NCBI RefSeq assembly: GCF_029017505.1
Contig: NZ_JAQGEI010000010.1
Location: 1 to 64,000, forward strand
DNA: 64,000 bases
Origin: Sedimenticola hydrogenitrophicus
Lineage (GTDB): Bacteria > Pseudomonadota > Gammaproteobacteria > Chromatiales > Chromatiaceae
Direction of reading: 5' to 3'
Each line of letters begins with the position of its first letter. Within the stretch, counting starts at the first letter, position 1. The translations under genes and the position numbers were made by a program. The notes under the pieces are model-generated. The model had not been told where the DNA came from and ran no database searches. It worked only from the letters and a program-made list of their open reading frames with translations. This document shows, one piece after another, positions 1 to 64,000 of this stretch.

Positions 1-1
1 C

Positions 2-2062
2 TGGGCGTCTTACCAGCTGATCGAGCAATACAAGCCGGGCAGCCACCACCCGATCTTCGATTCCGTGGTGGTGGTCACTGACCGCCGCGTGCTGGACAAG
101 CAGCTGAAGAACAACATCAAGCTGTTTTCCGAGGTAAAGAACATCGTCGCCCATGCCGAGAGTTCACAAGACCTCAAGAACTCACTGCAATCCGGCAAGA
201 AGATCATCATCACCACCATCCAGAAGTTTCCCTTCATCGTGGATGGTATCGACGACTTATCGGACAAGCATTTCGCTGTCATTATCGACGAGGCGCACAG
301 TTCTCAATCCGGCTCAGCGGCGGACAACCTGAACAAGTCGCTGGGCGAGGGCAGCCAGTACGACGACGGCGAGGACGAGGTTCAGGACAGGATTCTGGAG
401 GCCATGCGCCGCCGCAAGATGCGCGGCAATGCCTCATACTTTGCCTTCACCGCCACGCCGAAGAACGCCACCCTGGAACGCTTCGGCGTGCAGCAACCGG
501 ACGGCACCTTCAGGCCCTTCCACCTGTATTCCATGAAGCAGGCCATCGAGGAGGGCTTCATCCTCGATGTGGTAGCCAACTACACCACCTACCAGAGCTA
601 CTACGAGATCGAAAAGTCCATCCAGGACAACCCGTTGTTCGACAGTGCCAAGGCGCAGAAGAAGCTGCGTGCCTATGTCGAAGGCCACAAGGAGACCATC
701 GCCGTCAAAGCCGAGATTATGGTCAACCACATTATGGACCATGTGGTCGCGGCCAAGAAGCTCAAGGGCAAGGCCAAGGGAATGGTGGTTACCCGCAATA
801 TTGAGACGGCGATTCACTATTTCCAAAAGATTCGCGACCTACTGAGAGATCGCAGGGCCGGTTTCAAGGCAGTGATTGCCTTCTCGGGCAAGAAGACTGT
901 CGACGGTGTTGAGTACACCGAAGACAGTATCAACGGCTTTCCCGGCAAGGACATCGAAGACAAGTTCGACAGCGACGAATACCGCCTGCTGGTGGTTGCC
1001 AACAAATACCTGACTGGCTTCGACCAGCCCAAGCTGACCACCATGTACGTGGACAAGAAGCTGCAAGGCGTGCTGGCTGTGCAGGCCCTGTCCCGCCTGA
1101 ACCGCTGCAATCACAAGCTCGGCAAGCGCACCGAAGACATCTTCGTTCTCGATTTCTTCAACACCACCGACTCTATCAAGAAGGCGTTCGACCCGTTCTA
1201 CACGGCAACCAGCCTGTCATCGGCCACCGATGTGAATGTGCTCCACGAGCTGAAGGAGTCACTGGACGAAGAGGGTGTCTACGAATGGCATGAAGTCGAG
1301 CAATTCAACGAGCTGTTCTTTAAAAGCGTGCCAGCCGAACAACTCAGCCCGATCATCGATACCTGTGCAGAGCGTTTCAACAGCGAACTGGAACTAGACG
1401 ATGACGTGAAAGCCGACTTCAAGATCAAGGCCAAACAGTTCGTCAAAATCTACGCCCAAGTCGCCTGCATTCTGTCATTCGACAACATCGTCTGGGAAAA
1501 GCTGCACTGGTTCCTCAAGTTCTTGATCCCCAAGCTGAAGATCAAGGACAAGGATAAAGACGTCCTCGACGAACTGCTGGAGAGCGTCGACCTGTCCACT
1601 TACGGCCTCGAAAGAACAAAGCTCAGGGAAGAAATCGGGCTAGACAGCACTGAAAGTGAGATTGACCCACAAAACCCAAATCCTCGTGGCGTACCCGTAG
1701 ACGAAGAGCACAAAGACCCGTTGGACGAGATCATCAAGGTATTCAACGAACGCTGGTTCCAAGGCTGGGATGCCACCCCGGAAGAACAGCGGGTCAAGTT
1801 CATCAATATCGCCAAACACGTCATGGAAGACCCAAGCTACGAGACCCAGGTCGTCAACAATCCCGACAAACAGAACAGCCAACTGGCTTTGGAGAAACTC
1901 ATCCAGAACGCCGTCAGCAAAGAACGTCGCCGGGAATTGGATTTGTACAAGAGCTACGCGCAGGACCCGGAGTTCAAGCGGGCTTTTGACGCCTCGATAG
2001 CGAGATTGCTTTCGCAAGGCGACGGATTAATCCAAAAGCTACTTACAGACACTCAACGATAG
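2..2062 (+). CDS. hsdR: Type I restriction enzyme, R subunit (HsdR), 5'-truncated by the window edge
   Basis: This is the ATP-dependent translocase/endonuclease subunit of a type I restriction-modification complex. The frame is open from base 2, so the N-terminal nuclease domain and Walker A lie before the window. Visible SF2 helicase motifs are VVVTDRRVLDKQL, the DEAH box in VIIDEAHSSQSG, FAFTATPKNATL (motif III) and QALSRLNR (motif VI), followed by a long helical C-terminus. The next gene starts 16 bases after the stop, so the two are probably co-transcribed. Partner hsdM and hsdS genes would lie upstream and cannot be seen. The family call is secure; specificity is not predictable. Confidence 0.95.
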   Translation, partial: WASYQLIEQYKPGSHHPIFDSVVVVTDRRVLDKQLKNNIKLFSEVKNIVAHAESSQDLKNSLQSGKKIIITTIQKFPFIVDGIDDLSDKHFAVIIDEAHSSQSGSAADNLNKSLGEGSQYDDGEDEVQDRILEAMRRRKMRGNASYFAFTATPKNATLERFGVQQPDGTFRPFHLYSMKQAIEEGFILDVVANYTTYQSYYEIEKSIQDNPLFDSAKAQKKLRAYVEGHKETIAVKAEIMVNHIMDHVVAAKKLKGKAKGMVVTRNIETAIHYFQKIRDLLRDRRAGFKAVIAFSGKKTVDGVEYTEDSINGFPGKDIEDKFDSDEYRLLVVANKYLTGFDQPKLTTMYVDKKLQGVLAVQALSRLNRCNHKLGKRTEDIFVLDFFNTTDSIKKAFDPFYTATSLSSATDVNVLHELKESLDEEGVYEWHEVEQFNELFFKSVPAEQLSPIIDTCAERFNSELELDDDVKADFKIKAKQFVKIYAQVACILSFDNIVWEKLHWFLKFLIPKLKIKDKDKDVLDELLESVDLSTYGLERTKLREEIGLDSTESEIDPQNPNPRGVPVDEEHKDPLDEIIKVFNERWFQGWDATPEEQRVKFINIAKHVMEDPSYETQVVNNPDKQNSQLALEKLIQNAVSKERRRELDLYKSYAQDPEFKRAFDASIARLLSQGDGLIQKLLTDTQR

Positions 2063-2078
2063 GCAGGGAGAAGGCGAA

Positions 2079-4700
2079 ATGGTGCTTATGGACGAAATCT
2101 TGGGCTGGTCGCAAACCCTGTCCCCGTGGAAGCAGGACGCACTTCGCCGGTTGTTGATCCGGGATGGTGTGCTGGAGCCAGGGGACTATGACGAGCTGTT
2201 CAGCATGATGCTGGCTGCACACGGACTTGGAGATGGAAATGAACCTGAGCCACAGCCACTTGCCGCTGAGCACATACCCGTGAATCCCGCGCAAGCACCG
2301 CACGTCGAAGTATTGGCGTTGCGGAAGCTAAAAAACGTCAACCGCCTCGCTGGCGGACAGACCCTGTCTTTCGAACCGGCTGGGATCACGGTCATCTATG
2401 GTGCAAACGGTAGCGGAAAGTCCGGTTATGCGCGGGTAATGAAGAAAGCGTGCCGCGCACGCGAAGATAGTGAAAAGATACACACGGATTTGACCGACGC
2501 GGCAGCACGGGCAGCCGTACCCAGCGCACTCTTCGATTTGCAAGAAAATGGGAATTCAAAGCAGATTCCGTGGCAGATGAATCGAGCCTCTCCGGAAGAA
2601 CTGGCAACGATTTCAGTATTCGATAGCTCATGCGCCCGAATATACCTGAAACCCAACCAGGATGTTGCTTACCTGCCGTATGGATTGGACATCGTCAAAA
2701 ACTTTGGTGATGTCGTGTTACCTGAGTTACGACAGCGGGTGGATCGGGAACTTGCCGCACTAAACACAAGTTCGGCAGATTTTGAACACCTCAAGGGAGG
2801 CACCGAAATCGGTAGGGTGCTGACGGGCTTAAGCCACCTCACAGACGAAAAAACGTTGGAGCCGTTTGCTGACTTCAGTCCAGAAGACGAACAGGAACTT
2901 GAAGCGCTGATAAAAACCCTTGCTGAGGACTCTCCGAAGGACAAAGCAGACGAGCTGACCGGTTCGTATCAGAGATTGAAGGCTCTGGCAAACGAGGTTT
3001 CTGAACAAGGAAAGCACCTCACTGCAAATTCCATCAAAGTGATCCGTGTGATCCTGGATAATTTGGATACGGCGGAAAAGGCGGTCGAGGCTGCCAGCAA
3101 ATTGCTCCATACCGACGAAGAACCCTTGAAGGGCACCGGGGGTAGGGAATGGAAGGTGCTTTTCGAGGCTGCGCAGAAGTTCGCACAAGCTGCGGACTAT
3201 GCCGAAAACGACGACCTCCCATCGAAAACAGGCGAGAAATGCGTGTTATGCCAACAGCCTTTGAGTGACGACGGCGCGAATAGGCTTTCTAAGTTCAAGG
3301 CGTTCGTGGCAAACGAGGCTTCCACAACGTTGCGCGAACAGACAGCGAAATACGACAAGTTGATTGAGCGAGTCTCGGCCCGAAAGGTTGGTTTTGATCC
3401 CACCAAAACCCTGCGTGGGGAACTGGAACGCCTCAACGCTCAGCTGGCAAACGACACCTTTGATCTTGAAACGCAGCTAAGAGAACGTACAGACGCACTT
3501 CTTGCATCCATCAAGTCTCGAAACTATGCGGGAATCGACGAGTTTGATGTATCGGATATTCGCGGTCGGCTCAGGCAACGAGCCGCAGCTCAGTTGAAAG
3601 CGGCACGTCGATATTCGCGAGCTTTCGATCCGAAGAAACGCGCCGAATTGGAACAACAGAAGTCGGAACTCAATGCCAAGAAGCAATTCGCAACGCTTGC
3701 ACATGCGGTGACTACATGCCTCATCAACATGAAGCGGAAGAACTTGCTCACCAAGTGCAATGCGGCGCTTGATACACGGACGATTTCTAATAAAACCAAA
3801 GAGTTATCCGAAGTTCACGTGAACGACGAGCTGTTCACGGCGCTGAAATCCGAGTTTCGTCGGCTTAAAGTGAGGGAAGTTCGTGTAGTCCTTGATACGA
3901 GAGTCAGGCGTGGAATCCCGCAACAAACGCTCAGCTTGGATTTCAACGGGTCTGGTCGCCAGGAAAAGCTCGAAGAAGTGCTGAGTGAAGGCGAGCAACG
4001 AGCAATAGCGCTGTCATCGTTCTTCGCAGAACTTCAGCTGGCCAACCATCGAGGAGGCATTTGCTTCGACGACCCGGTTTCCTCGTTGGATCATCAGCGG
4101 CGGCACTTGGTCGCTAAACGTCAGGTGGAAGAAGCCCAGAACAGACAAGTTATTGTATTTACGCACGATGCGTCATTTCTTGGGCAGCTGCGTGATCAAA
4201 TCAAACGCACAGGCGTGAAGCATAAGATTCATCATCTCGAATGGGACAATCAACGCCCAGGCAATGTGCGAAATGGCTTGCCATGGGATCAGCAGAAAGT
4301 CAGCCAACGGGTCGACAGGTTGGAGCAGCTCCAGCGAAAGATGAACCGTGAATGGGGAGCGGCACAACCCAATGATGAGCAAGTACAGGAGATGCGGAGC
4401 TGCTATTCAAAGTTACGAGCAACCGTTGAGCGGGCAGTTCAGGATGAAGTGCTGGCCGGGACTGTCCAGCGATTTAGCGACTACATCCAGCCGAAGATGC
4501 TCGACAAAGTAATAAAGGGATTCACAGCTGCGGAGAACACGCGTATTCAAGAGCTTTACCAACGATGCAATGACGTGGTCGATGCTCACGACGCTTCAGC
4601 CGATGGTCAGAAGCAAGTACCAACGCCAGACGAGTTCAAAGACGACATTGACGAGTTGAAGGCGATCATCGCAGCAATCGGGGCAAACCAGAAACACTGA
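2079..4700 (+). CDS. AAA_13-family ATPase, RloC/PrrC-like, in the restriction locus
   Basis: An 873-residue ABC/SMC-type ATPase. Walker A is GANGSGKS at about residues 108-115, the ABC signature is LSEGEQRAIAL near 634, and Walker B with D-loop is ICFDDPVSSLD near 660. Long charged helices separate the two halves. A CVLC pair near 388-391 resembles the zinc hook of Rad50 and RloC. The C-terminus has an R780-x3-E784 pair and H837, reminiscent of the Arg-Glu-His anticodon-nuclease triad of PrrC and RloC. RloC genes were first named as restriction-linked ORFs. The start has an AGGGAGAAGG ribosome site. A role as a phage-defence ATPase is likely; nuclease activity is inference. Confidence 0.8.
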   Translation: MVLMDEILGWSQTLSPWKQDALRRLLIRDGVLEPGDYDELFSMMLAAHGLGDGNEPEPQPLAAEHIPVNPAQAPHVEVLALRKLKNVNRLAGGQTLSFEPAGITVIYGANGSGKSGYARVMKKACRAREDSEKIHTDLTDAAARAAVPSALFDLQENGNSKQIPWQMNRASPEELATISVFDSSCARIYLKPNQDVAYLPYGLDIVKNFGDVVLPELRQRVDRELAALNTSSADFEHLKGGTEIGRVLTGLSHLTDEKTLEPFADFSPEDEQELEALIKTLAEDSPKDKADELTGSYQRLKALANEVSEQGKHLTANSIKVIRVILDNLDTAEKAVEAASKLLHTDEEPLKGTGGREWKVLFEAAQKFAQAADYAENDDLPSKTGEKCVLCQQPLSDDGANRLSKFKAFVANEASTTLREQTAKYDKLIERVSARKVGFDPTKTLRGELERLNAQLANDTFDLETQLRERTDALLASIKSRNYAGIDEFDVSDIRGRLRQRAAAQLKAARRYSRAFDPKKRAELEQQKSELNAKKQFATLAHAVTTCLINMKRKNLLTKCNAALDTRTISNKTKELSEVHVNDELFTALKSEFRRLKVREVRVVLDTRVRRGIPQQTLSLDFNGSGRQEKLEEVLSEGEQRAIALSSFFAELQLANHRGGICFDDPVSSLDHQRRHLVAKRQVEEAQNRQVIVFTHDASFLGQLRDQIKRTGVKHKIHHLEWDNQRPGNVRNGLPWDQQKVSQRVDRLEQLQRKMNREWGAAQPNDEQVQEMRSCYSKLRATVERAVQDEVLAGTVQRFSDYIQPKMLDKVIKGFTAAENTRIQELYQRCNDVVDAHDASADGQKQVPTPDEFKDDIDELKAIIAAIGANQKH

Positions 4701-4945
4701 GATTGATTAGACAGAGCGCGGTTAAGGGGGGTGAATTTTAGGCGTTATTGCAAAATTTCTTTAGTAGTTGTTGCAAACGACCACCGCACGGCATTCCAGG
4801 CTGATTCCTCTATCTTAGTTATTTAACATAATATACATTATGCGCAATTATTGATTAGGCAGAATACCATTGACAATGTTGTTCAGGGGCTGGATTTATC
4901 TTGGTAAAGACCGCTATTCTGCAAATCAACAGCGGTAATCCCACG

Positions 4946-6100
4946 ATGGTTAAAATGAACAACACGCAAAATCCATTCGCTCTGAGTGATGATCTGATCT
5001 ATCTGAACCATGCGGCGGTCTCCCCCTGGCCGTTAGGTACGGCGGAGACCGTTAAGCGCTTCGCCGAGGAAAATGCCCGGCTCGGCGCCAGCAATTACCT
5101 GCAGTGGATGGATACGGAGCGCCAGTTGCGGGACAACCTGGCCTGGTTGATCAATGCGCCGTCCGCGGATGATATTGCCATTCAGAAAAGCACGTCCGAG
5201 GCACTGTCGGCCATCGCCCACGGTCTGGAGTGGCAAGCTGGCCAGAATGTGGTGTTTCTGAAACAGGAGTTTCCGTCCAATCGAGTGGTCTGGCAGAGCC
5301 TGGAGCGCTATGGGGTGACGGCCCGGATGATCGACCCCGGCCCTGGCCAGGAGCCCGAGGCCGCGCTGCTGGCGGCCTGTGACAAAAATACCCGGCTGAT
5401 CAGTGTCAGTTCCGTGCAGTATGCGTCCGGGTTGCGGATGGATTTGTTGCGAATCGGGGAATATGCCAATAAAAACAATGTCTTGTTTTGTGTGGATGCG
5501 ATTCAGAGCCTGGGTGCCCTGGCCTTTGATGTGGCCGAGGTCGGTGCTGATTTCGTGGTGGCGGATGGCCATAAATGGATGTTGGGACCGGAGGGCGTGG
5601 CGCTGCTGTATACCGACAAGCGTATCCGTGAGCAGCTCACGCTGCATCAGTTCGGCTGGCACATGCTGGAAACCGCTGGGGATTTCGATGCTCTGGCGAC
5701 GGATCCGGCCAGCAGCGGACGCCGCTTTGAGTGCGGTAGCCCCAATATGCTGGGAATTCATGCGCTCAACAGCAGTCTTTCGCTGATACGGGAGATCGGA
5801 TTGGAGCGCATTTCGGCGGATATCCTGCGCAACACGGATCTGCTGGTCCAGCTGATCTCGGATCACCCACGACTTGAACTAATCAGTTCGGCCGATCCGG
5901 AGCGACGCTCCGGTATAGTCACCTTCAAGGTGCGCGGCGGCGACCAGGAGAAGATATATCGTGAGCTGATGCAGCGCCAGGTGATCTGCGCGGCGCGTGG
6001 CGGTGGTATCCGATTCTCGCCCCATTTCTATACCGGGCAGCGTAAACTGATCGATGCGCTACAGATTCTGGATCGGGTAATAACTAATAAAACTGATTAA
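4946..6100 (+). CDS. Class V PLP-dependent aminotransferase (cysteine desulfurase-like fold)
   Basis: A fold-type I PLP enzyme related to cysteine desulfurases, kynureninases and isopenicillin N epimerases. It starts with the family motif YLNHAAVSPWP and has the cofactor lysine at about K210 in VADGHKWMLGPEG, plus the C-terminal AARGGGIRFSPHFY segment typical of this branch. I see no clear active-site loop cysteine of the IscS type, so a desulfurase role is not assured. The start is uncertain: ATG codons at 4946 and 4955 and an in-frame TTG at 4901 are all possible, none with a strong ribosome site. It stands alone, about 250 bases after the restriction locus. The substrate is unknown. Confidence 0.85.
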   Translation: MVKMNNTQNPFALSDDLIYLNHAAVSPWPLGTAETVKRFAEENARLGASNYLQWMDTERQLRDNLAWLINAPSADDIAIQKSTSEALSAIAHGLEWQAGQNVVFLKQEFPSNRVVWQSLERYGVTARMIDPGPGQEPEAALLAACDKNTRLISVSSVQYASGLRMDLLRIGEYANKNNVLFCVDAIQSLGALAFDVAEVGADFVVADGHKWMLGPEGVALLYTDKRIREQLTLHQFGWHMLETAGDFDALATDPASSGRRFECGSPNMLGIHALNSSLSLIREIGLERISADILRNTDLLVQLISDHPRLELISSADPERRSGIVTFKVRGGDQEKIYRELMQRQVICAARGGGIRFSPHFYTGQRKLIDALQILDRVITNKTD

Positions 6101-6178
6101 TAATACTCGTTAACCTATTGTATAAAATATACTATTAGCTTAGTTAATAACAACTTCCCAGGAACGTAAATTCATATC

Positions 6179-6580
6179 ATGAGTAAATACCCCATCGAAG
6201 AGCGCAATCCCGGTGAACGTCAGTTAACGGTCAGGGTTCTCGCCATGCCGGCGGACACCAACCCTTCCGGGCATATTTTTGGTGGCTGGCTGATGTCCCA
6301 GGTCGACATTGCCGGCAGTCTCATCGCCATGCAGGTGGCCGACGCCCGGGTGGTGACGGTCGCCGTGCACGATTTCCAGTTCGAAAAGCCGGTGCATGTG
6401 GGGGATCTGGTGAGCTGTTATGCCGAAGTCGAGCGTAAGGGGAACACCTCGATTCGGGTCAAGGTGGAAGTCTATGCGGAGCGGGACAGGGATCCCCATA
6501 CCGTCGGGCGGGTGGCCGTGGCCTCCATTACCTACGTGGGGCTGGATGAGGACTCCCGGCCGAAAATACTTAAAAAATAG
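6179..6580 (+). CDS. yciA: Acyl-CoA thioesterase, YciA-like hotdog protein
   Basis: A 133-residue hotdog-fold thioesterase that would hydrolyse acyl-CoA to free acid and CoA in the cytoplasm. The motif NPSGHIFGGWLMSQVDIAG carries the acidic catalytic residue and the Gly-rich turn found in YciA and BFIT-type enzymes. The length matches YciA (about 130). The gene is followed 23 bases later by the convergent tatD, so it ends its own transcript. A long AT-rich leader of about 78 bases separates it from the aminotransferase. Chain-length preference cannot be read from sequence. Confidence 0.88.
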   Translation: MSKYPIEERNPGERQLTVRVLAMPADTNPSGHIFGGWLMSQVDIAGSLIAMQVADARVVTVAVHDFQFEKPVHVGDLVSCYAEVERKGNTSIRVKVEVYAERDRDPHTVGRVAVASITYVGLDEDSRPKILKK

Positions 6581-6603
6581 ATCACAAAGATAATGTAACT
6601 AAC

Positions 6604-7380
6604 TTATTTATCAGTTAAAAATAATCTATTGAAGTTATCTGTCGTGAGTGCTTCAAGCTGTTCACGGGTGAGTCCACGGAGTTCGGCAATCTTATCTGCG
6701 ACGTACCCCACATAGGCCGGAATATTGGATTTCCCCCTATGGGGTATCGGCGCCAGGTAGGGAGAATCGGTCTCGATCAGGAGCCTGTCCTGCGGTACCT
6801 TTTTCGCCACCTCCCGCAGATCGGCCGCGCTGTTGAAGGTGATGATGCCGGAGAATGAGATGTAGAAACCCAGATCCAGCGCCTGCCGGGCCATGTCCCA
6901 ATCCTCGGTAAAGCAGTGCATTACCCCACCGACGCTATCGGCCCCCTCCTCCCGCATGATACGCAGGGTGTCTTCCTTGGCCGCCCGGGTGTGAATAATC
7001 AGCGGCTTGCTACAGAGCCTGGCCGCGGCGATATGGCGCCGGAAGCGCGTCCGCTGCCATTCCAGGTCCCCCTCGCTGCGAAAATAGTCGAGACCGGTCT
7101 CGCCGATTGCCACGTTTTTCTGGTGCCGGGCGAGTGTCGCCAACTCCTCCGGACTGGGTTCCTGGCGGTCCCGGTCATTGGGGTGGACTCCTACGGAGAT
7201 GGAGATGTCGGGCTGATCTTCTACCAGGGCCAGCATCGCCGGGTAGCTCTCCAGATCGATGGAGACGCAGAGGATATGACCCACGCCGGCCGCCCGGGTG
7301 GAATCGAGCAGGGTCTGGAAGTTGTTATCGAAGGGCGCCAGGTCCAGGCGGTCCAGGTGGCAATGGGAGTCTACAAGCAT
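6604..7380 (-). CDS. ycfH: TatD family metal-dependent hydrolase (YcfH type)
   Basis: A TIM-barrel amidohydrolase of the TatD DNase family, 258 residues. The metal ligands are visible: H6 and H8 in DSHCHLD, E in VAIGETGLDYF, H in LIIHTRAAKED, H in GVMHCFTEDW and D in LLIETDSPYLAP. It is the last gene of the tmk-holB-pilZ-ycfH run, as in many gammaproteobacteria, with about 55 bases between pilZ and its ATG. The family has 3'-5' DNase activity or removes damaged 3' ends; the in vivo role of this paralogue is less certain. Confidence 0.92.
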   Translation of the reverse strand: MLVDSHCHLDRLDLAPFDNNFQTLLDSTRAAGVGHILCVSIDLESYPAMLALVEDQPDISISVGVHPNDRDRQEPSPEELATLARHQKNVAIGETGLDYFRSEGDLEWQRTRFRRHIAAARLCSKPLIIHTRAAKEDTLRIMREEGADSVGGVMHCFTEDWDMARQALDLGFYISFSGIITFNSAADLREVAKKVPQDRLLIETDSPYLAPIPHRGKSNIPAYVGYVADKIAELRGLTREQLEALTTDNFNRLFLTDK

Positions 7381-7435
7381 TCCAAACTCTTGGCTGTACT
7401 GGGAAGAAGGCCGGCTGACCTGACGGAGCAGCCGC

Positions 7436-7795
7436 CTACATGGTGTGTGTGGGACGATCGGATTTCAGGGCGCCGGCCAGGTAGCCCTCGATCTTGTTTC
7501 TCGCCATACCGCCATCCTGATCGCTGAACTGAACGCCGATACCCGCCGCACGGTTGCCTTCGGCCCCTACCGGAGTGATCCAGATGATCTTGCCGGCCAC
7601 TGGTATGCGTTCCGTCTCCTCCATCAAGGTCAGAAGCATGAATACCTCATCTCCCAGGTTATATTTCTTATTGGTGGGAATGAAAAGCCCGCCATTTTTT
7701 ACGTACTGCATATAGGCTGCGTACAGGGCATTCTTGTCCTTGATGGTCAAAGAGAGAATACCCTGTCGGGCTGTCGGTGCATTCGTTACAGACAT
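7436..7795 (-). CDS. pilZ: PilZ domain protein of the type IV pilus type
   Basis: A single-domain PilZ protein of about 119 residues. Its N-terminus matches the pilus-assembly PilZ group (ILSLTIKDKNALYAAYMQYV, GGLFIPTNK) and lacks the RxxxR c-di-GMP binding motif, as in the PilZ of Pseudomonas and Xanthomonas, which interacts with the PilB/FimX pathway. I chose ATG at 7795, seven bases after the holB stop; an in-frame TTG at 7816 would overlap holB. The position next to holB and tmk is conserved in gammaproteobacteria. Family assignment is firm; the pilus link rests on homology. Confidence 0.88.
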   Translation of the reverse strand: MSVTNAPTARQGILSLTIKDKNALYAAYMQYVKNGGLFIPTNKKYNLGDEVFMLLTLMEETERIPVAGKIIWITPVGAEGNRAAGIGVQFSDQDGGMARNKIEGYLAGALKSDRPTHTM

Positions 7796-7802
7796 ACCAC
7801 TA

Positions 7803-8816
7803 TCACTCAACTCCAATACCCGCCCAATCCAGCAGCAGGCTCTCCAGTTGCATCTGTGTATTCAGCTGGCTACCCAGTGTCCGGTTTGCCTCAAACAGTC
7901 GGTCCATCAGCGCATACAGTCTTCTAGAGTTTACCTTTCGCGCCAGCGCTTGCAAGCGATCCCTTTGATCCACATTGATTATATTGGCAGATTCTACCGC
8001 AATCTTTACCCTTATCAGGTCGATCACCCAGCCGCTGAACCATTTGAGGACGCCGTCCTGCTCCAGGTTGCTCCAACGCAGTGCCACCGTGAGCGGGTCC
8101 TGTGCGCCCTTCAGGACCGATGTCAGCTCCTCGATCATCCTGGCGCGCTCTTCCAAGGTGCCATCCCGAGCATATTTCACCGCCAGCAAGGGGCCGCCAG
8201 CGGCCAGCGAGAGGAGTAACCGGAGATCGGCCGTCCCCTGCACCTGCCGGCTCAACCAGGCGAGCGCGGCGCTTTCATCCGGGGGCGTGAAGTGATAACG
8301 CTGGCAGCGGCTGCGAATGGTTGCCGGGAGACGCCCCGACTGGGCGGTCACCAGAATGATCACGGTGCGGTCCACCGGTTCTTCCAGAGTCTTCAGCAGA
8401 CTGTTTGCCGCAGCGCTATTCAGTGCGTCGGCCGGCTCGATGATAATTACCTTGAAACCGCCGGAACGGCTGGTGAGGGCACCCTTTTGGGTGAACTCCC
8501 TGATGGTATCGATCTTGATCACCTTGCCCGGCTCTTCCGGTTGCAGCAAGGTGAAATCCGGGTGGGTCGACGCCTGTAGTAGCCGACAGTTCTGACAACT
8601 GTCGCACGGCTTGCCGTTTCCCCGCACTTCACTGCATAACAGTGATGCCGCCAAACGATGCGCAAACCAGGATTTCCCCAGGCCGACACCGCCGGTCAGC
8701 AACAGCGCATGGGGCAGGCGTTCCGATTGCCTTGCCGACAGAAGGCGTTGCCAGTTCGCCTCCTGCCAGGGCAGAACGGCCTCATCGACGAGGCTCGCCG
8801 ACAGATGATCATCCAT
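7803..8816 (-). CDS. holB: DNA polymerase III delta prime subunit
   Basis: The delta prime subunit of the clamp-loader complex, which loads the beta sliding clamp with gamma/tau and delta. Walker A-like GGVGLGKS is at residues 42-49, the zinc module follows (PCDSCQNCR plus an upstream Cys), and the SRC arginine-finger motif is in TIRSRCQRYHF. It has 337 residues, normal for HolB. Its start overlaps the end of tmk by eight bases, suggesting translational coupling. Expression is expected to be constitutive with the replication and lipid genes of this cluster. Confidence 0.96.
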   Translation of the reverse strand: MDDHLSASLVDEAVLPWQEANWQRLLSARQSERLPHALLLTGGVGLGKSWFAHRLAASLLCSEVRGNGKPCDSCQNCRLLQASTHPDFTLLQPEEPGKVIKIDTIREFTQKGALTSRSGGFKVIIIEPADALNSAAANSLLKTLEEPVDRTVIILVTAQSGRLPATIRSRCQRYHFTPPDESAALAWLSRQVQGTADLRLLLSLAAGGPLLAVKYARDGTLEERARMIEELTSVLKGAQDPLTVALRWSNLEQDGVLKWFSGWVIDLIRVKIAVESANIINVDQRDRLQALARKVNSRRLYALMDRLFEANRTLGSQLNTQMQLESLLLDWAGIGVE

Positions 8817-9453
8817 GGTGCTGTTCCTGCACGAACCGTTCTATGATGAGACGAATCTGCGCCTGTACCTGGGCCAGTGGCACCGCCGCGTCAATGACCC
8901 GGACGCGCTGGCTGTCACTTTGGGCAATCTCCAGGTAGGTCGATCGCACCCGTTCAAAAAAGGCGTGCTGCTCCACTTCGAAGCGATCCGGTTCGGAGCG
9001 CTGTTCCGCACGATCCAGCCCGGTCTCGATCGGCAGATCCAGCAACAGGGTCAGATCGGGTTTCAGACCCTGCTGCACCCACTCCTCAAGTGCGCGAATC
9101 CGCGCCATCTCGATCCCGCGACCGCCACCCTGATAGGCGTAGGAGGCGTCGGTGAATCGGTCACAGAGTACCCATTTCCCGGCATTCAGGGCCGGTAAAA
9201 TGATCCGTGCCAGATGCTCCGCCCTGGCGGCAAACATCAGCATCAGTTCGGTGTCCTTGGCCATACCGGTGTGCTTGTGGCCCAACAGGAGGTCGCGGAT
9301 CTCCTCCCCCAGGGCGGTGCCACCGGGTTCACGGGTGAAAACCACTTCGACTCCCGACTGTTCCAGCAGATCGCGGATAAAGGCCAGGTTGGAGCTCTTG
9401 CCAGCCCCCTCGCCTCCCTCTACCGTGATGAACTTTCCTTTGGTGACTGTCAT
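8809..9453 (-). CDS. tmk: Thymidylate kinase
   Basis: Phosphorylates dTMP to dTDP in the dTTP pathway. The P-loop EGGEGAGKS is at residues 12-20, the substrate motif is REPGGTALGEEIR, and the DR motif is in CDRFTDASYAYQGGGRG. The length of 214 is standard. It is placed between mltG (six bases upstream) and holB (overlapping), the usual gammaproteobacterial order. I see nothing unusual in the protein. Confidence 0.97.
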   Translation of the reverse strand: MTVTKGKFITVEGGEGAGKSSNLAFIRDLLEQSGVEVVFTREPGGTALGEEIRDLLLGHKHTGMAKDTELMLMFAARAEHLARIILPALNAGKWVLCDRFTDASYAYQGGGRGIEMARIRALEEWVQQGLKPDLTLLLDLPIETGLDRAEQRSEPDRFEVEQHAFFERVRSTYLEIAQSDSQRVRVIDAAVPLAQVQAQIRLIIERFVQEQHHG

Positions 9454-9459
9454 ATTCAG

Positions 9460-10458
9460 TTATCGCTTCAACTGGTATTTTCTTACGGCCTTGTTATGTT
9501 CAGCCAGGGTGTCGGAAAAATGGTGGTAGCCGTCACCCTTGGCGACGAAGTAGAGGCTCTTGCCCTCGGCCGGATGCAATACCGCATGCAGTGCGTCTGC
9601 CCCCGGCATGCTGATGGGGGTCGGCGGTAGCCCACCGTGGACGTAGGTATTGTAAGGGGTATCCTGGCGCAGATCACTACGTCTGATATTTCCGTTGAAG
9701 GCCTTCCCCATGCCATAGATAACCGTCGGATCGGTCTGCAGCCGCATGCCTTTTCTGAGCCGCCGGATAAACACGCCGGCAATCTCCGGACGCTCCTCTG
9801 CCCGCCCGGTCTCTTTTTCGACTATCGAGGCGATTATCAGCGCCTCGTAGGGGCTTTTCAGGGGCAGATCCGGCTCCCGCGACGCCCATTCACGCGCCAA
9901 TAGCTGCTCCATGGCGCGATGCGCACGTCTCAGGAAGTCCAGATCGCTGGTGCCCTTCGGGAAATGGTAGGTATCCGGCAGAAACCGACCCTCCGGATGC
10001 ATGTCGGGAAATCCCAGCTTAGCCATGATCTCCTCATCGGAGAGACCGGAAAGCGTCTTCTTCAGGGCTTGATGCCCCGCCACGGCCACCAGGACCTGCT
10101 GAAAACTCCACCCCTCCACCAGGGTGAGCGTGTGGCTCACGACCCGGCCGGAAACCAGCAGCGCCAGCAATGATTTCGGCGTCAACCCAGACGCGAGATG
10201 GTATTCACCCGCTTGGATGCGGCTGGCCTGACCGTCCAGCCGGGCCATTAACTGGAAATAGAACGCGCTCTCCAGATAGCCCCGCTGTTCCAGATCCCTG
10301 GCCACGGCCGAGAGTGAACTGCCGGGCATCAGCTCGTAGCTGACCCCCGCATCGGGTAGCTGCATGGGGTTGCTGCTGAAACTGTTGAGTGACATCATCA
10401 CCCAGGCAAGGGCGAAGCTTCCGCCAAGAACGAGTATTCCAATCAGTCGATAAAACAT
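9460..10458 (-). CDS. mltG: Endolytic murein transglycosylase MltG
   Basis: An inner-membrane enzyme (YceG family) that cuts nascent glycan strands to end peptidoglycan polymerisation. One N-terminal membrane segment lies at about residues 4-24, followed by a LysM-like region and the catalytic domain with the conserved IVEKETGRAEERPEIAGVF segment containing the active glutamate. Later motifs DPTVIYGMG and TPYNTYVHGGLPPTPI are typical. It has 332 residues. It sits between pabC and tmk as in E. coli, with six bases to tmk, so it belongs to the same operon. Confidence 0.96.
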   Translation of the reverse strand: MFYRLIGILVLGGSFALAWVMMSLNSFSSNPMQLPDAGVSYELMPGSSLSAVARDLEQRGYLESAFYFQLMARLDGQASRIQAGEYHLASGLTPKSLLALLVSGRVVSHTLTLVEGWSFQQVLVAVAGHQALKKTLSGLSDEEIMAKLGFPDMHPEGRFLPDTYHFPKGTSDLDFLRRAHRAMEQLLAREWASREPDLPLKSPYEALIIASIVEKETGRAEERPEIAGVFIRRLRKGMRLQTDPTVIYGMGKAFNGNIRRSDLRQDTPYNTYVHGGLPPTPISMPGADALHAVLHPAEGKSLYFVAKGDGYHHFSDTLAEHNKAVRKYQLKR

Positions 10459-10507
10459 CAGGACAATTTTACCGGATTAGCGTCTGGATAGAGAGGGAAA
10501 AAGATCA

Positions 10508-11326
10508 TCAGGCATGATTGAAACCCTGTTCCAGAACTGCCTCAAGCAGTTTTTCCGGTATCGCATCCACCGAAAATTCCTGGCCGGAAAGCTCCCGAAC
10601 CGGCCAGATGCCTATCAGCGAATTGGTTACAAAGAGTCCATCCGCGGTCCACAGGTCGTGCAGCGAGATGTCGGTGATGATGATGGGAATATTCAGGTTC
10701 TGGACGACCTCGATCACCACGCCCTGCATGACTCCCGCGACACCGCAGCGACTCAGATCAGGGGTATAGATTCTCTCGTCCTGAACCACAAACAGATTGG
10801 AACTGGTGCCTTCAATCACACAATCGGCCGTGTCCATCATCAGCCCTTCCTGGACTGATGGGTCGTTCCATTCGGATCTGGCCAGAACCTGTTCCAGGCG
10901 ATTGAGATGCTTCAGTCCAGCCAGTGCCGGATTCCACCCAAGCCGGGTGGAGCAGAGACGGGCCACGATGCCACGTTGGTAGACCTGCTCGGGGAAAACC
11001 GGATACTGACTCCAGTTGAGGATACGGGTCGGTGTGTGATTCGGCTGCGGACGGTATCCCCTGCGTCCCGGTCCGCGGGTCACAATGATCTTTATGACAC
11101 CCTGCGTCTCTTCACCGGTTTCGGCCATTACCTCTTCATATAGCTGGTCGGCGTCGGGCGGTTCGATACCCAATCGGGAGCAGCCGCTCGACAGTCTTTC
11201 CATGTGGCGTCGCCACAGGCAGGGGCGGCCATTTTTTATGGCAACGGTCTCGAACAGTCCATCGCCGAACTGCAATCCGCGGTCAGTTGCCGCAACCCGG
11301 GTCTCTTTTTCGCCATTGATCAACAA
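10508..11326 (-). CDS. pabC: Aminodeoxychorismate lyase
   Basis: A fold-type IV PLP enzyme that converts 4-amino-4-deoxychorismate to p-aminobenzoate and pyruvate for folate synthesis. Typical motifs are ATDRGLQFGDGLFET near the N-terminus, LKHLNRLEQVLARSEW with the PLP lysine, and GTSSNLFVV. The start is a TTG at 11326, chosen because a GAGGAA ribosome site lies at good spacing and the product then begins with the usual LINGE. The length of 272 is normal. It is separated from fabF by a terminator and a small repeat, unlike the tight spacing downstream. Confidence 0.94.
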   Translation of the reverse strand: MLINGEKETRVAATDRGLQFGDGLFETVAIKNGRPCLWRRHMERLSSGCSRLGIEPPDADQLYEEVMAETGEETQGVIKIIVTRGPGRRGYRPQPNHTPTRILNWSQYPVFPEQVYQRGIVARLCSTRLGWNPALAGLKHLNRLEQVLARSEWNDPSVQEGLMMDTADCVIEGTSSNLFVVQDERIYTPDLSRCGVAGVMQGVVIEVVQNLNIPIIITDISLHDLWTADGLFVTNSLIGIWPVRELSGQEFSVDAIPEKLLEAVLEQGFNHA

Positions 11327-11407
11327 GCGTATTCCTCACGATTCGCTGGCCTGGGAGTACTGACAGAAAGATAGCCGGAAGCGGCCTTCATTAATAGTAC
11401 CGACAAT

Positions 11408-11435
11408 AAAAAACGCCCGGGATCAGGCGTTTTTT
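11408..11435 (-). terminator. Rho-independent terminator between fabF and pabC
   Basis: A short GC-rich stem (ACGCC / GGCGT) is flanked by six A on one side and six T on the other, so it could stop transcription in both directions. It lies after the fabF stop on the minus strand and before pabC, so pabC probably has its own promoter. Seen directly; function inferred. Confidence 0.75.
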
Positions 11436-11474
11436 GTCCAGGGATGGACTTATGCCGCGGAGGCCATGGATTGG

Positions 11475-11535
11475 CGTAGGGGCAACCCCCCGTGGTTGCC
11501 CGGGGAACGGGCAGGCACAGGGGCCTGCCCCTACG
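11475..11535. repeat. REP-like three-way palindromic repeat
   Basis: The outer arms CGTAGGGGCA and TGCCCCTACG pair. Inside are two further stems, GGGCAACC / GGTTGCCC and GGGCAGGC / GCCTGCCC, so the 61 bases can fold as a three-way junction. It lies in the 268-base gap between pabC and fabF. Such GTAGGGGC repeats are typical of dispersed extragenic palindromes. Only one copy is in this window. Confidence 0.7.
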
Positions 11536-11594
11536 GCGACAAGCCGGATGGCCGGCAGCGGCATCGTCTGGCGTGCAAACCGGTTCAACAAGGA

Positions 11595-12839
11595 TCAATC
11601 GGTCAGGCGACGGAACGCCAGTGTGCCGTTGGTGCCCCCGAAGCCGAAGGAGTTGGAGATGGCCACGTCAATCTTCATCTTCCGGGCGGTGTTCGGCACG
11701 TAGTCAAGATCACATTCCGGATCCTGGTTTTCCAGATTGATGGTAGGCGGTGCGACCTGATCGCGAATGGCCAATGCGGAGAAAACGGCCTCGACGCTAC
11801 CGGCGGCACCCAACATGTGGCCGGTCATGGATTTTGTCGAGCTGACCGCCAGTTTATAGGCGTGATCCCCAAAGGCCCGCTTCACCGCGAAGGTCTCGGC
11901 AATGTCACCCGCCGGTGTCGAGGTGCCGTGGGCGTTGATGTAGTCGACCTGCTCCAGGTTGATGCCGCCGTCTTTCAGTGCCAGCAGCATGCACTCGCTG
12001 GCGCCTTCACCGCCCACCGATGGCGCGGTCATGTGATAGGCATCCGAGTTCATGCCCACACCCACGATCTCGGCATAGATGTTGGCCCCACGGGCTTTTG
12101 CCGCCTCATACTCTTCGAGCACCAGCACACCGGCGCCATCGCTGAGCACGAATCCATCCCGGTCCCGGTCCCAGGGCCGGCTAGCCGCCTGGGGATCGTC
12201 ATTACGGGTTGAGAGGGCACGGGCGGCGGCAAAACCACCCAGACCGACCGGCGAAGTCGCCATCTCCGCACCACCGGCCACCATGGCATCCACGTAGCCG
12301 TGACGGATCAGGCGGGTCGCCTCACCGATATTGTGTGTTCCGGTGCTGCAGGCGGATACGATCGAGTAGTTGGGGCCGCGCAGACCGTATTTGATGGAGA
12401 GATTGCCGGCCACCATGTTGATGATGTTGGCGGGCACGAAGAACGGAGAAATTTTTCTTGGACCACCATCAAGATAGGCCTGATAGCTGTTCTCGATTCC
12501 GGTGATGCCGCCAATACCGGCGCCGATCGCCACACCAATACGTGGGGCCGTCTCATCAGTGATTTCCAGTCCGGAGTCCTCAATCGCCTGTGAGCCGGCG
12601 GCTATGCCGTAATGGATGAACTTATCCATTTTTCTCACATCCTTCTTGGGTACGTACTGGGTCACGTCGAATCCGTAGATCGGACCGCCGAAATGGACGC
12701 TGAAAGGTTCAATATCGAAATGCGTGATCGGTTGAATACCGCTCTTGCCTGCGAGTATGCTCTCCCAGGCTTCTTTAACCGTGTGTCCAACCGGAGCCAC
12801 CATGCCGAGCCCAGTTATAACGACCCTTCTTCCAGACAT
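11595..12839 (-). CDS. fabF: Beta-ketoacyl-ACP synthase II
   Basis: A condensing enzyme of type II fatty-acid elongation. The Cys-His-His triad is visible: C in [13 protein letters not shown] in [11 protein letters not shown] and H in [17 protein letters not shown]. It has 414 residues, as expected. It starts 98 bases after acpP; a terminator-like hairpin lies in that gap. A strong terminator follows the stop. Confidence 0.97.
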
Positions 12840-12874
12840 CTGAGACCTACCCCCTATTGGGATCTTTGTATAGC

Positions 12875-12913
12875 AAAAAGCCGCAACCAGTCGCTATAGA
12901 CGGCTGTGCGGCC
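12875..12913 (-). terminator. Terminator-like hairpin after acpP
   Basis: On the minus strand a stem GCCGCA...TGCGGC with extended imperfect pairing is followed by TTTTT. It lies 25 bases beyond the acpP stop and before fabF, suggesting that much acpP transcript ends here while some reads into fabF. This would match the high demand for ACP over FabF. Visible in sequence; strength inferred. Confidence 0.65.
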
Positions 12914-12937
12914 TTGTATTGAACGGGTGAGTGTGGA

Positions 12938-13171
12938 TCAGCTGTGTGCGTTGATGTACTCAACCGCCAGCTTGACAGTGGTGATCTTCTCAGCGTCTTC
13001 ATCTGGAATTTCAGTACCGAACTCTTCTTCCAGTTGCATGACCAGCTCAACTGTGTCAAGAGAGTCTGCACCCAGATCGTCCACAAAAGAGGCTTCCAGG
13101 GTCACCTCATCTTCTGATACACCCAGCTGTTCAACAACTATCTTCCTAACACGTTCTTCGACAGAGCTCAT
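12938..13171 (-). CDS. acpP: Acyl carrier protein
   Basis: The 77-residue acidic carrier protein of fatty-acid synthesis. The phosphopantetheine serine is in the [11 protein letters not shown] motif. The protein is highly acidic, as expected. A good ribosome site (AGGAATT) precedes the ATG, and the gene has its own promoter in the 194-base gap behind fabG plus a terminator-like hairpin after it, consistent with strong separate expression. Confidence 0.98.
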
Positions 13172-13227
13172 GTTCTTAAATTCCTCCGGTAAAAAAATAT
13201 GGTCGGCTTGTCACACGACCGACGGGT

Positions 13228-13256
13228 ATTGTATTCATCAAACCTCAAAAGTTCAA
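13228..13256 (-). promoter_or_regulatory. Sigma-70 promoter of acpP
   Basis: On the minus strand TTGAAC and TACAAT are separated by exactly 17 bases, a near-consensus sigma-70 promoter pointing at acpP about 57 bases upstream of its ATG. The surrounding gap is AT-rich. Read directly from sequence. Confidence 0.75.
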
Positions 13257-13365
13257 AGCAAATTGACCTTAAATCTCTTGTTTTTTGATGACAGAAAAAA
13301 ATACTTTAATAACAACCCAATACATTCATTACTTAAAGCTCGAGTGCATGGGAAATTATTAGGGT

Positions 13366-14106
13366 TTACCCCATGTACATGCCGCCATTGACGTGTAATG
13401 TCTCACCGGTGATGTAATCCGCGGCGGATGAAGCAAGGAAAACGACGGCGTTGGCAATCTCTTTGGGCGCGCCCAGGCGCGCCAGAGGGATCTCGGAAAG
13501 CAGTTTTTTGTGTTGCTCTTGCGGGAGTTCCCGGGTCATATCGGTATCGATAAAACCGGGGGCCACGGCGTTGACGGTGATGCCACGTGAGCCCACTTCC
13601 CGCGCCAGCGATTTGGTGAAACCGATCATCCCCGCCTTGGCCGCGGCATAATTGGTCTGGCCGGCATTTCCGGTGGAACCGACCACGGAGCCGATGCTGA
13701 TGATGCGACCCTTGCGTGCCTTCATCATGGAACGGAGACAGGCCTTGGACAATCGATAGATCGAAGTGAGATTGGTATCCAGGATGCTATCCCACTCCTC
13801 ATCCTTCATGCGCATCAGCAGATTGTCCCGGGTGATCCCGGCGTTGTTGATCAGAATACTGGGGGCGCCGAAGCCTTCTGCGATTGCCTTCAGCACGGTA
13901 TCAATGGAGTCGGGATCCGTCACATTCAGGACCATCCCCTGCCCTTTGATGCCGGCCTCTGCGAAGCGGGCCGTGATGGCGGCCGCACCGGATTCAGAAG
14001 TTGCCGTGCCAATCACTGTGGCGCCCTGCTCGCCGAGTCCTGCGGCAATGGCCTCACCGATACCCCGGCTCGCCCCGGTTACCAGTGCAATCTCATTTTC
14101 AAGCAT
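13366..14106 (-). CDS. fabG: 3-oxoacyl-ACP reductase
   Basis: An NADPH-dependent short-chain dehydrogenase reducing 3-oxoacyl-ACP. It has the cofactor motif TGASRGIGEAIA, NNAGITRDN and the catalytic Y-x3-K in TNYAAAKAGMIGF. I placed the start at ATG 14106, giving MLENEIALV with a GGAG six bases ahead; a TTG at 14118 is less likely. In the canonical cluster fabD lies directly upstream, but here only about 200 bases separate fabG from fabH and no malonyltransferase is encoded. Confidence 0.97.
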   Translation of the reverse strand: MLENEIALVTGASRGIGEAIAAGLGEQGATVIGTATSESGAAAITARFAEAGIKGQGMVLNVTDPDSIDTVLKAIAEGFGAPSILINNAGITRDNLLMRMKDEEWDSILDTNLTSIYRLSKACLRSMMKARKGRIISIGSVVGSTGNAGQTNYAAAKAGMIGFTKSLAREVGSRGITVNAVAPGFIDTDMTRELPQEQHKKLLSEIPLARLGAPKEIANAVVFLASSAADYITGETLHVNGGMYMG

Positions 14107-14235
14107 CTCTATCTCCAAACGTACTGTACCGAATTATTCCCGCAGAGACGCACCGCTCGCAAAGGCTCAAAAACACGACCTACCGAACAGCTGGCAGCCT
14201 AACGCCCTTCGCAGCGCCTGCCGCGACGTTGCGGC

Positions 14236-14241
14236 ATTATA
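14236..14241 (-). promoter_or_regulatory. Perfect -10 hexamer upstream of fabG
   Basis: TATAAT occurs on the minus strand in the fabH-fabG gap, about 130 bases before the fabG ATG, with no clear consensus -35 at ideal spacing. It suggests that fabG has its own promoter in the place where fabD would normally be. Visible motif; activity inferred. Confidence 0.4.
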
Positions 14242-14308
14242 TCCGTGTTTTACTTTGCGTTCCTTAACGTCTTGGCGAGCGATTTATGGAAAGATCAGGT
14301 TAGATCAG

Positions 14309-15277
14309 TTAAAACCTTGCCAGTACCGAGCCCCAGGTAAAACCACCACCGAAGGCCTCCATCAGCAGGGTTTCCCCTTTTTTGATTCTTCCATCGCGCA
14401 CGGCGACATCCAGTGCCATTGGCACGGAGGCCGCGGAGGTATTGCCATGTTCATGGACCGTGACGACGACCTGCTCCATGGGCATGCGCAGTTTGCGTGC
14501 CGTGGCCTGAATGATGCGGATATTGGCCTGGTGCGGGATCAGCCAGTTCACATCCGATTTCCGCATACCGTTTTTTTCCAGGGTTTCGTCAACGATGCGG
14601 CCCAGGGTGTTCACCGCCATCTTGAACACCTCGTTGCCTTTCATCTCGACAAAGGCGGCATTTTGCCTGACCACGTCATAGCCTTTGGAAACGCCTTCCG
14701 GGACTTGCAGCAGATTGGCATAATCACCATCCGCATGCAGGTGGGTGGAGAGGATGCCCGGCTCGTCACTCTTCTCGATGACCACCGCTCCGGCACCGTC
14801 ACCGAACAGGATGCAGGTGCCGCGGTCCTGCCAGTTGAGGATACGTGAAAAGGTCTCGGCGCCGATTACCAGTGCGCAGGTGGCATTGCCCGCACGGATA
14901 AAGTTGTCCGCCACACCCAGGGCGTAAATAAACCCGGTACAGACGGCCTGCACGTCAAAGGCGGCACAACCGTGGATATCCAGCCGGCTCTGCAGCAGAC
15001 AGGCGGTGCTGGGGAATATCTGATCCGGCGTGGTGGTCGCGACCACAATCAGGTCGATGTCCGCGATGGATTTTCCCGAGGCGGCTATGGCATTGCGTGC
15101 CGCATGTTCGGCCAGATCGCAGGTAGTTTCGCCATCGGCCGCAATATGCCGTTTATGTATCCCGGTGCGTTCCCTGATCCACTGGTCGGATGTGTCGACC
15201 ATCTGCGCCAGGTCGTCATTGGTCAGTACCTTCTCCGGCAGATAACTGCCTGTTCCGATAATGCGGGAATAGGTCAC
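14309..15277 (-). CDS. fabH: Beta-ketoacyl-ACP synthase III
   Basis: Starts fatty-acid synthesis by condensing acetyl-CoA with malonyl-ACP. The catalytic Cys is in [13 protein letters not shown], His in [11 protein letters not shown] and Asn in [10 protein letters not shown]. The 322-residue length is standard. Its GTG start overlaps the plsX stop as GTGA, a four-base overlap that implies translational coupling with plsX. Confidence 0.97.
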
Positions 15278-16299
15278 ACGCTTGCCCTTTTTTCAAGTTG
15301 ACATTCGACCCCATGGGCTATGCGCTCCGGGACGTTGTTGTGGACTGCCTTCTTGGCCATTTGGATGGCATTCTCGAAAGCCAGTACATCGGCTCCGCCG
15401 TGACTCTTGATCACGATGCCGCGCAGACCCAGGAGACTGGCCCCGTTATACCGGCGCGGGTCGATCTTTTTGCGGAAGCCGTTGATGACCGGTATGGCCA
15501 GAAAGCCGGCCAGTTTGGTGAATATATTACGTTTAAAGCCGCTTTTCAGGTAATAGGCTATCATTTTGGCGACGCCTTCCGCGCTTTTCAATGCAATGTT
15601 TCCGACAAACCCATCGGTCACTACCACATCGACTTCACCAGTATAGACACCGTCGCCCTCGATATATCCAATATAATTGAGTGAACTGTTGCTCAACAGC
15701 TCATGCGCCCGCTTTACCTGGTCATTGCCCTTGATCTCCTCCTGGCCGATATTCAACAGCCCAATGCGTGGGTTGGGGATATCCTCATCGACCGAGGCAA
15801 CGAGTTCACTTCCCATCACGGCAAACTGAAACAGGTGATCGGAACTGCTCTCGACATTCGCCCCCAAGTCCAACACCCAGGTGTGTCCGGTCATTGAGGG
15901 CAGCGCGGTAATAATGGCCGGACGATCCACATTGGGAAGCATCTTCAGAACGAATCGGGCAATCGCCATCAGGGCGCCGGTGTTCCCGGCACTGACACAG
16001 GCGTGAGCCTGCCCCTCTTTGACCAGATTGATGGCGACACGCATGGAAGAGTCCTTTTTCCCGCGCAGCGCCTTGGAGGGCAGTTCGTCCATGCCGACCT
16101 CTTCCGAGGCGGCTATGATGCGCAGCCGTGCGTCAGGTTGCCGTCCCCCCAGGTGTTCTTTTATCGCCGCTTCCTGTCCGACCAGGATCAGGTCAACATC
16201 CTGATCCCGCTTCAGAAAATCGAGGGCGGCAGGTACCACCACGGAAGGGCCGAAATCCCCACCCATCGCATCCAAGGCTATGCTAATCCGATCGCTCAA
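15274..16299 (-). CDS. plsX: Phosphate acyltransferase PlsX
   Basis: Makes acyl-phosphate from acyl-ACP for phospholipid synthesis, a peripheral membrane enzyme. The N-terminal [14 protein letters not shown] and internal SAGNTGALM are family signatures. The start is a TTG at 16299 with a strong GAGGAG six bases ahead; the product then begins [15 protein letters not shown] as in homologues. It has 341 residues. A clear terminator separates it from rpmF upstream, and fabH overlaps its end. Confidence 0.96.
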
Positions 16300-16407
16300 C
16301 TACATCTCCTCGGGAGGTCAGGGTCGGCGAGAGAGCAAACCCGTGGCCCGGGAACGGACTGCGGTCGCTTGTTCATTTCCGGACCCTTGAACTGCTTTTG
16401 CGGACGC

Positions 16408-16441
16408 AAAAAAGCACAACCGTCCCAAAAGGACGGTTGTG
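16408..16441 (-). terminator. Rho-independent terminator between rpmF and plsX
   Basis: An 11-base perfect stem, CACAACCGTCC / GGACGGTTGTG, with a five-base loop is followed on the minus strand by C and six T. It lies just past the rpmF stop, so plsX is either expressed by readthrough or from a separate promoter in the approximately 110 bases between. Seen directly. Confidence 0.9.
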
Positions 16442-16477
16442 ATGAACCACTATCATACTGCCCACGGTAATGAGGGT

Positions 16478-16657
16478 TTATTCGCCCTTACCGCTGACAA
16501 CCTTGCGGCCGCGGTAGAAACCGTCAGGAGAGACGTGGTGGCGAAGATGGGTCTCACCAGAGGTTGGATCGATGGAGAGGGTTTCGCCCCGCAGTGCATC
16601 GTGCGAACGACGCATACCACGTTTGGAAGGAGTTTTTCTGTTCTGCTGGACCGCCAT
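16478..16657 (-). CDS. rpmF: 50S ribosomal protein L32
   Basis: A 59-residue basic protein beginning [20 protein letters not shown] and ending KVVSGKGE, a clear L32. It sits between yceD and plsX, its conserved location. ATG 16657 is preceded by AGGAGC at good spacing. A strong terminator follows the stop. Confidence 0.97.
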
Positions 16658-16697
16658 GGTTCAAGCTCCTGATTTACAATAAGCAATTAAATTTAAA

Positions 16698-17234
16698 CTA
16701 TTTATCAGACTTGAATCCGGCCAGTACGGCAAATGGATTCGGCTTGTCTGATGCATCATCTTCCTGTTCCTGATCCGCTGTCTCTCCATTGACCGGATTC
16801 ACACTAGCAACCCCGCAAGCATCAGGTTCATGTCTCGGCACCTGGGGGATGGCCAGTATCAACTCGTCCTCCACCAGGTCCAACAGTCGCAATGTCTCCT
16901 CTTCGACCCAAACCGGATCGCAGGATTCCGGCAGGCTCTCCGCCTCTTCCGGCACCTGAATGACGGCCAGGTCGAGTTCCGCCTTGACCGGGAAGATCAT
17001 TGCGCCCAGGCAGCGCTGGCACTCCAGTACCAGATCAGCCTGAACCTGTCCTTTTATTCGCGTCCGTTTCCGGTTGTCCCGATAGAACTCCAGATTGAAC
17101 TTGGCGATACCCACGGGATCCATGAGTGCCTCGCTCAAACGGGGAAATCCACCCAGTTCCACCGTCCCGGAAAACCCTGCTCCCTGGTTCGCAAGGCGCC
17201 GGGGATCTATGAATTCAGGAAGTCGCGACGACAT
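16698..17234 (-). CDS. yceD: YceD/DUF177 large-subunit rRNA accumulation protein
   Basis: A 178-residue DUF177 protein linked in E. coli to 23S rRNA accumulation. The central segment LVLECQRCLGAMIFPVKAELDLAV holds the conserved C-x-R-C motif of the family. It lies immediately upstream of rpmF, with 40 bases between, as in most bacteria. Its own upstream neighbour here is oadB rather than the usual yceF (maf). Confidence 0.93.
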   Translation of the reverse strand: MSSRLPEFIDPRRLANQGAGFSGTVELGGFPRLSEALMDPVGIAKFNLEFYRDNRKRTRIKGQVQADLVLECQRCLGAMIFPVKAELDLAVIQVPEEAESLPESCDPVWVEEETLRLLDLVEDELILAIPQVPRHEPDACGVASVNPVNGETADQEQEDDASDKPNPFAVLAGFKSDK

Positions 17235-17313
17235 AAGCGCGCAATGATATTACGGGACTCGGGAAACGTCAAAAAAATAACGTGCGTTCACCATCTTGGT
17301 GGGCTGCGACCGA

Positions 17314-18447
17314 TCAGTTTCCTACCACCGCCAGCAATACCCCGGCGGCGACCGCAGAGCCGATCACACCCGCCACATTCGGCCCCATGGCATGCATGAG
17401 CAGGAAATTGTGGTGATTGCTCTCCAGGCCGACCTTATTCACCACGCGCGCTGCCATGGGCACGGCGGATACCCCGGCAGCACCGATCAGTGGATTGACC
17501 CTTCCGCCACTGATCTTGCACATCACTTTCCCCATCAGAACGCCCGCGGCGGTACCGATACAGAAGGCGATGGCGCCCAGGGCCAGGATACCCAGGGTCT
17601 CGAGGGTGAGAAACTTATCCGCCGACAGCTTGGATCCGACGGCCAGGCCGAGAAAAATCGTGACGATGTTGATGATCTCATTCTGGGCCGCGCGGCTCAG
17701 CCGGTCCACCACACCCGCCTCTTTCAGGAGGTTGCCGAACATCAGCATGCCGATCAGGGGTGCGGCAGAGGGCAGGAACAGGATACACAGCAGCAGGACG
17801 GTGAAGGGAAACAGTATCTTCTCCAGCCGGCTGACGGGGCGCAGCTGGGACATGACGATATTCCGCTCTTTTTCAGTGGTGAGCAGGCGCATGATGGGGG
17901 GCTGAATGATCGGGACCAACGCCATATAGGAGTAGGCCGCTACCGCGATTGCACCCAGCAGGTCCGGCGCCAGCCGTGAGGCCAGGAAGATGGCGGTCGG
18001 CCCGTCGGCGCCGCCGATGATGGCGATCGCCGAGGCATCCGCCAGGCTGAAATCGAAGCCGGGGATCAGGTTCAGGGTCAACGCGCCGATCAGGGTGGCG
18101 AAGATGCCGAACTGGGCCGCGGCCCCCAGGAACAGCGTGCTGGGCATGGCGATCAGCGCGCCGAAATCGGTCAAGGCGCCCACCCCCATGAAGATCAGCA
18201 GGGGAAACACCCCGGTCTCGATGCCGATGCTATAGATATAGTATAAGAGCCCGCCCGCCTGGGCGATGCCCGCCTCGGGGATATTGCTCAGGATCGCGCC
18301 AAAGCCGATCGGCAACAGCAGCAGCGGCTCAAATTTCCGGGCGACGGCCAGGTAGATCAACAGACAGCCGACCAGCATCATCAACAGCTGGCCCCAGGTC
18401 ATATTGGCAATCCCCATGGATTGCCAGAGTGCTTCAGCGCCGTTCAT
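17314..18447 (-). CDS. oadB: Oxaloacetate decarboxylase beta subunit, sodium-pumping
   Basis: The membrane subunit that decarboxylates carboxybiotin and exports sodium. It is a 377-residue, very hydrophobic protein with many transmembrane helices. The key aspartate region [19 protein letters not shown] and the loop ending in LLTTEKER are conserved in OadB and in related GcdB/MmdB. It begins one base after oadA ends, so the two are coupled. The identity as oxaloacetate rather than methylmalonyl-CoA decarboxylase follows from the adjacent OadA with a pyruvate-carboxylase-type lyase domain. Confidence 0.95.
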
Positions 18448-18448
18448 G

Positions 18449-20227
18449 TCAGCAGAGGATCACAAGTGGATCACCCACCTGGACCGCCTCTCCCTCCTTG
18501 GCGACGATGGATTCCACGGTCCCGCCCCGGGTCGCCCGCACCTCGGTCTCCATCTTCATCGCCTCCATGATCACGATCACGTCGCCCGCATTGATCTGCT
18601 GGCCCAGCGTCACCTTGACCTTGAAGATATTGCCCGCCAGCGGTGCCGGTATCGCCTCGCCGGTGGTGGCAGCGGCGGTTGTGGGTGCCGGCTGCTGAAC
18701 CACCTGCTGAATCTCGCCGCCCGCCGAAACCGTCACGCTGTAGGGCTTGCCGTTGACCGTCACGGTATAGGATTCCGGGTCTTGTGCAGCGGGCAGTGAG
18801 GGAGCCGGGGCGGTCGCGGGCGGTTGCTGCGCGATCTGCGGGGCCAGTTCGAAGGCATCCGGGTTGTTGCGGTTTTCCAGGAACTTGAGGCCGATCTGTG
18901 GGAACAGCGCATAGATCAGCACATCCTCGACCAGGTTCTCGGCAACCGTTATGCCCTTCTCCGCGGCAAGAGCCTGATACTCCCGGGTCAATTTTTCCAT
19001 CTCCGGTTCCAGCAGATCGGCGGGACGACAGTGGATCGGCTCCGCCCCCTCAAGCACCCTCGCCTGCAGTTCACTGTCGACAGGTGCCGGCGTGGCGCCG
19101 TACTCGCCCTTAAGGACCCCGGCGGTCTCTTTGGTAATGCATTTATAGCGCTCACCATTGAGCACGTTGAGCACCGACTGGGTACCGACGATCTGTGAGG
19201 TGGGGGTTACCAGGGGGATATAACCCAGATCTTTACGAACCTGGGGAATCTCTTCCAATACCGCATCCAGGCGGTCTGTGGCGCCCTGCTCCTTGAGCTG
19301 ATTCTCCATATTGGTGAGCATGCCCCCGGGAACCTGGGCAACCAGGATACGGGAATCCACCCCCTTCAACGAGCCCTCGAAGCCGGCGTACTTCTTGCGG
19401 ACTTCACGGAAATAGGCGGCAATCTCTTCCAGCAGGTGAATGTCGAGCCCGGTATCCCGTGGCGTATCGTGGAGAATGGAGACCACCGATTCGGTGGGCG
19501 AGTGCCCGTAGGTCATGCTCATGGAGGAGATCGAGGTGTCCACCATGTCGACGCCGGCCTCCGCGGCCTTGACGATGGTGGAGGTACTGAGCCCGGTGGT
19601 GGCGTGACAGTGCAGCGCGATAGGCAGATCGACGGCTTCACGCATCCGGGTGATCAGATCGTAGGCGACATAGGGTTTCAGCAGGCCTGCCATATCCTTA
19701 ATACAGATGGAGTTGGCCCCCATGGCCTCCAGGCCCTTGGCCATGTCCAGCCAGTACTCGGTATCGTGCACCGGGCTTACCGTGTAGGAGATGGCCCCCT
19801 GTGCATGCTTGCCCACTTTCAGCGTCGCCTTGATGGCGGTTTCCAGGTTGCGCAGGTCGTTCATGGCATCAAAGATGCGGAAGATGTCCATGCCGTTGGC
19901 GGCCGCGCGCTCGACAAACCGCTCCACCACGTCATCCGCATAATGCCGGTAACCGAGGATGTTCTGTGCCCTGAACAGCATCTGCTGCGGGGTATTCGGC
20001 ATGGCCTGCTTCAGCAGCCGCAGCCGCTCCCAGGGGTCCTCGCCCAGAAAACGGATACAGGAATCGAAAGTGGCACCACCCCAGGTCTCCAGCGACCAGA
20101 AGCCCACCTGATCCAGTTTGGCCGCGATGGGCAGCATATCTTCAATCCGCAGTCTGGTGGCGAACAGTGATTGATGGGCGTCGCGCAGAACGACGTCGGT
20201 AATGCCGAGCTTGGTGTTATGGGTCAT
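18449..20227 (-). CDS. oadA: Oxaloacetate decarboxylase alpha subunit
   Basis: The carboxyltransferase subunit: moves CO2 from oxaloacetate to biotin. The N-terminal TIM-barrel lyase domain ([17 protein letters not shown]; metal-site LHCHATTG) covers about residues 1-280, then the PYC/OAD domain. An Ala/Pro-rich linker leads to a biotinyl domain ending with the MEAMKME biotin-lysine motif near the C-terminus. It has 592 residues, full length. It forms oadGAB with its neighbours. Confidence 0.97.
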
Positions 20228-20294
20228 AGGGATTTACTTAACCAGACAGTGATGCGTAAAGAAGCGGCCTTCGGGTACGGCTTAAAGGCGGCTG

Positions 20295-20540
20295 CTAGGG
20301 TTTGCTTCGATAACGGCTGATTGCTGCGGAGATCACCGCGATGATCTCCGCGTTCTCTTTGTCGATCGGTGATGATCCAGGCTGACGTGAGTTCTGGTAG
20401 GCGTCAACTTCTGCGAAGGGCGCAACCAGACGTGAAACCCCGTTCATTGCAAGCACCAGAACGGTCAAAAAGAGAAACACGCTGCCCATGCCCAGTAGCA
20501 TGAGATTAACTCCCTCAACCAGCAGATCGGATACGTGCAT
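20295..20540 (-). CDS. oadG: Oxaloacetate decarboxylase gamma subunit
   Basis: A small one-helix membrane subunit that assembles the alpha-beta complex. The protein starts MHVSDLLVEGVNLMLLGMGS, with a single membrane segment at about residues 8-30 and a polar tail. ATG 20540 was chosen over an upstream reading because AAGGGG lies eight bases ahead. It is followed 67 bases later by oadA. The order gamma-alpha-beta is standard. Confidence 0.9.
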   Translation of the reverse strand: MHVSDLLVEGVNLMLLGMGSVFLFLTVLVLAMNGVSRLVAPFAEVDAYQNSRQPGSSPIDKENAEIIAVISAAISRYRSKP

Positions 20541-20606
20541 GTGGTCAGCCCCTTCGTCCCGCTTCTCTGTCCGTGGAGTTACAGTGTGACGATTTAACAT
20601 TAGCAA

Positions 20607-20895
20607 TGACTTAATTCGGGCTGCATTTCTATGGGATGCAGGGGCCTCTTGTCAAGTCTATGTGAAACATGTGGTTTTATAACTCATTGATAATAAATAT
20701 GTATATCCTTAATAGATGTTAAGTATTGATAATTTCAATGCTTTTTTTTAATGTATCTATGTGTTTTAAAAATGTCAAGACATTGCAATATAGTGGTAGC
20801 ATTGCAAATATTTTTACACCAATTATCCGCACATTTCCTGCACTGCCAAGGGGTTATTTGGTAGCATTGTCCGATATCCAGCAGCCAGCCATTAG
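20607..20895. other. AT-rich gene-free stretch upstream of oadG
   Basis: This 289-base stretch has no convincing gene. It is markedly richer in A and T than the surroundings. The ten-base word GGTAGCATTG occurs twice (about 20794 and 20861). It probably carries the oadGAB promoter, but I cannot place one with confidence. A fold-back element follows directly. Confidence 0.5.
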
Positions 20896-21155
20896 TACTC
20901 TGTCAGGATGATATTGACGTATTCAGTTGGCCTGTCCGCGTTCCTGGCAAGGCGCGGCTCGCAGCGAATGGCCCGGTCCTTTGCAAGAGCCGCAACGCGG
21001 CCAGGGGCGCGGACAGGCCAACCCGAAGGGCGCCCCTGTGGTGTCCCGCCGCCGCGTTGCGTCGCTTGACAAGGACCGGGCATTGCCTGCACGACGCGCC
21101 TTGCGGCAAAACACCACAGGGGCGCTGAACTAGTCAATATCATCCTGACAGAGTA
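20896..21155. repeat. Fold-back element with perfect 23-bp terminal inverted repeats
   Basis: The two ends, 20896-20918 and 21133-21155, are exact inverted repeats beginning TACTCTGTCAGGATGATATT. Inside are two separate stems: TTGGCCTGTCCGCG with CGCGGACAGGCCAA, and GCGCCCCTGTGGTGT with its complement. Each stem encloses a related core of about 55 bases (20946-21000 and, inverted, 21051-21106). The element has no coding capacity. Its right end is ten bases from the Maf start codon. It behaves like a MITE or composite extragenic palindrome; a transposase partner is not in the window. Confidence 0.85.
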
Positions 21156-21164
21156 TTGGAACGC

Positions 21165-21779
21165 ATGAACAACAGTAATATTTCCGCGGAGAGTTCGGCA
21201 CAGCCCCGCATCGTACTCGGATCAACCTCCCCTTTTCGACGCGCCCTGCTGGAGAAACTCGGCCTCTCTTTCGACGTTGATTCGCCTGAGGTCGATGAGC
21301 GTCCGCTGGAAAATGAAACCCCGGAGCAGTTGGTGACTCGTCTGGCGAGGGCCAAGGCGGCGGCGGTGGCCGAGCGGCATCCCGCAGCACTGGTGATCGG
21401 CTCGGATCAGGTGGCCTGTATTGATCAGCGGATACTCGGCAAACCGGGCAATCGCGACAATGCCATCCGCCAACTTGCGCGGGCCTCGGGGAGACAGGTG
21501 ACCTTTTATACCGGTCTCTGCCTGATCAACGGCACCACCGGCACGACGCAGGTTGCCTGCGAACCCTACCATGTCCATTTCCGGAACCTTGACCGGCAGC
21601 AGATCGAACGATATCTCGATGCGGAAACACCCTACAACTGCGCCGGCAGTTTCAAGTCCGAAGGGCTGGGTATCTCCCTGTTCCGACGCCTGGAGGGGGA
21701 TGATCCGAATGCGCTGATCGGACTGCCGCTTATCCGGCTGATCGCCTTCCTGGATGCCGAGGGGATCAAGGTCCCCTGA
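21165..21779 (+). CDS. yceF: Maf-family nucleotide pyrophosphatase, YceF type
   Basis: A house-cleaning pyrophosphatase; the YceF subgroup prefers m7GTP. Motifs are LGSTSPFRRALLEKLGL at the N-terminus, IGSDQVACID and the subgroup-typical YNCAGSFKSEGLGISLF. It has 204 residues from ATG 21165. In E. coli yceF lies beside yceD, but here oadGAB and a fold-back element lie between, and the gene is on the opposite strand. Almost its whole upstream region is the repeat, so transcription must start in or before it. Confidence 0.92.
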   Translation: MNNSNISAESSAQPRIVLGSTSPFRRALLEKLGLSFDVDSPEVDERPLENETPEQLVTRLARAKAAAVAERHPAALVIGSDQVACIDQRILGKPGNRDNAIRQLARASGRQVTFYTGLCLINGTTGTTQVACEPYHVHFRNLDRQQIERYLDAETPYNCAGSFKSEGLGISLFRRLEGDDPNALIGLPLIRLIAFLDAEGIKVP

Positions 21780-21818
21780 GCATGCCGTAATAACTCCCTT
21801 TTGTCGCTGGCAGCAGTT

Positions 21819-22793
21819 ATGAACAGCCCCATACAGAGAAGCATCAGCAAGCAGCGGCGCGCCCTCGGCACGCTGATCCGGCCTATCCTGGGGCGCATTG
21901 CCGGGGCCTGCAGCGCCGTCTGGCCCGATCGGGAGGCGCTTGACGAGGTACTCGCGACCCATCTCGCCGAGCTGCCTTACTGCGCCTATATCTACGCCCT
22001 GGGGACCGACGCGATCCAGCTATCGGACAATATCAACGGCAGCGGCCGTCTTCCCGAGCACTTCGGCCGCGACCGCTCCAGCCGCCCTTACCTCAATAGC
22101 GTCTACCCGGCGGTCGATTACAATCTCTCCGAGGCCTATATCAGCCTGCTTTCCGGCCGGCCCAGTATAACCGCCATTCAACTGGTCAGGCGGGATGGTC
22201 GCGTGATCGGGTTACTCGGTGCCGATTTCGACCTGCGCGATCTGCCGCTGACCCAACAGCTGTATGAGGAGCCGGATCAATGGCGGCAGATGAAGGGGGA
22301 CCCCTCGATCCGCGGGCTGCTGTTTCAGCAGACCCGGATCAAAAGCGTCCTGGACAGCCATATCGATGAAGTCATGTCCATCATGGAGGAGCTGATCGCC
22401 CAGCGTGGCGTGTTTCACGGAAAGCTCCACTTCTCCAGCAGCCGGGCCACCCTGTGGCTGGTGGATGATCCCTATCGCTACCGCATCCTGGAGGTTGAGG
22501 ACCTGATCGACCCGGATATCTGTCTGGCCTACCCGGTCCGCCCCTATTCATCCAGTGCGGTCTTGCCGCAAGACAGGATCAAACCGATCCTGGAGGGCTT
22601 CAAGAAATTGCGCCTGGCGGATGAGACGGTGTATCTGCGCTCCGGATCCATCAATATCTTTAACGGACTGGTCGGTCTCAATTTCTCATGCGACGGTTCG
22701 CACTACATCCCCTGGAGTGAATTTCTCAATCCCGGCAGCGCCTTCTGGTCGGGTGATATCGGTTCGACCAATCGCCCGGCGGTGGATGCCTGA
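21819..22793 (+). CDS. PDC/Cache-like sensory domain protein
   Basis: A protein of about 324 residues without a visible signal peptide or membrane segment. The segment SSRPYLNSVYPAVDYNLSEAY and the following ITAIQLVRRDGRVIGLLGADFDLRDL resemble the PDC (Cache) ligand-binding fold of sensor proteins, but no output domain follows. Starts at TTG 21801 and ATG 21819 are both possible; neither has a strong ribosome site. It follows yceF by about 40 bases and may share its transcript. Specific function is unknown. Confidence 0.7.
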   Translation: MNSPIQRSISKQRRALGTLIRPILGRIAGACSAVWPDREALDEVLATHLAELPYCAYIYALGTDAIQLSDNINGSGRLPEHFGRDRSSRPYLNSVYPAVDYNLSEAYISLLSGRPSITAIQLVRRDGRVIGLLGADFDLRDLPLTQQLYEEPDQWRQMKGDPSIRGLLFQQTRIKSVLDSHIDEVMSIMEELIAQRGVFHGKLHFSSSRATLWLVDDPYRYRILEVEDLIDPDICLAYPVRPYSSSAVLPQDRIKPILEGFKKLRLADETVYLRSGSINIFNGLVGLNFSCDGSHYIPWSEFLNPGSAFWSGDIGSTNRPAVDA

Positions 22794-22802
22794 TCCGGTG
22801 GG

Positions 22803-23786
22803 TCAGGGATTCTCCCGGATCTCCTGCAGCCGTTCCAATATCTTCGTGGCGCGCTCTAGGCGGGCCGCTACATCCTGCCGCCCCATGTCCAGTTTTTCCG
22901 CCGACTCCCAGACGACAACGGCCTGTTCGATCTGCTGATCGCGGTAGAGCGCATCACCGTATACAATCAGTTTCATCACCCGCTTATCGCGTAACCGGGT
23001 CACCTGTTCCAGCAATGCCTTCCCCTCCTCATCCTCCGGCACCAACTCTAGCAGCCGCTTCAGTGAGACAATGGAATCGGCGATGGCATCGTCGGCCAGT
23101 TGCGACCGCGCCTGCAGCAGCAGGCGTTCACGCTGTTGTGCAGTGTTGCGTTTCTCCTGCACCGCCTGCTGCAGCAGGCGTTCACGCTGTTGCGCGGTGT
23201 TGCGTTTCTTCTGCACCGCCTGCTGTGTGCGTTCGGTACGTTTTTGCTCGGCATGCGCCTGCTCGATCTTCCCCAGCAGATGCTTGCTCTCCTGGGTCGG
23301 CTTGATCTGTTCCGCCAGCGTGGTACAGGCCTCTGCCAGTAGTTGATCGAGGTGCAGATGCACCGAACCGCAGGCGATCAACCCGGCCACTTTGGATTCC
23401 AGCAGATTTTTCCAGAACAACAGACGGGACTTGGTGATGTAGTTATTCGGATCGATCACGGCCAGCTCCTCCAGATAGGGGATCTTGTGCTGCAGGGCGC
23501 GTGTCTCCTGGACCAGAATCCAGTCTTCCTTGTTGCGTTTCCGAATTTCCCAGTCACGCATGATTTCCGATCGTAACTCGGCAATCTGAAGCGCCTCGGG
23601 GTATTGCTTTACCCCCTCGTTCAGCAGCGCCAGCGCCTCATGCCACTGTTCCTGTTGGTGCAGGGTTCTGGCCTGGTTGATCATCACCGATGGGGGTGCC
23701 GTGTTTGCCGCAGGGGGGGCTTTTGTTGAAATGGCGCTGCAGGCGGTGAGCAGGATAATGAATGGAAGAATCGATAGAATCCTCAC
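22803..23786 (-). CDS. Predicted lipoprotein with TPR-like and coiled-coil segments
   Basis: A 327-residue protein with a lipoprotein signal ending in LLTAC, so it is likely outer-membrane or periplasmic. A TPR-like helix pair (about 40-70) is followed by a coiled coil containing a tandem duplication QQAVQxKRNTAQQRERLL, then more TPR-like helices. Its start overlaps the end of the cyclase gene by four bases (ATGA), so the two are translated together. It may support or modulate the cyclase sensor; this is inference from context. I do not recognise a named family. Confidence 0.75.
   Translation of the reverse strand: MRILSILPFIILLTACSAISTKAPPAANTAPPSVMINQARTLHQQEQWHEALALLNEGVKQYPEALQIAELRSEIMRDWEIRKRNKEDWILVQETRALQHKIPYLEELAVIDPNNYITKSRLLFWKNLLESKVAGLIACGSVHLHLDQLLAEACTTLAEQIKPTQESKHLLGKIEQAHAEQKRTERTQQAVQKKRNTAQQRERLLQQAVQEKRNTAQQRERLLLQARSQLADDAIADSIVSLKRLLELVPEDEEGKALLEQVTRLRDKRVMKLIVYGDALYRDQQIEQAVVVWESAEKLDMGRQDVAARLERATKILERLQEIRENP
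23112..23219. repeat. 54-bp coding tandem repeat, two units
   Basis: Two 54-base units, starting at 23112 and 23166, differ at only a few positions and each encode 18 residues of coiled coil in the lipoprotein. The period keeps frame, so unit number could vary between strains. Confidence 0.85.
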
Positions 23787-25231
23787 GAAACCGCCTCCAT
23801 CGGCAGTATTTTATCCAGGCTTTCCTGAAGTCGGGATTCGGCGATAAATGATTCGCTATCAATGAGGTAAGTCGTGACCGACTGGCGGCGCCCCTTTACC
23901 TTGACGGTATTTTGCGGGATGGTTTTCACCAAAGACCCGATGCCCGGCTGAGCCAGGGTCGCCTTGGTTACCAGAATCTGGCCGGGGGTGCAGATATCAC
24001 AAATGCGCGCCGTCAGATTCACCGTATCACCCACCACCGTATACTGCATGCGCTCAACACTTCCCAGGTTTCCCGCCAGCATCTGCCCACTGTTGATACC
24101 GATCTTGAACTGCACCAGCGGCAAGCCTTGTTTTTCCCGCTGGTGATTGATGCGGATGGCGATCTCCTGAATCAGCACGCCGCAGGTGACGGCGTGCAGG
24201 CCATGTGACCCATCCGCTTCGGGCACGCCGAAGAGGATCATGATGCAGTCACCGATAAATTTATCCACCGTGCCGTTGCAGCTGTCCGCGGCGATGGAAA
24301 AGTAGTTGAAGTACTGATTCAGCAGCCCCCCCACCTCCTGAGGCGACAGGTACTCCGACAATTCGGTAAAACCGACCACATCGCAGAACAGGACGCTGCC
24401 CTCCTTGGTGATGCCGCCCAGTTCGCTGCCCTCGGGCCGGTTCAGCACCTGGTGCGCGATGGTGGGCGAAAGAAAACGTGAAAACGCCTGTTCCACCTCG
24501 CGCTTCTTCTCCATGCCCTCCGCCATGCGCTGAAAGGCATCGAGTACCCGGCCAATCTCATCCTTGCGCCCGATGGTGATGGGGGTTCGGGTATCGCCGC
24601 TGTCGATGGCCTCGCCCACCCTGACCAGCTGATAAATCGGCCGGCAGAGTCGATGGGACAGGGGAAATGAGAGCAGCACGCCGATCAGTATCAGACTCAT
24701 GGTGGTGGTGATGAGGGCGCCGGTCAGCGCGTTGAGCTGCTGCTTCAGTGGCCCCTGATCGATGCTGACCACAGCGTATCCGGTGGTGACATCCTTGAAC
24801 TTGATAGTGCTGAAAAACGAGACCGCATTGACATAAGGCGTATGCCAGGGCAGTTGGCGTTTGCTATCGTCATGCTTCACCAGTGCCAGGATATCGCCAA
24901 TCGGCGCGATGCCGGCACTTGCCTTGAGCACTCCGTTGAGGTCAAACACCTGCATACCAATAATCAGGGCGTTCTTCTCCTGCTGACTGACCAGTACCAG
25001 GAGACTGAGATCATCGCCGGCAAGCAGCGGTTCGCCGGCGGCGAAAGCCAACTGATCGACCACGACCCCACCCAGAATATCATTCTGCTGGAGGTAGGTA
25101 GCGGTCTGTTGATTGATCAGAAACCAGCCGAGCAATCCCATCACCAGCGAAACGAAGCAGGCGATAACCACCGACCACTTGAGGGCAAGCGGCAGTGATG
25201 AGTATTCAAGCCATCGGGTCAGTTTTTTCAT
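23783..25231 (-). CDS. Membrane adenylate/guanylate cyclase with HAMP domain
   Basis: A class III nucleotide cyclase of 482 residues. One membrane helix (about 15-40), a periplasmic sensor region to about 165, a second helix (about 165-190) and a HAMP linker precede the catalytic domain. The metal aspartates are in FCDVVGFTELSE and DKFIGDCIMILFG, and VVGDTVNLTAR is the base-recognition and transition-state region. The K and D/T pattern is more like an adenylate cyclase. The lipoprotein gene overlaps its end. A Crp/Fnr-type protein occurs in the window (60.5 kb), but no link can be shown. Confidence 0.9.
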   Translation of the reverse strand: MKKLTRWLEYSSLPLALKWSVVIACFVSLVMGLLGWFLINQQTATYLQQNDILGGVVVDQLAFAAGEPLLAGDDLSLLVLVSQQEKNALIIGMQVFDLNGVLKASAGIAPIGDILALVKHDDSKRQLPWHTPYVNAVSFFSTIKFKDVTTGYAVVSIDQGPLKQQLNALTGALITTTMSLILIGVLLSFPLSHRLCRPIYQLVRVGEAIDSGDTRTPITIGRKDEIGRVLDAFQRMAEGMEKKREVEQAFSRFLSPTIAHQVLNRPEGSELGGITKEGSVLFCDVVGFTELSEYLSPQEVGGLLNQYFNYFSIAADSCNGTVDKFIGDCIMILFGVPEADGSHGLHAVTCGVLIQEIAIRINHQREKQGLPLVQFKIGINSGQMLAGNLGSVERMQYTVVGDTVNLTARICDICTPGQILVTKATLAQPGIGSLVKTIPQNTVKVKGRRQSVTTYLIDSESFIAESRLQESLDKILPMEAVS

Positions 25232-25334
25232 TCTTGAGCGCCAGTGCGCGGTGAACCGGGGTTTAACCAGCCGGGCAATTTTAGCACGTCTGAGTAACCG
25301 AAATGGAGCCCCGTTTCCGGAAGCCCCGTATTTT

Positions 25335-25495
25335 AGGGCTCGCGCAAGAATAATTTCGTAGTACCGAGGGCGTTACTGGGCCACGCCGGCAAGGCACGCT
25401 TTGCAGGCAATGGCTGTTCCCTTGCCAAAAAGCGTAACGCCGGCGGAGGGGGCCAGTGGCGACCGAATACCGGAACTTATTTTTGCGCGAGCCCT
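25335..25495. repeat. 161-bp fold-back element with core shared with two other loci
   Basis: The ends AGGGCTCGCGCAAGAATAA and its near-exact complement (one mismatch in 19) bracket 161 bases. Further inside, a core at 25387-25443 starts GGCAAGGCACG and ends GCGTAACGCC, matching the cores at 20.9-21.1 kb and 55.75 kb. The right end abuts the stop codon of the Nudix gene. There is no coding capacity. Likely a non-autonomous mobile or extragenic palindrome. Confidence 0.8.
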
Positions 25496-26121
25496 TACCG
25501 CCGGTCAGCCAGCAGACCGATCAGATTGAGCAGGCTGACGGTCAATTTGGCCGTAATCCCCCACAGCAGTTCGCCTTCATAACGCTGGAAATGAATCACC
25601 TGTACGCCGGCATCGCCCATTTTCAATGTTCGCCAGCTCACCTGATGATTGGCCGGGTCCGCCAGCCAGGCAACCGGAATACTGAAAACCCGGCTGACTT
25701 CACGGCTGTCCGGCACCAGGGGCACCGGCCAATTGATCTCTGCCACTACCGGTGTCACCAGGTAATTGCTAATGGTGCGATAGGACTTCAGATTCCCCAG
25801 TATGGAGACATGTGCCGGATCCAACCCGATCTCTTCCTGGGCCTCGCGCAAGGCGGCATCGTGGGCATCCCGATCGACCGCGTCCAGCTTCCCCCCAGGG
25901 AAGGCCACCTGCCCGCTGTGGCGGTCCAGTTCGTGTTCGGCACGCCGGATATACAGCACCCGCCATCCATCGACATCCCTGAATAGCGGCATCAGCACCG
26001 ACGCCGGTTCGGGCGGCGTGCTGAAGTAGCCGTCCGGATACCGCACCGGCTCGGGCAACTGGTGCCCTTTGTCGGCAAGTATCCTGGAGATACTCGTGCA
26101 ATCCAACTCGAACTGACTCAT
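25495..26121 (-). CDS. nudL: CoA pyrophosphatase, Nudix family (NudL/YeaB type)
   Basis: A Nudix hydrolase of 208 residues that would cleave CoA derivatives. The CoA-specific form of the Nudix box is visible: FPGGKLDAVD followed by ALREAQEEIGL, with the fixed spacing of the NudL group. Its start overlaps the stop of the upstream MocR gene by four bases, suggesting coupled translation. The stop codon lies at the edge of a fold-back repeat. Confidence 0.9.
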   Translation of the reverse strand: MSQFELDCTSISRILADKGHQLPEPVRYPDGYFSTPPEPASVLMPLFRDVDGWRVLYIRRAEHELDRHSGQVAFPGGKLDAVDRDAHDAALREAQEEIGLDPAHVSILGNLKSYRTISNYLVTPVVAEINWPVPLVPDSREVSRVFSIPVAWLADPANHQVSWRTLKMGDAGVQVIHFQRYEGELLWGITAKLTVSLLNLIGLLADRR

Positions 26122-27539
26122 GCCGATTGATCCATCGCTGCCGCTATCCCACCTAACAGTTTAACCCCCTTCTCGATTTTTGCCGTAGGACAATCGGCAT
26201 AATTCAACCGGATGTGGTGGTTATATTTGCCGGTACTGGAGAACAGTTCGCCCGGCGCCACTCCGATGCCCTGTTCCATCGCGGCCGTGGTCAGCGCCAT
26301 GGAGTTGACCGTCTCCGGCAACTCGACCCAGAGCAGGTATCCCCCCTGGGGATTGGAGACACGGGTGCCGTCGGGAAAATAGCGGGTGATCCACTCCAGC
26401 AGGTAATCCCGCCCCCTTTGGTACACCGCGCGAACCTTCTTCAGGTGGCGGTCATAGCCGCCCCGGGAGATAAAGTCGGCCACCGCCAGTTGCGGCAGGG
26501 TGGCCGAGCTCATGCTGGAGATGTATTTCATGTGCATGACACCGCTGGCGTAGCGCCCCGGTGCCACCCAGCCCACCCGCAGGCCCGGCGCCAGGGTCTT
26601 GGAGAAGGAGGAGCAGAGGATGACCCGGCCCGCTTTGTCGAACGATTTCAGGGTCCGCGGCCGTGGGGTTTCATAGCCCAGATCCCCATAGATGTCATCT
26701 TCGATGAGTGGCATATCGAAGCGCGCCAGCAACTCGACCAGCTTGGCCTTGCGTTCATCCGGCATGGTGTAGCCCAGCGGATTGTTGAAGGTGGGGGTGA
26801 TGAGGCAGGCCTTTACCGGCCACTGTTCCAGCGCCAGTTCCATCGCCTCCAGGCTGATGCCCTGCTCCGGATGGGTCGGCAGTTCCAGCACTTTCAGGCC
26901 GCACGCCTCAATTGCCTGCAGCGAACCATAAAAGCTCGGGGAATCGACAATCACCGTATCCCCCGGCTGGGTCAATGCCCGCAGACTGCTGGCCAGCGCC
27001 TCCTGGCAACCCGAGGTGATGATCACCTCGTCGGCGGAGAGATTGCAGCCGGAGTCCACGGCAAGGCGGGTGATCTGCTTGCGCAGCTCATCGCAGCCGA
27101 AAATATAGTCATAGGAGAGTCCCCTCAGCTCGCCGCGCCGCGTCAGCGCGGCGAGTGAGCGCTGCAACGGCTTCAGGGTGCCGAGTGAGAGATTGGGTAC
27201 CGCCCGCCCCAAATAGAGCGCATCGGCGGTTTCCGTCTGATAGAGCACATGAAACACCTTGGCCCAGGTGCTGGTCTCCTTGGGGCGTGCCGAATAGGCC
27301 TGGGTCACCGGCAGATCGAGCAGGCGCTGCTGTTGCTGGGTGACGAAATGCCCCGACTTTGGCCGAACCTCGGTGATACCCCGCTGTTCCAGCAGAAGAT
27401 AGGCCTCTTGCACGGTGGAGATGCTCACACCCAACTGCCCGCTAAGGTGGCGGACCGAGGGCAGCCGATCACCCGTCTTATAGATTCCACGGGCAATCTG
27501 TTCACTCAGTGTTTGCGCTACCTGTTCATATTTTTTCAT
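26118..27539 (-). CDS. MocR-type GntR regulator with aminotransferase domain
   Basis: A fusion of an N-terminal GntR winged helix (about 1-75; motifs GDRLPSVRHLSGQLGVS and STVQEAYLLLEQRG) with a fold-type I aminotransferase domain. The PLP lysine is in SSFSKTLAPGLRVGW. Such proteins usually sense PLP or amino acids and act on adjacent genes. It faces a DUF1127 gene across a gap with an exact CTGTAAC palindrome, and it is coupled to nudL downstream. The regulated pathway is unknown. Confidence 0.92.
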   Translation of the reverse strand: MKKYEQVAQTLSEQIARGIYKTGDRLPSVRHLSGQLGVSISTVQEAYLLLEQRGITEVRPKSGHFVTQQQQRLLDLPVTQAYSARPKETSTWAKVFHVLYQTETADALYLGRAVPNLSLGTLKPLQRSLAALTRRGELRGLSYDYIFGCDELRKQITRLAVDSGCNLSADEVIITSGCQEALASSLRALTQPGDTVIVDSPSFYGSLQAIEACGLKVLELPTHPEQGISLEAMELALEQWPVKACLITPTFNNPLGYTMPDERKAKLVELLARFDMPLIEDDIYGDLGYETPRPRTLKSFDKAGRVILCSSFSKTLAPGLRVGWVAPGRYASGVMHMKYISSMSSATLPQLAVADFISRGGYDRHLKKVRAVYQRGRDYLLEWITRYFPDGTRVSNPQGGYLLWVELPETVNSMALTTAAMEQGIGVAPGELFSSTGKYNHHIRLNYADCPTAKIEKGVKLLGGIAAAMDQSA

Positions 27540-27595
27540 ATTAACCAGTACAGATGAGCCCTGTTGGATGCCTTACAGATGGATAAAACAGAAAA

Positions 27596-27641
27596 CTGTA
27601 ACGCAATAGATATCAGTATTGTGAATCTGTAACGGTTACAG
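27596..27641. promoter_or_regulatory. Putative operator: CTGTAACG direct repeat plus palindrome
   Basis: CTGTAACG at 27596-27603 is repeated 31 bases on as part of CTGTAACGGTTACAG (27627-27641), a perfect 7-1-7 palindrome. Both lie in the gap between the divergent MocR gene and the DUF1127 gene. MocR proteins often bind repeated half-sites in such gaps, so this is a plausible binding site. Sequence seen; function inferred. Confidence 0.5.
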
Positions 27642-27688
27642 AATAACGCATAAACTGTCTCTCATCAAACCACCAGGGGGGCAGTTCA

Positions 27689-27892
27689 ATGGAAATCATC
27701 TTACGCAAGCTCATGGTTCAGCGGCAGAGCAGCCGCCCCCGCTACCGGTTGAGTGAGCTGATCACCCTCTGGTACCAGCGGCAACGGCAGCGCCGCGCAC
27801 TGCTGCAATTGAATGATCGCATGTTGAGCGATATCGGCATTAGTCGTTGCGATGCCGAACAGGAGGCGACCAAGCCCTTCTGGAAGGCGTGA
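27689..27892 (+). CDS. DUF1127 (YjiS-like) small basic protein
   Basis: A 67-residue, strongly basic protein. The C-terminal half LLQLNDRMLSDIGISRCDAE is the DUF1127 signature. Members have been tied to RNA metabolism, phosphate and stress responses, but this copy cannot be assigned. The ATG follows AGGGGGGCAG at good spacing. It is divergent from the MocR regulator and may be its target. Confidence 0.85.
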   Translation: MEIILRKLMVQRQSSRPRYRLSELITLWYQRQRQRRALLQLNDRMLSDIGISRCDAEQEATKPFWKA

Positions 27893-27956
27893 CCCATCGC
27901 CCGCCCGCCAACGGCAGGCGGGCCTTACCGGGCGATCGGGTTACTGCTGCTTTGAG

Positions 27957-28142
27957 GTAACTACTCACGGGTTGATTGGCCTGCCTTGCCTCCTCGAATC
28001 CGACCCCATTTTCAGCACCTGCCCGAACTCGCTTCGCTCAAACAAGGGCAGGCTTGAATCTGAAAAAGGGGCTGGATTCGAGACGCCATCAAGATCGGCC
28101 AACAAGGCAGGCCAATCACTTACAGACCGGGTGAGTTGTTAC
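27957..28142. repeat. Fold-back repeat family A, copy 1
   Basis: A 186-base near-complete palindrome with ends GTAACTACTCAC and GTGAGTTGTTAC. Inner arms are GATTGGCCTGCCTTG and its complement, then CCCCATTTTCAG / CTGAAAAAGGGG, with a CCTGCCC/GGGCAGG centre. A second copy lies at 63442-63648 in the same orientation. It supplies the last codons and stop of the neighbouring minus-strand gene. No coding capacity. Confidence 0.88.
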
Positions 28143-28578
28143 ATTTTGAGACGGTGATCTGCATACCCTGCATGCGCAGGGCGACCATGACCGCCCGGGC
28201 CTGGGCCTGGTCAAGCTGCACCCGTTTCAGGCTTTTGAAGATGTTCAACTGGTCCAGATAGAGCTGTTCGATCTGCGGTTCGCAGCCCAGGCCGCGCAGG
28301 ACCAACCCGATAGTTTCCGCCACCTGCATATAGCTGGAGTCGACAAAGTAGATGGCGTTGCGTTCGGGGGCGTAGTGAACGCGATCCAGGCAGAGATTGA
28401 AGAAAATATTCGCCTCCCCCTCCGAGGCCGGCGAGCTCACCTTGCGGTGGCTTTTGCAGAGGGTCTTGGCGCAATTGGAGTCAACGGGGCCGATCATAGG
28501 ATTTTTGCTGGCTATCTCTGGTGTTTGGGCCTGGGGCTCGCACACCCGATAGTACGCCTGACCAGCGGACAGTGGCAA
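28120..28578 (-). CDS. Uncharacterised protein downstream of sppA, 3' end replaced by repeat
   Basis: An open frame of about 152 residues that I do not recognise. Its last six codons and stop lie inside the fold-back repeat, so the original C-terminus was probably lost. The start is unclear: only TTG or CTG codons are available (TTG 28578 chosen), and the residues before it (PAWFLLPLSAGQA) look like the end of a signal peptide, so the 5' end may also be altered. Three cysteines are present. It follows sppA by about 90 bases. It could be a real but damaged gene. Confidence 0.45.
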   Translation of the reverse strand: MPLSAGQAYYRVCEPQAQTPEIASKNPMIGPVDSNCAKTLCKSHRKVSSPASEGEANIFFNLCLDRVHYAPERNAIYFVDSSYMQVAETIGLVLRGLGCEPQIEQLYLDQLNIFKSLKRVQLDQAQARAVMVALRMQGMQITVSKCNNSPGL

Positions 28579-28671
28579 CAGAAACCACGCCGGCGCGGCG
28601 ACGCAATGGCAGGTCTGCGGAGGCGCAGGCCCGCCACCCCCTTACCGCCCCACCCGACGGCGGTGGGGCGC

Positions 28672-29646
28672 TCAGCGAATGGCCGGGTCGATCCCCAAGC
28701 CGACACGGCTGGAGACAAACGCGGCCGCGCCGGCACCGATGCGTTTGGCGAATCGCTCCAGCAAATCCTCGGAGCGGGTATAATCGACCAGGTTCTCGGC
28801 ACCTATCAGTTCACGCGCCACATAACTGCTGCTACCCAGGCCATCGGCGAGGCCCAGTTTGATGCTCTCCTCCCCGGACCAGAAGAGTCCGCTGAAGATA
28901 TCGTCGCGCTCCTTCAGTCTCTCGCCGCGGCCATCCTTTACCGCCTGAATAAACTGCTGGTGCACCTGATCCAGCATCTCCTGCACATGCTGTTTCTCTT
29001 CGGTTTTCAGGGGGGAGAAGGGATCGAGTATGCCTTTATGTTCACCGGCGGTCAGCAGTCTGCGCTCAACACCCAGCTTCTCCATCCCGCGTTCGAATCC
29101 GAAGGTGCTCATCAGTACACCGATCGAGCCAACGATACTGGCCTTGTCCACGTAGATTTCGTCAGCCGCCACCGCGATATAGTAGCCGCCCGAGGCGGCC
29201 ATATCGGTGACGACCGCATACACGGGAATCTTAGGGTGTTTCGCTTTGAGGCGCTTGATCTCATCATTGATGTAGCCCGCCTGCACCGCACTGCCGCCCG
29301 GGCTGTTGATACGCAGGACCACCCCTTTGGTTTTCTTGTCCTTATAGGCGGAACGCAGGGCGGTCACCACGTTATCGGCACTGGCATCGCTATCATCCGC
29401 AATCACGCCGTTGATTTCGACCAACGCCGTGTGCTCCTTGGTCGTTGTCATGGCGTCTCCGGTAAGTGAGTCCGGCAGCCAGAGCAGCAGCAGAATCACC
29501 AGATAGGTGAAGGTCAGCAGTTTAAAGAATATCCCCCAGCGCCGGGAGCGGCGCTGCTCGATGATGGAGGCCATGGCCAGTTTTTCCAGCAACTCGCGTT
29601 CCCAGCCATCCTTGCGTTTCACCCGTTCTTGTTCCAGATCGTCCAT
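28672..29646 (-). CDS. sppA: Signal peptide peptidase SppA, S49 family
   Basis: A membrane-anchored serine protease, 324 residues, of the short SppA class that degrades cleaved signal peptides. A membrane helix at about residues 40-58 is followed by one S49 domain with the catalytic Ser in MAASGGYYIAVAADE and downstream GSIGVLMSTFGFE with the conserved lysine region. It follows the HAD phosphatase gene and rluC on the same strand, a conserved gammaproteobacterial order. Confidence 0.94.
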   Translation of the reverse strand: MDDLEQERVKRKDGWERELLEKLAMASIIEQRRSRRWGIFFKLLTFTYLVILLLLWLPDSLTGDAMTTTKEHTALVEINGVIADDSDASADNVVTALRSAYKDKKTKGVVLRINSPGGSAVQAGYINDEIKRLKAKHPKIPVYAVVTDMAASGGYYIAVAADEIYVDKASIVGSIGVLMSTFGFERGMEKLGVERRLLTAGEHKGILDPFSPLKTEEKQHVQEMLDQVHQQFIQAVKDGRGERLKERDDIFSGLFWSGEESIKLGLADGLGSSSYVARELIGAENLVDYTRSEDLLERFAKRIGAGAAAFVSSRVGLGIDPAIR

Positions 29647-29738
29647 CTCTCTCGCTCTGTTATTGATTAGTCAGTTCTTTGTTTATAGCCCGCAACTGCA
29701 AGAATAATCCTCTGCTGTGCGATGGTTCGCGTCCCGGC

Positions 29739-30392
29739 TCACTGATTCAGCCAGTCGGCCAGTTCCCCTATATCGTCCAGGCAACCCACCGGGCTGAAGC
29801 GGTTGAGACGATCCACCGTATGCACCCCGTAGCTCACCGCCAGTCCGTGAGTACCGGCGTTGATGGCCATCTGCAGATCGTACTCGGTATCGCCGATCAT
29901 CAGGGTATCCGCCGGCTCCACGCCCAGTTCATCCATGATCTGCAGCAACATTTCCGGGTGCGGCTTGGAAAAGGTCTCGTCGGCGCATCGAGTGGCATGG
30001 AACAACGGTCCCAGGCCGGTCTCATCCAATACCTTGTTCAGGCCCGGTCGCCCCTTCCCCGTGGCAACCGCCAGCAGATACTCCTGTTCCGCCAGCCGAT
30101 TAAGCACCTCCAGGGCGCGGGGAAAAAGCAGCGAGGGCGTGCTGTCCTCATTCAGGAAATAGTGGCGATAGCAATCGATGAAGCGCTCCTTGAATGGCTC
30201 GTTGGAGCCTGGGAACAGCATCTCCAGCGCCTCTTTCAGCCCCAACCCGATGATGTTCCTGATCTGCTCGTCAGGCGGGGTTTCGATCGCCATATCCCGG
30301 GTGGCGGCGCGGACACAGGAGACGATTCGTGCCTCCGAATCCATCAATGTGCCGTCCCAGTCAAATACCAGGAGTTTGAAGTTACGTGTCAT
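29739..30392 (-). CDS. HAD-IA phosphatase (phosphoglycolate-phosphatase-like)
   Basis: A 217-residue HAD hydrolase. The nucleophile motif is VFDWDGTLMDSE, and the C-terminal motif MIGDTEYDLQMAINAG binds magnesium. It lacks the extra features needed to prove it is Gph; the family next to rluC is usually annotated simply as HAD-IA. It begins 23 bases after rluC and is probably co-transcribed with it. Confidence 0.88.
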   Translation of the reverse strand: MTRNFKLLVFDWDGTLMDSEARIVSCVRAATRDMAIETPPDEQIRNIIGLGLKEALEMLFPGSNEPFKERFIDCYRHYFLNEDSTPSLLFPRALEVLNRLAEQEYLLAVATGKGRPGLNKVLDETGLGPLFHATRCADETFSKPHPEMLLQIMDELGVEPADTLMIGDTEYDLQMAINAGTHGLAVSYGVHTVDRLNRFSPVGCLDDIGELADWLNQ

Positions 30393-30415
30393 GGGTTGTC
30401 CGGTACCACTTCAGT

Positions 30416-31378
30416 TCATGCACTCTTTACCCGAAGCCGCTGCAACAGCTCCTCCAGCGCCGGTTCAAGCGGCGCCCTGAATACCTGGTCTTGCTTCTCG
30501 TCGGGCCAGCGAAATTTCAATGTTTCGGCGTGCAGAAACAGGCGCTTCAGGCCCGCCGCCTTCATGTCCCGGTTGGCGCTGGCATCACCGTATTTTTCAT
30601 CACCCAGTATCGGGGTTCCCAGATGGGCCGCGTGAACCCTGATCTGATGGGTGCGTCCGGTCATCAGCCTGGCCTCCACCAGCATTAGTTCGGCCATCCG
30701 TTCCCTGACACTGAAGCGGGTGACGGATTCCTTGCCGCGCGGATCGACCATCACCATCCGCTCCCCCCCCTGCAGGGTGTTCTTCAGGAGTGGTGCGTCA
30801 ACTTCAATACGATCGCGCCCCCAGTGTCCCTGCACGAGCGCAATGTAACGCTTATCGATTCCATTGGAGCGCATAAGTTCATGCAGCGTACGCAGGGCGC
30901 TTCTGCGCTTTGCAATCAGCAGGCACCCCGAGGTCTCGCGATCCAGTCGATGCACCAGTTCAAGCTCGCGCTCTTCGGGGCGCAGTTGGCGCAGTGCCTC
31001 GATGACGCCAAAACTGAGGCCGCTACCGCCATGCACGGCAACCCCTGACGGCTTATTCAGTACCAACAATCGCTTATCTTCGAAGATTATGGCCTTTTCG
31101 AGCCGATCCAGTTGGCGGCTGTCCACCCTCTCCTGGGTATCCTTTTCGGCCATGCGGACCGGGGGGATACGCACCTGATCACCTGTCCGCAGGCGATAAT
31201 TCGCCTTGATGCGGCCCTTGTTGACGCGCACTTCCCCGCGACGCAGTATCCTGTAGACCAGGCTCCTGGGAACCCCCTTGAGATAGTTAATCAGGAAGTT
31301 GTCAATACGCTGCCCGTCATAACCCGATTCTATATTCAGGGTATGTACGGCACTGCTGATCGGCTGGGAGTATGACAT
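30416..31378 (-). CDS. rluC: 23S rRNA pseudouridine(955/2504/2580) synthase
   Basis: Makes three pseudouridines in 23S rRNA. It has an N-terminal S4 RNA-binding domain (SLVYRILRRGEVRVNKGRIK) and the RluA-type catalytic motif VHRLDRETSGCLL with the active Asp. I chose ATG 31378 (MSYSQPISS), giving 320 residues, the usual RluC length, over a longer frame. It is divergent from rne, as in many relatives. Confidence 0.95.
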   Translation of the reverse strand: MSYSQPISSAVHTLNIESGYDGQRIDNFLINYLKGVPRSLVYRILRRGEVRVNKGRIKANYRLRTGDQVRIPPVRMAEKDTQERVDSRQLDRLEKAIIFEDKRLLVLNKPSGVAVHGGSGLSFGVIEALRQLRPEERELELVHRLDRETSGCLLIAKRRSALRTLHELMRSNGIDKRYIALVQGHWGRDRIEVDAPLLKNTLQGGERMVMVDPRGKESVTRFSVRERMAELMLVEARLMTGRTHQIRVHAAHLGTPILGDEKYGDASANRDMKAAGLKRLFLHAETLKFRWPDEKQDQVFRAPLEPALEELLQRLRVKSA

Positions 31379-31442
31379 CGGGCGTATGATACCAGTTTCG
31401 GAAACGACACCAAGCAGTTGTTGGGCAGTTGCCGGCCCATCA

Positions 31443-31461
31443 ATGAGAATAATATTCTCAT
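31443..31461. promoter_or_regulatory. Perfect AT-rich palindrome in the rluC-rne gap
   Basis: ATGAGAATAATATTCTCAT is a 9-1-9 perfect palindrome, 65 bases upstream of rluC. A GC-rich 8-bp hairpin (GGGGCCGA / TCGGCCCC, 31484-31505) lies close by. It looks like an operator, but spacing differs from the standard Fur box. Confidence 0.4.
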
Positions 31462-31935
31462 ATCGGGTTCCAGGCAAGGCGCAGGGGCCGACGTCGATCG
31501 GCCCCGGTCACGCGCGATTTGCTGCACCTGCTTAAGACGGATATAATCACGCGTCAGCGGTGAATTTAGCTAATGGGGCTATCTGTTGCCGCTATAAGCA
31601 AACTGATCACCGAACGTCCCCCCGACCGGGTGGCGTTCTGTTATTGCCGGGCGATCAGATCTCTCACTCCGGTGAGATAGATCGATCCGCAGCTCCACTG
31701 CCTGCCCTACGCATAACAAAGAACGCATCGTATTGCAGATGCACACGATGTACATAATTAACGGCGTGCTTCAAAGTTGCTGCGTGTTGAACAGGTCAAG
31801 CACCTCTTCCAATCACGCGTGTGGCTCTCGCTTTCGATAGGAATCTGGATACTGGGATTGGCCCGGTGATGCCAGGTGAAATTCAACCCTGTCCGGTTCC
31901 TGAACGAAGAAAGCACGCCCTGGGAATATCACAAT
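31462..31935. other. Gene-free stretch before rne, probable promoter and long 5' leader
   Basis: About 470 bases without a convincing gene. The region probably holds the rne promoter and a long leader; in E. coli the rne leader lets RNase E control its own mRNA. Apart from one strong hairpin at 31484-31505, I cannot identify the E. coli leader stems by eye. Confidence 0.45.
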
Positions 31936-34900
31936 ATGAAACGTATGTTGATCAACGCAACTCAGCCTGAGGAGTTGCGGGTAGCCATCGTGGATGGCCA
32001 GAAATTATACAACCTGGATATAGAAACCGCCGGCAGAGAACAGAAAAAAGCCAATATATACAAAGGGAAAGTCACTCGCGTAGAACCGAGTCTCGAAGCC
32101 GCCTTTGTAGAGTATGGTTCGGACCGCCACGGCTTCCTGCCGCTCAAGGAGATCTCCCGAAACTACTTTACCGCTGCCGCCAAAGAGTCTGGCGGGCGCG
32201 TACAGATCAAGGACGCGATCAAAGAGGGACAGGAGGTCGTAGTCCAGATCGAGAAGGAAGAGCGTGGCAACAAGGGCGCTGCCCTGACCACCTTCATCTC
32301 CCTCGCCGGCCGCTATCTGGTGCTGATGCCGAATAATCCGCGTGCCGGCGGTATTTCCCGGCGTATCGAGGGCCAGGAACGAAACGAGTTAAGGGATGCC
32401 ATGTCCGGCCTGGAGATCCCGGATGGGGCCGGCCTGATCGTGCGTACCGCCGGGATCGGCAAGAGCAAGGAAGACCTGCAGTGGGATCTCAATTATCTGC
32501 TGCAGTTGTGGGAAGCGATCGAAACCTCGGCGAAAGAGAAATCCGCCCCCTTCCTGATCTACCAGGAGAGCAATGTCATCATCCGCTCCATCCGTGACCA
32601 TTTGCGCGCGGATATTGGCGAGATCGTGATTGACCACCCCGAGGTCTACAAGGAAGCGTGCGAGTTCATCGAACAGGTGATGCCGCATAATGTCCGAAAA
32701 CTGCGCCACTACACCGATGAAGTACCGCTGTTCAGTCGTTACCAGATTGAGAGTCAGATCGAATCCGCCTTCCAGCGCGAGGTGCGTCTGCCCTCCGGTG
32801 GGGCGATCGTGATAGATCACACCGAGGCGCTGACCTCCATCGACATCAACTCGGCCCGCTCCACCAAGGGCGCCGATATCGAAGAGACGGCACTGAACAC
32901 CAATCTGGAGGCGGCGGACGAGATCGCCCGCCAGCTCAGAATGCGTGACATGGGCGGCCTGTTTGTCATCGATTTCATCGACATGACCCCCACCCGTAAT
33001 CAGCGGGAGGTTGAAAATCGTCTCAAGGAGGCGATGAAACAGGATCGTGCCCGCGTCCAGCTGGGGCGGATTTCGCGCTTCGGGCTGCTCGAACTCTCGC
33101 GTCAACGGCTGCGTCCCTCCCTGGGTGAGTCCATGCTGCATGTCTGCCCCCGCTGCGACGGGCATGGCTTTATCCGCGGGGTCGAATCCCTGGCGCTTTC
33201 CGTGCTGCGGATTATCGAAGAGCACGCCATGAAGGAAAATACCCTGCGGATCAACGCCCAGTTGCCCGTGGATGTGGCGACCTTCCTGCTGAACGAAAAG
33301 CGCGAGGCGATACACGACATCGAGCAGCGCCAGGATGTGAATGTAGTGTTGATTCCAAATATCCATTTGGACACGCCACATTACGAAATCGAGCGCATTC
33401 GTGAGCAGGATGTACTGGAAGGCGCCGAAGAGACCGCCAGCTACAAAATGATGATGGAACCGGAGGATAGAACTCCCGGCTTTGCGAGACCCAAGGAGAC
33501 CAAAACGGAAGAACCGACCGTCAAACGGGTCATCCCCTCCTCCCCTGCACCGACCCCGCAGCAGCGACCGATCCAGGAGGTACGGCCGGAACTGCCGCGT
33601 GAGAAAGGATTCTTCAGCAAGCTGTGGAAGGCTATCATCGGCAACGATACCGAAGCGGTCGAAACCAGCGGGCAACAACAACCCAAGCCGAGAACACGGC
33701 CTAGCGAAAAGCGTGCGGAAGAGCCCAGAACACGGGACAGGCGTACCCGGGAGAGCCAGGAAGAGGGTCGTCGGTCGAGTGCCGGCCGCCCCGGCAAACC
33801 GAAGCCGCCTGGAAAGAAAAAGGTGGACGAGGGCCGCCAGCAACAACCTGTTCAGCGCAAGAGTGGCGGCAGTCAGGCCGACAAGCGCACGGAAAGCGAT
33901 GAGGAGAAGCGCGAGACCGGTCAAAAGGTGGCAACCGCCGGAGAGAAGCGTGACACCAGTCAAAAGGTGACCACCGCAGAGGAGAACCGGGCAACCGAGC
34001 AGGCAGTGGCGGGCGAGGAACAGAAGCGCAGTTCCCGTCGCGGCCGTCGCGGCGGCCGGCGGCGGCGCAAGGCAAGCCCGGGTGATAACGAGACGACAAC
34101 GGCCGTAACGACCGACAATGGCGAAGAAGCGAAGCCTGAGCCGGCGGAGAATGCGGCTGTGACGAAAAAAGAGCGCGGTGAGTCGTCGACGGTTCAGTCA
34201 CGCCAACAAGGCAGAGCATTGCGTTCCCGCCAACCCAGTCAACCGGGTGCCGGGAGTGATGCGCCGGGTAGGGAAGTTTCAGCCATTTCGGGCAATGAAG
34301 GCGCGGTGCCTGCTTCGGAGCCTGGCGAAGCGCGGGTTCAGGAGACCCCCGCCGTCACACGGAATGCTGACAAGGCAGGATCGGACACCGTCGAGAAACC
34401 GGTGCCGGCCGTCGAGGCGCGCAGCACCTCCACCGCGGCAACGACAGAGACGGCAGAAAAACCGGCACCATCCGACAAGAGTGCGGGCAGCGAATCCACC
34501 CCGACAGTCGCGGCGGAGAAGCCGCCGGTCAAATCGGAGGATCGGCCGACCGCACCAAAGGCCGAACCTAAAACTGCGGCAAAAACCAAGGAGAAGAGTG
34601 AGGGTAAAGCGGACACCCCAGTGAAGCGCGAGTCACCGGAGCCCGCTCTGCGCCAGGTCGAGACCAAACCGGAGGCGGTCAAACCACCCGTAGAGATCGC
34701 AACCCCGGCAAAACCGGTGGCGGAGCCCCCGCCCAGACCGGCGCCCGTGGTCTCGCCCGTGGTCTCGGAAGCGCCCAAGTCTCCACTCACCACAGCACAA
34801 CCCCTGCGCCAGGTCGAGACCAAGGCGGATGCGGTCAAACCACCAGCAGAGGCCGCAACCCCGGCAAAACCGGTGGCGGAGCGCCCGGCAAGACCGGCGC

Positions 34901-35139
34901 CCGTGGCTTCGGAAGCGCCCAAATCTCCGCTCACCGCAGCACAACCCCTGCGTCAGGTCGAGACCAAGCCGAGCGGCACGGCGGAATCTTCAAATCCGCC
35001 CGGCAAAACACCGGCAGCGGAATCCAAGCCGGTCGCGCCGGCCGAGGCCGATAAACCCACGGACGCCCCCGCCCCGGCAAAGAGCCCGGTTTCCGGCAAC
35101 CAAGCGGATAACCCGCCTGCGTCGGACAAGGAAGGCTAA
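31936..35139 (+). CDS. rne: Ribonuclease E
   Basis: The main endoribonuclease of mRNA decay and rRNA/tRNA processing, and scaffold of the degradosome. ATG 31936 gives the canonical [21 protein letters not shown]. The S1 domain covers about 35-125, followed by the catalytic DNase I-like domain (DFIDMTP motif) and the zinc-link CPRCDGHG. The tail (about 520-1067) is low-complexity, with an Arg-rich patch ([12 protein letters not shown]) and Pro/Ala/Lys tandem repeats, as expected for a disordered RNA- and protein-binding scaffold. A terminator follows 30 bases after the stop. Confidence 0.97.
34648..34972. repeat. Coding tandem repeats in the rne tail
   Basis: Units starting LRQVETK begin at 34648, 34804 and 34948 (156 and 144 bases, third partial). 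They keep frame and encode Pro/Ala/Lys-rich segments including ATPAKPVAE and SEAPKSPLT. Recent in-frame duplication in the disordered scaffold is likely. Confidence 0.8.
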
Positions 35140-35172
35140 CAGGGCCATCACACTGAGTTAACAACTGAAACG

Positions 35173-35202
35173 GAGGCGGCCCATTGGCCGCCTCTTCGCT
35201 TT
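35173..35202 (+). terminator. Rho-independent terminator after rne
   Basis: A perfect nine-base stem GAGGCGGCC / GGCCGCCTC with a CATT loop is followed by TTCGCTTT. It lies 30 bases beyond the rne stop. Confidence 0.85.
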
Positions 35203-35241
35203 AGGGCCTGGAAAGAAATAACGGTATCCGTTTCCGTCCGA

Positions 35242-35724
35242 TCAGATGTGATGCTCTTCTCTGATGGTTACCAACAGGGCTTCCGCCGCGGCCGTCACCA
35301 GGTCGAAAACCCTATCGAATCCCCCGCTGCCGCCATAATAGGGGTCGGGTACCTCCCGGACTCCCAGCTCGGGGGCGAAATCGAGTAATAGATGCAGTTT
35401 CGTTCTATGAGCATCCGGCGCGATCGTCAGCAGGTTAGCCAGGTTATCCCTGTCCATTGCAATCACATAGTCAAACTGCTCGAAATCCTCCCTGGCCGCT
35501 TTGCGGGCACGTTGTCCGCTCAGGTCGATACCGCGCCCGAGGGCGGTTTCCTGGGACCGGGGATCGGGCGATTTACCTATGTGATAGGCATGGGTGCCGG
35601 CGGAGTCGACCTCGATCAACGCGGCGAGTCCGGCATCCCGAACCATCCGTTCAAACACACCGTGCGCGGTGGGTGAACGGCAAATGTTGCCCATGCAAAC
35701 GAATAGAACTGATATTTTTTTCAT
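35242..35724 (-). CDS. Low-molecular-weight protein tyrosine phosphatase
   Basis: A 160-residue LMW-PTP. The P-loop VCMGNICRSP has the catalytic C10 and R16, and the general acid is the D of VPDPYYGG. ATG 35724 gives the usual N-terminus MKKISVLFVC. It lies convergently after rne, near kdsB, an arrangement frequent in gammaproteobacteria. The substrate, such as a bacterial tyrosine kinase for polysaccharide export, is not visible here. Confidence 0.92.
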   Translation of the reverse strand: MKKISVLFVCMGNICRSPTAHGVFERMVRDAGLAALIEVDSAGTHAYHIGKSPDPRSQETALGRGIDLSGQRARKAAREDFEQFDYVIAMDRDNLANLLTIAPDAHRTKLHLLLDFAPELGVREVPDPYYGGSGGFDRVFDLVTAAAEALLVTIREEHHI

Positions 35725-35976
35725 ATTTATCAAATAAATATACTGTTATTTAAAGATCATATCTAGGTGGAAAATAGTACCTTTCCGGGCGCTTGATTAC
35801 AAATACCCAGCGTGCGGTTCCGGAAACGATTATAGGCCGTATCACGTGCGGTGAAGTCGGGTCGCACAGCCGCATGCCGGGCGGATTGGGTTTAGCGCAT
35901 CTTTACCAACGCCTAGTAAAACATCGCCTATAATCAATGAAGGGAGTGGATCGCGTACAGACCGGAAGCAAATATC
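35725..35976. promoter_or_regulatory. Divergent intergenic region with inverted repeat and TATAAT
   Basis: GATTATAGGC (35828-35837) and GCCTATAATC (35926-35935) are exact inverted copies. The right copy contains TATAAT about 45 bases upstream of the next gene, a likely -10 element. No gene is visible here. Confidence 0.4.
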
Positions 35977-36345
35977 ATGAAATGGTTTTCCAAAGAAGAG
36001 CCCCGGCCGTTGAGCCTCGACGAAATGCGCAAGGCTGAATTGGCGAAGATCAGACATTACGATCGTTTTATCCTGCTGCGGATTGCCCGTTGTGGCTGTA
36101 AAACAGCGATCAATCATATGGATCAGGTGTATCCGATCGACCAACCGCCACAACTGCCATTGCCTGGCTGTACCGCCCCCGAATGCCATTGTGTATATGA
36201 AGGAATTGTCGATCGTCGCGCTGCCAAATCAAGACGCTTTCGGGCGGAACGCAGAAAAAGCCATCGCGCCGAAGATCAAGATGAGCGACGCAAGAACCAT
36301 GGCCGCAGGAAAGGCGATCTGCTCTCCTCCTATGGTCATTTTTAG
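35977..36345 (+). CDS. Uncharacterised Cys-rich, basic protein
   Basis: A 122-residue protein of no family I can name. The middle carries a cluster of cysteines (RCGCKTAINH and LPGCTAPECHCVYE) that could bind metal. The C-terminus is strongly basic with many Arg and Lys, hinting at nucleic-acid contact. The ATG has no very strong ribosome site, but a TATAAT lies upstream. It stands between the phosphatase and kdsB genes. Function unknown. Confidence 0.6.
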   Translation: MKWFSKEEPRPLSLDEMRKAELAKIRHYDRFILLRIARCGCKTAINHMDQVYPIDQPPQLPLPGCTAPECHCVYEGIVDRRAAKSRRFRAERRKSHRAEDQDERRKNHGRRKGDLLSSYGHF

Positions 36346-36510
36346 CTGATAACGTCCCTGCTCTTCCTATCCGGCTTATTTTTCCCGGCTTAGGGTCCGA
36401 GGTCACGCTTATGCGTGATTTTAGTGTGGTTGAATTCGCCGGTTCCGTACCTATATGCTTTTGACAGGGTCGGTATTCCCCGGCATTTTCGCGACAGCCT
36501 GGAGATTACT

Positions 36511-36798
36511 TTGCAAGATCGGGATTTTATTCTGCGTATCCGCTCACTGATCGGCAGCCATTTCAACCATCTCGGCAAGGAGTGGGTGCTCCATGAGGTG
36601 TTGGCGGATGAAGGGGTCCTGGTGCTTGCCGATCCATCCAACAAGGCGGTGATCCAGACCAATCTGTTTGGCGAACCCTCCAGAAAAGGACCGGAAACCA
36701 TCCTGATTCCGTTGTTCGGCAAGGTCCCGGATACCCTTTCCGATGAACTCATGGAACTGCTTGCCAATAAGCTCGCTTCAGGCACTACTCATCATTAG
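36511..36798 (+). CDS. Uncharacterised small protein upstream of kdsB (convergent)
   Basis: A protein of about 95 residues (LQDRDFILRIRSLIGSHFNH...). TTG 36511 is preferred because GGAG lies exactly six bases ahead; an in-frame GTG at 36415 would lengthen it by 32 residues. The sequence looks like a compact alpha/beta cytoplasmic protein without membrane segments. I do not recognise a family. It ends a few bases before the convergent kdsB. Confidence 0.6.
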   Translation: MQDRDFILRIRSLIGSHFNHLGKEWVLHEVLADEGVLVLADPSNKAVIQTNLFGEPSRKGPETILIPLFGKVPDTLSDELMELLANKLASGTTHH

Positions 36799-36806
36799 CA
36801 CTGGAA

Positions 36807-37571
36807 TCATCGCTGCTGCCGGAACTGCCGATTGAGCCGCTCCAGGTCATGCGGCGTATCCACCCCCTGCCCCGGCACCATGCCGGCGGCACTGACGTGT
36901 ATCCGTTCGCCATACCAGAGCACCCGAAGCTGCTCAAGCGACTCGAGCAGTTCCAGGGGAGCGGGTGGCCATTGTATATAGCGTTCCAGAAAGCCGGCCC
37001 GGTAGGCATATAGCCCGATATGTCGTCGATACCCCTGGAGCGTTGCCGGTAACCGCTCCTGGCTGGCAAACTCATCCCGGTTCCAGGGGATGGGTGCGCG
37101 ACTGAAGTAGAGGGCGTAGCCTTTGGCGTCGGTTACCAGTTTGACCACATTCGGATCAAACAGCTGCGCCCCGTCACTCAGATCGGCGGAGAGTGTGGTC
37201 ATCACGGCATCCGCATGCCGTTCCATATCGAGCGCCACCTGGTGCAGCAGCGTGGCGGGCATGTCCGGCTCATCCCCCTGAAGATTGACCACAATCTGAT
37301 CCGCTGTCCAGGCAAACTGTTTCACCACCTCGGCAATGCGATCGGTGCCGCTGCGGTGGCGCGAATCGGTCAGGCAGACCTCGCCGCCAAACCCCCGGAC
37401 ACATGCAGCGATTCGCTGATCGTCCGTAGCCACGACTATCTGCTCGGCGCCACTCTCGACGGCACGCTGGTGCACGTGCTGAATCATCGGTTTCCCGGCG
37501 ATTTCGAGCAGCGGTTTACCCGGCAACCGGGTTGAGGCATAGCGGGCGGGTATGACTACTTTAAAGTTCAT
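36807..37571 (-). CDS. kdsB: CMP-KDO synthetase
   Basis: 3-deoxy-manno-octulosonate cytidylyltransferase, activating KDO for lipopolysaccharide core synthesis. It has the nucleotidyltransferase N-terminus VIPARYASTRLPGKPLLEI and NLQGDEPDMP, plus SRAPIPWNRD. The 254-residue length is normal. It follows ycaR by 32 bases in the lpxK-ycaR-kdsB run. Confidence 0.96.
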   Translation of the reverse strand: MNFKVVIPARYASTRLPGKPLLEIAGKPMIQHVHQRAVESGAEQIVVATDDQRIAACVRGFGGEVCLTDSRHRSGTDRIAEVVKQFAWTADQIVVNLQGDEPDMPATLLHQVALDMERHADAVMTTLSADLSDGAQLFDPNVVKLVTDAKGYALYFSRAPIPWNRDEFASQERLPATLQGYRRHIGLYAYRAGFLERYIQWPPAPLELLESLEQLRVLWYGERIHVSAAGMVPGQGVDTPHDLERLNRQFRQQR

Positions 37572-37603
37572 GCTGACTCCGAAAAGGCGAGACGACGGAT
37601 GGA

Positions 37604-37786
37604 TTATTCGACTTCCTCGTCCGCCGGCAGGCTCCGCGCCTCCTCTTCCAGCATGACCGGGATACCGTCACGGATCGGGAAGGCCAGACGGTCCGCCTTG
37701 CAGATCAGCTCAGCCGCCTTCTTGTTATAGGTCAGTTTGCTCTTGCACAGGGGGCACACCAAGATATCAAGCAATTTTTTATCCAT
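37604..37786 (-). CDS. ycaR: Trm112 family protein (YcaR)
   Basis: A 60-residue zinc-ribbon-like protein starting [18 protein letters not shown]. The first CxxC pair is present; the second pair typical of Trm112 is not, as in E. coli YcaR. ATG 37786 is chosen over GTG 37798. Its start overlaps the lpxK stop. It lies between lpxK and kdsB, the standard order. Its role in bacteria is poorly known. Confidence 0.93.
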
Positions 37787-38792
37787 TTCCAATCTCACTT
37801 ATCCGCTGATCCAGCTGTTGTATGAAGCCCGTATCCGGTTGCGCACTGACTTCCAGGTACCAGTGCCGCCGATGGGCGAATGGAGCGCATTTTACCGCAT
37901 CTTTCTCGGTAATGATTACCGGCAGGGCATCATCCGGGGTTATCTCCGCCTCGCGGAAGCGGTGGTGATCGGGGAACGGATGGGTGCGCGGCCGCAGGCC
38001 CGCCGCACGCAAGGTGTCGAAAAAACGCTCCGGATTACCTATGCCCGCCATGGCATGTACCGGCTGATCTTCAAAGTAGTCCAACCCGACCGCGAGGGAC
38101 GGGGCCGCCAGATTGATCAGTTGTCCCGGTACCAGATTCATCCGGTAGTCGGCCAGTGTTGTCAGGCCAAACGTCTCCAGCCCAGGTGTCGAAGGCCCAT
38201 TGGCGATTACCAGGTCCGCCTGGGCCAGTCGTGAAGCACCCTCACGCAACGGACCGGCCGGCAGAGACAACCCATTGCCCAGCCCCCTTGCGCCGTCGAG
38301 CACTACGATCTCCAGGTCGCGGTGGAGTGCGTAGTGTTGCAGCCCGTCATCGGAGATCAGGATGTTGCAATCGGCCGTGGCAAGCAGCGCCCGGGCTGTT
38401 GCGGGTCTGTCGGGCCCCACCCACAACGGGCAGCCGGTTCGGCTGGCCAGCATCACCGGCTCGTCCCCCACCTGGGTGGGATCGCTTTGCGGCACTACCG
38501 GCAGCGGCCACTCGGTTGCCTTGCCACCATAGCCCCGGGAGATGATACCCGGCTTGTAACCCAGATCCTGCAGGTGTCGCGCCAGCCAGATTACCAGTGG
38601 TGTCTTGCCGGTACCGCCGACGCTGATATTGCCCACGACAATGACCGGGACAGGTAGTTTTTTCGTGGTAAACAGCCCGACCGCATAGGCGCATCGCCGG
38701 AGCCGGCTGACCAGGCTAAACAGCCAGGAGAGCGGCAGCAGGGCTACGGAAACCGGATTGTAGCTATACCAGTAGTGATCCAGACGTTTCAC
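37779..38792 (-). CDS. lpxK: Tetraacyldisaccharide 4'-kinase
   Basis: Adds the 4'-phosphate of lipid A at the inner membrane. The N-terminal membrane-associated helix is followed by the P-loop [13 protein letters not shown]. It has 337 residues. Seven bases separate it from exbD, and it overlaps ycaR downstream. Identity is secure from motif and context. Confidence 0.96.
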
Positions 38793-38799
38793 GGATCGG

Positions 38800-39225
38800 T
38801 CAGTTGCCCTCTACCGGCTGCTTGCCGGGAAAGGTCATGTTGACAAAGCCCAGTTGACTGGTGACATCCATCACCTTGAACACCGACTGAAAGGGGGTAC
38901 GGGCATCCGCCTTGATGATCACCGGCAGGTCCCGACGCATGCCGGCCGCCTTTTCGATGGCCCGCTTCAGGGTGTCGGCCTCGGTGTTCACCACCTCCCG
39001 TTCGTCCACGTAGAAGCGCCCGCTGGCATCGACGGTAATCGCCAGGACCTTTTCCGCCTCCACCTGCTCATCCTGGGTGGCAGCCGTCGGCAGTTCCACC
39101 TTGATCCGCGACTCCTTGTCGAAGGTGGTGGAGACCATGAAGAAGATCAGCAGCAGGAACACCACGTCGATCAACGGGGTGAGGTTCAGCTCGGGTGACT
39201 CCTTGCGATGGGGGCGTAGATTCAC
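38800..39225 (-). CDS. exbD: ExbD/TolR family biopolymer transport protein
   Basis: A 141-residue protein with one membrane helix starting at LTPLIDVVFLLLIFF, including the conserved Asp used in proton coupling, followed by a periplasmic domain. It pairs with the ExbB/TolQ-type channel gene directly upstream (six bases). No TonB is seen. The pair next to comEC and lpxK is conserved in many gammaproteobacteria; its energised partner is not clear. Confidence 0.92.
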   Translation of the reverse strand: MNLRPHRKESPELNLTPLIDVVFLLLIFFMVSTTFDKESRIKVELPTAATQDEQVEAEKVLAITVDASGRFYVDEREVVNTEADTLKRAIEKAAGMRRDLPVIIKADARTPFQSVFKVMDVTSQLGFVNMTFPGKQPVEGN

Positions 39226-39231
39226 CTCGAT

Positions 39232-39846
39232 TTACTCCTGCTCACGCTCGCCCTGCATCACCTCGACCATTTTCAGCGCCTGCTCCTCCATCTTGATCAC
39301 CAGCCGATCCACCTTGCCGCCGAAGTAGCGGTGGAACATCAGGCTGGGAATGGCCACGGAGAGGCCGGCAGCCGTGGTGATCAGGGCCTCGGAGATGCCC
39401 CCGGCGAGCACGGTGGGATTGCCGACACCCGCGGTCATGATGGCGGCGAATACCTTGATCATGCCGATCACCGTACCCAGCAGCCCCAGCAGGGGGGCGA
39501 TGGAGGCGATGGTGCCCAGGGTGTTCAGGTAGCGCTCCAGCTCATGGACCACCTGACGACCCACCTCCTCTATCGCCTCTTTCATCACAATCCTGGAATG
39601 CTGGCGATTGGCCAGGCCGGCGGACAGGATACGTCCCAGGGGGGAGCCCTCCTTGACGGTCACCACGTGGGCGTTGGTGAGCTGCCCCTTGCTATGCAGC
39701 TGCCAGATCTGGGCCACCAGGTTGTTCGGTATGACGCGTCTGGATCGAAGCGCCCAGAGCCGCTCGATAATGATCGCCAGGGCGACGATGGAGCATGCGA
39801 TGATAGGCAGCATGAGTATGCCACCGGCCTTAACCAGTTCAAACAC
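39232..39846 (-). CDS. exbB: MotA/TolQ/ExbB proton channel protein
   Basis: A 204-residue inner-membrane protein with three membrane helices and the conserved segment LNTLGTIASIAPLLGLLGTV. It forms the proton channel with the downstream ExbD-like protein, converting proton-motive force to motion or force at the cell envelope. Whether it works with TonB, TolA or another partner is not decided by sequence. Confidence 0.92.
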   Translation of the reverse strand: MFELVKAGGILMLPIIACSIVALAIIIERLWALRSRRVIPNNLVAQIWQLHSKGQLTNAHVVTVKEGSPLGRILSAGLANRQHSRIVMKEAIEEVGRQVVHELERYLNTLGTIASIAPLLGLLGTVIGMIKVFAAIMTAGVGNPTVLAGGISEALITTAAGLSVAIPSLMFHRYFGGKVDRLVIKMEEQALKMVEVMQGEREQE

Positions 39847-39972
39847 CTTATCTAGTCCCTCTGGAGTTGGTTTGTGCGGATCAGGGCAACCCGCCCCACC
39901 AAATGAGCAGTATCATACTGTATTCCATGCCGTGATCGAAAGCTGTTAGGCATTTCCCATCCCGATCGGTTG

Positions 39973-42285
39973 TCAGAAGGGTGTCGACATCCAGTAACGC
40001 CGGTGGGTCTTGCGATAACTGAAGGGGCCTTCGATCCGGCCGTCCGCCGTGAACCGCAGGGATATCGCACCGGCTTCGGCGGTATTCAGCAGAGTCGCCC
40101 CCCTCGCCTGCCAGCGTTGCCGTACCACCGCCTTGGGGAATCCATAACGGTTGCGGTAGCCGGCCGATATCAGGCCGTAGCGTGCGCCGGTTGCGTTGAT
40201 GAACCGCATGCTCGAAGAACCGGCGCTGCCGTGATGCGGCACCGTCACCACTGTCGACGCCAGGCGCTCCCCATGGTGCGCAATCAAGCGCTCCTCTGCT
40301 GCCGCTTCGATATCCCCGGTCAGCAACAGCTGCCCGGCGGCCGTGGCGACGGCAAGCACACAGGAGGCATCATTGCCCCGCCAGTGTGAAGCGGCGTCCG
40401 GGTGCAGTATCTCAAAGCGTACCCCGTCCCAGGTCCAGTGCGTACCGGCCGCGCAGCGCACCGGTCTGCCGCTGGGAATACGCTCCGGCTCACCGCTCAA
40501 CAGCGTTCCCGAGGGAAGCTCCTGCAGCACGGATGCCAACCCGCCACGGTGATCCATATCACCATTGGTGACGATGATCCGGTCGATTTTCTCCACACCC
40601 CGGCTCCTCAGGTAGGGCAGCACTACCGCCGCCCCGGTATCAAATCCCGATGGAAACCGGGGTCCTGCGTCATAGAGCAGCACGTGCCGCGAGGTCTGCA
40701 GTACGATGGCCAGCCCCTGTCCCACATCGAGCATGGTCATCCAGACCTCGCCCCGGGGAGGTGACGCAGGCCGGTGGAACAGCAGCGGCCAGATCAGCAG
40801 CAATCCCAGCCACCTTCCAGGGATGCCTGCCGGCAGCAACAGCAACAGGATGCTCAACAGCATGCCCAGCAGCATCCACAGCGGAGGGACGCCGGCCAGG
40901 GTGATGGTTTCGCTATACTCCGCCACCAGGGCCAGGAGCCCCTGCGTCTGTCCCAGCAACCAGGCCGTGGCGGCCAGCAGCATGCTCCCCAGGGTCGGCC
41001 ACAGCATCAGTGTGGTCACCGAGAGCAGCGTAAGCGGCACCAGCAGCAGTGAGAAGAGTGGGACCACGATGAGATTCACCAGGGGGGAGACGATCGGCAG
41101 CTCAAAGCCCAGCAAAAGCAGTAGCGGGGCAAGGCCCAGGGCTACGACCCACTGCACCCTGAACAGCCCCGCCATGAGTGCCGCCTTCAGTCTGAGCCGG
41201 CCGAGGATGCCCAGCAGAATCACCGCCACCGCCCCGAAAGAGAGCCAGAAACCGGGCGATATCACCGAGATCGGATCCAGCAGCACGATCGATAGCAAGG
41301 CCATACAGAGACTCCGTTCCGGTTGAACGGGGCGGCGGCAGAGTACGCCGCCGAGCATCGCGGACAACATCACCAGTGCCCTGACACAGGGGATGGCGAA
41401 GCCCGCCAGTCCGGCATAACAGAAGCCGCTGATCAGGGCGGCAACGGCGCCCGCCTGGGGGGCGGGCATCAGGCCGCAGAGCCTGGCGGAGCGCCGCCAT
41501 AGCCCACTGGCGAGAAAAAAACCGATGCCGGAGACGATGCCGATGTGCAGTCCGGATATCGCCACCAGATGATTGGTGCCGGTCTTGCGAAATGCCGACC
41601 ACTCCGCCGGCGAGATGCGGCTGCGATCGCCTATCATCAGGGCACGCACCAGACCTGCCGGCTCTCCCGGCTGCAGCACCGAGTCGATGCGTTCGGCGAT
41701 GGCTTGGCGCATCCGCTCAAACTGATAGCCGATAGCTACGCTACCCAGGCGGCGGTTCACAGGGCCGCCACGGATGTAGCCGGTGGCCCGGATCCCCTTC
41801 TGGAACAGGCTGGCTTCATAGTCGAACGCGCCGGGATTGGCCAGACCGTGGGGGCGTTTCAGGCGCACCGAGAACTGCCAGCGGTCACCCGCCGACAGCG
41901 CCGGGGCATGCCGATACCAGTTCAACAGCACCCGACCGGGAACGGGGTAGGTCTGTTGCGCGTCGGCGAGTTGCTCGACCTGAAACCAGAAGCGAGTTCG
42001 ATCGGCGGTTACATCCGGAAGCGATTCGATGACACCGGTGGCCAGTAAATCGGCCCCTTCCAGGGCTTCCGGCAGCGCGGCATCCAGTGCGGAATGGGCC
42101 ATGACGGCGGCCCAGAAGAACCCACACAGCAGGGTGGCGGGCAGCTGAATGAGTGGATTGGCGCGGTATCGCCAGGCAAACAGACAGAGCGGCAATAACA
42201 GCGGCCACGCGGACAACGGAGGCAGTGTCGACTGGAACTGTAGCAGCACAACACCGGACACAAAGGCGACCGTGGTGTAAATCAT
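39973..42285 (-). CDS. comEC: ComEC/Rec2 DNA-internalisation protein
   Basis: A 770-residue inner-membrane channel for single-stranded DNA uptake. An N-terminal domain is followed by many membrane helices of the Competence domain (about 200-500) and a C-terminal metallo-beta-lactamase-like domain (VGQGLAIVLQTSRHVLLYDAG; VTNGDMDHRGG; TVVTVPHHGSAG). In the metal motif the usual first His is replaced by Asn (NGDMDH). It leads the block comEC-exbB-exbD-lpxK. Natural competence is possible but not shown. Confidence 0.93.
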   Translation of the reverse strand: MIYTTVAFVSGVVLLQFQSTLPPLSAWPLLLPLCLFAWRYRANPLIQLPATLLCGFFWAAVMAHSALDAALPEALEGADLLATGVIESLPDVTADRTRFWFQVEQLADAQQTYPVPGRVLLNWYRHAPALSAGDRWQFSVRLKRPHGLANPGAFDYEASLFQKGIRATGYIRGGPVNRRLGSVAIGYQFERMRQAIAERIDSVLQPGEPAGLVRALMIGDRSRISPAEWSAFRKTGTNHLVAISGLHIGIVSGIGFFLASGLWRRSARLCGLMPAPQAGAVAALISGFCYAGLAGFAIPCVRALVMLSAMLGGVLCRRPVQPERSLCMALLSIVLLDPISVISPGFWLSFGAVAVILLGILGRLRLKAALMAGLFRVQWVVALGLAPLLLLLGFELPIVSPLVNLIVVPLFSLLLVPLTLLSVTTLMLWPTLGSMLLAATAWLLGQTQGLLALVAEYSETITLAGVPPLWMLLGMLLSILLLLLPAGIPGRWLGLLLIWPLLFHRPASPPRGEVWMTMLDVGQGLAIVLQTSRHVLLYDAGPRFPSGFDTGAAVVLPYLRSRGVEKIDRIIVTNGDMDHRGGLASVLQELPSGTLLSGEPERIPSGRPVRCAAGTHWTWDGVRFEILHPDAASHWRGNDASCVLAVATAAGQLLLTGDIEAAAEERLIAHHGERLASTVVTVPHHGSAGSSSMRFINATGARYGLISAGYRNRYGFPKAVVRQRWQARGATLLNTAEAGAISLRFTADGRIEGPFSYRKTHRRYWMSTPF

Positions 42286-42558
42286 CTCCCTTCCCTGGGT
42301 CAGATATTTAACGAAGCAGTAGATTAAGTCTTATGGCCGTTTAACGCCAGCGCTATCTGCCCCCACATACCGGGAAGCGCGGGCCGGCTGAACCGGCCGC
42401 TCCTCGCGCCGGCCTCAGGTCGCTGACCACCCGGTCTGAATCGCCCGCCGGCAATCGATATTTACCGTGCATATCGTGCATATACTGGTCAAAAGGGTGT
42501 GGGCATGATTCAATACTCTGCCCTTGACAGGGGGATTGCATGGTTGAGAAGAGGTTGT
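42286..42558. promoter_or_regulatory. Divergent promoter region with GC palindrome and 9-bp tandem repeat
   Basis: This gap between comEC and a DUF2062 gene holds a GC-rich hairpin (GGCCGGCTGAACCGGCC near 42394) and CGTGCATAT repeated twice in tandem (42466-42483). No gene is visible. The tandem repeat could be an operator. Confidence 0.4.
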
Positions 42559-43071
42559 ATGCCGAAACACCTGATCAAACGATTTACCCCGAATCGCGAG
42601 ACGATTCGAAATCACCGGCACCTCAAGGTATTTGGTCAGCTTCTCCACGATCCGAACCTCTGGCACATGAACCGCCGCTCTGTCGCCGGTGCCTTTGCCG
42701 TCGGGCTATTCTGGGCCCTCATTCCCATACCCTTCCAGATGATTGCCGCCGCAGCCACCGCCATACCGACCCGGGTCAATATGCCGATCTCGCTGGCCCT
42801 GGTATGGGTCACCAATCCGCTCACCATGCCGCCGATGTTCTATTTCACCTATCTGGTCGGCACCTGGATCCTGGGCACTCCGGCGGCCAACGGCCACTTT
42901 GAACCGACCATGGCATGGTTCAGCCACAGCATGGGAAATATCTGGCTACCGCTCTACCTGGGTAGCCTGGTGTGCGCACTGATTGCCGCCCTCCTGGGCT
43001 ACCTCTCCATTCGCGGACTCTGGCGCATGCACATCATCTCGAACTGGAAAAACCGGCGGGGTCAGAAATAG
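42559..43071 (+). CDS. DUF2062 membrane protein
   Basis: A protein of about 170 residues starting MPKHLIKRFTPNRETIRNH, chosen because GAAGAGG lies at good spacing. It has two or three hydrophobic segments (FAVGLFWALIPIPFQMIAAA; ALVWVTNPLTMPPMFYF) typical of DUF2062, a family of unknown function often near ComEC and lolD genes. The stop lies a few bases from the convergent lolD. Confidence 0.88.
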   Translation: MPKHLIKRFTPNRETIRNHRHLKVFGQLLHDPNLWHMNRRSVAGAFAVGLFWALIPIPFQMIAAAATAIPTRVNMPISLALVWVTNPLTMPPMFYFTYLVGTWILGTPAANGHFEPTMAWFSHSMGNIWLPLYLGSLVCALIAALLGYLSIRGLWRMHIISNWKNRRGQK

Positions 43072-43075
43072 GCGC

Positions 43076-43765
43076 TTAGGGCTCGCCGTTCAACACGCCA
43101 TCGGAGAGGTGCAGCACCCGGTCCATACTTTCCGCCAGCGCGATGTCGTGGGTCACGACGATAAAGCTGGTCTGCAGATCCCGGTTCAGCTCGAGCATCA
43201 GTTCGTAGACCTGCCTTGCCGTTTTCTGGTCCAGGTTTCCGGTCGGCTCATCGGCCAGTACACAGCGCGGGTGGCTGACCAGTGCCCTGGCCACCGCGGC
43301 CCGTTGGCGTTCGCCACCGGAAAGCTCGGCCGGCTTATGGTCCAGCCTGTGCTCCAGGCCGACCCGTGACAGCATCTGCTCCGCCCGTCGCCGGGCTTCG
43401 GGCACCGGATGATTGCCGATCATCAACGGCATGGCGACATTCTCCAGGGCGGTGAACTCCGGCAGCAGGTGGTGAAACTGGTAGACAAACCCCAGGGCCT
43501 GGTTGCGCAGCAGGCCCCGCGCCTTCTCGTTCATGCGTTCCAAGTCCTGACCGTCAACCAGGATCTGCCCGCCGGTGGCCCGGTCCAGTCCCCCCAGACA
43601 GTGCAGCAGCGTACTCTTGCCCGAGCCGGAACTGCCGACGATGGCGACCCGTTCACCGCGGCCGATGCGCAGGGTGATGCCGTTCAGCACCTTCACGGTT
43701 AGTTTTCCATCGACAAAGGTCCGGGTCAGATCCCGGCATTCGATCACGCTGGTCTGATCACTCAT
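43076..43765 (-). CDS. lolD: Lipoprotein-releasing ABC transporter ATPase LolD
   Basis: The ATPase of the LolCDE complex that extracts outer-membrane lipoproteins from the inner membrane. Walker [10 protein letters not shown], signature [15 protein letters not shown] and Walker [13 protein letters not shown] are all intact. ATG 43765 gives [15 protein letters not shown] and overlaps the lolC stop by eight bases. It has 229 residues, normal. Confidence 0.96.
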
Positions 43766-45005
43766 ACCGCAACGCCTCGGCCGGCTGGGTACGGGAGGCA
43801 CGCCAGGCGGGATAGAGAGTGGCCACCAGGGTGATGAAGAAGGCGCTGATACTGATCATGCCCACATCATCCCAGTGCAGATCGGACGGCAGGGTGCTGA
43901 TGTAGTAGATATTGGGATCCAGAAAGTTCACATCAAAGAACCCTTCGACCGATTTAACAAGCGATTCAAGATTCAGCGACAGCAGGATGCCGCCGCCAAT
44001 CCCCAGCAGGGTCCCGACAAAGCCGATGGTGGCCCCCTGGATGATGAAGATGCCCATGATGCTACGCGGCGAGATGCCCAGGGTGCGCAGGATGGCGATG
44101 TCGCTCTGCTTGTCCGTCACCACCATCACCAGGGTCGACACGATATTGAAGGCCGCCACGGCGACGATCAGGAACAGGATCAGCGACATCATGCGCTTCT
44201 CGGTGCGCAACGCGCTGAAGAAATTCCGATGCTGGAAGGTCCAGTCACTGACCCGGTAGACCCCCGGTAGCTGTTTCGCCAGCTCGCGTGAGACCTGGGG
44301 GGCCAGGTAGAGGTCGTCGAGCTTGAGCCGGACGCCAGTGACGCCTTCGTCAAGCTTCAGCAGTCTGGCGGCGTCCTGCATGTGGATCAGCGCCAGTCCC
44401 CGGTCATACTCCCCCATGCCGACCTCGAAGATACCGCTGACCGTGAAGCGCTTCAGCCGCGGCATGGCGCCGGCGGGGGTGATGCGTATCTGCGGTGTGA
44501 CCACCGTCACCTTGTCGCCGACCCCGACCCCCAGCAGCAGGGCCAGCTCCTTGCCCAGGATGATATCAAAACCGCCGGCAGCCAATTGATCGAGACGCCC
44601 GGTCAGCATATGTTCGCCCACTTCCGAGACCCGCGGTTCGTACTCCGGCAGAATCCCGCGCAGGATGGCCCCGTTCACCTTTTGCCCATTGGTCAACATG
44701 GTCTGGGCCTCGATGAAGGGCGCCTGCCCAACCACGTTGGGGTGCCGGGTGGACAACTCCATCGCCTGCTGCCAATCCGTCAGATTGTTCTGATAAGAGG
44801 AGATGGTGGCGTGAGAAGTCATTCCGAGAATTCGTTCACGGACTTCTTTGTGAAAGCCATTCATAACTGAGAGCACCGCGATCAACGCCACCACGCCCAG
44901 CATGATCCCCAGCATGGAGATCAGCGAGATGAAGGAGATGAAGTGGTTGCGTCGCTTGGCACGCGTGTACCGCAATCCGATATACAGTTCGAGAGGCTTA
45001 TACAT
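43758..45005 (-). CDS. lolC: Lipoprotein-releasing permease LolC/LolE
   Basis: The membrane subunit of LolCDE. It has 415 residues, an N-terminal membrane helix ([22 protein letters not shown]), a large periplasmic domain and three C-terminal helices. Only one permease gene is seen, so the complex may use a single LolF-type permease, or lolE may lie elsewhere. It is followed by overlapping lolD. Confidence 0.94.
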
Positions 45006-45164
45006 AGGCGCGCATTAAACCATATTCCGAAAGCCGCTCCCAGCCATCCAAGGCTTCCGCGGCATAAATCCATCCCTGGATAAAAAAACACCTTTGTGTT
45101 TCGGGAACTAGATCAAAATGCTATATTTTACTTTAGAGAATAAGAGGACAGGAGTTCCAATATC

Positions 45165-45455
45165 ATGAAACCCATTTCAACACTGTTGCTGGTTGCTGCG
45201 CTCTCGTCCGTCACCCCGTTGGCATCAGCCGATGTGCTCTTGCTCGATGCCATCGAGCAGGCTCCCGCCAACAGCAGCGAGGGCTTGGTGCGTCCTCGCG
45301 CCGGACAGACCATGGACGCGGTTCGCGCCCGGTTCGGGGAGCCCGAAAAAGAGCTGCCCTGGGTCGGCGAGCCGCCGATTACCCGCTGGGTCTATGCCGA
45401 TTTCACCGTCTACTTTGAAAACGAGTACGTGATCAACACGGTCGTTCACCGCTGA
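45165..45455 (+). CDS. Secreted small protein with BamE/SmpA-like motif
   Basis: A 96-residue protein with a clear Sec signal peptide (MKPISTLLLVAALSSVTPLASA). The mature part contains RAGQTMDAVRARFGEP, similar to the GMTxDQVxxxxGxP motif of SmpA/BamE-like folds, but there is no lipobox. A strong AGGACAGGAG ribosome site precedes the ATG. It precedes the putrescine genes by about 25 bases. Function unknown; the fold comparison is inference. Confidence 0.7.
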   Translation: MKPISTLLLVAALSSVTPLASADVLLLDAIEQAPANSSEGLVRPRAGQTMDAVRARFGEPEKELPWVGEPPITRWVYADFTVYFENEYVINTVVHR

Positions 45456-45480
45456 TCTGTCAGGCACCGGCCAATCGCCG

Positions 45481-46572
45481 GTGCCGCTCCAATGGGACCA
45501 CACACCCTTGACATCCGAGTATCTCCTGCCTGCCGAGTGGGCGAACCAATCCGCGATCATGTTGACCTGGCCACATCGGCAGACCGATTGGGCCGACCAT
45601 CTTGCCGAGGTTGACCAGGTCTACCTCGCCATCAGCCGGCAGGTCACCCGCTTCCAGCGGCTGCTGATCGTCTGCCAGAACGAGCGACATCATAAGCTCA
45701 TCAGCGGGAAGCTTGCCGCAGCGGGAATTGCTCCCGAACGGTTGCACTTCGCCATCGCCCCCTCCAACGACAGCTGGGCCAGGGACCACGCGCCATTGAC
45801 CTGTATCGGCGAGAAAGGTGCCTTGTTGCTGGATTTCCAGTTCAACGGCTGGGGCGGAAAGTATCCGGCCGAATTGGATACCCGGATCAATCAGCAGCTG
45901 TTCCGTGCCGGGGTATTCGCCGCAACCGAACAGCGCAGCGTACCCCTGGTGCTCGAAGGGGGGGCCGTGGAGACCGATGGGCTGGGGACGCTGCTGGCCA
46001 CCCGCAGTTCGGTCCTGACCCGCAGCAGGAATCCCGACCTGACGGCAGACCAGGTGGAGTCCATACTCTCCCAGCAGCTGGGATTCGATCGCTTCCTGTG
46101 GCTGGAGCATGGTCATCTCTCCGGCGACGACACCGACGGCCATATCGACACCCTGGCCCGGTTTGCCGACCCGGCGACCATCCTCTACGCCACGGCAACC
46201 GCGGAAGATCCCGACTATCCGGAGCTGGAGGCCATGGCCGCCGAACTACGCGCCTTCAGACAACGGGATGGGCAACCTTACCGGCTGATAGCACTGCCAC
46301 CGATTCCGCCGATTTTATCCAAACAGGGCGACCGCCTGCCGGCGGGCTATGCCAATTTCCTGATCATCAACGGCGCGGTACTGCTCCCGGTGTATAATAT
46401 TCCACAGGATGCGGCGGCGATCCGCGCGCTGCAGGCCTGTTTTCCGCAGCGTGAGATTATCCCGATCGACTGCCTGCCGTTGATTCGCCAGAACGGCAGC
46501 CTGCACTGTATCACCATGCAGTTTCCCGCACAGGTGACATTGTCCCCCGCGGAAGCGTCGTTGCCGGCCTGA
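45481..46572 (+). CDS. aguA: Agmatine deiminase family protein
   Basis: Converts agmatine to N-carbamoylputrescine plus ammonia. The guanidino-modifying fold shows WARDHAPLTC, EGGAVETDG, the His-Asp segment SGDDTDGHIDTLARF and the catalytic Cys in GSLHCITMQFP near residue 343. It has 363 residues from a GTG at 45481; a TTG at 45508 is an alternative. It is followed by the N-carbamoylputrescine amidase gene, giving a two-step route to putrescine. Confidence 0.92.
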   Translation: MPLQWDHTPLTSEYLLPAEWANQSAIMLTWPHRQTDWADHLAEVDQVYLAISRQVTRFQRLLIVCQNERHHKLISGKLAAAGIAPERLHFAIAPSNDSWARDHAPLTCIGEKGALLLDFQFNGWGGKYPAELDTRINQQLFRAGVFAATEQRSVPLVLEGGAVETDGLGTLLATRSSVLTRSRNPDLTADQVESILSQQLGFDRFLWLEHGHLSGDDTDGHIDTLARFADPATILYATATAEDPDYPELEAMAAELRAFRQRDGQPYRLIALPPIPPILSKQGDRLPAGYANFLIINGAVLLPVYNIPQDAAAIRALQACFPQREIIPIDCLPLIRQNGSLHCITMQFPAQVTLSPAEASLPA

Positions 46573-46673
46573 ACAGCGGGGTTGTGGGCGCCGATCCAAT
46601 GCGGTTAAATCAGTACAGACCCGTTGCGCCCCGTTTGCTCAGGGGCATAGAATCCAGCCTTGAATCCATAGCC

Positions 46674-47588
46674 ATGAATAGCAGAAAAGCCATCAAGATC
46701 GCCCTGATCCAGCACCCCTGCAGCAGCAACCGGGATGACAATCTGGCCCTTATCAGTGAGCGGATACGCCGGGCAGCCACGGCGGGTGGTCAGCTGGTGT
46801 TGCTGCAGGAGTTGCACAACACCCCCTACTTCTGCCAGACGGAAGAGACCCGGCTGTTTGATCTGGCGGAGCCAATTCCCGGCCCCTCGACCGAACTTTT
46901 CAGCGCCCTGGCCGCGCAACTGGGCGTGGTGATCGTCAGCTCGCTGTTCGAGAAGCGTGCCGCCGGCCTCTATCACAATACCGCGGTGGTGTTCGACAGC
47001 GACGGACGCCTGGCCGGACGCTATCGAAAGATGCATATCCCGGACGATCCCGGCTTCTACGAGAAATTCTACTTCACCCCCGGTGATCTGGGGTTCCGGC
47101 CGATCGATACCAGCCTCGGCAGATTGGGTGTGTTGGTGTGCTGGGATCAGTGGTACCCGGAGGCGGCCCGACTGATGGCCCTGGCCGGTGCCGAACTGCT
47201 GCTCTACCCCACCGCCATCGGCTGGGATCCGGGCGACAGCGAGGAGGAACAGAAGCGGCAACGCGACGCCTGGGTCACGGTGCAGCGGGGGCACGCTGTC
47301 GCCAACGGTCTGCCGGTGGCGGCCTGCAACCGGGTCGGCCATGAAGCGGACCCATCGGGCCACAGCCAGGGGATCCGCTTCTGGGGTAACTCGTTCATCT
47401 GTGGGCCCCAGGGCGAGCTGCTCGGGGAGGCGGGCGTCAACGAGGATATCCTGCTGGTGGATGTCGATCTGCGGCGCAGCGAGTCGGTGCGGCGCATCTG
47501 GCCTTTTCTCAGGGATCGCCGGATCGACAGCTTTGCCGATCTGCAGCGGCGCTATATAGACGAGATCATAGAAGAGATCGACGAGTAA
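46674..47588 (+). CDS. aguB: N-carbamoylputrescine amidase, nitrilase family
   Basis: Hydrolyses N-carbamoylputrescine to putrescine, CO2 and ammonia. The Glu-Lys-Cys triad is visible: E in LLQELHNTPYF, K in RKMHIPDDPGFYEKFYF and C in LVCWDQWYPEAARL. ATG 46674 gives 304 residues, normal for AguB. It lies about 100 bases after aguA and is probably co-transcribed. Confidence 0.94.
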   Translation: MNSRKAIKIALIQHPCSSNRDDNLALISERIRRAATAGGQLVLLQELHNTPYFCQTEETRLFDLAEPIPGPSTELFSALAAQLGVVIVSSLFEKRAAGLYHNTAVVFDSDGRLAGRYRKMHIPDDPGFYEKFYFTPGDLGFRPIDTSLGRLGVLVCWDQWYPEAARLMALAGAELLLYPTAIGWDPGDSEEEQKRQRDAWVTVQRGHAVANGLPVAACNRVGHEADPSGHSQGIRFWGNSFICGPQGELLGEAGVNEDILLVDVDLRRSESVRRIWPFLRDRRIDSFADLQRRYIDEIIEEIDE

Positions 47589-47600
47589 GTTACCTAGCCC

Positions 47601-47837
47601 CTACTCCGGGTCCTTGCCCTTGCCCAGGTCAAACGGCACCACCGTCGAGGTGGGGCGTTCATCCGCATAGTAGGGACGCTGTGCCGTAACGCCCGCCTCC
47701 TCACCCAGCTCTTTTTCCCGCGCCGTAATCAGTCCCAGGCAGAGCCTTACATCCTGAATCGTCTCATCGGTCAGGGGGTGCCGCATACCCGGCGGCGGCG
47801 TGGTGTCACGGATGACCGCGGTCAGCACCTTGCGCAT
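47601..47837 (-). CDS. Small uncharacterised partner of the phosphoribulokinase-like gene
   Basis: A 78-residue protein from ATG 47837 (MRKVLTAVIRDTTPPPGMR). The frame stays open upstream to the PRK-like gene, where an ATT at 47882 overlaps its TGA and sits five bases after GAGGAG. Use of that start would add 15 residues. No domain is recognised. The tight arrangement implies that it works with the PRK-like protein. Confidence 0.6.
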   Translation of the reverse strand: MRKVLTAVIRDTTPPPGMRHPLTDETIQDVRLCLGLITAREKELGEEAGVTAQRPYYADERPTSTVVPFDLGKGKDPE

Positions 47838-47881
47838 CGCCTCGAGTATCGCCCGGTCTTTGCTGTTGTCGGTAGTGATAA

Positions 47882-48760
47882 TCAGAACTCCTCTAGCTGA
47901 CGCCGCCGTTCCATCATCTCATGCACCAGGGGGTTCAACAACAGCTCCATGGCGAACTCCATCTTGCCGCCGGGCACCACCAGGGAGTTGCGCCGTGACA
48001 TGAAGGCACCCTCAATCCGTTTCAGCAATATGGAGAAGTCATGCTTCCTGGGTTCGCGGAAGCTGATCACCACCATGCTCTCGTCACTCCCCGGCACATC
48101 CCGGGCATCGAACGGGTTGGAGGTATCCACCAGGGGGATGCGCTGGAAGTTGATGTCGGTATTCGAAAACTGTGGGGTGATGTAATGGACATAGTCGTGC
48201 AGCCGGTGCTGGATGGCGGCGCGTACCGCATCCAGGGTGTAGCCCCGGTTCCTGATATCCGTATGAATCTTCTGAATCCACTCCAGATTGACAATGGGCG
48301 CGACGCCCAGAGTCAGATCCACATGCTGCAGTATATCGACACCGGGGCCGGCGAATGCGCCGTGCAGGCCCTGATAGACCAGCAGGTCCAGATCCGGCGG
48401 CAGCGACGTCCAGGGGGTAAAGGTACCGGCCTCCTGTTGGTGCTGTATCGCCTGTTCCTCGGTATGCAGGTAGTGTCTGTACTCGCCGGTGCCGTGGGAT
48501 GAGAACTCCCTGAACAGGGATTCCAGCAGGTCCAGCCGATTGCCCTCGGGGCTGAAGTGGCTGAGATAGCGGCCATCGGCACAGGCCTCTTCGACCTGCC
48601 GCGCCATCTCGTCCCGCGCATAGCGGTGAAATGCGCCGCCATCCACGATCAGGTGGCTGATCTTCTCACGCCAGGCAATATGGCTGAATACATCACTCAC
48701 CCGGTTCGAACCAGAGCCCGATGAACCGGTGATGACAATAATGGGATGTTTAGTAGACAT
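47882..48760 (-). CDS. Phosphoribulokinase paralogue lacking catalytic residues
   Basis: A full-length (292-residue) relative of proteobacterial class I phosphoribulokinase with conserved NLEWIQKIH, QFSNTDINFQRIPLVDTSNPF and VVPGGKMEFAM segments. Several residues needed for catalysis are changed: the P-loop reads GSSGSGSNRV instead of GSSGAGTxTV, position 42 is Gly instead of the catalytic Asp (VDGGAFHRY), the acidic residue of YEGLHG is Gln130, and the Arg after the K-I-H triplet is Thr167. H45, R49, K164 and R172 remain. It is probably not an active kinase; a regulatory or binding role is inferred. ATG 48760 is preferred. Confidence 0.88.
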   Translation of the reverse strand: MSTKHPIIVITGSSGSGSNRVSDVFSHIAWREKISHLIVDGGAFHRYARDEMARQVEEACADGRYLSHFSPEGNRLDLLESLFREFSSHGTGEYRHYLHTEEQAIQHQQEAGTFTPWTSLPPDLDLLVYQGLHGAFAGPGVDILQHVDLTLGVAPIVNLEWIQKIHTDIRNRGYTLDAVRAAIQHRLHDYVHYITPQFSNTDINFQRIPLVDTSNPFDARDVPGSDESMVVISFREPRKHDFSILLKRIEGAFMSRRNSLVVPGGKMEFAMELLLNPLVHEMMERRRQLEEF

Positions 48761-48886
48761 TGCGAAACCGTAATACACCACCGCGATTGATGCAATGCGC
48801 CATACATTCAATTTTTCTTATGCACCAGACCGCCACTACTTATGGATATCGCCCTGTTTTATAGATACTTTTCAGTTTGCGACCGA

Positions 48887-50341
48887 TTATTGAAGACGCG
48901 CCAGTGTGGCCACCAACAGGTCCCAGAACCGCTGCACCGAGGGGATATGCATGCACTCATCCGGGGAATGCGGATAGCGGATGGTGGGGCCAAAGGAGAT
49001 CATCTCGAGACCGGGATAGCGCCCGCCGATGATGCCGCACTCCAGGCCGGCGTGGATGGCGCCGATCTCGGCCGGGGTGTCAAAGATGTCCTGGTAGGCC
49101 TGGCGCATGGTCTGCAGCAGCGGCGAATGCGGATTGGGTTTCCAGCCGGGGTATTCCCCATCGATCACGGTTTCCGCACCGACCAGCCGAAACAGCGAGC
49201 GGTGAACCGCGCACAGCGCATCCCGGGCCGAGTCGATGGAGCTGCGGATCAGGCTTTTGATTTCGATGCGGCCGTCGCTCACTCGCACAATGGCCAGGTT
49301 GGTGGAGGTCTCCACCAGCCCGGGCATGCTGTCGCTCATGCGCAGCACCCCGTTGGGGCAGGCCATCAGGGCATCCAGCAGTTGTTGCTGCAGGCTCCCC
49401 GGCAGCCACTGGTCGGCGGTTGCATCCGCCTGCAGCTCCATCGCAAGATCAGGCTCCACCGCCGCGAGCTCCGATGCCATCGCCGCCCAGCGGGTCTCGA
49501 GCAGCCCTTTCAGGTCGGCCGCACGCGAGGCCGGCACATGGAACACACCGGTCGCCTCTCGCGGTATGGCATTGCGCATGTTGCCTCCGTTGAAGGCGCA
49601 CAGCCGGATAGCACATTCCGCCTCGGCAGCGGATAACAGTCGCGCCAGCAGCTTGTTGGCATTGCCCCTGCCCCGGTGGATATCCACCCCGGAGTGCCCC
49701 CCCTTGAGCCCGCTCAGTTTGAGCCGATAGCCGAGCCACCCGCTGGCGACGCGCTCGGCCGGGTAGGAGAGCGAGCTGGTGGCATTGGCGCCACCGGCAC
49801 AGCCGATACAGAGGACCCCCTCATCCTCCGAATCCATGTTCAGCAATATTTCCCCCTGGAGCAGATCGGGCCGGACACCGAATGCACCGGACATGCCGTC
49901 TTCTTCGTTACTGGTGAACAGTGCCTCAAGCGGGCCGTGCTTGAGTTGGCGCGACTCCAGCACGGCCAGGGTCGCCGCCACGCCGATGCCGTTATCCGCC
50001 CCCAGGGTAGTGCCGGTTGCCTTGACCCACTCCTGCTCAATGCGCACCCAAATCGGATCCCGGGTGAAATCGTGCAAGGTATCGGCATTGGCCTGCGGGA
50101 CCATATCGAGATGCCCTTGAAGAATCACGCCGGGTGCCGACTCCATGCCGGCCGAGGCCGGTTTTCTGATCAGGATATTGTCCGCCGGGTCCCTGATGGT
50201 CTGCAGTCCCAGGCGCTCACCCACCTGTATGACGTAGTCCTGTACCGCCGCCTCATGATGCGACGGTCTGGGTATTTGGGTCAGCTGGTAAAAATGTCTC
50301 CAGACGGGCTGAGGCAGGAGTTGTGAAATTGCATCATTCAT
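48887..50341 (-). CDS. pepD: Cytosol non-specific dipeptidase, M20 family (PepD type)
   Basis: A zinc aminoacyl-histidine dipeptidase. The metal-binding motifs are QGHLDMVPQ, GADNGIG, TSNEEDGMSG and LNMDSEDEG. From ATG 50341 it has 484 residues, typical of PepD. It breaks down dipeptides in the cytoplasm. It is divergent from the DUF364 gene, and their starts are about 150 bases apart. Confidence 0.94.
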   Translation of the reverse strand: MNDAISQLLPQPVWRHFYQLTQIPRPSHHEAAVQDYVIQVGERLGLQTIRDPADNILIRKPASAGMESAPGVILQGHLDMVPQANADTLHDFTRDPIWVRIEQEWVKATGTTLGADNGIGVAATLAVLESRQLKHGPLEALFTSNEEDGMSGAFGVRPDLLQGEILLNMDSEDEGVLCIGCAGGANATSSLSYPAERVASGWLGYRLKLSGLKGGHSGVDIHRGRGNANKLLARLLSAAEAECAIRLCAFNGGNMRNAIPREATGVFHVPASRAADLKGLLETRWAAMASELAAVEPDLAMELQADATADQWLPGSLQQQLLDALMACPNGVLRMSDSMPGLVETSTNLAIVRVSDGRIEIKSLIRSSIDSARDALCAVHRSLFRLVGAETVIDGEYPGWKPNPHSPLLQTMRQAYQDIFDTPAEIGAIHAGLECGIIGGRYPGLEMISFGPTIRYPHSPDECMHIPSVQRFWDLLVATLARLQ

Positions 50342-50492
50342 GGGAGACAACGATCCAAGGGATGGGCCAGGATTGGCGGGATTATGGTATCCCCCGACAT
50401 TCCCGGGGGCAATCGCCATACGCTCCAATTTCACCCCTCACGCACCGACTGGACCATCTATAGTTAAGAAAACCAATGCCGGGTCACACTCA

Positions 50493-51329
50493 ATGCCGTA
50501 TCTCTCCAACTATCGTCGACTGATCAAACGGATCGACAACGCCCTCCGGCTTCCGCCCATCGCCCGGGTATTGCTGCCGGTCGCCGATGTGGCCGAGGAT
50601 ATCAAGGATAATTTCGGTTTCGTGGTCCTGAGCGACGGCAGCACCGGCCCCTTTTATAGCTGCCTGGGCGACACCCTGGAATGGCTTCGCCAGAACGCGC
50701 ACCACTCCATCGCGGAATCGCCTTCCGAAATCGCCCGCGGGCTGGACGGAATCGACCTGCCGCGTAGCGCCCTGGCACTGGGAGCGTTCAATGCCCTCAG
50801 CCAGTACCTGATGAAGCGTGCCGGTTTTGATCCGACCACCGCCGGCAAGCCGGACGACGGCGACCGGCCCGAGGGTCGGATCGGAGTGGTGGGGTTCTTC
50901 AGACCCCTGGTTGAACGCTATCTGGCCCGGGGCACGGAGGTCATCGTGATCGAGCAGCAGCCGGAACGGGTACCACCGGAGTTGGGGCTGGAGCTGTTCA
51001 CCACACCACAGGCACTGGCCCGCTGCGACACCGTTCTGTGTACCGCGTCGACCCTGATCAACAACAGCATCGAGTCGATTGTCGAGGCGGCCGGCGACCC
51101 GGCGAAGATCCACCTGATCGGACCCAGCGCCAGCGGACTTCCCGATCTGCTGTTCGATCTGGGCATCCGCTCCAGCGGCGGGGTGATCATCGACCGGCCG
51201 CGCGATCTTGAACGCGCCATCGCCCAGGGTGGCTCCTGGGGCGATTGCGGACGCAAGTATCAGCTGGACCGGGAGTATTATCCGGGACTCGATTCCCTGC
51301 TGCGGACGGCCTGCCGAGAGGCCGTGTGA
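50493..51329 (+). CDS. DUF364 family protein
   Basis: A 278-residue protein with a C-terminal Rossmann-like DUF364 domain (VGFFRPLVERYLARGTEVIVIE; LIGPSASGLPDLLF), a family proposed to bind heavy metals. The N-terminal part (LPVADVAEDIKDNFGFVVLSDG) is also of that family. ATG 50493 is chosen; a longer frame upstream overlaps the divergent pepD start and is less likely. It is followed 110 bases later by a universal stress protein. Biochemical role unknown. Confidence 0.8.
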   Translation: MPYLSNYRRLIKRIDNALRLPPIARVLLPVADVAEDIKDNFGFVVLSDGSTGPFYSCLGDTLEWLRQNAHHSIAESPSEIARGLDGIDLPRSALALGAFNALSQYLMKRAGFDPTTAGKPDDGDRPEGRIGVVGFFRPLVERYLARGTEVIVIEQQPERVPPELGLELFTTPQALARCDTVLCTASTLINNSIESIVEAAGDPAKIHLIGPSASGLPDLLFDLGIRSSGGVIIDRPRDLERAIAQGGSWGDCGRKYQLDREYYPGLDSLLRTACREAV

Positions 51330-51440
51330 GCGGCGTTCGCACAGCCCGCCCGTCCACTGGCAACATGGCCGTCGCGGCGAGTGCGGTGGCCACGCGCCAG
51401 CCGTTGTCAGCCTCCCTTACACCAAACAGGTAACCGTACC

Positions 51441-52241
51441 ATGACGACCACGCAATCCGTCGGCTATCACAGTATCGTGGCCCTCTATTCGCCAACCGTG
51501 AGCGAACAACCGGCCGCCCTGCGGGCGACCAATGTCGCCAGCAAGCTCCACAGCCAGGTCACGTTGGTCCATATCACCCCGTCCGGCAGCGCTGTCGAAG
51601 CGCTGGCGGCGGCCATGGATCGGCTGCTGGCGGAGAATGCGGAGATCACGGCGGCTAAAAGTACCCAGGGGAATTTGCTGCAGCTCGCCCGCCTGGCAAA
51701 CGCGGTGAATGGCGACCTGGTGGTCCTGGACAATGTCGGGTACGCACAACTGCAGCCGCTGCTTCAGGCCGGCGATGAAACCATGCCCGAGCAGACCGAG
51801 TGCGACGTCCTGGTGGTGCACGCCAACCGCCCGCCCGATGACTACCGGCATATCGTGGTTGCCGCCGACCTCAATGACCAGGGGCTGATGACCATCTACA
51901 AGGCCGTGCGAATGGCCAAACGCTACAATGCCCGGTTGACCCTGCTGAACGTGGTGGACAATTTTACCGCGGGAAAGGATGAAGAGAGCGCGGCGAAAAA
52001 TCTCCGCATGCGGGGCCTGGAGGCCTTCACCTCGGTCATCGAGGGGCTGGAAGTGGAGCAAGAGGTGGTGGTGACTGCGGGGCCGGTCGATCAGGCGGTG
52101 GCCGACTACTCGGCCCGGCAGCAGGCCGGGCTGATTGTCATCGGATCGTACAAATTGGAAGGCCTCCACATCCTGCTGGGCGCCACCGCGAAGCGCGTGA
52201 TCGAAACCGCAAACTGCGATGTATTGGTGGTACACGAATAG
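51441..52241 (+). CDS. Tandem universal stress protein
   Basis: A 266-residue protein with two Usp domains (about 8-135 and 138-266), similar in layout to UspE. The second domain has the ATP-binding pattern GSYKLEGLHILLGATAKRV and the end DVLVVHE, while the first lacks it. It starts at ATG 51441. Members bind ATP or AMP and aid survival under stress. It probably stands in its own transcript after DUF364. Confidence 0.88.
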   Translation: MTTTQSVGYHSIVALYSPTVSEQPAALRATNVASKLHSQVTLVHITPSGSAVEALAAAMDRLLAENAEITAAKSTQGNLLQLARLANAVNGDLVVLDNVGYAQLQPLLQAGDETMPEQTECDVLVVHANRPPDDYRHIVVAADLNDQGLMTIYKAVRMAKRYNARLTLLNVVDNFTAGKDEESAAKNLRMRGLEAFTSVIEGLEVEQEVVVTAGPVDQAVADYSARQQAGLIVIGSYKLEGLHILLGATAKRVIETANCDVLVVHE

Positions 52242-52382
52242 CGGAGGGTGTTGTCAGCGAATTTTACACTGGGCCGTTCCTGAATCTCCGGTGAATAATT
52301 AACCAGTTGATATTAATGATTAATTGACGGATGGAATAATATTTGCCTAGTGCATGGGTATCGTCATGTGGGTGAATACGCC

Positions 52383-53195
52383 ATGCACTACCGGGCCTCT
52401 TCGGTTCTTTTATTACTTCTGCTGACGCCACTCTTCTGCGCGGCGGAGAAGCCGCGGCAAGCGGGCGACATGCGCCAACTGGCGCTGCGCTATGAGCATG
52501 GCCGCGGGGTGGAACAGGACTACCAAAAGGCGTTCCGGCTCTACTGCCTGGCGGCCGACCGGGGGGACTCCGAGGCCTACTACGCGCTGGGCTGGATGCA
52601 TTTCAATGGCCGCTGGGTTGCACAGGACCCGGCGGTGGCTGCCGGGTGGTTTGAAAAAGCCGCCGCGGCCGGCGATCCCATGGCTGCCAGGATGCTGACC
52701 CGGCTGTCCGGCGTAGCGCCCCGCCGGGACCACCGGTGCAGTAGCCTGCCGCTGGAAGCACAGCCGGATCGACAGCAGATTGAGCACTGGGTGCGGGCCT
52801 GGGCACCTGCCTACGGTCTCGACGCCGACCTGGTGCTGGCAGTGATCCGGGCCGAGTCCAATTTCAATCCACAGGCCCGCTCTTCAAAGGACGCCCGGGG
52901 GCTGATGCAGCTTATTCCGGCCACTGCGCGACGCTTCGGTGTGAGCGATGTCTGGGACCCCTCACAGAACATGCACGGTGGCATGGCCTATCTGCAATGG
53001 CTGGTACGGCACTTTGAAGGGGATGTGCCCCTGGTTCTGGCCGCCTACAATGCCGGGGAGAACGCGGTGAAGAGCTATCGTGGGGTACCGCCCTATCGAG
53101 AGACCCGGAACTATGTTAAACGCATCACCCGCAATTATCGCAAGGCGGTCCATCCGGTGATCGGCAATCCCGTCCTCAGCGCGATCAGCTACTGA
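52383..53195 (+). CDS. Lytic transglycosylase with Sel1-like repeats
   Basis: A periplasmic peptidoglycan lyase of about 270 residues. A signal peptide (to about residue 21, ending in FCAAEK) is followed by Sel1-type repeats (about 29-110; YEHGRGVEQDYQKAFRLY) and an SLT domain with the catalytic Glu in VIRAESNFNPQA plus GLMQLIPATA and AYNAGENAV. ATG 52383 was chosen because it begins the signal peptide. Confidence 0.92.
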   Translation: MHYRASSVLLLLLLTPLFCAAEKPRQAGDMRQLALRYEHGRGVEQDYQKAFRLYCLAADRGDSEAYYALGWMHFNGRWVAQDPAVAAGWFEKAAAAGDPMAARMLTRLSGVAPRRDHRCSSLPLEAQPDRQQIEHWVRAWAPAYGLDADLVLAVIRAESNFNPQARSSKDARGLMQLIPATARRFGVSDVWDPSQNMHGGMAYLQWLVRHFEGDVPLVLAAYNAGENAVKSYRGVPPYRETRNYVKRITRNYRKAVHPVIGNPVLSAISY

Positions 53196-53268
53196 ATCGG
53201 CCCGTTCAGATATACTTGGTGTAGTGAACCCTGGCGTTATTACTCACAGGTGACAGCGAGGTGTAACG

Positions 53269-53643
53269 ATGACACAGGCACAGGAAAGGTCGGGACCATT
53301 GCAGGAAAGACACTGCAGCGTCTGCAACCCGCAGACCCCGCCACTGTCGGAGGCACAGTGCAGGGAGCTGTTGGCACGGCTCTCCCCGGAATGGCAACTG
53401 CTCGGTTCAACCCAGGCCATTGCACGGGAGTTCCGCTTCAAGAACTTTTACCAGACCATCGCCTTCGTCAATGCCGTGGCCTGGATAGCCAATGGCGAGG
53501 ACCACCATCCCGACCTGGAGGTCGGGTACAACCGCTGCAAGGTAAGTTACAGCACCCATGCGATCAAGAATCTTTCGGAAAATGATTTTATTTGCGCGGC
53601 CAAGATTGATGCGCTGTTCCCAATGCTGGAACAGGATGGTTAG
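53269..53643 (+). CDS. phhB: 4a-hydroxytetrahydrobiopterin dehydratase
   Basis: Recycles the pterin cofactor or acts in molybdopterin-related metabolism (PCD/DCoH family). The EDHHPDLEV motif holds the active His pair. It has 124 residues, with two N-terminal CxxC-like cysteines (CSVCNPQT) not typical of the core family. No phenylalanine hydroxylase is visible nearby, so its pterin partner is unknown. Confidence 0.9.
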   Translation: MTQAQERSGPLQERHCSVCNPQTPPLSEAQCRELLARLSPEWQLLGSTQAIAREFRFKNFYQTIAFVNAVAWIANGEDHHPDLEVGYNRCKVSYSTHAIKNLSENDFICAAKIDALFPMLEQDG

Positions 53644-53768
53644 CGGGAATTATTGCCATAATTCACCATCTGAACCGATACCGTGAGGGCTATTCGGTGC
53701 GGGCGACTGGCGGCATGTGTTAGTAATTGCTAATATTTCGCCAATATGACCCCGACGGTACTCCGCAG

Positions 53769-54692
53769 ATGCCCCATACAGCCGTAGCCGAAAATCCGCT
53801 TGCAACACCTTTCAGTCTGGCGAATGAAGCGCTTTACCAGAGTTGGCGGTCCAGGAAACTGGCGGACTACCCCGCTTCCCTGGAGGCGCTGCTGGTACCG
53901 GTCAGGGATCCCCGCCAACTGACCCGCGCAGAGTTCGAGGCCATCAGCCAACGGGTGCGCAAGGCCAATATGGCCATCTATATCAGCGAGACCGGGAGTG
54001 ATCCGGACCCCGAGATCCCGCTCTCGCTGGGACGCCAGTTCGGCGCCCGGCACCTGAACCACAACTGGCTCTCGGATGACACCGGCCTGACCTCGCTGAA
54101 AGTCGCCGCGGACGGGATCAGACAGCAGTACATCCCCTACTCCAATCGCCCCATCAAATGGCACACGGACGGCTATTACAACCGCCCGGACGAGCAGATC
54201 CACTCGCTGATCCTGCACTGTGTGCAGAGCGCCGGCAGCGGCGGTGAAAATGCCCTGCTCGATCACGAAATCGCCTACATCCTGCTGCGGGACCAGGATC
54301 CCGCCTTCATCACGGCGCTGATGGGCCCGGAGGTGATGACCATCCCGCCGCGCCTGAACCAAGGCGAGGTGGCCCGGCAGGAAGAGATCGGACCGGTCCT
54401 GTCGATCATGCCCTGTGGCAACCTGCATATGCGTTATACCATACGCACCCGGCATGTCATCTGGTCCGATGACCCGCTCACTCGCCGGGCACTTGATGCC
54501 CTGAGCGAGATCCTCGCCAGTGACTCACCCTATATCTTCCGCGGCCGGTTGGAGCCGGGCATGGGCCTGATCAGCAACAATATCCTGCATGACCGTACCG
54601 CGTTTCGGGATGATGAGCAGGGTGTGCGCCACCTCTACCGGGCGCGTTATTATGACCGGCTGCGGGATACCGGGATCGACCAGTACCGTTGA
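53769..54692 (+). CDS. TauD/TfdA family 2-oxoglutarate-dependent dioxygenase
   Basis: An Fe(II)/2-oxoglutarate dioxygenase of 307 residues. The HxD motif is H132-T-D134 in KWHTDGYYN, and the distal His is about H274 in NNILHDRTAF. ATG 53769 is chosen. Substrate is not predictable. Its neighbour phhB is on the same strand, with about 125 bases between. Confidence 0.88.
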   Translation: MPHTAVAENPLATPFSLANEALYQSWRSRKLADYPASLEALLVPVRDPRQLTRAEFEAISQRVRKANMAIYISETGSDPDPEIPLSLGRQFGARHLNHNWLSDDTGLTSLKVAADGIRQQYIPYSNRPIKWHTDGYYNRPDEQIHSLILHCVQSAGSGGENALLDHEIAYILLRDQDPAFITALMGPEVMTIPPRLNQGEVARQEEIGPVLSIMPCGNLHMRYTIRTRHVIWSDDPLTRRALDALSEILASDSPYIFRGRLEPGMGLISNNILHDRTAFRDDEQGVRHLYRARYYDRLRDTGIDQYR

Positions 54693-54717
54693 TCAGAGTC
54701 CGTCGTGCCTGACCCGA

Positions 54718-55662
54718 TCAGGGACGGAACACCTCGGTGTCGGGATGGAAGGCATACCAGGCAAACCAGTAGGATTGGATCACCGGTATCTCTCCGCCTT
54801 GCGAATCGAAAAAACGGGCACTCTGACTGGCAGGATTGTAGCGTATGGTAAAGGCGCGGCCTGCAAACCGATCCCGGATCTCGCCTTCGGCACGACTCAG
54901 TTCGGCAACCGGGTAGGCCTTGAAGCGACCGTCAATCTCCAACCCGAAAACCTGCTCCTTGGGATGGTAGCGTGGGTCCTGCTGTTTGACCGGGAAGTAG
55001 ATCCCTTCACTGGATTCATAACCGGCGTAGGGGTCCCGGTCATAATCCCGGACATGCCCGGTGGCGCGTGACAGAACCAGTGTTGCGGGATGCTGCGCGC
55101 GCCACTCCGACCAGTTTGTCGTCATTAACGGCAGCACCTCCAGCCGGGTGCCATTCATCTCTCCGGTGACCGCGCGGGCCAGCAGTTGCGACCAGAGCGA
55201 GTCCGTTTTCCGGTCATAGAGCAGCACGTCGCTGTTATAGAGCAGACCCGACACACCAAACTGCAAGGTCTCACCGGACACGCGCGCGGAAAAGGCCACA
55301 CCACTGCCGCAAAGCGGGCAGTAGGTGATCACCACGGGCTCATCGGCAAACCGGTCATTGACGATTTCGTGCCAGTTCATGATCGCAATGGGATAAGCCT
55401 TGGCGATGCCGTTCAGGTTCAGTCCGAGCACTCGCTCCTCGGGCCCGAGATCATGGGCCTCCCCGGCCTGCAAAAACCTGGGGTGGTCGATTGCCGGAAT
55501 GCCGTCTTTGGGTGGTCCACCCGAGTGGATCTCACGCAGCGGAATCGAGGCCTGATCCGCGGCAATCTCGAATCCGCCAATCCGCTCGGCAGTGGCGGAG
55601 AACGGCAACAGCAGGAAAATCATCAGCTTGAAGTCAAGGTACCGGCGTAACAGGCGAAACAT
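54718..55662 (-). CDS. DUF3179 domain protein, secreted
   Basis: A 314-residue protein with an N-terminal hydrophobic signal (FKLMIFLLLPFSATA). The DUF3179 motifs VVITYCPLCGSGVAF and VLGLNLNGIAKAYPI are conserved; the YCPLCGS cysteines suggest metal or redox chemistry. The function of the family is not known. It starts just left of a fold-back repeat. Confidence 0.9.
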   Translation of the reverse strand: MFRLLRRYLDFKLMIFLLLPFSATAERIGGFEIAADQASIPLREIHSGGPPKDGIPAIDHPRFLQAGEAHDLGPEERVLGLNLNGIAKAYPIAIMNWHEIVNDRFADEPVVITYCPLCGSGVAFSARVSGETLQFGVSGLLYNSDVLLYDRKTDSLWSQLLARAVTGEMNGTRLEVLPLMTTNWSEWRAQHPATLVLSRATGHVRDYDRDPYAGYESSEGIYFPVKQQDPRYHPKEQVFGLEIDGRFKAYPVAELSRAEGEIRDRFAGRAFTIRYNPASQSARFFDSQGGEIPVIQSYWFAWYAFHPDTEVFRP

Positions 55663-55695
55663 CGGTGCGCCTCTCTGGTGCGGAAGGAAGAGTTT

Positions 55696-55856
55696 AGGCC
55701 ATTTCTGTCAAACGAAGTACCATCTTGCTTGTCTTTTCGTCCGTCTACGGCGTTGCGCCAAGGGTCACATGGGCCCAGCTATGCTCCCCTTGGTGCGCCT
55801 TGCAGACAAACGAAAAATTCGCCGCAATCGGGTACTTCGTGTTCCGGCAATGGCCT
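55696..55856. repeat. 161-bp fold-back element with shared core
   Basis: Imperfect inverted arms start AGGCCATT and both contain ACGAAGTACC (left near 55713, right as GGTACTTCGT near 55831). The core at 55749-55805, read on the minus strand, starts GCAAGGCGC and ends GCGCAACGCC, like the cores at 20.9-21.1 and 25.4 kb. Its length equals the 25.3 kb element. No coding capacity. Confidence 0.65.
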
Positions 55857-55946
55857 TATCCGGGTTCTGCCGGCGCATGCGCGGAGACCCTCATCAGATA
55901 GAGACCGCGTCACGGAGCGATTTATTGCAGCGATGCCCTGTTGCTA

Positions 55947-56393
55947 TCAACTACGCACCGTCAGCCACACCCCCAGCAGCATGATCAGCATGCCGGCAAT
56001 CTTGCGGAGATCGAGTTCCCGCACCTCGGCCCCGAGCAAACCAAAGTGATCCAACAGGGCGCCGACAATGAACTGGGCGGCGACTAGCAGCGTGAAGGCG
56101 GTGACCAGTCCGAGTCTCGGCACACTGAAGCCGATCGAGGCGACAATAATCAGACCGGCGGCGCCGGAGAGATAGGCGTACCAGGGGATGGTATGCCATA
56201 TCGACAGGTTGCCACCACGCAGAAACAGCATCGTCAGGCCGATCAGCAGGCCGCCCCCGCCATAGGTGATAAACACACTCTCCAGCGTCCCCATGCCGCG
56301 GTCGAGCAGTGCCATCAGCTGGGCCTGCAGCGCCACGGCAATGCCGCCGATCACCGCAACGCCGGAGAGTAGCAACAGATTAGATGACATCAT
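55947..56393 (-). CDS. Small DMT-family transporter (YdcZ/DUF606)
   Basis: A 148-residue membrane protein with about five hydrophobic helices, beginning with a helix containing LLLLSGVAVIGGIAVALQAQL and ending with MLIMLLGVWLTVRS. This half-size drug/metabolite-type transporter belongs to the YdcZ (DUF606) group. It lies about 45 bases after the MocR regulator and probably shares its transcript, so it may be a target of that regulation. Substrate unknown. Confidence 0.85.
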   Translation of the reverse strand: MMSSNLLLLSGVAVIGGIAVALQAQLMALLDRGMGTLESVFITYGGGGLLIGLTMLFLRGGNLSIWHTIPWYAYLSGAAGLIIVASIGFSVPRLGLVTAFTLLVAAQFIVGALLDHFGLLGAEVRELDLRKIAGMLIMLLGVWLTVRS

Positions 56394-56437
56394 GATCCCC
56401 TTGTCGGTTGTTAATTTTTAGAAGCACTGCCGCCCCT

Positions 56438-57910
56438 TCACCGGAGCGCGGCGAAAACCCGCCGCAATCGGGCTATGCCCGGCGCGATGCGCGCTTCCGG
56501 GATGCCGCCATAACCGAACAACAGCCCCAACCGCCCGGGTGGTCGCTGGTAGAGGGGTGAAACCGGATAGACCCCCACCCCGGCCGCCCGTGCCGCTGCA
56601 ATCAATGTGGATTCCCCCGCCGCCAAGGCGTCCTCCCTGAACCAGACCAGCAGATGCAGACCGGCATTGGTGCCGTGCAGCTCGATCTCCGCGCCGAACG
56701 CCTGGTGCAACGCGTCGATCAGCGCGCGGCGTCGCCCCTGGTAGCGTTTGCGCATGCGCCGCAGGTGACGCTCATAATGACCCTCGCGGATAAACGCGGC
56801 CAGCACCCGCTGTTGGTGGGTCGCGGTATGGCGGTCACAGAGCCAGCGCAGGCCGACAAACGGCTCGACCAGATTGCCGGGCAGGATGACGTAACCGATG
56901 CGCAGGGCGGGAAACAGCACTTTTGAAAAAGTGCCGACATAAAGGGTGCGCCCCGCCGGGTCGAGCCCCTGCAGCGCGGGGATCGGCCGCCCCGCATACC
57001 GGAACTCCCCGTCGTAGTCATCCTCCAGGATAAATCGGTTGTGCTGTTCCGCCCACTCCAGCAACGCCAGTCGCCGGGGGAGGCTGAGGATCGAGCCGGT
57101 CGGGAACTGGTGAGAGGGGGTGACGTAGATCAACCCGTTGGCACTGCCCGGATCGGGAAACTGTCCGACCTTGATCCCCGCCAGATCCACCGGTACCGGA
57201 ACCAGTGTGGCGCCGGTTGCCTGAAACGCCGTGCGTGCCCCTGGATAACCCGGTTCCTCCACTATCACCTGGCTGTCGGGAGAGAGGAACATCCGGGCCA
57301 GAATATCCAGCGCCTGTTGAGAACCGTTGACTATGCACACCTGTCCCGGATCGCAGTCACATCCCCTGCCGGCGCCGGCATACTCGGCAATGATTTCACG
57401 CAGGACGGGCTCGCCCTGGGGGTGGCCATACTGATGCACGCTGTGCGTGAACAGGTGGCCGCTGAGGCGGCGCCAGATCCGCGCGGAGAGCGGATCCACC
57501 TCGACATCCCCATAACGGAAATCATAGTCGAGGGCGCGGGTGGGTAGCGTCCCGGGTTGTGCCCGGGCTTGCCAGTAGGCCAATGCGATATTGGCCTGTT
57601 CCGTCAGCCGGACCGCGGAAACGGTTTCGCCACGCCGCCTGGCCGCCGCCAGACCGGTTCTCACATCTGCGGTTGCAAGATGATCCGCCACCCGGGTGCC
57701 CGCGCCGACCCGGCCGACGATAAAGCCCTCGGATTTCAACTGGTCGTATCCCTGCAGAACCACATTTCGGGACACCCCCAGACTGTCCGCGAGCAGCCGG
57801 GAGGCGGGTAGCCGCTCCCCTTCCCTGAGGCGGCCAGCGAGGATCTGCTGCTTCAATGAGCGGTAGACCTGCATATAGAGCGCACCCTCGCCATCCAGTG
57901 TCAGCAACAT
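56438..57910 (-). CDS. PdxR-like MocR regulator with aminotransferase domain
   Basis: A GntR/MocR fusion. The winged helix is at the N-terminus (QILAGRLREGERLPASRLLADSLGVS), the aminotransferase domain has PLP lysine in TFSKVLFPALRIGYV and the PdxR-typical LIYVTPSHQFPTG. ATG 57910 is preferred because it leaves room for a palindrome-containing promoter region; ATG 57967 is an alternative. PdxR proteins control PLP synthesis. Here the divergent gene is a PNPOx-like flavoprotein, which fits a vitamin B6-linked role. Confidence 0.9.
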   Translation of the reverse strand: MLLTLDGEGALYMQVYRSLKQQILAGRLREGERLPASRLLADSLGVSRNVVLQGYDQLKSEGFIVGRVGAGTRVADHLATADVRTGLAAARRRGETVSAVRLTEQANIALAYWQARAQPGTLPTRALDYDFRYGDVEVDPLSARIWRRLSGHLFTHSVHQYGHPQGEPVLREIIAEYAGAGRGCDCDPGQVCIVNGSQQALDILARMFLSPDSQVIVEEPGYPGARTAFQATGATLVPVPVDLAGIKVGQFPDPGSANGLIYVTPSHQFPTGSILSLPRRLALLEWAEQHNRFILEDDYDGEFRYAGRPIPALQGLDPAGRTLYVGTFSKVLFPALRIGYVILPGNLVEPFVGLRWLCDRHTATHQQRVLAAFIREGHYERHLRRMRKRYQGRRRALIDALHQAFGAEIELHGTNAGLHLLVWFREDALAAGESTLIAAARAAGVGVYPVSPLYQRPPGRLGLLFGYGGIPEARIAPGIARLRRVFAALR

Positions 57911-57915
57911 CGCCC

Positions 57916-57933
57916 CCAATATTGGTACCAATA
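57916..57933. promoter_or_regulatory. Overlapping palindromes in the MocR-flavoprotein gap
   Basis: CCAATATTGGTACCAATA contains two overlapping perfect palindromes (CCAATATTGG and TATTGGTACCAATA), so CCAAT occurs twice in direct order. It is a likely operator of the MocR regulator. Seen directly; binding inferred. Confidence 0.5.
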
Positions 57934-58013
57934 AAAAACCATTAATTGGATCTTTTACAAGGTCCATTAGTCAATGATCATAGCTCAAGTTCACTGATTA
58001 TGGAGCATAAAAA

Positions 58014-58676
58014 ATGACCAGCAACACTCCCGGCAGACACCGCATACAGCGACACAAGGAACGTGGCCATTATGACCCGGAAACCATCCATGCAATTCTC
58101 GACCAGGGCAAGATCTGTCACGTCGGTTTCCACCTGGAGGGCCAGCCGTTTGTGATCCCCATGGCCTATGCCCGCCAGGGTAATGCGCTGATCCTGCATG
58201 GGGCTCCCAATTCACGGCTGCTCCGGCAACTGGCCGGCGGCATGCCGGCCTGTGTGACGGTGACCCACCTGGATGGTCTGGTACTGGCGCGCTCGACCTT
58301 TCACCATTCGCTCAACTTTCGCTCCGTGGTGGCATTCGGCACCGCCAGGCCGGTGCTTTCCCTGGAGGAGAAACAGGCGGCGCTGGTCGCACTGACCGAG
58401 CACCTGGCCCCCGGCAGAACGGCGCTGGCCCGGGCCGCCACGGATCAGGAGGCGCAAGCGACCCAGGTGGTCCGGTTTGAAATCGAGGAGGCGTCGGCAA
58501 AGATCAGAAGCGGCCCACCGCTGGATAATCCCAAGGATGTGCCGCTGGATGTCTGGGCGGGGGTGGTTCCGATCCACAGCATTGAGGCCGAGCCGATTCC
58601 CGCGCCGGACCTGAAGCCCGAGCTAAGGACCTGTCAGCCGGGACCGACAGCCGCGGTCAAAGCACCAGTTCCGTGA
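58014..58676 (+). CDS. Pyridoxamine-5'-phosphate-oxidase-like flavoprotein (NimA-like)
   Basis: A 220-residue split-barrel FMN-binding protein. The pattern HVGFHLEGQPFVIPMAY and the central LHGAPNSRL are typical of the NimA-like group, followed by RSTFHHSLNFRSVVAFG. It faces a PdxR-like regulator across a short gap with palindromes, which suggests control by PLP or related ligands. Its substrate is not known. The stop overlaps the end of the convergent HDOD gene by 20 bases. Confidence 0.88.
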   Translation: MTSNTPGRHRIQRHKERGHYDPETIHAILDQGKICHVGFHLEGQPFVIPMAYARQGNALILHGAPNSRLLRQLAGGMPACVTVTHLDGLVLARSTFHHSLNFRSVVAFGTARPVLSLEEKQAALVALTEHLAPGRTALARAATDQEAQATQVVRFEIEEASAKIRSGPPLDNPKDVPLDVWAGVVPIHSIEAEPIPAPDLKPELRTCQPGPTAAVKAPVP

Positions 58677-59634
58677 GTTGCTGAAACAGCGTAAGTATTG
58701 GTTGCAGGGTCCGGTCCGGCAGTGCGTGGGACTCGCTGCCGGCCGGTTTCTGATCGAGATAGGTATGTGCCAGCGCGTCGGCCTGACGCAGCAGCGCCAG
58801 CGGTTCGGATGCCGGTGCCGGGCCGTGGTGGCCGGCGGTCAGGGTTATCAGCGCCTCCGGGAGCTGCCACGCCTCGAACAGCCGGGCCCCGAGTTGCGCG
58901 TGGCTGACACCCAACCGCTCCACCTCCAGTTCGGCCCCTTTATCGCCACAGTTCCGACGATGAATCACCTCCACATACTCAATCGGCATCAGCTGCAAAA
59001 ACAGCAACTTGCCGATATCATGCAACAACCCGGCAACGAACAGATCGCCGGCCGATCCCAGTCGCTGCTGTTCCGCCAGTATGCGGCAGGCGCAGGCAGT
59101 GAACAGGGCGTGGCGCCAGAAACTGTTCATGTCCATCAGATCGGGGCGGATGCCGAAAAACAGGCTCTTGACCTCGGTCGAGATCAGCAGGGCCCAGAGG
59201 TCGAACGGCCCCACGCGCAGGATGGCATCCTCCACCCGGGTGATCTGCTTCCCCGCACCGTAATACGCGGAGTTTCCCAGCTGAAGCGCCCGCGCGGTCA
59301 ACCCCGGATCGGTCTCAAGCAGTTGTATGATGCGCTCGATGCCGGCCGTCTCCGACTCGAGTTCTTTATAGACCTCAATCAGCACATGCGGCAGCGATGG
59401 CAATTTTGCGTGCTTGATCAACCAGCCCGGCAGGTCGGTTTCACGCTCCTTTTTCAACCTGGCGTTCGCCAGGTCACGGACATCCCGGGCCCCCTGATCC
59501 CAGGCATCCACGGCATCCTGACAGAAGGAGCAGATACCCAGCCGGGTGGATTCATCCTGGCGCAGCCAGTGCATACCCTGATCAATGGAAGAGGCGATGT
59601 ACCGATGGGTTCTGCCGCAGCTGATACAGATCAT
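58657..59634 (-). CDS. HDOD domain protein with N-terminal double CxxC
   Basis: A 325-residue protein. The N-terminus has CISCGRTHRY and GICSFCQDAVDAW, a probable zinc ribbon not usual in HDOD proteins. The HDOD domain follows (PSLPHVLIEVYKELES; GNSAYYG; LLHDIGKLLFLQL). ATG 59634 is chosen because GGAGGAGGGCGG is just upstream, replacing a longer frame. HDOD proteins act in signalling and gene control; enzymatic activity is doubtful. Confidence 0.88.
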   Translation of the reverse strand: MICISCGRTHRYIASSIDQGMHWLRQDESTRLGICSFCQDAVDAWDQGARDVRDLANARLKKERETDLPGWLIKHAKLPSLPHVLIEVYKELESETAGIERIIQLLETDPGLTARALQLGNSAYYGAGKQITRVEDAILRVGPFDLWALLISTEVKSLFFGIRPDLMDMNSFWRHALFTACACRILAEQQRLGSAGDLFVAGLLHDIGKLLFLQLMPIEYVEVIHRRNCGDKGAELEVERLGVSHAQLGARLFEAWQLPEALITLTAGHHGPAPASEPLALLRQADALAHTYLDQKPAGSESHALPDRTLQPILTLFQQLTELVL

Positions 59635-59902
59635 ACCGCCCTCCTCCGGCGATGGTACTGAGTTAAACCATGAATTAAAAAACCGGCCGTTCAGCTTATC
59701 GGCCCATAGCATACAAGCAGCCGCAGTATAAACACAGCCTTTTGGTTTCGCTATGTGGGTCGCGTGCCGAGGGGTTGGAATCAGGCCGGGCATATACGCG
59801 TCGGGATAGCGTAATTCCTCGGGACGCAGGCGTTTCTGGTGGGAGGGACTCAGTCGGAAACGGGGTGCCAGTGGGCGCCCCGTAGCGGTCCGCTGTCGTC
59901 GT

Positions 59903-60301
59903 TCAGCGTCCCATGCCGAACGGAATGGCGATCATTACGTATTCATGGCCGCCATAGTTGAAGCTTTTCCAGGGCTCGTCATCCCGCAAGGCCACCTTGA
60001 CCAGGTTGATCGCCTGCTGGTGGCGGGGATCACAAATCTCGCCCTGTTCATCCACCAGGTAGGCCTCAAAGTGCATGGGACAGGTGTTGACATGAAGGGT
60101 CGCCAGCAGCTGGCTTGGTATCCCGGTCTCATCGCCATCGAGAAAATCGACCGGCTCCCAGCAATCATCGGGAATCTGGATGACGGCATCATCCATCTCA
60201 CTGGATGCATCGTGCTGTGCTATGGGGAGGGGGGAGATAAATGTAGAGGCCTCGTTTGCGACTGAAAAAATCATACGTGCAGACATATCACAATGCTCCA
60301 T
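59903..60301 (-). CDS. Uncharacterised acidic protein
   Basis: A 132-residue acidic protein (ESSMDDAVIQIPDD-like region; CPMHFEAYLVDEQGEICD). I do not recognise a family. The start at ATG 60301 has an AAAGGCG site at good spacing; an ATG at 60286 is an alternative. It is divergent from the Crp/Fnr regulator. Function unknown. Confidence 0.6.
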   Translation of the reverse strand: MEHCDMSARMIFSVANEASTFISPLPIAQHDASSEMDDAVIQIPDDCWEPVDFLDGDETGIPSQLLATLHVNTCPMHFEAYLVDEQGEICDPRHQQAINLVKVALRDDEPWKSFNYGGHEYVMIAIPFGMGR

Positions 60302-60491
60302 AGTATTCGCCTTTGATCACGGCCAGCTTCAGAACCCGGGCAAAACGGCACACAGACGAAACGGACCGGCATCTCTCATCTTACTGTTTTTATTATAAAA
60401 TACTTGTAATAAGCGTAATATCAGCTTAGATACTTCATTCCCTTGTGATCTGCTATCATAACAACTCATTTCTCTGTTTTCTGTCATTCAG

Positions 60492-61184
60492 ATGACATTT
60501 GGAGCCATGGAATCCCTGGAACAGTTTCTTGGCACGAGCCCCTGGATGGAGAGCCTGACGCCTGCCCAGCAGCAGCTGGTCAGGGGCACGCTGTATGAGA
60601 AGCACTACGATGCCGGGGATATCGTCTGCCGTAAAGGATCCCCCTCTGAAGAGTGGGTAGGCATTATCGAAGGCCTGGCCAAGATCTCCTGTGAATCCCA
60701 CACCGGCAAACAGATCTCCTTTATCACCGGCATCCCGTCCGGCAGCTGGTTTGGCGAGGGCTCGCTGCTGAAACGCGAGCCGCGGCGCTACGACATTGTG
60801 GCATTACGCAAATCCCGCATCGCCTTCATGCCGGCACGGACATTTTTCACCCTGCTGGAAGAGAGCATCGGCTTCAACCGTTTCCTGCTCACCCATTTCA
60901 ACGAGCGCCTCGGCCAGTTTATCGGCTACATGGAATATGACCGTTTCCTGTCACCGGAAGCGCGGGTTGCCCGCTCCCTCGCCTCCATGTTCAACCATGA
61001 ACTCTATCCCGGCATGCATTACAAGCTGGAGATCTCCCAGGAGGAGCTGGGCAATCTCTCCGGCATCTCCCGCCAGCGGGTCAATCAGGCGCTGCATGTG
61101 CTGCAGTCGGAGAAGATCGTCGACGTGAAGTACGGCGCCATTACCATACTGGATATCGATGCGTTGAAATCTTTTGAGGCGTAA
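60492..61184 (+). CDS. Crp/Fnr family transcriptional regulator
   Basis: A 230-residue regulator. The cyclic-nucleotide-like beta-barrel domain covers about 20-130 (DAGDIVCRKGSPSEEWVGII; SWFGEGSLLKREP), and the C-terminal winged helix has LGNLSGISRQRVNQALHVLQ. It lacks the N-terminal cysteine cluster of Fnr. A second ATG at 60507 could also serve. Ligand and targets are unknown. Confidence 0.88.
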   Translation: MTFGAMESLEQFLGTSPWMESLTPAQQQLVRGTLYEKHYDAGDIVCRKGSPSEEWVGIIEGLAKISCESHTGKQISFITGIPSGSWFGEGSLLKREPRRYDIVALRKSRIAFMPARTFFTLLEESIGFNRFLLTHFNERLGQFIGYMEYDRFLSPEARVARSLASMFNHELYPGMHYKLEISQEELGNLSGISRQRVNQALHVLQSEKIVDVKYGAITILDIDALKSFEA

Positions 61185-61214
61185 CCGCGCTCCTCATAAC
61201 TCAAGGTTGGAGTC

Positions 61215-61355
61215 CAGTTCAAGACGCCGGGCGGGCCACCCCCTTTCCGGGACACACTGTGAATACGTCCCTGTACGCTCGGCGTCGGCATCCCTGCCTC
61301 CGACGGTTCCGGAAAGGGAATAGCCCGCCCTGAACGACGCCTTTTGAACTTCGAA
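61215..61355. repeat. Fold-back element with long stems between convergent genes
   Basis: The arms TTCAAGACGCC...GGGCGGGC...TTTCCGG and CCGGAAAGGG...GCCCGCCC...TTTTGAA pair over about 40 bases. A different core (GTGAATACGTCCCTGTACG...CCTCCGACGG) lies between. It occupies the gap between the convergent Crp/Fnr and fadH genes and could act as a terminator or mobile palindrome. Confidence 0.65.
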
Positions 61356-61363
61356 ACTCGCGC

Positions 61364-63648
<2,285 letters not shown>

Positions 63649-63735
63649 ACTGTGCAAAGAATTGCATCCTTGGCTGCTCTGTGCAATTGTCACTTATGAC
63701 AATTTACTGGCGATTAATGCCATGACGGCTGCCCG

Positions 63736-64000
63736 ATGAAAAAAATCACCCTGTACTGCTTTGATTATGCCTTCTCCTCCGTCATCACCGGGGTACTGGA
63801 TCTGTTCAGCTTGGTCGGGGTTACCTGGAACAGGATTCAGGAAACCACTTCAGCTCCGTGCTTCCAGGTACAACTGGCGTCACAGGATGGTCATGCGGTT
63901 CGCTGTCTGAATCGCCTCTCGCTGCAGCCGGATGCCGCCATCACGGCAATAAGCGAGAGCGATATCATATTTATCCCGCCCATCGGTGCCGATATCGACA
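63736..64000 (+). CDS. GlxA-like AraC-family regulator, 3'-truncated by window edge
   Basis: The first 88 residues, MKKITLYCFDYAFSSVITGV..., match the N-terminal DJ-1/PfpI-like domain of GlxA-type AraC regulators. The DNA-binding part would lie beyond the window. The ATG lies about 88 bases after a fold-back repeat. The call rests only on the N-terminal domain. Confidence 0.75.
   Translation, partial: MKKITLYCFDYAFSSVITGVLDLFSLVGVTWNRIQETTSAPCFQVQLASQDGHAVRCLNRLSLQPDAAITAISESDIIFIPPIGADID

Follow-up and report, generated by a model that had tools for sequence, protein, structure and literature searches.

The locus and its conserved neighborhood

The window, i.e., the whole 64,000-nucleotide stretch of the Sedimenticola hydrogenitrophicus genome analysed here, carries on its minus strand a gene for a protein of the phosphoribulokinase (PRK) family, which we term the pseudo-PRK. 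Its reading frame opens with an ATG at 48760, has its last sense codon at 47885 and closes with a TGA at 47884-47882. The locus comprises the following features:

47882..48760, minus strand: pseudo-PRK coding sequence, 292 aa and the stop codon
48887..50434, minus strand: pepD (beta-Ala-His dipeptidase), which precedes the pseudo-PRK on its strand in every Sedimenticola locus, with a 126-bp spacer here
48806..48822, minus strand: CATAAGAAAAATTGAAT, a near-invariant block in the spacer between pepD and the pseudo-PRK
47601..47879, minus strand: conserved small gene, 92 aa if its start is the ATC at 47879-47877
46584..47588, plus strand: aguB (N-carbamoylputrescine amidase), the convergent neighbor and conserved border of the locus

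The order pepD, pseudo-PRK, small gene and convergent aguB is the same in eight of eight Sedimenticola. Within the spacer (48761-48886), CATAAGAAAAATTGAAT is near-invariant across the eight, with a second ATAAG 22 bp upstream; the block is not present in the cbb and nar loci examined, and a promoter search at the pseudo-PRK locus returned no sigma-70 or terminator-like match. On its other side, pepD is flanked in most Sedimenticola loci by a plus-strand gene of the DUF364 type (putative heavy-metal chelation; 50340-51329) and by a universal stress protein gene (51381-52241).

A full-length member of the PRK family

The pseudo-PRK exceeds the curated thresholds for the PRK family over its full length, scoring 412.8 bits with NCBIfam NF011997 (cut-off 362; residues 1-288) and 159.9 bits with Pfam PF00485 (cut-off 22). 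The nearest solved structure is that of the Rhodobacter sphaeroides PRK (PDB 1a7j; phmmer E 6e-87), which is also the best PDB match (TM 0.91) to the AlphaFold2 model of the protein (pLDDT 87.5). The pseudo-PRK is therefore a member of the PRK sequence and fold family, and we infer that it folds as a PRK. The family scores and the alignment to 1a7j bear out the initial annotation, which had described a full-length PRK paralogue with replaced catalytic residues. The residue calls made there, namely the P-loop GSSGSGSNRV (12-21), G42, Q130 and T167, are correct when re-read from the translation, and the last three align with positions 42, 131 and 168 of the R. sphaeroides enzyme. Likewise, H45, R49 and R172 (45, 49 and 173 in R. 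sphaeroides PRK) are kept, as had been claimed.

Clade-wide loss of catalytic residues

The substituted positions map to the following codons:

48704..48727, minus strand: degenerate P-loop, G12-N19 of GSSGSGSNRV (T18S, S19N)
48701-48703, minus strand: T20R codon of the P-loop
48635..48637, minus strand: codon 42, where the catalytic base Asp42 has given way to Gly in the window protein and to Ser in most orthologues
48371..48373, minus strand: codon 130, Gln in place of Glu131
48260..48262, minus strand: codon 167, Thr in place of Arg168 (ATP binding)

In PRK, the Asp equivalent to residue 42 acts as the catalytic base (PMC9978339); ribulose-5-phosphate (Ru5P) is bound by His45 and Lys165, and ATP by Arg168 (PMC5241800). 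When the window protein and its nine orthologues, i.e., ten pseudo-PRKs, are aligned with 66 rows of canonical PRKs, all ten lack Asp42 (Gly or Ser instead), have Q or K for E131 and have T, V or N for R168, residues that are Asp, Glu and Arg in every canonical row. The P-loop, GSSG[AS]GT[ST][TS] in active PRKs, reads GSSGSGS[NWAYH][RK] in the ten: its glycines are kept and its Ser/Thr residues replaced, with T18 changed to S and T20 to R or K throughout and the Ser19 slot variously N, W, A, Y or H. This slot is the Mg-binding one in PRK. The same losses recur in ten independent assemblies, and chance or sequencing error is thus ruled out as their source.

At the same time, the Ru5P residues H45, R49, Y98, H100, K165 and R173 are invariant in all ten pseudo-PRKs, as are R31 and the GSSGSGS part of the loop. 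More broadly, 55 of the 68 positions that are strictly invariant in the 66 canonical PRKs (81%) are kept in all ten, whereas six (T18, F29, D42, E131, R168 and M188) are changed in every one of them. Four of these six (T18, D42, E131, R168) belong to the ATP-handling or catalytic set (Fisher p = 0.003; the set was the analyst's own choice, guided by the literature and background knowledge). The clade also has invariant residues of its own (A29, W30, D50, E51, N171 and E268). R234, an allosteric-site arginine, is lost in nine of the ten, which might disturb the usual oligomer interface.

From these residues, we deduce that the pseudo-PRK probably lacks PRK activity. The protein may still bind nucleotides, as its P-loop has not lost the glycines. 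An intact Ru5P site is what binding of that substrate would call for, yet its retention is not exceptional against an overall figure of 81% and does not amount to proof.

Phyletic distribution, phylogeny and selection

A search of 194 genomes of the family recovered pseudo-PRK orthologues in all eight Sedimenticola genomes with the locus assembled, the window's own included, and in two other genera. The Sedimenticola orthologues are 79-98% identical to the window protein, and those of the other two genera 64-65%. The initial annotation had asked whether related genomes share the substitutions; nine others do. In a profile search, the scores of the ten pseudo-PRKs are 547-621 bits, while no other PRK of the order exceeds 421. 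A sample of 398 genomes from across the phylum yielded no further member of the clade, and the DNA pattern for Y[Q/K]GLHGA has just two other matches in 369 genomes of the class, neither of them a PRK. A ninth Sedimenticola, G095, has no pseudo-PRK; a gap in the assembly is a likelier cause than genuine loss, because its pepD runs off a contig end and its aguB is represented only by a 69-residue piece (contigs C42 and C81).

The pseudo-PRKs form one clade with support of 100/100 in two trees, on a long stem of 0.98-1.07 changes per site. In one tree, the nearest single row is a PRK homologue of Marinobacter koreensis (L065), with a weak join (92/69) that may reflect long-branch attraction; given this join and the long stem, any placement of the clade among the PRKs is tentative.

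Within Sedimenticola, pairwise dN/dS of the pseudo-PRK is 0.03-0.11, and that of the canonical PRK from these genomes 0.015-0.05. Saturation affects many of the dS values; for two of the pairs least affected, the ratios are 0.071 and 0.076, where the canonical PRK has 0.018 and 0.038. The pseudo-PRK is thus constrained, at roughly twice the relative rate of the canonical PRK or more. Together with ten intact sequences in a single fully supported clade, these ratios uphold the earlier contention that the gene is intact and selected. Recent decay is ruled out by the ten intact sequences and purifying selection. A duplicate on its way to loss might be suspected from evolution about twice as fast as that of the canonical PRK; however, none of the ten genomes has a frameshift or internal stop, the dN/dS values are those of a constrained protein, and the gene is kept across three genera, with the exception in G095 probably stemming from its cut-short pepD and aguB. 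This explanation is already largely refuted, and we give it hardly any credence.

A long stem followed by constraint also fits a change of function, and one could envisage a neofunctionalized enzyme that has kept the ability to bind a phosphorylated sugar, perhaps along with a nucleotide, while its rebuilt active site catalyzes a different reaction. The invariance of GSSGSGS in all ten proteins, with a basic R or K fixed at position 20, the retention of K165 and D169, and the six clade-specific invariants would be in keeping with such an enzyme. However, neither D42 nor E131 has an acidic replacement (position 42 is Ser or Gly and position 131 is Gln or Lys), and the Mg-binding Ser19 slot varies freely, unlike in an active nucleotide site. 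Hence, we consider a new catalytic activity unlikely, if worth keeping in mind.

Active PRKs and RuBisCO in the same genome

The initial annotation had held that the lack of any other PRK gene in the genome would point to the pseudo-PRK as the working enzyme. This objection fails because the genome has two further PRKs, both with all catalytic residues intact. One lies about 5 kb from the Form II RuBisCO, the sole RuBisCO of the genome, and from a LysR-type gene that reads as cbbR. The other directly follows narI, beside narGHJI (L003/L084, G000:C7:88310-89158); such a PRK lies no more than about 3 kb from narI in all five Sedimenticola loci examined (L112-L115 for the others), and these nar-linked PRKs form their own long-stemmed clade with 100/100 support. 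It is possibly an isozyme for nitrate-respiring growth. The two carriers of the pseudo-PRK from other genera, G011 and G016, each have a separate canonical PRK. The pseudo-PRK locus itself is not linked to cbb genes.

These observations bear on whether the pseudo-PRK could be a weakly or conditionally active PRK. Its Ru5P residues, K165 and D169 are all kept and the score of the whole protein is above the PRK equivalog cut-off, as expected of such an enzyme. Against this, the catalytic base, E131, R168 and the P-loop Ser/Thr residues are gone in all ten proteins, and two PRKs with intact residues are at hand in the genome. We regard residual PRK activity as highly improbable.

A conserved small gene that appears coupled to the pseudo-PRK

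Directly downstream lies a conserved small gene that the initial annotation had missed. It is in the -1 frame relative to the pseudo-PRK and begins beside the stop codon of the latter, in a frame that is open from upstream of 47885. Two features mark its putative start:

47888..47892, minus strand: AGGAG, Shine-Dalgarno-like, inside the last pseudo-PRK codons, invariant in eight Sedimenticola
47877..47879, minus strand: ATC, proposed non-canonical start codon, invariant in eight of eight and 8 nt after the AGGAG

There is no ATG, GTG or TTG at the 5' end of the gene in any of the eight Sedimenticola, and the first ATG is codon 17 of the conserved frame. That the codons after the ATC are translated is shown by synonymous changes in them. 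The gene apparently starts at a rare AUC codon behind the invariant AGGAG, and its translation appears to be coupled to that of the pseudo-PRK. A -1 frameshift fusion of the two frames was put aside, as the stop codon lacks a conserved slippery sequence.

The small-protein family is present in 163 of the 194 family genomes, nearly always in single copy (homologues L119-L148), and has no convincing match in Pfam, NCBIfam or PHROGs. The protein is probably helical, with two helices in an AlphaFold2 model of low confidence (pLDDT 69.6). In other genera, the homologue starts with an ATG at nearly the same point, directly after pepD (L127, L128, L144). It appears, therefore, that the pseudo-PRK was inserted between pepD and the small gene, and that the latter has since relied on reinitiation, perhaps at AUC.

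The locus thus raises a further alternative, namely that the pseudo-PRK has a role outside the Calvin cycle together with its neighbors PepD and/or the coupled small protein. The identical gene order in all eight Sedimenticola and the apparent translational coupling speak for it; that translationally coupled pairs often encode subunits of one complex is reported in an earlier study (PMC10666635). On the other hand, the small gene follows pepD without an intervening PRK in the other genera noted above, and in G011 and G016 the pseudo-PRK and the small-gene homologue are on different contigs. These separations make the adjacency look like an insertion peculiar to Sedimenticola; being restricted to this genus, the link between the two genes is weak evidence for a shared function. 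We accordingly judge a function shared with the neighbors to be rather improbable.

A predicted regulatory pseudoenzyme

What marks the protein as a pseudoenzyme is the conjunction observed here: catalytic residues lost across a monophyletic clade, Ru5P residues retained, purifying selection, and intact PRK paralogues co-occurring in the same genome. We are confident that it is an old duplicate of PRK that has lost phosphoryl transfer and has been kept by selection. As to what it was kept for, we lean somewhat toward a regulatory role in which Ru5P or a similar sugar phosphate would be bound but not converted.

Such a protein might act in two ways. It would hold the sugar phosphate and enter mixed oligomers with an active PRK as a non-catalytic subunit, and these oligomers would set the response of the active PRK to Ru5P and effectors; alternatively, it could be a free-standing sugar-phosphate sensor. 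The R. sphaeroides PRK is an octamer (PMC9978339), and so mixed oligomers are physically possible. We tentatively put forward the role of a non-catalytic subunit as the most likely mode. In plant-type PRK, Ru5P binding follows that of ATP and is made possible by it (PMC9978339); hence, the pseudo-PRK might not bind Ru5P if it is unable to bind ATP. Moreover, its absence from the cbb cluster counts against a Calvin-cycle role, and the genomic context provides no tie to cbb genes. The full scenario, wherein Sedimenticola and its relatives control the Calvin cycle via a dead, Ru5P-sensing PRK subunit in mixed oligomers, with the small helical protein as a coupled partner in Sedimenticola, is accordingly a speculative one that we would not bet on as a whole.

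Relationship to known systems and implications

Bacterial-type PRK (CbbP), typified by the R. sphaeroides enzyme (1a7j), resembles the pseudo-PRK in its full-length fold, with about 50% identity, and shares with it all the Ru5P-binding residues and most other family-invariant residues. Unlike CbbP, the pseudo-PRKs have neither the catalytic base nor E131, R168 and the P-loop Ser/Thr; they also lie outside the cbb cluster and evolve faster. The PRK homologues of heterotrophs, of which E. coli PrkB is an example, are a second point of comparison: that of Marinobacter koreensis is, like the pseudo-PRK, a long-branched PRK paralogue with perhaps a non-Calvin-cycle role, but it keeps D42, E131, R168 and the P-loop Thr residues. 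The Form IV RuBisCO-like proteins, several of which have known enzymatic roles, show how the fold of a Calvin-cycle enzyme can be reused without the original reaction; they are a parallel only, as their fold is unrelated to that of the pseudo-PRK. CP12, known from cyanobacteria and plants, controls PRK by binding to it, and the pseudo-PRK would be another such protein, with the difference that CP12 is a small separate protein and the pseudo-PRK a PRK paralogue. A literature search, with subscription journals mostly outside its reach, found no PRK pseudoenzyme, pseudokinase or inactive paralogue. Familiar as the PRK family is, there thus seems to be no earlier report of a lineage within it that is conserved yet apparently dead.

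A practical corollary concerns annotation: standard models name the pseudo-PRK ‘phosphoribulokinase’ with a score above the equivalog cut-off, and genome-based counts of PRKs will consequently include a protein that is probably unable to make RuBP. PRK makes the substrate of RuBisCO. This product, RuBP, also activates CbbR, the activator of cbb transcription, in R. sphaeroides (PMC4806589), and an altered PRK output would for that reason have wide effects. If our reading is correct, carbon fixation in these autotrophs would have a new point of control in a selected, dead PRK and, should this protein indeed act in mixed oligomers, the enzyme itself would have furnished its own regulator.
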